Notes under the pieces: model-generated
Told to the model about the DNA's origin: nothing
The model's database searches: none
Seen by the model: only the letters and a program-made list of their open reading frames with translations
Shown: positions 1 through 33,637 of the stretch, one piece after another
Layout: every line of letters begins with the position of its first letter
Position numbering within the stretch: the first letter of the stretch is position 1
Origin: Blastopirellula sp.
GTDB taxonomy: Bacteria > Planctomycetota > Planctomycetia > Pirellulales > Pirellulaceae
Direction of reading: 5' to 3'
Assembly (NCBI GenBank): GCA_002701545.1
Contig: NZVR01000138.1
Location: 7,650 to 41,286, forward strand
DNA length: 33,637 nucleotides
Program-made: the position numbers and the translations under genes

Positions 1-1
1 C

Positions 2-1033
2 AATGAAGGTCGTGCCGCAGACGTCTATTCCGAACGCAAATGGACCCTGCTCTACGACGCCGCTCGATACCAGCACGACCGGCAAGACGCGAACCCTTTT
101 GAGAATCCCGGCTACGGCTTGACCCCGAACTTTCCTCACGTCATGCCAAACCATCAGGAGCCAAATTACTACAAGCAACTCGTCGCCACTCCCTGGGGTA
201 ACGACTACACCCTGCGGACCGCTCGTGAAATCATTCGAGGCGCTGCGCTTGGTCAAGACGCGATTCCGGATCTACTCCACATCAATCTCGCCGCCAATGA
301 TTATGTCGGACATCACTTTGGTCCCCACAGCCTGGAAGTGGAAGACATCTTCTATCGAACCGATCGCCAGCTTGGTGAATTCATTCGGTACCTTGACCAA
401 CAGGTTGGTACGGGGCGGTGGACCATCGCACTTTCTTCCGATCATGGCGTGTCTCCCATCGCCACGTACATGGCGTCGCTCGGTTGGCCGGCTCAAAAAG
501 ATCCCTTGGGGAATTTGCCGGCCTTCCGTGAACACCTCAACACCCTCCTGGCAAGCGAATTCAAAGATCAAGGTTTAGAGGTCGCGTATGTTGAATCCAA
601 TCAAGTGTTCCTCAAGCCACATGCCGATCCGGCTGTGGCTGCACGGGCACGCACCGCAATCCGCAATCACTTGACCGCGATCCCAGCAGTGACTTTTGCC
701 AATACCCGCGAACAGTTACTCAACAGCGGTGGACGGGGCGACCGGCTTCAGCGCATGCTGCATCGTGCTTTCCATTCTGAACGCAGCGGCGACGTCTTGT
801 ATGTACTCGCACCTTATCACCACACCCCGGGAAGTTACTCCACTACCCACGGCAGCCCCTGGCAATACGACACCCACGTGCCTCTCATGCTGTTTGGATC
901 CGGTGTTCGTCAAGTCGGCAAGCGGAGCCGTCAGACCAGCCCGGCCGCCTTAGCGCCCACATTGGCAGCCATCCTGCAAATCCCCGCCCCTGCCATGGCT
1001 GCAGAAGCACCACTCTTCGAGGCGATCAAGTGA
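2..1033 (+). CDS. Alkaline phosphatase / type I phosphodiesterase-nucleotide pyrophosphatase family protein (5' truncated by window edge)
   Basis: Frame is open from base 2 through the listed ORF (start at 119 is an internal TTG). Motifs DLLHINLAANDYVGHHFGPHSLEVEDIFYRTDRQLGEFIRYLD and SSDHGVSP are typical of PafA/NPP-like alkaline phosphatase superfamily metal-binding regions. Confidence 0.85.
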   Translation, partial: NEGRAADVYSERKWTLLYDAARYQHDRQDANPFENPGYGLTPNFPHVMPNHQEPNYYKQLVATPWGNDYTLRTAREIIRGAALGQDAIPDLLHINLAANDYVGHHFGPHSLEVEDIFYRTDRQLGEFIRYLDQQVGTGRWTIALSSDHGVSPIATYMASLGWPAQKDPLGNLPAFREHLNTLLASEFKDQGLEVAYVESNQVFLKPHADPAVAARARTAIRNHLTAIPAVTFANTREQLLNSGGRGDRLQRMLHRAFHSERSGDVLYVLAPYHHTPGSYSTTHGSPWQYDTHVPLMLFGSGVRQVGKRSRQTSPAALAPTLAAILQIPAPAMAAEAPLFEAIK

Positions 1034-1084
1034 TCGCTATCAGGCAACCACACCACGTTCAGAGCTGACGGGCGCCTGCGGTAC

Positions 1085-1777
1085 TCACGAACCGCTGATA
1101 CCCTGCGGCGGTGCGTCCGTCAGATCCAGCTGACCTGACCGCAATCGCACCACCCGATCGGCACGTTCGCCGGCGCGTGCATCGTGCGTCACCAACAGAA
1201 TGGTTCCGCCCGCGCCCCGAAAATCCCCCAAGAGGTCGAGCAACGCCTCGGCGCTCTGGGGATCCAGATTCCCCGTCGGTTCATCCGCCAGCAGCAATGC
1301 CGGTTCATGCAAGAGCGCTCGAGCCATCGCCACGCGTTGCCGTTCACCCGCACTCAACTGTCCCGGCCGGTGGGTTAATCGATCCTGCAACCCAAACTGC
1401 ACCAGCAGTTGCTCGGCTCGCTCACGCGCTCCTGTTTCAGCAACCTGGGTGGGAGCGCACACCAGGACGTTATGCAGTACGTCCAGATAGGGCAGCAGAT
1501 GGAACATTTGAAAGACAAAACCGATGTGGCTTCCGCGAAAGTGCGCGAGTGGACCGGGAGGCAAATGACTGATCTCCTGTCCCGCCACTTCGATTCTTCC
1601 AGCCGTCGGCTTGGCCAATCCGCCAATCAACGAGAGCAAGGTGGATTTTCCACACCCACTCGGTCCACAAACCGCGACAAACTCCCCGGCCGCGATGTCC
1701 AGCGTTACCTCTTTCAGCGCATGCAAATCGCCTTTGGCTGTGTGGTAAACCTTGCTGACGTTTTCTAGTCGGATCAT
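1085..1777 (-). CDS. ABC transporter ATP-binding protein, LolD/MacB-like
   Basis: Walker A GPSGCGKST, signature LSAGERQRVAMARAL, Walker B ALLLADEPTGNLD, H-loop VTHD. Start placed at MIRLENVSKVY (internal Met) rather than 1810. Confidence 0.92.
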   Translation of the reverse strand: MIRLENVSKVYHTAKGDLHALKEVTLDIAAGEFVAVCGPSGCGKSTLLSLIGGLAKPTAGRIEVAGQEISHLPPGPLAHFRGSHIGFVFQMFHLLPYLDVLHNVLVCAPTQVAETGARERAEQLLVQFGLQDRLTHRPGQLSAGERQRVAMARALLHEPALLLADEPTGNLDPQSAEALLDLLGDFRGAGGTILLVTHDARAGERADRVVRLRSGQLDLTDAPPQGISGS

Positions 1778-1790
1778 AGCATGCCGACCA

Positions 1791-3095
1791 CTATCGGGGT
1801 CGCATGACAAAAAAGGTCATGACAAAAAGAAGAACCAACGTGGCTGCAACTCCCGCACCCACGATATAGATCGAACTGTAGGAGTGACTCACCACGGGGG
1901 CTGATGCGGCCGTTGCTTGTGAATCGCTTCCGTCGTCAGACGAGGGCACCTGCGACAGATTCGCCGCTGCTTCCTGGCCGGTGTTCGTTTCAATCTCCGT
2001 ATCTTCACCGTCAGCCGATCCTGTATCTTCTGGCCCTTCGTCGGTCACCAACGTGTCCTGGGCTTCCGGATCCGCTGCAGCGGGGTCCGCATCGTTTTGG
2101 GCCAGCTCACCGGTGGGAATACTGAGCTGCGGGAAAAACTGTTCCGCCGCCAGCATGTTCTCATTGCCTTCTTCGAATCCAACTTTGGCAGCCAGGCTCT
2201 CAGCCGCTCCGTCCCAGTTGTAGCTGGTTAACAAATCCATTCCTGGATTCTGATCTTTAACCGTACACGAGCATGCGCCGGTCATGAATTCCACATACTC
2301 GCCAACAAGGTTGTCGTATTGAATGCCACGCCCGACACACGGGGGCAACAGACGACCGCGCCCAAACACGGCGAACACCATCGGCTCGTCGATGTCCTTC
2401 AAGTCACTCTCGATGGTAAGTAACTGACGCACAAACCAATCCTCTTTCGGGTCGTCTCGCGCAACTTTGACGAAGCCTACCGCGTGCTCCTGCTTTTTCT
2501 CTTCTTCATCCGGCTTTTTCGTCGGCGCCGTATACAACTGCAGCTTGCCTTCCTGCACGTCACTGACGACCTGCTGAACGGTCTTCTCTGCCGCGGCATT
2601 CGCTTCCTTGTCACTGCAAGTCAGCATGACGAGCACGCCCGCATCACCGGCCTCAATCCGCTGGGCCATTTTCTGACGCGCCGGGGAACGAATCATGCTG
2701 CCAATGGCCGCTTCATCGAGTCCACCTGCGTAAATCAGCTGACCGTAGGGAGTGACAACGAGGTAAGTGGGAAGTGAGGGACTCTCTAAACGATCAAAAG
2801 CCGCTTTGACATCTGGGGGAACGGACTGTCGCAATTCGGGATCGGCGGACACGTCAACAGTGATCAATCCCACATTCGCCGGCGCTTCCTTGTCCTCTGC
2901 CAGCCCAGAGATTTTCGTATGGAGTGCCGTCTCCGCGTCACCGAGCTGACCTTGGTGCAGGTAATACACCTCATAGGCTGCGGCTGGCCAGCGATACACA
3001 GCGTAGCGATACACGGGAGTGTCGCAGCTGATCGCAACGGAGCTCCAGACAGACGCCAGTAGCGCGAAAATCGCAAAATAATGAATGGATCGCAT
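1791..3095 (-). CDS. Exported/membrane-anchored hypothetical protein with N-terminal signal/TM and C-terminal TM helix
   Basis: Long ORF; MRSIHYFAIFALLASVWSSVAISC signal-like start, acidic low-complexity linker, C-terminal SIYIVGAGVAATLVLLFVMTFFVMRPR. Ends 13 nt before the ABC ATPase start, suggesting an operon. Start uncertain (3095 or 3107). Confidence 0.75.
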   Translation of the reverse strand: MRSIHYFAIFALLASVWSSVAISCDTPVYRYAVYRWPAAAYEVYYLHQGQLGDAETALHTKISGLAEDKEAPANVGLITVDVSADPELRQSVPPDVKAAFDRLESPSLPTYLVVTPYGQLIYAGGLDEAAIGSMIRSPARQKMAQRIEAGDAGVLVMLTCSDKEANAAAEKTVQQVVSDVQEGKLQLYTAPTKKPDEEEKKQEHAVGFVKVARDDPKEDWFVRQLLTIESDLKDIDEPMVFAVFGRGRLLPPCVGRGIQYDNLVGEYVEFMTGACSCTVKDQNPGMDLLTSYNWDGAAESLAAKVGFEEGNENMLAAEQFFPQLSIPTGELAQNDADPAAADPEAQDTLVTDEGPEDTGSADGEDTEIETNTGQEAAANLSQVPSSDDGSDSQATAASAPVVSHSYSSIYIVGAGVAATLVLLFVMTFFVMRPR

Positions 3096-3180
3096 TAGCG
3101 TGATCATCGAAATGCTCCGGCCTGGATCACCTTGACCTTTGCTCACAAGATACCATGCCTCGGCAAGGGACCGCAAATGG

Positions 3181-3200
3181 AGGACCTTTAGAGAGGTCCT
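3181..3200 (-). terminator. Small perfect hairpin just downstream of the cyclophilin stop codon (possible terminator, no U-tract)
   Basis: AGGACC-TTTAGAGA-GGTCCT: 6-bp perfect stem, 8-nt loop, 5 nt past the stop at 3206 on the minus strand. Confidence 0.35.
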
Positions 3201-3205
3201 GCAGG

Positions 3206-3637
3206 TTACTCATCAGCGATCGTAACCGACTCCATCACATCCCCCTGAGCGATGCTGTCGACGACATCCTGACCTTCAAGAACCTTACCGAAAACCGAGT
3301 GTTTTCCGTCCAACCAGGGGGTGGCCACGTGGGTGATGAAGAACTGAGACCCATTCGAATTAGGGCCTGAATTCGCCATCGACAAGATTCCCGGCCCGCT
3401 ATGCGTGAGCTCCGGATGAAATTCATCCTCAAACTTGTACCCAGGTCCGCCGGTTCCCGTTCCTTGCGGGCAACCACCTTGAACCATGAAGTCCGCAATG
3501 ACTCGATGGAACTTCAACCCGTTATAGAATCCATCCGTTGCAAGTTTCTCGAAATTAGCGACCGTCTTCGGGGTCTTGTCATCATGCAGTTGGATACGAA
3601 TATTGCCCTTGTTGGTGTTAATCGTCGCGACTTTCAT
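3206..3637 (-). CDS. Peptidyl-prolyl cis-trans isomerase, cyclophilin type
   Basis: [38 protein letters not shown] and [28 protein letters not shown] are canonical cyclophilin motifs. Confidence 0.96.
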
Positions 3638-3934
3638 AACGTTTCCTCGCCTGGCGTGTGGTGATCTAAGGCCAGTATCCTACCGCGCGTGGTACCGATG
3701 GGTAAGGCTACGAAGCGGAACCATGGCGCCAACATTCGCGTCAGTCCCGGCATTCGCTGCCCGCAAACACGGCAACATGTCCGCAGCGGTATTCCCCCGA
3801 TCAACCGTGCGCCCATCCATCCGTCGCGACCCGTCGGTCGAATCCGGGATTCACTTATGGGACCCCGAGTTTGTTGTTGCCTCACCAAGGTCGGAACGCA
3901 TACACTGCAGCGCCGGTAGCCAAGGGATAATTTC

Positions 3935-5068
3935 ATGGATTTAGGGACAGGCTTGCAAACGGTTGCGAAGCGTGAGGAGGTGCTTCTCGCGCCCTATGCC
4001 ATGCGCAGTTGTGATTCACGCGGCCGCAAGCATCCTCAAGAGGAACATCCCTACCGAGGACCTTTTCAGCGGGATCGCGACCGCATCATCCATTGCTCAG
4101 CGTTTCGTCGGCTCAGTGGTAAGATGCAAGTCTTTACCGGCGAGCACGGAGACTATCATCGTACTCGACTAACCCACTCGCATGAGGTGACTTCGATTGC
4201 CCGGACGATCGGCCGAGCTCTCCGACTTAACGAAGACTTAATCGAAGCGCTCGCGCTGTTCCATGACATTGGACACCCTCCGTACGGCCACTCAGGTGAA
4301 GACGCCCTTGACGATTGCCTGCGCGACGCTGGCGGATTTTCTCATAATCGCAATGCGATTACGATCGCCGAAGAACTCGAAAAACGCTACCCCGGCTTCC
4401 CCGGCCTGAACTTGACGCACGAAGTACTCGACAGCCAGGCAACGCGCGTTGACAAGCAGGACCAAGCGCTCAAACCTCTGCTAGAGGCACAGGTCGTCGA
4501 CGTCGCTGACAGCGCCACCTACGATGCGCATGATACCGACGATGCTCTCAAGCTGGGATTGGTCACGCTGGACGAGTTAGCAGAAAACACGTTAGTTCGC
4601 GAAATCCTGGATGTCGTGTCGCAAAACTTGACCAATGTCAGCGACCACGTGCGCAGAACCGTACTCGTCCGTGAATTAGTAGATCGCCAGGTCTCGAACG
4701 TCCTGCAATTCAACGGCCCTCGATTACAAGAGGCAAACTTCACGTCCGCTACGGCGGCACGAACGTCGGGGTTCCGCATTCAAGTGGGAAGTGAACTTGC
4801 AGAAAAGAAACTGGAACTAGAACGTTTCCTGTACGCTCGCGTCTATCGGCACCCCGAGCTGATTGCGGTGCGTAACCAAGCCCAAGATCGAATTCGACGA
4901 CTCTTTGAACATTTCACCGCTCACCCCGACACCCTGCCGGATCACATCCAGCGCCGCATCGACTCCCACGGCATAAGTCGGGCTGCTGGCGAATATATCG
5001 CCGGCATGACAGACCGCTTTTGTGATAACCAATACGAGCAGGTTTGTGCGGGAAAAACCGGGGGGTAG
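3935..5068 (+). CDS. dgt: Deoxyguanosinetriphosphate triphosphohydrolase-like protein (dGTPase, HD domain)
   Basis: FQRDRDRIIHCSAFRRLSGKMQVF, HYHRTRLTHSHEV, HDIGHPPYGHSGE motifs of dGTPase family. Confidence 0.93.
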   Translation: MDLGTGLQTVAKREEVLLAPYAMRSCDSRGRKHPQEEHPYRGPFQRDRDRIIHCSAFRRLSGKMQVFTGEHGDYHRTRLTHSHEVTSIARTIGRALRLNEDLIEALALFHDIGHPPYGHSGEDALDDCLRDAGGFSHNRNAITIAEELEKRYPGFPGLNLTHEVLDSQATRVDKQDQALKPLLEAQVVDVADSATYDAHDTDDALKLGLVTLDELAENTLVREILDVVSQNLTNVSDHVRRTVLVRELVDRQVSNVLQFNGPRLQEANFTSATAARTSGFRIQVGSELAEKKLELERFLYARVYRHPELIAVRNQAQDRIRRLFEHFTAHPDTLPDHIQRRIDSHGISRAAGEYIAGMTDRFCDNQYEQVCAGKTGG

Positions 5069-5233
5069 TTATCACGAGGGGCCCTGTTACAATAGGGTAC
5101 ATTGGGGAGTCGTGGGGCTTTTGTTCGTCTCCTGATGCTGCGGCTGAGGGGTTCGCAAGGGGTAATCTCCACCACACCTCAAATCACTCCCTGTATCAAA
5201 GCCTGACATTAGGTTTTTGCAACCGAGATAGAC

Positions 5234-6259
5234 ATGGCAATCTGGATTCTTCGCTGTGCCTTTGTGCTATTCGCAGCAGGTCTCGGCGCGTCGGTCATCA
5301 ATTCAAGTGCTTTTGCCAGCGAACCATTCGGCACGCCTTGGATGGTGTTCGTCTCGATCATTGTGCTGGCCGTCGCCACCATCTCGGTGGACATTCTCAT
5401 CCCCCGCAAACGGATCGAGATTATCTCTTGCATTTACTTTGGCATCTTCGTGGGACTGTTCCTCACGTTTGGTGCTCTGCAAGTTGTCGAACCGTTAATT
5501 GCAGCCGGTACGAGTGAGCTTCTCCGGATTACCATCAAGTTGGTGCTCGGTATCACGCTCTGCTATTTGTGCATCAGCGTATTACTTCAAACCAAAGATG
5601 ACTTTCGTTTCATCATTCCTTACGTCGAGTTCTCGAAAGAAGTCAAAGGCGTCAAGCCTTATGTGCTGGACACGAGCGTTGTCATTGACGGACGGATCGC
5701 AGATGTAGTGGAAACGAATATTCTTGACAATCAATTGATCATGCCACGTTTCGTGCTGAGCGAATTGCAGGCCATTGCGGACAGCGGCGACAAACTGCGA
5801 CGTGCGCGCGGGCGCCGTGGGCTCGACATTCTCAACCGACTGCGCAACAACAACTCGGTCGATATGAAAATCTACGATCGTGAACTGCCATCCATGGCCG
5901 GGCAACCAGTCGACATGAAACTTGTACTGCTCGCCAAGCACCTCGAAGGTAAAGTGGTCACTGGCGACTACAACCTGAACAAAGTCGCTCGCATCCACAA
6001 TGTCCCCGTGATCAATCTGAACGACATTGCCAACAGTCTCAAGCCGGTCTTCCTGCCGGGCGAGCGTTTCACTGCAAAAATTGTCAAACACGGTGAAGAA
6101 CCGGGCCAAGGGGTCGGCTACCTGGACGACGGTACGATGATTGTGGTCGAGGGAGGTCGTGAGTACGTCGGACAAGCAGTCGAAATCGCTGTGACCAGCG
6201 TCCTGCAAACCAGTGCCGGACGAATGATCTTTGGTCGCTACGAAGGCCCGGCAACGTAA
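5234..6259 (+). CDS. PIN/TRAM domain membrane protein (YacL-like PilT N-terminus ATPase family)
   Basis: N-terminal TM helices, then VLDTSVVIDGRIADVVETNILDNQLIMPRFVLSELQAIADSGDKLRRARGRRGLDIL and C-terminal TRAM-like region ending in FGRYEGPAT. Confidence 0.92.
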   Translation: MAIWILRCAFVLFAAGLGASVINSSAFASEPFGTPWMVFVSIIVLAVATISVDILIPRKRIEIISCIYFGIFVGLFLTFGALQVVEPLIAAGTSELLRITIKLVLGITLCYLCISVLLQTKDDFRFIIPYVEFSKEVKGVKPYVLDTSVVIDGRIADVVETNILDNQLIMPRFVLSELQAIADSGDKLRRARGRRGLDILNRLRNNNSVDMKIYDRELPSMAGQPVDMKLVLLAKHLEGKVVTGDYNLNKVARIHNVPVINLNDIANSLKPVFLPGERFTAKIVKHGEEPGQGVGYLDDGTMIVVEGGREYVGQAVEIAVTSVLQTSAGRMIFGRYEGPAT

Positions 6260-6413
6260 AACGCGTGGCTCTTCCGATAGATCAACGTGATGCAAGTCCA
6301 GGCATCGGCACACGCTTGCTGACATCTGCAACCAAGTCGCCATCGCTTGCTGTTATCAACTTCTGATCGCACTAAGCCGCGCTGCGGTGTCAGGACCCTT
6401 TCAACCAAGCGTC

Positions 6414-7571
6414 TCACTCACCGTCCTCGGTCAACACCACCGGCACGTTCATCTTCTGGCCGTTCCTCAGAATAGCAACCGACACGGTATCTCCGGGCTT
6501 CTTGCTCTCGATGATCGTTTGCAAATCGTCAGTTGTCTTTACGCGTTTACCGTCGATGGAAACAATGGTATCCGCGTAACTCGGGTCGACCCGCGTGCGC
6601 ACCTGCACAAAACCGCCTAACCGACGCTCTTCGCGAATCAGGCGAAAACCACGCAAACCAGCTTTCTCCGCCGGGCCGCCTTTTGCGGCAGACACAATGG
6701 TCAGGCCTTCCTCCGACGCGTAATCACGGGTAATACCAATCGTTGGGCGAATCACGCGGCCGTGGCGCAGCAACTGAGGCACCACGCGACGAATCGTATT
6801 CACCGGAACAGCAAATCCAACGCCACTATTTTCCTTGACCCGACTGGCAATCGCTGTGTTCATCCCGATCAAACGACCGCGGCTACTCATCAATGGTCCA
6901 CCCGAATTCCCGCGATTAAGCGCAGCGTCAATCTGAATGATGGACTTCATCGTACGTTGATTAGGCGAGGCAAGCTGGCGATTCAAACTGGAAATCACGC
7001 CTACGGTCAGGGTCCGTTCAAGACCGAAGGGATTGCCGATGGCATAAGCTTTTTGACCCACACGCAATCCAGCGGAATCCCCCAACATGACTGGGAATAA
7101 CACTTTCGCCGGCGCATCAATCTTCAAAACGGCAATATCATTATTGGGGTCTTGTCCGACTAGCTTTGCCGAATACGAATCGCCATTAAACAGTCGAACA
7201 TCCGCCTCACGCGCGCCCTCAATCACGTGATAGTTAGTCAGGATGTGACCTTGTCGGTCGAGCACGCTTCCCGAACCCGAACCTTCCGAGGGAACTTCGC
7301 CAAAGAAGAACGCGTCTCCCCGAACCATGGTGGTGGTGATATTCACCACACTCTGGTTGGTCTGCTCATAGACAGCAATATTAACTCGCTCTTCCGGCGT
7401 GAAATCCGCCAATTCTCGGTCAGTCACCGTTGCCGTATTGGATGTCGCAGCACCCGTTCCCGCTGCATCTTGTGCGATCACTGTCCTGTGCGTCGACAGC
7501 TGGACACAGGTGGTTGAAATGAAAGCTCCCCCAAAGGCTGATACCAAGATAAGAGCAATTAGTCGCTTCAT
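6414..7571 (-). CDS. S1C-family serine protease (HtrA/Deg-like) with PDZ domain
   Basis: Catalytic triad motifs GHILTNYHVIEGA (His), NNDIAVLKI (Asp), ALNRGNSGGPL (Ser); C-terminal PDZ-like DTIVSIDGKRVKTTDDLQTIIESKKPGDTV; signal-like N-terminus. Confidence 0.95.
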   Translation of the reverse strand: MKRLIALILVSAFGGAFISTTCVQLSTHRTVIAQDAAGTGAATSNTATVTDRELADFTPEERVNIAVYEQTNQSVVNITTTMVRGDAFFFGEVPSEGSGSGSVLDRQGHILTNYHVIEGAREADVRLFNGDSYSAKLVGQDPNNDIAVLKIDAPAKVLFPVMLGDSAGLRVGQKAYAIGNPFGLERTLTVGVISSLNRQLASPNQRTMKSIIQIDAALNRGNSGGPLMSSRGRLIGMNTAIASRVKENSGVGFAVPVNTIRRVVPQLLRHGRVIRPTIGITRDYASEEGLTIVSAAKGGPAEKAGLRGFRLIREERRLGGFVQVRTRVDPSYADTIVSIDGKRVKTTDDLQTIIESKKPGDTVSVAILRNGQKMNVPVVLTEDGE

Positions 7572-7936
7572 CTGTCTTTCTCTCGTCTAGTTTCCATCTG
7601 GCATACTTCGACCCATGTCACCACAAGGGACGTGTCGCCAATCTTACGCAGACACCGAGTTGAGGGAAACGGAAACTCGGGCCTCCCGCCGCGGCCTGAA
7701 CAGATAAGTTTGCAGCCGACAAAATCACCCCGCACGCGCTGCGCACCCCAAGGTAAATAACACAAACCACTACTAAATCATGACTTACAACAGCATCCAA
7801 GATCCCCGACAACGCCGAAACCGGGCTGGCGACAAACTGAAACAGCCGCCTATAATCCGCGATCAATTTTTGCAAAGCGTTGTCGAAACTGGGTTTAGCA
7901 TCACAACGCAACTCGGACAGGAGGTCCGATAGCCCA

Positions 7937-10900
7937 ATGATCGTGCAGGATGCACGTTGGATCGATTGGTATTGGCTGGCGCGCCAATGGAGCGTTGCTG
8001 TCGCGCTCGCGGTCTGCGCGGCAACAGCCGCTGCACATCTTCCCCACTGCGCCGCCCAGGAACCGGTGACTTTGCAACTCCGCGTGCGCTGGGGAAACGG
8101 AGTTCCGCGGGCTTGGCGCGCCACGGCGAAACTCACTTCGGGGTCCCTCAGTGAACCGCGGCTTTTGGGGTCCGCTCCGGATGCTCCTGGATCCATGTGG
8201 GTCGACCGGGGAAGATTGGAAATCGACCAGCCAACTCCGCGCGCTCTGGATGGCGTCGACATCACCGCGCAAACCCACCTCCATGCCACCCTGACCATTG
8301 ACATCACGCCGCAAGACGAGCCGACGGCAACGCGCACCCTGCAAGTACCCATCACCAAGCTCCTGGCAAATCCGAGCGAACTGGAAGACTATCGACTGGA
8401 CGAACAGGGCAATACACTCAGCGTGCGCCGCGCACCTGGTGACCGATTGCGGGTCCACATCGAACGCGATTCACTGGTGTACTGGACGGGAGAGGCATTG
8501 TCCTTCCGCCTGCAACCAACTCTGACTGGCCTGCCAAAGGCAGACGACTATCAGTTGCGCGCTCAACTCCGTCTAGTCGAAAGCGGCACATTAATCTGGG
8601 AAACGGGCCAACCTCTTACCCTGGACGTGACCGGCAGCGCGGCTATGACCGACGAGATTGCGGTAGCGTTAGAGCGCGAAGGCGTCTACGAACTGACTGT
8701 GGGGATTCATAAAAAACGCTCGCCCCTCACCACACCCTTGCGGAACTTCCAGCCATTTTTAAGCAAGCCTTTAAAACCCGCACTAGAACGAAAAGTCCAG
8801 TTGGTTGTCGTCGACGCCAAACGACCAGAGATCACTCCCGCCAACTGGAAGTTGGAAAGCGAAATTGATCCTCGCAGTACGCGATGGTGGGAATCTGTCA
8901 TCCGACTACCTCAATGGCGAGTATTCGCAAACTTGCGCAAGGGTCAGTTGGGCAATGCACAACCAGTCACCGGACAACCAGTCGATGAACCTTATTCACA
9001 ACTCAGCAGTGGCGGTTGGCAAGCTTATCCGCTGACGGTTCGCGTACCTGGCAAGCCACATGTGCTTGAAATCGATTACCCTGCGAATCGCAAACAATTA
9101 CTTAGCATCAGCATCATAGAACCGACGCAGGAGTCAAACGGGGCTTACACCACGATCGACTCTGGAATCCACGTCACCGGTGACACAGGCGATGAGTCGG
9201 CGGTCGCGACGCATCGCCTTACCTTCTGGCCGCGGTCGAAATCACCCCTGGTACTGATCACCAATCGCCACGAAAAAGAAGCGGCTGTTTTCGGTGCCTT
9301 GCGTGTGTATTCCAACACGTCCCTACCCGCTCACACCGAAACCTCCGGGGAGGCCCCACAGCGGCTTGTCGCTGCCTATTACGATCAACCGGAGTTCATC
9401 CGGAACTTTGGGGTTACCGCAACGACCGCAGCCCAAGCCAATCGTCCGATCACCGATTGGCAGACATTTTACCAAGGCACGCGCCGTTTCATCGAGTACT
9501 TGAAGTACGCAGGCTATAACGGAGCTTTTGTGCCAGTGATGGTAGAAGGCGGAACCCTCTATCCCAGCGAGTTGTTGCAACCAACAACCCAAGTGGATTC
9601 CGGCTTGCTGGCTGACACTGGCCAGGATTTGCAGCGCAAGGATGTTCTCGAATTGATGATGCGATTGTTTGATCGGGAAGGTCTACGCCTCATTCCCGTG
9701 ATGCAATTCGCGACACCGCTACCAGAACTCGAAGCGCTACGGCGCTCGAACCGCGCCAACACCAATGGAATTGAGCTGATTGGGTCCCATGGACATAGCT
9801 GGATGGAAGGCCAACGCCCTGCAACCCAACTCGCGCCGCGCTATAACCCCTTGAATCGGAAAGTGCAGACCGCAGTCCGCAACGTGACCAACGAGGTCCT
9901 GCAAAACTATGCCCAACATGATGCGTTCGCAGGTGTCGCTTGGCAGCTGACACCCCAAACATTCACCCATTTCCCCAACGGCAACTGGGGCTATGACACA
10001 GCGACAGTCAATGCGTTTCTTGCCGAAACCGAGTCCACACCACCGCGAAGAAACGGCAACGTCTTTCAAGATCGTGCGTTCTACCTCAACAACGCCGGCC
10101 AAGCACGGTGGCTCGAATGGCGTGCCAAAAAACTTACGGCATTCTTCGACCAAGTGGGCAGCGACATTGCGAACCAAAAATCGTCCGCACGACTCTTTTT
10201 GACAAGTGCCAACCTGTTGCAGGGCGGACTTGTCGAACCCCAGGTCAGACCTCAACTACCACCACAGACCAACGACCGCGAGATCCTGTTGCAAATTGGT
10301 CTTGATATCCCACGCTTACAGCAACTCAGGTCGACTAGCTTGCTGGAACCTAATCTCATCAGCCACGGTCAGCCGGCCAGTACTCAAGCAGGGCAAGATG
10401 TCTTGCAACGCGAGTTTGCGAGCCATGCTCCTAAAAACGTGTCTGGTGGCACGATTTACTATCAAGCAACTCCCTTCTCGTTACCCGACTACGATCAACT
10501 CAGTCCACTGGTTTCCGGCAAACTAGCCACATCCCTCACTCCCCACATCGCCGAGTCTCAGCATCATCAGCGAAAAGCTTGGACCGCCGCTCTACAGCGC
10601 GGGGATCGCCAGATATTGATGACCGGTGGTCACATGCTGACACTTGGGCAAGAGGATTCACAGCGCTCGTTCATAAAAACATTTCGTCAACTACCAACGG
10701 TTGCTTTTCAGGATATCGTCCGCGAAGAGAACACCAGCACGATCCAGCCGCTGATCATCCGCCATGCTCAAGCAGGCGAGTTCCACTACCTTTATTTGCT
10801 GAACAACTCCGGCTGGTCCGTTACGGCAAACATCCTTCTTGACACGTCGCCACTGGCACAATTGGTCGCGTTGGATGAGCGGGCATTGCAACCGCTGCGC

Positions 10901-11836
10901 GTCACCGGCAAAGATGTCGAATGGACCGTTCCGTTGAAACCGTACGACATGATTGCTGTCCGTTGCAGTGATACCTTGAAAATCCAAGACGTGTCGGTGA
11001 CCACTGAACAGCGTGTTTTCGAAGAGCTTTCCAGAAAAATCGAAATCCTGCGAGCGCGGGTATTGGCAAGCAAGGCCACAAGTGACGCCATCCAAATCAC
11101 CAACGCGCAATTCGAACAAACGCAGGACGGCACACCGACAGATTGGCTACACGCACCGCTCGGCCCGGATGGCAGCCTGACAGTGCAGGTAGAAGCGGAC
11201 ACTGCCCCACAAGGCAAAGTACTCAAATTGAAAAGCCGAGGGGCCGTGGGTTGGGTCAGAAGCGAACCGCTGCCGAGTCCCAAATTGGGCCGACTCAAAT
11301 TGTCAGTACGACTGCGCACTCCCGAAGCCAACCGGCAGCCACCCATTCGCTTGGCAATCCAGGGTACAGTCCAGGGAGTTGAGTATTATCGTTACGCCCA
11401 GGTAGGTGCTGGTCCCGCCGGGACGCCGCAACTCACCACGGAATGGAAAGAGTTTGAGATCCTGTTTGATAACTTGCCACTACACGATTTGAAGGATCTC
11501 AGGGTAGGCATTGACTTAATGGGGCCGGGTGAAGTCTGGGTCGATGACGTTCGAGCGCACGACACGTGGTTCCGAAAAGTAGAGCGTGACGAGTTACTCA
11601 AAAGTGTGGCGTTGGCCAGATTTCATTTGCGGGCCAGACATGTTTCTGACTGCCTGGCAGTCCTGGATGGGTACTGGTCACGTTTCCTCGAGGAGACCAC
11701 CACGATTGACGAATCCCGCGTCAAGTCACCCCCACCCGAGGCAACCGTGGAACAGGAGGCGGAACCACCTCCCGCCAAGCCGGAAAGTGAAAAACCTTCC
11801 GGCCTGCGTGCTTGGCTGCCAAAATTCCTGCGTTAG
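7937..11836 (+). CDS. Very large exported hypothetical protein, possible glycoside-hydrolase-like TIM-barrel core (GHL10-type) with C-terminal carbohydrate-binding-like region
   Basis: 1299 aa from ATG at 7937 with signal-like LARQWSVAVALAVCAATAAAHLPHCAAQ; central RRFIEYLKYAGYNGAFVPVMVEGGTLYPS ... LMMRLFDREGLRLIPVMQFATPLPELEALRR pattern resembles glycosidase-like barrels. Function is inference. Confidence 0.7.
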   Translation: MIVQDARWIDWYWLARQWSVAVALAVCAATAAAHLPHCAAQEPVTLQLRVRWGNGVPRAWRATAKLTSGSLSEPRLLGSAPDAPGSMWVDRGRLEIDQPTPRALDGVDITAQTHLHATLTIDITPQDEPTATRTLQVPITKLLANPSELEDYRLDEQGNTLSVRRAPGDRLRVHIERDSLVYWTGEALSFRLQPTLTGLPKADDYQLRAQLRLVESGTLIWETGQPLTLDVTGSAAMTDEIAVALEREGVYELTVGIHKKRSPLTTPLRNFQPFLSKPLKPALERKVQLVVVDAKRPEITPANWKLESEIDPRSTRWWESVIRLPQWRVFANLRKGQLGNAQPVTGQPVDEPYSQLSSGGWQAYPLTVRVPGKPHVLEIDYPANRKQLLSISIIEPTQESNGAYTTIDSGIHVTGDTGDESAVATHRLTFWPRSKSPLVLITNRHEKEAAVFGALRVYSNTSLPAHTETSGEAPQRLVAAYYDQPEFIRNFGVTATTAAQANRPITDWQTFYQGTRRFIEYLKYAGYNGAFVPVMVEGGTLYPSELLQPTTQVDSGLLADTGQDLQRKDVLELMMRLFDREGLRLIPVMQFATPLPELEALRRSNRANTNGIELIGSHGHSWMEGQRPATQLAPRYNPLNRKVQTAVRNVTNEVLQNYAQHDAFAGVAWQLTPQTFTHFPNGNWGYDTATVNAFLAETESTPPRRNGNVFQDRAFYLNNAGQARWLEWRAKKLTAFFDQVGSDIANQKSSARLFLTSANLLQGGLVEPQVRPQLPPQTNDREILLQIGLDIPRLQQLRSTSLLEPNLISHGQPASTQAGQDVLQREFASHAPKNVSGGTIYYQATPFSLPDYDQLSPLVSGKLATSLTPHIAESQHHQRKAWTAALQRGDRQILMTGGHMLTLGQEDSQRSFIKTFRQLPTVAFQDIVREENTSTIQPLIIRHAQAGEFHYLYLLNNSGWSVTANILLDTSPLAQLVALDERALQPLRVTGKDVEWTVPLKPYDMIAVRCSDTLKIQDVSVTTEQRVFEELSRKIEILRARVLASKATSDAIQITNAQFEQTQDGTPTDWLHAPLGPDGSLTVQVEADTAPQGKVLKLKSRGAVGWVRSEPLPSPKLGRLKLSVRLRTPEANRQPPIRLAIQGTVQGVEYYRYAQVGAGPAGTPQLTTEWKEFEILFDNLPLHDLKDLRVGIDLMGPGEVWVDDVRAHDTWFRKVERDELLKSVALARFHLRARHVSDCLAVLDGYWSRFLEETTTIDESRVKSPPPEATVEQEAEPPPAKPESEKPSGLRAWLPKFLR

Positions 11837-11849
11837 TCGGGCCACCGCA

Positions 11850-12026
11850 ATGACGTCACACGGTACGCCATGCACTCGCTTTGAGGCCCTTGCATGGTTG
11901 CACGCCATGGACGTCGATCCACCGCCTAGCACCCCACAACCAGCTGATCTTGCAAGACTCTTCACGACGCCCTCTGGTCGCCTACACTTGGCTGAGACGT
12001 CCCTTTGGCATACACTCAAAAACTGA
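11850..12026 (+). CDS. Possible small ORF (58 aa), unsupported by homology
   Basis: ATG 13 nt after the preceding stop, in frame with the tail of listed ORF 11586..12026: MTSHGTPCTRFEALAWLHAMDVDPPPSTPQPADLARLFTTPSGRLHLAETSLWHTLKN. Confidence 0.25.
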   Translation: MTSHGTPCTRFEALAWLHAMDVDPPPSTPQPADLARLFTTPSGRLHLAETSLWHTLKN

Positions 12027-12135
12027 ACATTGATCGTTCTCCTCGTCGCAAACGCTGGGGCATCCGCAAGCAGGGAGCATCCATAAGTGATGCGGTCGAT
12101 TGTGAAACGAATCCCTCCTACCCCAACACTCCTCC

Positions 12136-13434
12136 ATGCAAGCTGTCGGAATCGTCATTCCGTTGACATTGATTCTTTTCACCTGCCTGATCATTTGGCG
12201 GGCTTGCGATGGTTTTGAAATTGCCTCCAAGTACATTGGTCGCAATTTATCCGATGGTGTCCGTGGCGGCACGATCAACGCAATCTCAAGTTCTTTACCC
12301 GAGTTATTCACAACGCTCATTGCGCTCTTCGTCCTGCAGGAAGAAGATGGTTTTGCGATTGGGATTGGCACGACCGCCGGCAGCGCCTTGTTCAATGGCA
12401 TGATCATCCCTGCCGCGTGCATACTGACCGTGGTGGGTACGGTCATTGCCAGTCAACGTATTGTCAGCGTCAATGTCTCGACAAAGGTTGTCTTGCGCGA
12501 CGGACTGTCCCTGATACTGTGCAACTTGATTCTGGTACTGCTGATCAACGGCACAAAACTGCACTGGTGGCATGGGTGTATCTTGATGTTTCTTTACATA
12601 GCCTATTTCACCATCATGCTCGCCACCATGTCACGGACGTCCGGTACTTCCACGCCCGCATCCTCTGCGGATCCGGAAGATGACGAAGCGGCTCCACGAG
12701 GTCTGATTTCGATCACCCTTTACTGGGTTTCTCTCGGTCCCCTTCTTGATCTGGAAAGCATGTTCATTCAAGAGAAGCATCGCCAGCAGATCACGAAGGA
12801 AACATGGAATGGCTGGCCGTTACTGCTGACATCGGCCAGTATCATCGCAGCTGCGTGCTGGCTATTGGTCGAAGCCTGTCGTTGGTTAGGCTCCGGCGAA
12901 GGTAATATCAGTTGCCCCAACTATGAATTGTTCGGGCAAACATTCCGAGGTCTTGGGATGCCAACGATGTTTGTGGCGGTCATCTTTGCATCGATGGCGA
13001 CCAGTGTCCCGGACACCGTAATGTCCATTCGAGATGCGCGCAGTGGAGATTACGACGACGCTGTTGCCAATGCGTTAGGCAGCAACATTTTTGATATCTG
13101 CTTTGCCCTTGGATTTCCACTTTTCCTCTACACCATCTGCTACGGTCCAATCACCATGGACGAGACCGTAGCGCAGCAAAGCGCCGAACTCCGATTAATC
13201 CTGTTACTGCTAACCATTCTCGGATTCCTGGTCTATTACCTGGGCAAACGTATCACGACCCCTTCCGGCGTTCGCTGCGTCACCATGGGGCGAACCAAGG
13301 CCATCACACTGCTCGTCATTTATGTTGCCTTTGCGACATATATTGTCTGTTTAGGAGCGCAGATGACCTGGGCAACCACGATTTCCGATGGGTTGAAACA
13401 GCTCTTGACACTCATTTCACCGACTGGCGCATGA
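12136..13434 (+). CDS. Sodium/calcium exchanger (CaCA) family integral membrane protein
   Basis: Two inverted-topology alpha-repeat-like regions: GGTINAISSSLPELFTTL...GIGTTAGSALFNGM and MATSVPDTVMSIRDARSGDYDDAVANALGSNIFDI; multiple TM helices. Confidence 0.9.
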   Translation: MQAVGIVIPLTLILFTCLIIWRACDGFEIASKYIGRNLSDGVRGGTINAISSSLPELFTTLIALFVLQEEDGFAIGIGTTAGSALFNGMIIPAACILTVVGTVIASQRIVSVNVSTKVVLRDGLSLILCNLILVLLINGTKLHWWHGCILMFLYIAYFTIMLATMSRTSGTSTPASSADPEDDEAAPRGLISITLYWVSLGPLLDLESMFIQEKHRQQITKETWNGWPLLLTSASIIAAACWLLVEACRWLGSGEGNISCPNYELFGQTFRGLGMPTMFVAVIFASMATSVPDTVMSIRDARSGDYDDAVANALGSNIFDICFALGFPLFLYTICYGPITMDETVAQQSAELRLILLLLTILGFLVYYLGKRITTPSGVRCVTMGRTKAITLLVIYVAFATYIVCLGAQMTWATTISDGLKQLLTLISPTGA

Positions 13435-13435
13435 G

Positions 13436-14848
13436 ATGACCGAGCAACTCGCCGGCCCTTGGGTGATGGAGCTAAGTCCGGCGCCCGAAGCGGTCCACGT
13501 GTTTCACTGCCTCAGCCGTCTGCCGCACTGTTTGTACTTGGACAGCGCGCTCCGCCATCAGGCGCTTGGTAGGTATTCATTCGTTGCCGCCAATCCGATT
13601 GCTTTTCGATCGTTTCCAGCGGACGGTTCGGACGCACTATGTTTCGTTTCCGATCAGTTGCAGAAGTTCCCCGCTCGAACGCTCCCAGATCTACCTCCTT
13701 TCCAAGGGGGAGTTGCCGGACTTTTCAGCTACGATCTGGCTCGCAGTCTGGAGACCGTACCGCATCATCAATTTGATGAATTTCAGACTCCCGCCGTCGC
13801 CATCGGCATCTACGACAGCGTCTGTGCATTTGACCATCTCCAAGGCAGAGCATGGATCATCTCGCATGGATTGCGTGAAAACGGTTCCAGCGATCGCCAG
13901 GTAGCCCAGGACAACATCCAACGCATCCGCGATCGAATTGCGTCTCCCCCCGACGAGACAGCCGTTGATCCTGGCAACCGGGATCTGGTGGAGGCTTCGC
14001 TGTTGGCGCCACAATCCACGACACCTTCCATCCCCGGTTTAACGAGTGACTTTTCGAAAACGTCTTTTCTTGACGCCATTCAACGGTGCATCGACTACAT
14101 CCACGCAGGTGACGTCTTCCAAGTCAATTTATCTCAGCGGTTGCTGCACCCCGCTGCTTCGGATTCCAAATCACTGTATCTCCGCTTGCGGCAACAGAAT
14201 CCTGCCACCTTTGCCGGCTATTTCGACCTCGGATCAAGCCAGATTGTCAGTGCCTCGCCGGAACGCTTTCTCAAGCTTCAAGACCGACTTGTCGAAGCGC
14301 GTCCCATCAAAGGCACGCGGCGCCGCAATGCACATCCCGTAGCCGACCTGTTCGTCGGAGACGACCTGCTGGCCAGCCAAAAAGACCGCGCGGAAAACGT
14401 CATGATCGTGGATCTGTTGCGCAACGATTTATCGCGTGTCTGCATTCCTGACAGCGTGCGAGTCACGCAGCTGTGCAGCCTGGAAAGCTATGCCTATGTA
14501 CAGCATCTCGTATCCTCTATCGAAGGCCAACTGCGTCGCGAATGCTCGCCGGTTGACTTGATTCGCGCCGCTTTTCCTGGTGGTTCGATCACAGGGGCTC
14601 CCAAAGTACGGGCGATGGAGATCATCTCAGAGCTCGAGCCAACAGCCCGCGGCGCATACTGCGGTTCGCTGGGGTACATCGGATTCGATGGCACGATGGA
14701 TTTAAGCATTCTGATTCGCACCATTACGGCTGCAGGTGGTTGGTGGCAGATACCCGTCGGCGGTGGCATTATTTCTCAATCCACTGCGGCAAGTGAATAC
14801 GAAGAAACGTGGCACAAAGCCCAAGGGATGCTCCAAGCCTTGAACTAG
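13436..14848 (+). CDS. pabB: Aminodeoxychorismate synthase component I (PabB-type chorismate-binding enzyme)
   Basis: Chorismate-binding core; EARPIKGTRRR carries the PIKGT lysine typical of PabB (TrpE has PIAGT); DLLRNDLSRV, FPGGSITGAPKVRAMEII, RGAYCGSLGYIGFDGTMDLSILIRT. Starts 1 nt after the exchanger stop codon. Confidence 0.92.
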   Translation: MTEQLAGPWVMELSPAPEAVHVFHCLSRLPHCLYLDSALRHQALGRYSFVAANPIAFRSFPADGSDALCFVSDQLQKFPARTLPDLPPFQGGVAGLFSYDLARSLETVPHHQFDEFQTPAVAIGIYDSVCAFDHLQGRAWIISHGLRENGSSDRQVAQDNIQRIRDRIASPPDETAVDPGNRDLVEASLLAPQSTTPSIPGLTSDFSKTSFLDAIQRCIDYIHAGDVFQVNLSQRLLHPAASDSKSLYLRLRQQNPATFAGYFDLGSSQIVSASPERFLKLQDRLVEARPIKGTRRRNAHPVADLFVGDDLLASQKDRAENVMIVDLLRNDLSRVCIPDSVRVTQLCSLESYAYVQHLVSSIEGQLRRECSPVDLIRAAFPGGSITGAPKVRAMEIISELEPTARGAYCGSLGYIGFDGTMDLSILIRTITAAGGWWQIPVGGGIISQSTAASEYEETWHKAQGMLQALN

Positions 14849-14861
14849 CCACTCAGCATCG

Positions 14862-15731
14862 CTACAAGCTGGATTCGATAAATCTCAGGACACGTTTCGC
14901 AATGTCCGTTTCCAAAGTGCGCGCAGTCGCCTTCCACCCCGGCACCGCGTTCACCTCAATCACATACTGTTTGCCGTCGCGTCCCGACAGCACATCGACC
15001 CCTGCCAGCGGCGCATTGACCGCGGCGGTCGCGCGCTGCGCCGTGTCTCGCAAATCGTCAGTCAGCGTGTGTGGCTCCGTCGTCGCTCCGCGTGACACAT
15101 TGGTGCGCCAATCCTCCAGATTCTGTCGCCGGATGGCAAATGACTCGTCGCCGATGGTCAAAATGCGAATATCGAATCCAGCATGTTCTATGAACTCCTG
15201 CAAGTAAATCACCGCTTGCAACTGCTGCAGGGTTTTGAAGGTCCGCCAAGCCACACCTTCGTCGGTTACCCGCACTAAACCGCGACCTTCACTACCGAAC
15301 AGTGGCTTCACCACCACATCGGATCCAAGCTCTACGAACGCCTCCATGGCCTGTTCCCACGTTTGACACACACATGTTCTGGGAACGTTCAAACCTGCAC
15401 CGCGCAGTTTGGCCAAGGTCAGATACTTATCAATCGCAATCTCCAACGAGCGAGGCGGATTCAGCACCACAGTCCCCTCGGCCGCCAGCCGCCCCAGAGC
15501 ATTCATCCGAAACACCACCTGCTCCAGAGAACCGGGAGGCATGGTGCGAACCAGAACCGCGTCACACGAACGAAAGTCGAATTCATGGGATTCCAGACGC
15601 GATTCGCCACCCGAAATCGTTGCACACAATTGTGTGAATGAAACCGCCGTCAGCTGGTGCTGCGACTCGGCAGCCCGACAAAGGTCGCGAAAATACCAGC
15701 TGTCAGTGGATGCAAGAACGGCGAGATGCAT
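14862..15731 (-). CDS. RimK-family ATP-grasp ligase (alpha-L-glutamate ligase-like; possible MptN/Orf5-like role in H4MPT metabolism)
   Basis: ATP-grasp motifs DVVVKPLFGSEGRGLVRV, LQEFIEHAGFDIRILTIGD, GVDVLSGRDGKQYVIEVNAVPGWK; 20 nt downstream of mch on the same strand. Confidence 0.9.
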   Translation of the reverse strand: MHLAVLASTDSWYFRDLCRAAESQHQLTAVSFTQLCATISGGESRLESHEFDFRSCDAVLVRTMPPGSLEQVVFRMNALGRLAAEGTVVLNPPRSLEIAIDKYLTLAKLRGAGLNVPRTCVCQTWEQAMEAFVELGSDVVVKPLFGSEGRGLVRVTDEGVAWRTFKTLQQLQAVIYLQEFIEHAGFDIRILTIGDESFAIRRQNLEDWRTNVSRGATTEPHTLTDDLRDTAQRATAAVNAPLAGVDVLSGRDGKQYVIEVNAVPGWKATARTLETDIAKRVLRFIESSL

Positions 15732-15751
15732 GGAAGAAAACCACTCGCTTG

Positions 15752-16699
15752 TCAGTTGCTAAACGAGCGTTCGATCACGTCTCCACGAAGTTCACCAAAA
15801 CGCCATGTCTTGCCGGTATCGAGATTATTCAATGTCACCACGGCAGGGCTGAATAACAGCGGGTCGATCTGATAGAAGTCGTGATTATATCTTTCAAAAA
15901 TACCTGCAAATGGCTCTCCGTAGTCCTTCGACGACAGACTCGGTATCTGCGGCCCTAACGCCTCGAGACTGGCATCATCCCCCGTCACCCAGAGAGTCAC
16001 TTCACCGCCATACAGTACCGCGTCGTTGGTCCGTCCGATCCCAGCTAGGTCATTGGCCGCAACCGGGGGCAGCGGTGCCGAACCATACCCACTCACAACT
16101 CGGTGAAGATCAAACTTGAGCTCATGCATTTTATGCAACGCCGTCTCAACCGATCGCGCAACCACTTGAACCGTACCTGCCAGACTGGCCGTCGGCGCCA
16201 TCAACAGCGTCAAGTCGCCTGGCTCCACTCCACAGGCTGCGGCAATTTTCTCACAGACATCACTGCCAGGCAATTTCGCCGTCTCAATCACACCAATGGC
16301 CTCTTCGGTTTTCTCTCGAAACCCGATATCGTCAAAAATTGCCTCGGTACCCGCAGCGGCCCGCATGGGCCCGGAACCCATCCCAAAGAAATCCTCGCCG
16401 CTAATCTGCCAGCCAGCGTATTGAGATGCCATGCAGGCAGCTATCGGCTGATCGGTCGACACGGTGACCGCGACGCCTGACCAAAGATCTGCGCGGCATG
16501 GCACGAGCTCAATCGTGCCTAACGTGGCCAGGCAAATCTCTGCCAGCATGCGGCCTGCTTCCAGTCCTCCACGCGTTTGAATTCCACAATCAATGAGCCG
16601 CGTACCACAATCTGCCTGCGAACTCTCGACGCGCATATCGCCGCTGTCATCGGGGAGTATCTCGTCGCAGTACTCCAATGTTCGGTCGTTTAAATCCAC
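15752..16699 (-). CDS. mch: Methenyltetrahydromethanopterin cyclohydrolase
   Basis: Family-wide pattern: VESSQADCGTRLIDCGIQTRGGLEAGRMLAEICLATLG, SGDFFGMGSGPMRAAAGTE-like ISGEDFFGMGSGPMRAAAG, VSGYGSAPLPPVAANDLAGIGRTNDAVLYGGEVTLWV. Confidence 0.95.
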   Translation of the reverse strand: MDLNDRTLEYCDEILPDDSGDMRVESSQADCGTRLIDCGIQTRGGLEAGRMLAEICLATLGTIELVPCRADLWSGVAVTVSTDQPIAACMASQYAGWQISGEDFFGMGSGPMRAAAGTEAIFDDIGFREKTEEAIGVIETAKLPGSDVCEKIAAACGVEPGDLTLLMAPTASLAGTVQVVARSVETALHKMHELKFDLHRVVSGYGSAPLPPVAANDLAGIGRTNDAVLYGGEVTLWVTGDDASLEALGPQIPSLSSKDYGEPFAGIFERYNHDFYQIDPLLFSPAVVTLNNLDTGKTWRFGELRGDVIERSFSN

Positions 16700-16835
16700 G
16701 CTGATTCCTCTCGGCTAATAAAGCTCCGTTATTGCACGTAACCACGATCATGTAAATCCGCCGCATCCTGGATGTTGTCGCGGCATCGACTACAATCCAC
16801 GCAGAGAACGCCCTGCAGGGACAAAGGAACAAGCT

Positions 16836-17528
16836 GTGGCAAGTCTGACTATCGAAAACTACGTCAAGTCGATCTACGTGATCTGCAACGAGAATCGCGG
16901 ACTAGCTGCTACGGGCAAAGTCGCTGAGTACTTAGGTGTGTCACCGAGCACGGTAACCAGCATGCTGAAGACTCTGAAAGACAGTGGGCTGGCTGAATAT
17001 CGACCGTATGAAGGCGTTGAACTGACCGAGGCAGGAAGAACCCTTGCATTACGAGTGCTACGACGCCACCGGCTGATTGAACTTTTTCTCGTCAGAACTC
17101 TCAACCTCTCGTGGGATGAAGTTCATGATGAAGCGGAGAACATGGAACATGCGGTAAGCGATTATCTGATCGACCGCATTGATGAGTTCCTGGGGCATCC
17201 AGCCTCCGATCCTCATGGTGACCCGATCCCGGCAGCAGACGGTACGATCTGCACAACCGACCTGCGGAACCTTGCCGATTGGCCGCTCGATACGCCCTTT
17301 CAGCTGGTTCGCGTCTTGGATCAGGCCCCTCAGTTCCTGCGTTATTTGAGTGACTCCGGCTTGGCACTCGGCGCTACAGGAACGATTGCCGCGACAGTGC
17401 ATGAGGCAGGAGTGCTGGACATTACGCTCGATGTATCGTCCAGCGAGCAGGTAACGAAAACGACACTCGCCTGCGAAGCCGCAACCAAACTGCTTGTCCA
17501 ACAACCAGAATCTTCTGACGGGAAATGA
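16836..17528 (+). CDS. DtxR/MntR-family metal-dependent transcriptional regulator
   Basis: IENYVKSIYVICNENRGLAATGKVAEYLGVSPSTVTSMLKTLKDSGLAEYRPYEGVELTEAG winged HTH and RRHRLIELFLVRTLNLSWDEVHDEAENMEHAVSDYLIDRID dimerisation/metal region. GTG start. Confidence 0.94.
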   Translation: MASLTIENYVKSIYVICNENRGLAATGKVAEYLGVSPSTVTSMLKTLKDSGLAEYRPYEGVELTEAGRTLALRVLRRHRLIELFLVRTLNLSWDEVHDEAENMEHAVSDYLIDRIDEFLGHPASDPHGDPIPAADGTICTTDLRNLADWPLDTPFQLVRVLDQAPQFLRYLSDSGLALGATGTIAATVHEAGVLDITLDVSSSEQVTKTTLACEAATKLLVQQPESSDGK

Positions 17529-17538
17529 AAATTTCATC

Positions 17539-18528
17539 ATGCTCCAGCGTTACCTCATCATCTGGCTTTCGGCAACCTCGCTCGCCGCTTTCTATTGGCC
17601 CAGCTGGTTTCCCAATGTCCCCGACCCTTTTACAGCCACGACACAACACGCGCTTTGGGCACTCATCGTCATCACCATGTTTTGCATTGGGCTGATGTTA
17701 CCCGCTCACGAGGTACGTCAAGTCTTCTCGCGCTGGCCCACGGTCTTTGGCGGTACGGCAATTCAATATCTATCCATGCCGTTACTCGCGTTCGCCATTG
17801 GCAACTTACTTGGCTTGCAAGGTGGCTATCTCACGGGTGTGGTCCTGGTCGGTTGTGTTCCCGGTGCCATGGCGTCCAATGTGCTCACGTTGAATGCGCG
17901 AGGCAACGCCAGCTACTCCGTAAGCCTGACCACTGCAGCGACGCTGGTCTCACCGCTCGCCGTTCCCCTCGCGCTTGGACTCACTCTCCAAAGTTGGGGT
18001 TGGAGTCAGGTCGGGAAACTGATTGATTCAGGGATCTTTCTGAGTTGGGCGGTTGTGTTGCCTGTCGTCATCGGACACTTGTTTGCACGTTTACTGCCCC
18101 AAGCTACTGTGTGGTTCAAACGTCTTGCGCCACAGCTGGCGAATCTGGCCATTTTGTGGATCATCGCCGCCATTGTTGGGCAAACCCGCACGCAAATCGC
18201 AGACCTGAGCTGGATCATCCTGGCAGCGCTTCTGACCATTAACCTCGGCGGTTACTTTGCCGGTTTTTTTGGCGCAACTGCCATGCGACTCGACATCCCC
18301 ATGCGGCGTGCATTGACCTTGGAAGTCGGTATGCAGAATGCCGGTCTGGGCACGACGTTGGCCAAAGCGCTGTTCCCGGATCAAGCTGAAATCTGGGTTG
18401 CCCCGGCGCTGTACACTTTCGGATGCATGCTAACCGGTACGCTCTTGGCTTGGTTTTGGTCAAGGCGAGCGGAAGCTGCAAAGAACCCTGCGCCGGCAAA
18501 ACCAGCTACTGGTCCATCAGAACTCTAG
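17539..18528 (+). CDS. Bile acid:sodium symporter (BASS) family transporter
   Basis: About 9-10 TM helices; GYLTGVVLVGCVPGAMASNVLTLNARGNASYSVSLTTAATLVSPLAVPL and ALTLEVGMQNAGLGTTLAKALF are BASS hallmarks. Start at ATG 17539. Confidence 0.92.
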   Translation: MLQRYLIIWLSATSLAAFYWPSWFPNVPDPFTATTQHALWALIVITMFCIGLMLPAHEVRQVFSRWPTVFGGTAIQYLSMPLLAFAIGNLLGLQGGYLTGVVLVGCVPGAMASNVLTLNARGNASYSVSLTTAATLVSPLAVPLALGLTLQSWGWSQVGKLIDSGIFLSWAVVLPVVIGHLFARLLPQATVWFKRLAPQLANLAILWIIAAIVGQTRTQIADLSWIILAALLTINLGGYFAGFFGATAMRLDIPMRRALTLEVGMQNAGLGTTLAKALFPDQAEIWVAPALYTFGCMLTGTLLAWFWSRRAEAAKNPAPAKPATGPSEL

Positions 18529-19897
18529 CGGGATCTTGGCGCAATGCGGATAACGTCGGCAGATAGCTGGCAATCGCAGCGACTAAAGGTGCCCCCACGA
18601 TCGTGCCCCATAGCAAGCGACTGTCCACGGTCATGGACTCGGGCGCAATCTGCATCGAAGCACCGATTTGATTCGCCACCACGACTCCCACCAGACATCC
18701 GATCACGCCACCGGTGGCACCCACGATCACGGCCTTCGCTAACAGCAATCCCGCAATCGATTTGGTTGCCTTGCCTAACGCACGAAGAATCCCAATCTCT
18801 GCGCGGCGGTCCCGCACGTTCTGCCAAGTCATCAACGCGATAAATATCGCGGCCAGAAACACCACGACCGGTGTGCCGATATTAATCATTGCATTCAGCC
18901 CAGTTTGCTGTCGCTGCCGCCGTCGCGTCTGCGTGGACGCGTGTTCGACCGCGCGTTGCAAGTTTGCTTGCGCTCGTGCCAATTCCTCCTCGGCAGCGGC
19001 CACCTGCTGCTGGTGCACTGCCTCAGTAAGATCCCGCTGCTTCTCACGCGCGGTGGCTCGATTGAAATCCTCGGTAATCTTCGTATCCGGCAAGACGCCT
19101 TCCAATTCCTTGCGAATCACCGAAATGCGATCCCCTTTGCATTTGCAGTTAAGCGCCATGATCTGGTTAATCTGATCTGGCTTGTTCGCAATTTCTTGGG
19201 CAGCGTCAAGATGCACGACCAGTTGCACATCCGCGAGCGTCCCTTGCTCAGGCATGATCTTTGCAATCGTCAATTCGACGTCGCCGATTTTGATCTTATC
19301 CCCCGGTTTATAGCTACCGGCAAGTTCACTACCGACCCACACCGTGCCGGGCTCTACCTCCTGAACCATATGGGGTTTTTCCGCGTTTTTCTGGGAGGTC
19401 GTCAGGACAGGTAACGTCCCCACCAACAGTACCGTGCGGTCGTTCCATTTCATCCGATGCTGCAACGTGGCCACCAGATGCACAATGGTCTCGATACTTT
19501 CGGCTTGCGCCAAACGATGGACGTAGTCCTCGGGAAACTCGTGCGCCTCGAAATCTGTATACAGACTGCCCATGTTCGTTTCCTCATGGACGATTCTCAG
19601 ATTGACTCCGATATCGCGCATGATTCGTTTCGTTTGCTTCACAAGATCGTCCACGGCTACGGTCATGGCCGTCTTGGCTTCCTCTGTCTTTTTCTTCTGC
19701 TCGTCCGCTGCCCGTTGGAGGTCATCTGCCTCAGCCTGCAGACCGGCAAGTTCATTGGAAGCCTGTGCCGCGTACCCGGAAAGCAACATCGGACCAGCGA
19801 CAAACATCGTCGCCGCAATCACCACCGCCAGGGCGCACAGAATAAAGTTAGTTAACCGAAAGCGGATCTCAGCGAATACTAACGACAGGGTGCTCAT
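18506..19897 (-). CDS. FtsX-like ABC transporter permease with coiled-coil periplasmic region
   Basis: N-terminal TM (LTNFILCALAVVIAATMFVAGPMLL), coiled-coil periplasmic region, C-terminal permease domain WQNVRDRRAEIGILRALGKATKSIAGLLLAKAVIVGATGGVIGCLVG and final TM. Confidence 0.88.
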   Translation of the reverse strand: MSTLSLVFAEIRFRLTNFILCALAVVIAATMFVAGPMLLSGYAAQASNELAGLQAEADDLQRAADEQKKKTEEAKTAMTVAVDDLVKQTKRIMRDIGVNLRIVHEETNMGSLYTDFEAHEFPEDYVHRLAQAESIETIVHLVATLQHRMKWNDRTVLLVGTLPVLTTSQKNAEKPHMVQEVEPGTVWVGSELAGSYKPGDKIKIGDVELTIAKIMPEQGTLADVQLVVHLDAAQEIANKPDQINQIMALNCKCKGDRISVIRKELEGVLPDTKITEDFNRATAREKQRDLTEAVHQQQVAAAEEELARAQANLQRAVEHASTQTRRRQRQQTGLNAMINIGTPVVVFLAAIFIALMTWQNVRDRRAEIGILRALGKATKSIAGLLLAKAVIVGATGGVIGCLVGVVVANQIGASMQIAPESMTVDSRLLWGTIVGAPLVAAIASYLPTLSALRQDPARVLMDQ

Positions 19898-19943
19898 CTG
19901 GGTGCCACCGTATGAAAAAGACGAAGCTCTTAATTTCTCACTA

Positions 19944-21269
19944 TTACAACTCGTTGTCAGCGTCGTGTCGAGGCTCACTCAGCGTAAAGGTCAATAGCCA
20001 GGCGAAAACAAGCACGCTGCCAATGGTCAGGAATACGGGCGCGAACCCTGCTCGATCGACCACCAGTCCTACAAGCGGCGAGGTAATCGCTGGTGCCGCA
20101 ATACATAGGCTCAACGTGCTAATGTAAACCGGGTGGTCTTCTGGCTTCGACAGTTCCAGTGTGAAGTTGTTGATAATACGAAAAAAGGTGGGTGTCAGGC
20201 CGACGAGTATGAAGACCACGTTATAGGATTCTCGGAATTCTGGGCCCAGGATGCGCAACGCCAGTGTCAAGAACGGCGCCACGCAAATCAGCAGTAACAG
20301 CACTCGTAACGCCAGGCGATTTCCAAATCGGTCGGCCAATGGACCGGCTACCAAACTGGCACACGCAGTACCCCCATTCTGCACCATCACCCAGGAGATC
20401 AACACGTTCAGACCCTGGTCCGGGAAAAGACCGCGCCCAATGGACTGGTAGTGTGGAAACAATGTGAAACACGTCCCGAATAACGCGCCGATCAATGCCA
20501 GTCGACGAAAATCACGGTCCCGGCGCAACACCCCAACTGCCTGCTGCAGAAGTCGACTTGGCCTGGCATCCCGGGAAAAATCATCGCGAGGTTCCGCCAG
20601 TAGCAATGAGAGCAAGGCAGCAATGGCGAACATCACCCCGGAGAATCCAAAAATCAAACCAAACTGCTCTTCACCCGGCTGCAACCACAATGGCAATAAC
20701 AAAGCCGCCGAAACGATCGCAACCACCGCACCCACAAGATTGGAAATTAGCAATAAGCGACCACGACGATTGGTTTGAACGAGTTTCCCCTGCACGGTCG
20801 TGAACGTCATGTTGTAGACACCCGTGCTGATAAAAAAAATCCCGTAGATCCCCAAGAACGCCGGCGCCATCCACCCATGGTTCGATTGCCCCGTGCCGTA
20901 CCAGACCAGAGCAAGTGTCAGAAAACAGACTGACATACAAGTGGCACAAACCGCCATCGCCCACTTCTTCTCTGCCATCCCTTTGATGCGTCCCGACATC
21001 AATAACGGCGGCACGCTCTGACCGAATCGATTGAGGAGCGGCAAACAACCTCGTAGCCAAGCAGCGCCACCCAGCGAATCCACAACCGCCGGCATGATGA
21101 TGCTCTCGGTTTTAAAGATCCAACCACACCTGAGCGAAATGTGATGCACGGCGAGAATCGCGAAGTTTCGTATTCTCCAGGCACTTTCCTGGGGCATCGC
21201 TCCAGTGGATGCCGGTGGCTTGGATCCGACATCACCCGACACAGGCTGCTCTCCGTCTTCGTTGTTTTG
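19944..21269 (-). CDS. Major facilitator superfamily (MFS) transporter
   Basis: About 12 hydrophobic segments; GPLADRFGNRLALRVLLLL MFS-type motif. Start placed at MQNNEDGEQ; could be 21314. Confidence 0.85.
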   Translation of the reverse strand, partial: QNNEDGEQPVSGDVGSKPPASTGAMPQESAWRIRNFAILAVHHISLRCGWIFKTESIIMPAVVDSLGGAAWLRGCLPLLNRFGQSVPPLLMSGRIKGMAEKKWAMAVCATCMSVCFLTLALVWYGTGQSNHGWMAPAFLGIYGIFFISTGVYNMTFTTVQGKLVQTNRRGRLLLISNLVGAVVAIVSAALLLPLWLQPGEEQFGLIFGFSGVMFAIAALLSLLLAEPRDDFSRDARPSRLLQQAVGVLRRDRDFRRLALIGALFGTCFTLFPHYQSIGRGLFPDQGLNVLISWVMVQNGGTACASLVAGPLADRFGNRLALRVLLLLICVAPFLTLALRILGPEFRESYNVVFILVGLTPTFFRIINNFTLELSKPEDHPVYISTLSLCIAAPAITSPLVGLVVDRAGFAPVFLTIGSVLVFAWLLTFTLSEPRHDADNEL

Positions 21270-21488
21270 CATGAACTCGCCTGAAAACTGCAGCCTGATC
21301 ACCTGAAAAAGCACGAACTACGACACGCGTGGAGACCTGCCCAGAGTGCTGCCTGTATCGAGCTCACTGTACACAAACAGATGAGCACATCGTAAACTGA
21401 AGATTGCCGCTCCGACGATTCCGTCCCAAAATACGACAACGCATCTGAATAGCATACGTTGTCTCGCTATCACACACCATGCAGCCCC

Positions 21489-22094
21489 ATGTCCACTCAT
21501 CCAACGCGTGTTGACAACCCGTTTGCAACGCGGTTCACGCGACCTGGGGCACTGGAATTCCTGTTTCCCGCTGACTGCAATCTCGAGCAGACGCTCGACC
21601 GACTCGAAAACCACCAGTGGTGCGGCCAAATCATCGGTGAACATGGCACAGGCAAATCGACGCTGGTAGCCTTACTCGTCTCTGCCTGCCAAGATCGGGG
21701 CAAACGAGTGATCCACACAACACTAACGGCCGGTCAGAATCAGATCCCCGCTGCCATCAACGTGCGTGATATCGATTCCACAACGCTCATCGTCATTGAC
21801 GGATTCGAGCAACTCACATGGGCTCGGCGGCGGTGGCTCAAACAACAAATCAAAGCCCGTTCGGCGGGGCTACTCATCACGGCACACTGTGATCTGGGTC
21901 TACCCACGATTCTGACGACCATCCCGTCGTGGGATTCATTCCGGCACATCGCAACACAATTGCTTGACCGTGGTTCATTCCCACTTTCGGAAGAAGAAAT
22001 TCGCACCTCGTACGAGCTTTGCGCGGGCAATGCACGCGACGCACTTTTCCGTTTATATGATCTGTATGAATTGAAACGCGCAAAGCAGCAGTAA
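21489..22094 (+). CDS. P-loop ATPase (AAA-like) of unknown function
   Basis: Walker A GQIIGEHGTGKSTLVALL, Walker B-like TTLIVIDGFEQL; start ATG at 21489. Confidence 0.8.
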   Translation: MSTHPTRVDNPFATRFTRPGALEFLFPADCNLEQTLDRLENHQWCGQIIGEHGTGKSTLVALLVSACQDRGKRVIHTTLTAGQNQIPAAINVRDIDSTTLIVIDGFEQLTWARRRWLKQQIKARSAGLLITAHCDLGLPTILTTIPSWDSFRHIATQLLDRGSFPLSEEEIRTSYELCAGNARDALFRLYDLYELKRAKQQ

Positions 22095-22403
22095 AGTCGC
22101 CCCCACACTCCAGCATTGCCGCGACAGCAAGCATTGCCTTCACTGCCAGGGTTCCCTGACTAAGAAAATCGATTCGACTTCATCAAATCCGGCTGAAAAC
22201 TGCGTGCTTTCACTTCACTCATGGTGGACAGTGACCTACGCTTCAACAGGCTCTTGCGCTACGGACGGAGTTCACTCCTGAAATCGACGTAAGTGCCGCG
22301 ATCCAAAATGACAGATCACGATTCTTTGTTGCGAATGAAACGCAGCTTGTTAGGCCATCGACGGTCTCCCGTTCACGATGGCTCTTGGTACGAGGTGAGA
22401 TAC

Positions 22404-23645
22404 ATGTTGGTCCGAATGATGAGAAAACACACACGGGTCTTTCTCCTGACAGCTTCCGTAGTAAGTCTCAGCCTGGCGGCGGTCACTCCCTGTCAGGCAG
22501 GTCCTTTGTGGGACTGGCTATTCGGACCTCGCCAAGTCGCATACTACCCGGTAACGACCGCCGGATCGCCGGTCGCGGTTGGCACGCCCACGGCGGGCTG
22601 CAACACGTGCGCCAGCCCCATGCAACGAACCACCGTGAACTACATTCCGCAAACCGCCTACCGCAGTACCTGGGCGCGCGTTCCTGTCACTTACTATCGC
22701 CCCGTGGCAACCGTCGATCCGCGCACGGGCTGCCCCACCAATTCCACCCAAGCTTGCACGACCTACCAGTGGCAAGTGCGGCGCGTGCCGATCACTGTCA
22801 TGCGGCCTGTTTACAATGCCTCGTCGTGCTGTCCCACCACAACAGCTTATCAACAAACGCCCAGCTTTGCCGCAGCTCAAGTCATGAATCCCAGTTGTAC
22901 GTCATGTGCAACTGGATATGCTGCAACAGCCGCGCCACAGTACCTCACAGCGCCCGCTACCGTACCTGCAGCGACGACCGTGCCAGCGATGCCGCAACAA
23001 CCGGCAGACCTTCGACCCAGCTTGAACCCCAGTTCGCTTCCCAGCACAACGACGCAAGCCGGCGGTTCAGTGAGTGTGAACTACGGAGCTGCAACAGTGA
23101 GCGGATCTTCTTACAACAATCCTGTTTCGCAACCGGCCGCGAAGACACCCACCTTGGCACCGGCAACCGGCACGAGCACCCAACCGTCGGTACTGAATCC
23201 AACCAATCAACAGCCAAACAATCCAACGGGCGGCGTTAGCTACGGAAACGGCACCGCGTCCCAGCTCACCCCCACCATCCGTGCACCGCAAGTACCTTCT
23301 TTACCATCATTACCCGCGACATCGCCGACCACGGTGGCCCCCAAAACCACCACGACTCCACCCAATGACAGTAAACTGCTGCCACCGATTCCCAGCCAGA
23401 GTACCCAAGCTCACGACCCTCAGTTCAATCTCAACCGCGTGCCGCAACTCTTACGCCCGCAGGTGGGAGACAAAACTGCTGCCGCATCGATCTTGCAAGC
23501 TTCCAATGTGACCCCCGTTGCTTGGCCGCAGACTAAAAGCAACGCCACTCAGCCGATGAAGTATTCCGAGCCACAAGCCTCTTTCTCGTCGCCACAGCCA
23601 GCGGCAAAACCATACGACGATTCGGGCTGGTCAACCGCGCGTTAA
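22404..23645 (+). CDS. Secreted Cys-containing, Pro/Thr/Ser/Gln-rich protein, planctomycete-type
   Basis: Signal peptide MRKHTRVFLLTASVVSLSLAAVTPCQAGPLWDWLFGP; repeated RVP(V/I)Txx RPV...CPT motif; low-complexity C-terminal half. ORF opens at 22293, start likely 22404. Confidence 0.75.
   Translation: MLVRMMRKHTRVFLLTASVVSLSLAAVTPCQAGPLWDWLFGPRQVAYYPVTTAGSPVAVGTPTAGCNTCASPMQRTTVNYIPQTAYRSTWARVPVTYYRPVATVDPRTGCPTNSTQACTTYQWQVRRVPITVMRPVYNASSCCPTTTAYQQTPSFAAAQVMNPSCTSCATGYAATAAPQYLTAPATVPAATTVPAMPQQPADLRPSLNPSSLPSTTTQAGGSVSVNYGAATVSGSSYNNPVSQPAAKTPTLAPATGTSTQPSVLNPTNQQPNNPTGGVSYGNGTASQLTPTIRAPQVPSLPSLPATSPTTVAPKTTTTPPNDSKLLPPIPSQSTQAHDPQFNLNRVPQLLRPQVGDKTAAASILQASNVTPVAWPQTKSNATQPMKYSEPQASFSSPQPAAKPYDDSGWSTAR
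22677..22811 (+). repeat. Imperfect intragenic repeat: RVPVTYYRPV (22677-22706) and RVPITVMRPV (22782-22811)
   Basis: Two copies offset by 105 nt (35 aa), each followed by a Cys-Pro-containing segment (TGCPTN / SCCPTT). Confidence 0.6.
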
Positions 23646-24760
23646 CGTGGGACCAAACAGGTAAGCTCTGAGTCACGCCGCGCAATTTGTGTCTCGTGAT
23701 GAAAACGGCGAATCGCAGCGCGAGCCGGTTCGGACGCGGTATACAGAGACTGCTTTTCTTGCTTCTGCCGCGCCAAGCTCACAATCTTCTCACTAAGCAT
23801 TTTGGCGCTGCCGTCATAAAAAAAGCGACGCTGCGCCTGGTTCGTTTGCAAGCCAAGTAATTCGGGATAGGCCAAGCGCTCGGGAAGCAACGGAAATGCC
23901 CCCGCCTCGATCGCTTCAACTGCCGAGATCCCAAAGAACTCATGGTCCGCTGTGGAGACAGCAACATCGGCACTTGCCAACACGTCGCGATAAGCGGCTG
24001 TTGGAAGAAAACCCCAATGCACAATTTGCTGCGAAAACTCTTGCCGGGCGCGCGCAAACTCTTCTGGCACCTCCTGGAATGATTCCCCTAACACGCTCAC
24101 CTGAAAATCAATACCCAACTCGCGAACCTGCCTGAGTGCAGCAAAGAACAGCGCTGGGTTCTTGTCGTACTCCCAGCGGGCTGACCACACCAGATGCAAC
24201 GGCCGGGAATCAGAATCGCACCGCGGTGGTGCTGGTGCAATGCTCGGCGGCAATACCTTCGATTTTCGTCGTATCTGCTCAACCGCAGGCAGTAACCGAT
24301 GGTCCGGCATACGTTTCATCCAAGCTGCCAACGCCTGCAAGAAATCTTCTTGATGAAACTCCGAGTTGAACCAGACCGCATTGGCAGCCAAGGCGGTAGT
24401 CACGTTGGTAAATGCCAATTGCAAATCACGTTCTTGGGAGCGGGGGGCTGGATAGGTGAGCTGATTTTCGTGGAAGTAAGCTACCGTCGGCAGCGTTGCA
24501 AAACGCGTATCGGCAAGTCCACGGAACTCGGCTAAATTCAACATATCGCTGCAAAAGAGGATATCCCACGCGCCGGGATGATCCATTTTCTGTAATTGTT
24601 CCGCCATGGTTACCGCACTGTGACGCATCCTCCACTTCCAATGATGCGCCGGCAATGTCAGCAACGTCCATTCATGACGACTGCGCGCGATCCAGTCATC
24701 CAGAAAAGATTGGTGACTACCGCCGTAATAACATTCGATTGCCAGGATACGCAGGCTCAC
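23642..24760 (-). CDS. DUF3524/GTDC1-like glycosyltransferase (homologue of tRNA-queuosine alpha-mannosyltransferase QTMAN)
   Basis: N-terminus MSLRILAIECYYGGSHQSFLDDWIARSRHEWTLLTLPAHHWKWRMRHSA matches the GTDC1/DUF3524 signature; C-terminal GT4-like LVWSARWEYDKNPALFFAALRQ and STADHEFFGISAVEAIEAGAFPLLPERLAYPE. GTG start. Confidence 0.9.
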   Translation of the reverse strand: MSLRILAIECYYGGSHQSFLDDWIARSRHEWTLLTLPAHHWKWRMRHSAVTMAEQLQKMDHPGAWDILFCSDMLNLAEFRGLADTRFATLPTVAYFHENQLTYPAPRSQERDLQLAFTNVTTALAANAVWFNSEFHQEDFLQALAAWMKRMPDHRLLPAVEQIRRKSKVLPPSIAPAPPRCDSDSRPLHLVWSARWEYDKNPALFFAALRQVRELGIDFQVSVLGESFQEVPEEFARARQEFSQQIVHWGFLPTAAYRDVLASADVAVSTADHEFFGISAVEAIEAGAFPLLPERLAYPELLGLQTNQAQRRFFYDGSAKMLSEKIVSLARQKQEKQSLYTASEPARAAIRRFHHETQIARRDSELTCLVPR

Positions 24761-24888
24761 GTGATTTCACCTGTCACAGCCTTCGACTTGCTCCGCCAAC
24801 CGACAAGATATCGCTTGAAGCGGCACTCCGCATCAACGAAGATGAGGCAATTGATGGAACCGTTTTCTTGATATTGCAAAGTATTCGA

Positions 24889-27870
24889 ATGCAACGCCTT
24901 CCCCTCTATCTCGCCACTCTCTTACTCCTCGGAATCTCTGTCGTCACGACCACAGCCGCCGATCCAGAACAGGACTCCGTCGAGCGTGACTATAGCAAGC
25001 AACTGCCGCGCATCAAACCATTGGAGCCGGCGGCTGCCTTGAACTCGTTTCAGCTGCAGCCGGGGTTCCGGATCGAGCAAGCCGCGTCAGAGCCACTGGT
25101 TGTCGATCCGATTGCGATGGCCTGGGATGAAAATGGACGCCTGTTCGTTATCGAGATGCGCGGCTACTCGGAGGATGATGGCTTGGTCCTGGGTCGCGTC
25201 AGATTACTCGTGGATGAAGATGAAGACGGTCGCTACGACAACAGTACCGTCTTTGCTGACGGATTATCCTGGCCAACTGCCATCACCTGTTCCCAAGGTG
25301 GTATCTACGTTGGAGCCGCACCCGACATCTTCTTTCTCAAAGATACGGATGGGGATGGAAAAGCAGATCAGAAAAAACGCATTTTCTCTGGGTTTGGCAA
25401 AGGGAATGTGCAAGGGCTTATGAACACCTTCAAGTGGGGATTCGATAACCGTATTCACGGTGCCACCAGCAGCTCTGGGGCGGCGGTGACCGGCAACCCG
25501 TCCAGCAAGAGCCCCTTGTCGTTGCGTGGCCGTGATTTTTCATTTGCACCTGGCACCCACGACATCCGCCCCACCAGTGGCGGCGGACAACACGGACTCA
25601 GCTTTAACCGCTGGGGAGAAAAATTTGTCTGCTCTAACAGCAATCACATCCAACAAGTCATGTTTGACGATCGATATTTGGCGCGCAATCCCTATCTGGC
25701 GACTCCGGGATCGCGGCGAACCATCGCGGCAGATGGACCGCAAGCAGATGTTTTTCGGGCCAGCCCAATCGAACCCTGGCGCATTGTGCGAACACGACTC
25801 CGTGTCAAGAAACTTGTTCCCGGGCCGGTCGAAGGCGGTGGCACACCGGCTGGATACTTTACCGGCGCAACAGGCGTCACCATGTATCGAGGCAACGCGT
25901 GGCCAGCCCAATTCCTCGACTGGGCCATCATCGGAGACGTCGGCAGTAACCTCGTCCATCGCAAACGCCTCAAGTCTCAGGGGATTCACTACGTCGCCCA
26001 ACGCGTCGATGAAAAATCAGAATTCCTGACATCCACCGACATCTGGTTTCGCCCGGTCCAGTTTGCCAATGCTCCGGACGGTGCTCTGTATATCGCGGAC
26101 ATGTACCGCGAAGTCATCGAACACCCCAAGAGTTTACCGCCGGTCATCAAAAAGCATCTCGACTTGACCAGTGGTCGAGACCGGGGGCGGATTTATCGCA
26201 TTGTTGGCAAAGATTTCAAGCAACCGGCGTTACCCAAACTAGGAGATGCGAGCAGCAAAACCTTGGTGGCGACGCTCGATCATCCTAATGGCTGGCATCG
26301 AGAAACAGCTGCTCGACTCATCTACGAGCGTCAAGATGCTGCCGCGATCCCGGCACTGATTCCCCTTGTGACTAAGGCAAAGCTTCCTGAGGGACGCATC
26401 CGTGCGCTCCATGCGCTATCGGGGCTGCAGGGCCTGACAGCTGAGACGATTCTGAGTGCGTTGGACGACGAGCATCCGTGGGTACGTGTCCACGCCATTC
26501 GTCTCGCCGAAGACATCCTGGCCGACTCACTCGTCACTCGCAACCGCCTGATCTCGATGGTTGATGACGACGACATTCACGTCCGTTATCAACTCGCGTT
26601 CACTTTGGGCGCCATGCGTGGCGGACCGCGCAATCGAGCTTTGGCTCAACTGGCTCAACGCGATGCAAATAACGACTACATGCAAATTGCGTTACAAAGC
26701 TCCCTCACCGAGGGTGCAGGTGAGGTGCTCGCTTTGCTGACAGACGATGCTGAGTTTTGTCGTTCTGCCAGTGGAATTCGTTTCGTCAAATCACTGGCGA
26801 AGCAAATTGGCAAGCAGCAGCGTTCGGCCGATATCGCCACTTTATTGCAACTGTTACCCAAGCTTGCTCGTGAAAAAAGTGAGACCATGCCAACGATTGT
26901 GGCAGGCCTGGAACTTCCCAATGGCTCGTCACTTTCCAAATCGATCTCGGCAGCCACTGGTGGAAAAGCAGAGCAAATCACCGCACAGCTTCTGGCTCAA
27001 GCGGCTCAGGTCATGCGGGACGCACAGGCACCGTTGGATAAAAAGGTCGCGGCGGCCCAATCACTACGACTTGGCAACTTCACCGATCAAGGAGCGGCGC
27101 TCGTACAGCAACTTCACCCCTCCGCCCCGCTGTCATTGCAAACCGCAGCTTTAGATACGCTCGCACAATTTCCCGATCCAGCGGTCGCCAATGCGGTTAT
27201 CTCACGGTGGTCGATATTGAGCCCGCGGGTGCGTGGTCGTGCAACCGACGTTCTCGCTTCGCGCACCGTCTGGCTGAACCCACTGCTGACCGCAGTAGAA
27301 TCCGGTGACATTCCGTTGGCAGATCTCGAGACTGGCCAATTACGCCTACTGGCCTCTCATGCTGACAAAACGATTCAGCAGCGTGCTCAAGCACTATTGG
27401 GAAAAACCAGCGTCCGGGCTCGAGCGGACGTCGTCGCGACTTACCAACCTGCCTTGGACCTGCAAGGCGACGTTCAGCGAGGAGCGGCCGTGTTCAAGAA
27501 AGTTTGCTCTACCTGCCATGCGCTCGGCGGAGTCGGTCATCCCATCGGACCCAACCTGGCGGCCATGCGGAATCGTGGCCCCGAAGCGATCCTCCTCAAT
27601 GTGCTCGACCCCAATCGGGAAGTGAATCCGAAATACCTCAGCTATAGCTTGCTGACCGCCGATGGCCGCACGCTCGCTGGAATGATCGAAGAAGAAACTG
27701 CGACCAGCATCACCTTGCGCCGTGCAGATAATGCGAAACATACCATTCTACGTATCGATATTGATGAACTTCGCAGCAGCGGTATCTCGTTGATGCCCGA
27801 GGGCCTGGAAAAACAAATCAACCAACAACAAATGGCCGATTTACTGCAGTTCCTTCAACGAGTGGACTAA
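24889..27870 (+). CDS. PVC-type membrane-bound dehydrogenase-like protein with beta-propeller, HEAT-like repeats and C-terminal cytochrome c heme domain
   Basis: Signal-like MQRLPLYLATLLLLGISVVTTTAA; glucose/sorbosone-dehydrogenase-like propeller (PGFRIEQAASEPLVVDPIAMAWDENGRLFVIEMRGY); HEAT-like alpha repeats; CSTCH heme motif (27505-27519); ORF opens at 24496, start likely 24889. Confidence 0.93.
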   Translation: MQRLPLYLATLLLLGISVVTTTAADPEQDSVERDYSKQLPRIKPLEPAAALNSFQLQPGFRIEQAASEPLVVDPIAMAWDENGRLFVIEMRGYSEDDGLVLGRVRLLVDEDEDGRYDNSTVFADGLSWPTAITCSQGGIYVGAAPDIFFLKDTDGDGKADQKKRIFSGFGKGNVQGLMNTFKWGFDNRIHGATSSSGAAVTGNPSSKSPLSLRGRDFSFAPGTHDIRPTSGGGQHGLSFNRWGEKFVCSNSNHIQQVMFDDRYLARNPYLATPGSRRTIAADGPQADVFRASPIEPWRIVRTRLRVKKLVPGPVEGGGTPAGYFTGATGVTMYRGNAWPAQFLDWAIIGDVGSNLVHRKRLKSQGIHYVAQRVDEKSEFLTSTDIWFRPVQFANAPDGALYIADMYREVIEHPKSLPPVIKKHLDLTSGRDRGRIYRIVGKDFKQPALPKLGDASSKTLVATLDHPNGWHRETAARLIYERQDAAAIPALIPLVTKAKLPEGRIRALHALSGLQGLTAETILSALDDEHPWVRVHAIRLAEDILADSLVTRNRLISMVDDDDIHVRYQLAFTLGAMRGGPRNRALAQLAQRDANNDYMQIALQSSLTEGAGEVLALLTDDAEFCRSASGIRFVKSLAKQIGKQQRSADIATLLQLLPKLAREKSETMPTIVAGLELPNGSSLSKSISAATGGKAEQITAQLLAQAAQVMRDAQAPLDKKVAAAQSLRLGNFTDQGAALVQQLHPSAPLSLQTAALDTLAQFPDPAVANAVISRWSILSPRVRGRATDVLASRTVWLNPLLTAVESGDIPLADLETGQLRLLASHADKTIQQRAQALLGKTSVRARADVVATYQPALDLQGDVQRGAAVFKKVCSTCHALGGVGHPIGPNLAAMRNRGPEAILLNVLDPNREVNPKYLSYSLLTADGRTLAGMIEEETATSITLRRADNAKHTILRIDIDELRSSGISLMPEGLEKQINQQQMADLLQFLQRVD

Positions 27871-28080
27871 CCGCCGTTCAGCTTTTACCTCGCAGAACCA
27901 GGGAGCTTGCCGAGCACGGGACGTCAATCAAGAGCGCATCAGCAAATGATGGCGCGCACCTAATGCATAGGGGTAACCGACGGGTGTCACGTTCCACCAG
28001 CGAACGCCGCGCGTGCCCTGACCGGTCGACTCGACCAAATCGACCAAACACAGGGGTTTACTGAAACGGCGAGCTCATGT

Positions 28081-28701
28081 TCAGTCGTGGTACACGGTCA
28101 CTTCTGGCAGAGATTCCTTGAGCTGATCGACGATTTGTTTCGTCGCTTTCGAGCCCACTAACCAGACTTCCTTAAGCGAGTGCAAACCGCGAATTTGCGC
28201 AATGGCTTCGTCACCGTGCTGCTCATAGAAGATCACTCGGAAGGCGTTTCCATGCTCGTTGGTCACGAGCCGCACACCCAAGTCCTTCAGGGCCGCCACC
28301 GCATCTTGATGATCTGGCTCCGGTGGAACTTCCGGCTCCGGCTCCGGTTCCGGTTCCTCGACTTTGGCTGCTTCGGTGTCCGTATCCGCAGACGATGGCT
28401 TGTCTTCGACCTGCTCATCCACCGATTCCGCCTCGGCGTCAGTCACGTCATCATCGTTTTCTTCTTCATCCTCTTCGGAAGATTTAACGACCTTCTTGGC
28501 TGACTTCTTCTTTTTGCGTTTGGCTTTTGGCTTGGCTTTTGGCTTGGCTTTGCTGGCGGCCTTCTTTTTCTTCCGACGAGGCTTAGGTTTTTCCTCCTCC
28601 TCGTCGAGTTCATCGTCGGGCCCGTCGTCGTCAAGATCGTCATCGTCAAGGTTGAACTCCTCATATTCGAGGAATTCTTCGTCTTCGTTCGACTTCGCCA
28701 T
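28081..28701 (-). CDS. Highly charged low-complexity protein: acidic, lysine-rich and acidic blocks plus LRR-like C-terminal segment
   Basis: MAKSNEDEEFLEYEEFNLDDDDLDDDGPDDELDEEEEKPKPRRKKKKAASKAKPKAKPKAKRKKKKSAKK...; C-terminal EAIAQIRGLHSLKEVWLVGSKATKQIVDQLKESLPEVTVYHD resembles an LRR unit. Start 28701 or 28704. Confidence 0.75.
   Translation of the reverse strand: MAKSNEDEEFLEYEEFNLDDDDLDDDGPDDELDEEEEKPKPRRKKKKAASKAKPKAKPKAKRKKKKSAKKVVKSSEEDEEENDDDVTDAEAESVDEQVEDKPSSADTDTEAAKVEEPEPEPEPEVPPEPDHQDAVAALKDLGVRLVTNEHGNAFRVIFYEQHGDEAIAQIRGLHSLKEVWLVGSKATKQIVDQLKESLPEVTVYHD
28522..28552. repeat. Tandem repeat of about 12 bp (ggcttttggctt) encoding KPKAKPKAK
   Basis: Direct reading: ggcttttggcttggcttttggcttggcttt within the charged protein gene. 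Confidence 0.7.
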
Positions 28702-28862
28702 CATTGGCCTCCAACACGAAACGCCACAAACACAAGTCACAAGTGTACCAAACGGCGAGTGAAACGCTATGCCCGATGTCAGACAACTGGCTTCAGGCAG
28801 CTGGAAAAACGCTCAGAAATCCGCTTCTGCCGTGACTAGAGGTGGCCGAGGTGCAGGCAGGC

Positions 28863-30128
28863 CTAGAGATCTTCGAGCCCGGTGAAATTCGTGATCAAGG
28901 CGCGCAACTTGCGACGCAGCACTGTATAGCTAAAGAACGCTTTCGCCAATTCATAGTTCTTCTCGACCATTTCCTGGCGATATTGCTCGTCCCTGATCGT
29001 CTTCTGCACATGAGCCACCACGTCTCGGGTCAGGTAACCATTCATGGTAATCACCTGGAATTCGCGTGGCTCGATATCTGCAATAAAGATCGAGTAGCGG
29101 TTAACCAGCACCGGTTTCCGGTAGTAGAACGCCTCCAGCAGCGCGTTACCAAATCCTTCGTAGATGCTGGGATACGTAATGAAATCCGCTTGCGAGTAGG
29201 CGTCGGCCAACGTGTATTTCTTACCACCCTCAGGATCGTCCTCACGATAATCCGAGACCCGATGTCCCACAAATCGCAGATCAACGCCCTGGTGCTCGGC
29301 AATTTCCGCCAACGCGTGCATGTACTCGTCACCTTCGTCGCCCGATTCGTGGGAAACCACCAGCTTGCATTTGTCATTCTTCAGTGCTGCAACAAGCGAG
29401 ATGGCATGTTCAATGCCTTTACGGGGAACCACGCGCGTGGGTTGCAGAAACAAAATATCATCATCTGCAATGTTGATATCTTTACGAAAGTCTTTCACAT
29501 AGTCATCCGGCTCAGGAGGTTCCTCCTCAAACTTGATCACGTTCGGAACCAGGATGGACGATTGCCCACAGCGATGTGAAAGGTCTTCCTGGGCAAAGCT
29601 GTTGATGGTGACATGCTGAATACTAGGCAGCGCAGGTGGAAACGCCATCGACAAGATGTCTCCCACAGCATTCACCGAAAACCGATCTCGTTCCCAGTAG
29701 AAGTCGTGGTGGTGGGCGATCGTTGGAAAGGCGGTTTCCGCCACAAATTGCGTGAGCGCAACGCCCAACGGAATGTTCATCGGAATTGTCAACGCGTTCT
29801 GCGCGATGAGGATGTCAATCTCGAACTTGCGCACAAAGTCGTAAATCGTCCCCTTCAGATAATCCGCCAGCGCGTAAATGCGTTGTGTCACATCAGGTTG
29901 TCGAGCATGTTTCCCAAACACCTGCTCGTTGATCCACATAATATCCGGATGCGCGAAGTGTGCATGGGGAACGAACATGCTGATGTCGGGACTGCGATCA
30001 AGTTTCCCCGCGTACCAATAGCTTACGTGCCGATGGTCCCAGAGCACTTCTGCCCACTTGGCGCTTTCCAGCGACACACCATCCGTGCCCGCAAAACGCG
30101 TCCCAATGAATCCTATCTTGCTACTCAT
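28863..30128 (-). CDS. Glycosyltransferase, GT4-like
   Basis: [26 protein letters not shown]-terminal Rossmann region; [23 protein letters not shown] and [30 protein letters not shown] donor-binding motif. Confidence 0.9.
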
Positions 30129-30189
30129 AGCTCAAGCATTTCGCCGGTATGGTGATGAGTTACCAACTTGTGAATTCGTCTCATCCATC

Positions 30190-31068
30190 CTACACACAAT
30201 CGACAATGTCCATTAACTCCGTGATAACTACATCGGGTACCACACCTGCGACACGTGAATCATCTTCTCGAAGCCGCAAACTCCGCCGGTCTCCAGCAAA
30301 CAACGCCGTCTGAAAACCTACGGACCGGGCCGGCAAGATATCATTCAGCATGTCATTACCAACATATAATGTTTGTCTTGGCAGAATACCATGTCGTTCC
30401 AGCGCCTGCGCAGCCATAACATAGAGTGTTGCCCCTGGTTTCGCGTGCCCGTAACGATACGAATAGAACTGCAACTCCTCGTGAAACCCGAGCTCGTCGA
30501 CTGTCTCGCCTAACAGGCTGGGAAAGAGTTCGAGAGTAAAAAACTGGGCATTACTGATGATTCCCAGGTGCTGACCCGCCTCCCGAAGTTGTTCGAGACA
30601 CCGTATCAGTCCGGGCATTTGCCAAGTGCCATTGGCTCGCACCTCGTACTCCAGAGCCAGCCGTTTCCAGTCGACACCGGTAAATCCGGCGCCGGACAAC
30701 AACTGTTGCCAGACGGAAACAATGTTGACTTCGGGAAACTCAATGCCGTCTTCGCGAGCTCTTGTTTGATGCTGTTTGATCATCCCGATGTACTGCTGGA
30801 AACATTCCTCGGATGAAGTTGGCCATGGTATCTTCATGCTGCTCAAAGCATCCTGCACTGCGGTCACCTTGGCCGCGTCAACATTCGCACCAACATCGCC
30901 ACTGGAGCTAATGATCAACGTTCCATACACATCAAACACCACAGCGCGCACGTCCGGTAAGCGCACGAGTCGTTTTGAGATCGCTGTCGGTAGCGGTGAC
31001 AGGGGGCGGCAATGTTGCCGAATGATTTGTTGATAATCGTGATTCATGGCAGAGGCACAGCTTAACAT
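30190..31068 (-). CDS. HAD superfamily hydrolase
   Basis: Motif I VVFDVYGTLI, motif II IISNAQ, motif III/IV region KPGATLYVMAAQAL...TLYVGNDMLNDILPARSVGFQTALFAGD. Confidence 0.92.
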   Translation of the reverse strand: MLSCASAMNHDYQQIIRQHCRPLSPLPTAISKRLVRLPDVRAVVFDVYGTLIISSSGDVGANVDAAKVTAVQDALSSMKIPWPTSSEECFQQYIGMIKQHQTRAREDGIEFPEVNIVSVWQQLLSGAGFTGVDWKRLALEYEVRANGTWQMPGLIRCLEQLREAGQHLGIISNAQFFTLELFPSLLGETVDELGFHEELQFYSYRYGHAKPGATLYVMAAQALERHGILPRQTLYVGNDMLNDILPARSVGFQTALFAGDRRSLRLREDDSRVAGVVPDVVITELMDIVDCV

Positions 31069-32606
31069 TCAACCCGAATCGGCCTGAATGCTTCCAGACT
31101 GAGAAATGCGTTCAGGATAGTTTGACCATCCGCAGCAGGATAATGGGTGGCGGCCGATGCGCCCTTTAACTTCAGCAAGACCCGGCCAAGTTTTTCACCG
31201 ATTGCGACCAGTGAATACGTGTTCTGCACCACCTCGGCATTGGCACGAATCAACGCAGCACGGCGATCACGATCAACGGTCATCGCTGTTTTCATCCCGG
31301 GATTCAAGGCCAGCATCTCTTCGTGGGCTGCGGGATGTTCGACAACGCGTCGCACCACGGTCATCTGCGCTTGGCGGCCAAGTAGGGAATAGTCGACTGC
31401 CGGCGCATTCCAGAGCGCGTGAACACGCTCCCTTGCTTCGTTCTCGTCGATGTCTTCGCCAAAGTCTTTCAGCATGCTCTGGTAATCTGTCGAAACGGCA
31501 CTTAGAGCTTCGTCGTCAACCCAGTCCCGCGGCACATACAGCTTGGCACGAAGATCGGCCAGCTCCAGGCCACTGGCGGTAAAGTCCGCTGTGATCTCTG
31601 GCAAATCGCGACCGACCAACGGTCGATTGGCCAACCATGCTTCGAGGAATACCATCCCGAATCCCTCGGCAACACTAGTCGTGATGATCGCATCCGCCGC
31701 GCTCAAGTTCTCATAAAATGAGACACCATCAGCACCACCAACGTCCCAATGGCAACGTAATCGCAACTGTTCGCTGAGTTGACGCCACTCGGTGTAGCTG
31801 ACCGCTTCCAGCGGATTCTGGGGTGCCAAGGTCAAACCAAAATGCACATCGTTGTCGGCCAAGGCTGACCACAACACCAGCTCCCCCACGTTCTTGCGCC
31901 GAATTCCACGCACTGGATACAGGATGTAATGCGCGTCAGTGGGTATTCCCAAAGTTCGCTCCACCTGTTGCTTGGCATTGTCCACGGTTGGCAATTCGCC
32001 AAATCCGGCCACCGGATTGGGCAACCAGTGAAGCGCTTCGTCACGGACCCCTGCAGCTTCAAGCAACCTGAGATCGCGTCCATTCAACGCAGCGTAATGA
32101 ATGCGGCCCCCTTGCGGATAAAGTGCTGCAAAAAGTGCTGCGCGATCGCCACCAGCCAAACCCTCCAACAGGTGCAAGTAGTTCGCTGGCCGCGAATCTT
32201 CGGCGAAATCGTGTATCTGCAGCAAGAGGGCGTAACCGGCTTCTGACAAACGCTCGATGGCCCCCACCACAGCCAGGTTCTTTCCCAGCGAGTGGTTATG
32301 CACTTGAACGACCGTGTCATCGACAGCCAAACCGTGCAGGGCGGAACAGATCGCGTCGGCAAGTCGCGCCGGGTCAGCGGGACTCCCTTCACTGTCGTAC
32401 TCCAACGCCGGTAACTCGACCAGCGACACTTCCAAGGGAAGCTCCGCTACCTGTTTATCCGGCCAACCGTCTTTACGCCCCCCATAAAGCACGATCACAC
32501 GCTCGATACCGGCAACGTTATTAGCACAAATCGCTCGCAGATGATTCACCATCACCTGCGTCACCCCGCCGCGATTCAAGTGGTAGTGGATAACGACAAG
32601 ATTCAT
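31062..32606 (-). CDS. Glycosyltransferase, GT4-like
   Basis: MNLVVIHYHLNRGGVTQVMVNHLRAI; YILYPVRGIRRKNVGELVLWSAL; ITTSVAEGFGMVFLEAWLANRPLVGRDLPEIT. Stop TAA overlaps the HAD gene start (ATGTTAA). Confidence 0.9.
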   Translation of the reverse strand: MNLVVIHYHLNRGGVTQVMVNHLRAICANNVAGIERVIVLYGGRKDGWPDKQVAELPLEVSLVELPALEYDSEGSPADPARLADAICSALHGLAVDDTVVQVHNHSLGKNLAVVGAIERLSEAGYALLLQIHDFAEDSRPANYLHLLEGLAGGDRAALFAALYPQGGRIHYAALNGRDLRLLEAAGVRDEALHWLPNPVAGFGELPTVDNAKQQVERTLGIPTDAHYILYPVRGIRRKNVGELVLWSALADNDVHFGLTLAPQNPLEAVSYTEWRQLSEQLRLRCHWDVGGADGVSFYENLSAADAIITTSVAEGFGMVFLEAWLANRPLVGRDLPEITADFTASGLELADLRAKLYVPRDWVDDEALSAVSTDYQSMLKDFGEDIDENEARERVHALWNAPAVDYSLLGRQAQMTVVRRVVEHPAAHEEMLALNPGMKTAMTVDRDRRAALIRANAEVVQNTYSLVAIGEKLGRVLLKLKGASAATHYPAADGQTILNAFLSLEAFRPIRVEC

Positions 32607-32773
32607 GACAAACGAGACATTCGTCGGAGCAAAGCGGCCATTTTCCCAGCAGTTCCTGGTTGCCGATAGCGTATCAGATTTTCATCGGAGTTGAGGAGTG
32701 CTTTCGTGATGGTATCACTTTGTTTAGCCTAGTAGTTGCTACAGCTTTCATTCGCACCCTGTGGTTCACCATC

Positions 32774-33637
32774 ATGCCGCAAGTCCATCGCTCAGCCGCT
32801 TACAATCGCCGTAAATTTCTGCGGCAAACCACCGCCCTGGGAACCGGGTTGCTTACGGCAACCCTGCCCCTGCATGCCGATGATGCCTCGCCAAATGAAA
32901 AAGTGAACTTGGCAGCGGTGGGCGTCGGCGGCAAGGGCTGGACGGACATCAATGGAGTCAGCCAAGGTCACCACGTGGTCGCCTTCTGCGATGTGGATAC
33001 GGAAATTGCGAACCGCAAAGGCGGTTTTGCCGCAGCAGCCAAACAGTGGCCCAAAGCGCGACGGTATACCGACTGGCGTGAAATGCTGGACAAAGAGCAG
33101 CAGCACGTGGACGGCATCACCGTATCCACTCCCGATCACATGCATGCGCCCATCACGATGACCGCAATTCAACTCGGCATCGCCACATACACGCAAAAAC
33201 CATTGACGCGCACTGTTCACGAAGCGCGGCAAGTACGTTTGGCCGCAAGCAAGGCCAGTGTCGTGACCCAAATGGGAAATCAACATCACAGTGGCGCCGG
33301 GTATCGCACACTGGTAAAGTTAGTGCGTGATGGGGCAATTGGAAAAATCCAGTCAGCGCACGCTTGGTCAAACCGTCCGATCTGGCCGCAGGGAATCGAA
33401 CGCCCGCGCGGCACGGCCACCCCTCCTGCGAACCTCAACTGGGACTTGTGGCTGGGAGTCGCCCAGCCGCGTCCCTACCTTCGCGAGGCTTATCATCCAT
33501 TTCGCTGGCGAGGTTGGTTCGACTTCGGAGCCGGTGCCTTGGGAGATATGGGCTGCCACATTCTGGATCCGCTTGTATGGTCACTCGCCCTACCCGCTCC
33601 ACTGTCCGTTCGCTACACGGGCCCACCGCCGAAACCC
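32774..33637 (+). CDS. Gfo/Idh/MocA family oxidoreductase with Tat signal (3' truncated by window edge)
   Basis: Manually translated from ATG 32774; absent from the ORF track because there is no stop in the window. Tat-like YNRRKFLRQTTALGTGLLTATLPLHA; Rossmann VNLAAVGVGGKGW; TVSTPDHMHAPITMTAIQLGIATYTQKPLTRTVHEARQV. Confidence 0.92.
   Translation, partial: MPQVHRSAAYNRRKFLRQTTALGTGLLTATLPLHADDASPNEKVNLAAVGVGGKGWTDINGVSQGHHVVAFCDVDTEIANRKGGFAAAAKQWPKARRYTDWREMLDKEQQHVDGITVSTPDHMHAPITMTAIQLGIATYTQKPLTRTVHEARQVRLAASKASVVTQMGNQHHSGAGYRTLVKLVRDGAIGKIQSAHAWSNRPIWPQGIERPRGTATPPANLNWDLWLGVAQPRPYLREAYHPFRWRGWFDFGAGALGDMGCHILDPLVWSLALPAPLSVRYTGPPPKP

Follow-up and report, generated by a model that had tools for sequence, protein, structure and literature searches.

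A putative bacterial counterpart of the animal tRNA-queuosine mannosyltransferase in a planctomycete

Sugar-decorated queuosine (Q) in tRNA has so far been described only in animals. In PMC12313893, QTMAN is cited as the mannosyltransferase of tRNA-Asp, and according to PMC12518689 its product manQ carries the sugar in alpha linkage to the allylic hydroxyl. A 2024 review (PMC12710937) assigns manQ and galQ to vertebrates and gluQ to bacteria only. No work on a bacterial QTMAN member and no mention of DUF3524 were found in the literature searched, which covers the field in part. The locus studied here raises the question whether a bacterium also glycosylates Q. It lies in a stretch of 33,637 nucleotides from Blastopirellula sp., which was analysed as a whole and is called the window below. 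Since a relative of QTMAN and the genes for the last three steps of Q formation (tgt, queA and queG) occur in one genome, this planctomycete may decorate its tRNA Q with a sugar.

Domain architecture and conserved motifs

An earlier note on this DNA had taken one open reading frame for a bacterial homologue of QTMAN (GTDC1). Its boundaries proved exact and the strand, which had not been given, is minus (Table 1). The N-terminus quoted at that time, LAIECYYGGSHQSFLDDWI...SRHEWTLLTLPAHHWKWRMR, is present in the translation, and the gene looks intact.

Table 1. Position of the QTMAN-family gene, its domains and its conserved motifs in the window.
Feature	Position	Strand	Details
QTMAN-family glycosyltransferase gene	23642..24760	minus	372 aa, GTG start, open reading frame without internal stop
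QTMAN_N domain (PF12038, formerly DUF3524)	24239..24751	minus	residues 4-174; Pfam match
GT4 C-terminal domain (PF00534, Glycos_transf_1)	23747..24193	minus	residues 190-338; Pfam E 1.5e-10 and fold search
WKWRM motif	24626..24640	minus	residues 41-45; K42, R44 and M45 invariant, W41 and W43 nearly so (45 members)
HENQLTYP motif	24449..24472	minus	residues 97-104; H97, E98, Q100, Y103 and P104 invariant (87 and 45 members)
RWEYDK	24161..24178	minus	residues 195-200; R195, W196 and K200 invariant (87 and 45 members)
HEFFGISAVE	23915..23944	minus	residues 273-282; EX7E = E274, E282

PF12038 is named 'tRNA-queuosine alpha-mannosyltransferase N-terminal' in Pfam. The window protein matches this profile from end to end (positions 1-168 of 168), scoring 208.6 bits (cut-off 25) with an E value of 7.3e-62. 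Given the name of the family and the match to the whole profile, membership in the QTMAN family is beyond doubt, and the proposed homology to GTDC1/QTMAN is borne out at profile level. The GT4-like C-terminal half, likewise noted earlier, was recovered as PF00534. No NCBIfam equivalog was reached by the window protein; the matches listed are to generic models of GT4 enzymes, and their scores stay well under the thresholds. At sequence level no solved structure was found within the QTMAN family, and the best profile matches are generic GT4 domains.

The AlphaFold2 model of the window protein is a confident GT-B fold with a mean pLDDT of 93.6 and a pTM of 0.92. The nearest PDB folds identified with Foldseek are all GT4/GT-B enzymes, GlgM, MshA, BshA and SenB among them, with sequence identities of 11-18% and TM-scores (query) of mostly 0.65-0.72. 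They have the GT-B fold and the GT4 motifs in common with the window protein, but their acceptors are small molecules or glycans and sequence searches found none of them to be a QTMAN_N protein. We propose that QTMAN_N is the acceptor-side Rossmann domain, a role suggested by the GT-B fold, and that the PF00534 half is the nucleotide-sugar donor domain.

Relatives were found in 207 coding stretches of bacterial genomes, and the best 80 of these are 39-57% identical to the window protein. PF12038 is present in 45 of 45 relatives scanned, and 30 alignment columns are invariant among 45 family members. Such agreement goes well beyond what chance would produce. In the alignment of 87 members, conservation is clustered in GGSH (residues 13-16), WKWRM (41-45), HENQxxYP (97-104), RWExDKxP (195-202) and HEFFGxxxxE (273-282), followed by conserved P293, L296 and Y298. 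R195 and K200 (Arg-x4-Lys) correspond to the GT4 diphosphate-binding motif, which is expected to hold the donor diphosphate, and E274 and E282 to the EX7E motif. Here G277 and E282 are invariant, while residue 274 is Glu or Asp in 87 of 87 members. WKWRM is specific for the family and is a possible acceptor contact.

Two deviations from the family pattern were observed. Near the C-terminus, residue 355 of the window protein is His, a position occupied by Trp in 82 of 87 relatives. In three other genomes (G127, G194 and G227) the QTMAN_N matches are split between frames, truncated or interrupted by stops, which suggests gene decay in some lineages.

Queuosine genes in the host genome and across phyla

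The earlier note had staked its reading beforehand on the presence of tgt, queA and queG in the same genome, and all three were found; the reading was thus not refuted. The host genome (G000) is a draft of 7.8 Mb in 229 contigs with 93% completeness and 8.6% contamination. Tgt, QueG, QueA and also GluQRS are encoded on other contigs than the window, each above its NCBIfam equivalog cut-off. Because of the contamination, tetranucleotide profiles were compared. Compared with the window, the loci of the three Q genes (tgt, queG and queA) give correlations of 0.84-0.85 and that of GluQRS 0.80, and loci of related species reach 0.66-0.78. This supports, without proving it, that the Q-gene loci and the window stem from one organism. 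In the window itself, 11 open reading frames were scanned against Pfam; the result is consistent with the earlier statement that it holds no gene of the Q pathway.

Genes for tRNA-Asp(GUC), tRNA-Asn, tRNA-His and tRNA-Tyr are present in the host genome. Some tRNA genes form dense arrays (C52:99850-102284 and 131673-132469, C112:72576-74032; loci L142, L151 and L123), with 12-15 tRNA genes per approximately 2 kb at two places and extra copies for Asp, Asn and His. Such arrays are known from some phages and mobile elements.

Among the Planctomycetota the QTMAN family is distributed patchily (52 of 294 genomes). The taxonomic family of the window comprises one other carrier, and two near-complete members are without the gene. 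QueA is encoded in 49 of the 52 carriers. Of 50 carriers examined for tgt, 49 have it and only a fragmentary MAG (G114) does not; queG, to which QueH is the alternative enzyme, exceeded the cut-off in 40 of 49. However, queA is nearly universal in this phylum (271 of 294 genomes) and its co-occurrence is uninformative there. Therefore, the test was moved to the Actinomycetota, where queA is found above cut-off in 205 of 397 genomes and the QTMAN family in 17. All 17 carriers possess queA (E values of 1.1e-90 or better) compared to 188 of the 380 remaining genomes, which corresponds to a Fisher p of 1.2e-5 if related genomes are counted as independent. Since the carriers include some near-identical pairs and their proteins fall into a few clades of a quick tree, this p value overstates the evidence, and few origins would lower its weight. 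In other phyla, 24 of 27 carriers have queA, some of these genomes being incomplete. The family is absent from all 14 well-known genomes used as controls, which include E. coli and B. subtilis.

A link between the QTMAN family and Q is thus well supported. The proposal that the organism could make glycosylated Q is strengthened by Tgt, QueG and QueA in the host and by queA in all actinomycetotal carriers, and the same co-occurrence makes the alternative of the earlier note, another acceptor in the bacterial branch, less likely. Coexistence with Q genes would be predicted equally well if the acceptor were free queuine, another 7-deazaguanine nucleoside or another base in the same tRNAs. We regard this as highly improbable, since the one family member that has been characterised modifies Q within tRNA (PMC12313893, PMC12518689) and nothing pointing to a free-base acceptor came up. 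Q in tRNA is quite probably the substrate, the reading with the best support.

Several unusual Q genes were noticed in these surveys. Two near-complete Phycisphaeraceae MAGs (G077 and G220; loci L115-L118) have tgt, queG, a GluQRS-type match and a QTMAN homologue, but no queA match. With these genes present Q is probably still made, and a QueA replacement of unrecognised kind, queuine salvage or an assembly gap are possible reasons. In four genomes (G077, G198, G172 and G242) the TGT match breaks in two near profile position 142; in G077 (locus L116) the gene is a single open frame with an insertion directly after the FDDCPP active-site motif. Finally, about 60 Actinomycetota genomes show only weak queA matches (E values of 1e-18 to 1e-60), which suggests a queA paralogue with another function.

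Proposed reaction and relation to GluQRS

We propose that the window protein is a bacterial counterpart of QTMAN, i.e. a standalone cytosolic retaining GT4 enzyme that glycosylates Q34 of tRNA-Asp(GUC) to manQ or a close analogue, and assign this reading a probability of roughly 0.7. Q34 would first be made on the tRNA by Tgt, QueA and QueG, the genes for which are present in the host. The Q-modified tRNA, most likely tRNA-Asp(GUC), would then be bound via the QTMAN_N half, and the cyclopentene diol of Q34 would receive a hexose on one of its hydroxyls, the most likely sugar being mannose donated by GDP-mannose. As to the hydroxyl used and the effect on GAU/GAC decoding, we infer rather than observe them. 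The animal enzyme, a tRNA-queuosine alpha-mannosyltransferase, shares the full-length Pfam domain and the GT4 C-terminal half with the window protein, whose host has the genes of the pathway to the substrate Q34. In contrast to animal QTMAN, the window protein is bacterial, its host makes Q de novo judging by these genes, and it occurs beside GluQRS, the product of which is known from bacteria only. The comparison with the animal enzyme runs via the Pfam profile.

By homology, the sugar is probably mannose and, somewhat less firmly, tRNA-Asp the main target. The host encodes a ManC-type homologue of GDP-mannose pyrophosphorylase, which scores 323 bits over the GMP part and remains below the cut-off of the bifunctional family. 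A convincing pyrophosphorylase of the type searched for is missing in about one third of 30 carriers, G127 and several Actinomycetota among them, so the donor may differ or come from another type of enzyme. The GT4 enzymes retrieved by the fold search include some that use UDP- and ADP-sugars, and GluQRS, which acts on Q34 of tRNA-Asp, coexists in the host. These observations would fit a transfer of another sugar, e.g. glucose or GlcNAc, to Q34, or a target other than that of the animal enzyme (tRNA-Tyr, -His or -Asn). In view of the ManC-type homologue and of the full-length match to a family named for mannosyl transfer to tRNA queuosine, such a deviation is rather unlikely.

GluQRS (YadB), the glutamyl-Q tRNA-Asp synthetase, targets the same chemical group as proposed here, the cyclopentene diol of Q34. 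It is a GluRS paralogue with a fold unrelated to that of the window protein and adds glutamate, whereas a sugar is predicted for the latter. As both enzymes would act on Q34 of tRNA-Asp, mutual exclusion might be expected. Assignments of GluQRS relied on bit score and frame length, and since GluRS matches appear in the same listing, a few assignments may be wrong in the following counts: 16 of 52 carriers among the Planctomycetota have GluQRS compared to 97 of the 242 non-carriers (Fisher p 0.27). Hence, mutual exclusion is unsupported overall, and both genes are found in the host. If only high-scoring QTMAN carriers are counted, there is a weak deficit (10 of 43 versus the same 97 of 242, p 0.04), as would be seen if the homologue were a functional replacement of GluQRS and each bacterium modified Q34 of tRNA-Asp with glutamyl or else with a sugar. 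However, GluQRS accompanies each of the six divergent full-length members, and together with the value over all members and the coexistence in the host this makes a replacement very unlikely.

A functional bacterial QTMAN would add one more tRNA modification to those of bacteria and offer simple genetic hosts for probing sugar-Q in the decoding of Asp codons, as well as a route to manQ-tRNA in E. coli. One would then have to ask whether the animal enzyme is of bacterial origin. We offer only tentatively the wider picture that many bacterial phyla glycosylate tRNA queuosine, so that sugar-Q would be no animal invention, that in strains like this one the Q34 diol of tRNA-Asp is contested or shared out between GluQRS and the QTMAN homologue, and that the animal enzyme descends from the bacterial family.

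Gene neighbourhood and evolution

The QTMAN homologue stands alone in the window. Its 3' neighbour (22293-23645, plus strand) has no Pfam match and is convergent, with an overlap of 4 bases, and the gene at 24907-27870 (plus strand) is divergent. The latter encodes a DUF7133, HEAT and cytochrome c protein. Neighbouring genes are not conserved across QTMAN loci, no family recurring meaningfully. No Q genes were found beside the homologue in 80 loci with flanks of up to 8 kb or, with shorter flanks, in 17 loci from Actinomycetota, which weighs against the proposed reading.

Two further GT4-like genes (28863-30128 and 31062-32606) lie 4-8 kb from the QTMAN homologue, and polysaccharide and small-molecule GT4 enzymes are among the nearest solved folds. 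The window protein could accordingly be an ordinary GT4 of surface-polysaccharide or compatible-solute synthesis that shares its N-terminal domain by chance. This appears most improbable, because the neighbourhood is not conserved, no recurrent glycosyltransferase or glycan-synthesis family was seen among 104 flanking proteins, and there would be no explanation for the presence of queA in every actinomycetotal carrier. A linkage to glycan clusters was consequently dropped, and a function as bacterial counterpart of QTMAN is preferred.

Carriage by mobile elements was considered and rejected. Plasmid and phage records gave no match to the QTMAN homologue, and a single match on a viral contig covers residues 190-301 only, at 29% identity, and represents a general GT4 match. 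In a quick tree of bacterial sequences, which allows rough statements only, Planctomycetota are scattered among other phyla with 13 label changes, at least 4 of which are forced by well-supported branches. The window protein is placed apart from the other member of its taxonomic family. This scattering may owe something to transfer, to old paralogy or to errors in binning.

The two GT4-like genes mentioned above lie together with a gene for a HAD-type hydrolase (28863-32606 in total, minus strand). One GT4 gene of this group is closest to mannosylglucosylglycerate synthase, its 237 bits falling far short of the 640 set for the equivalog. Together, the three genes may serve to make a compatible solute or a glycoside, likewise with GDP-mannose.
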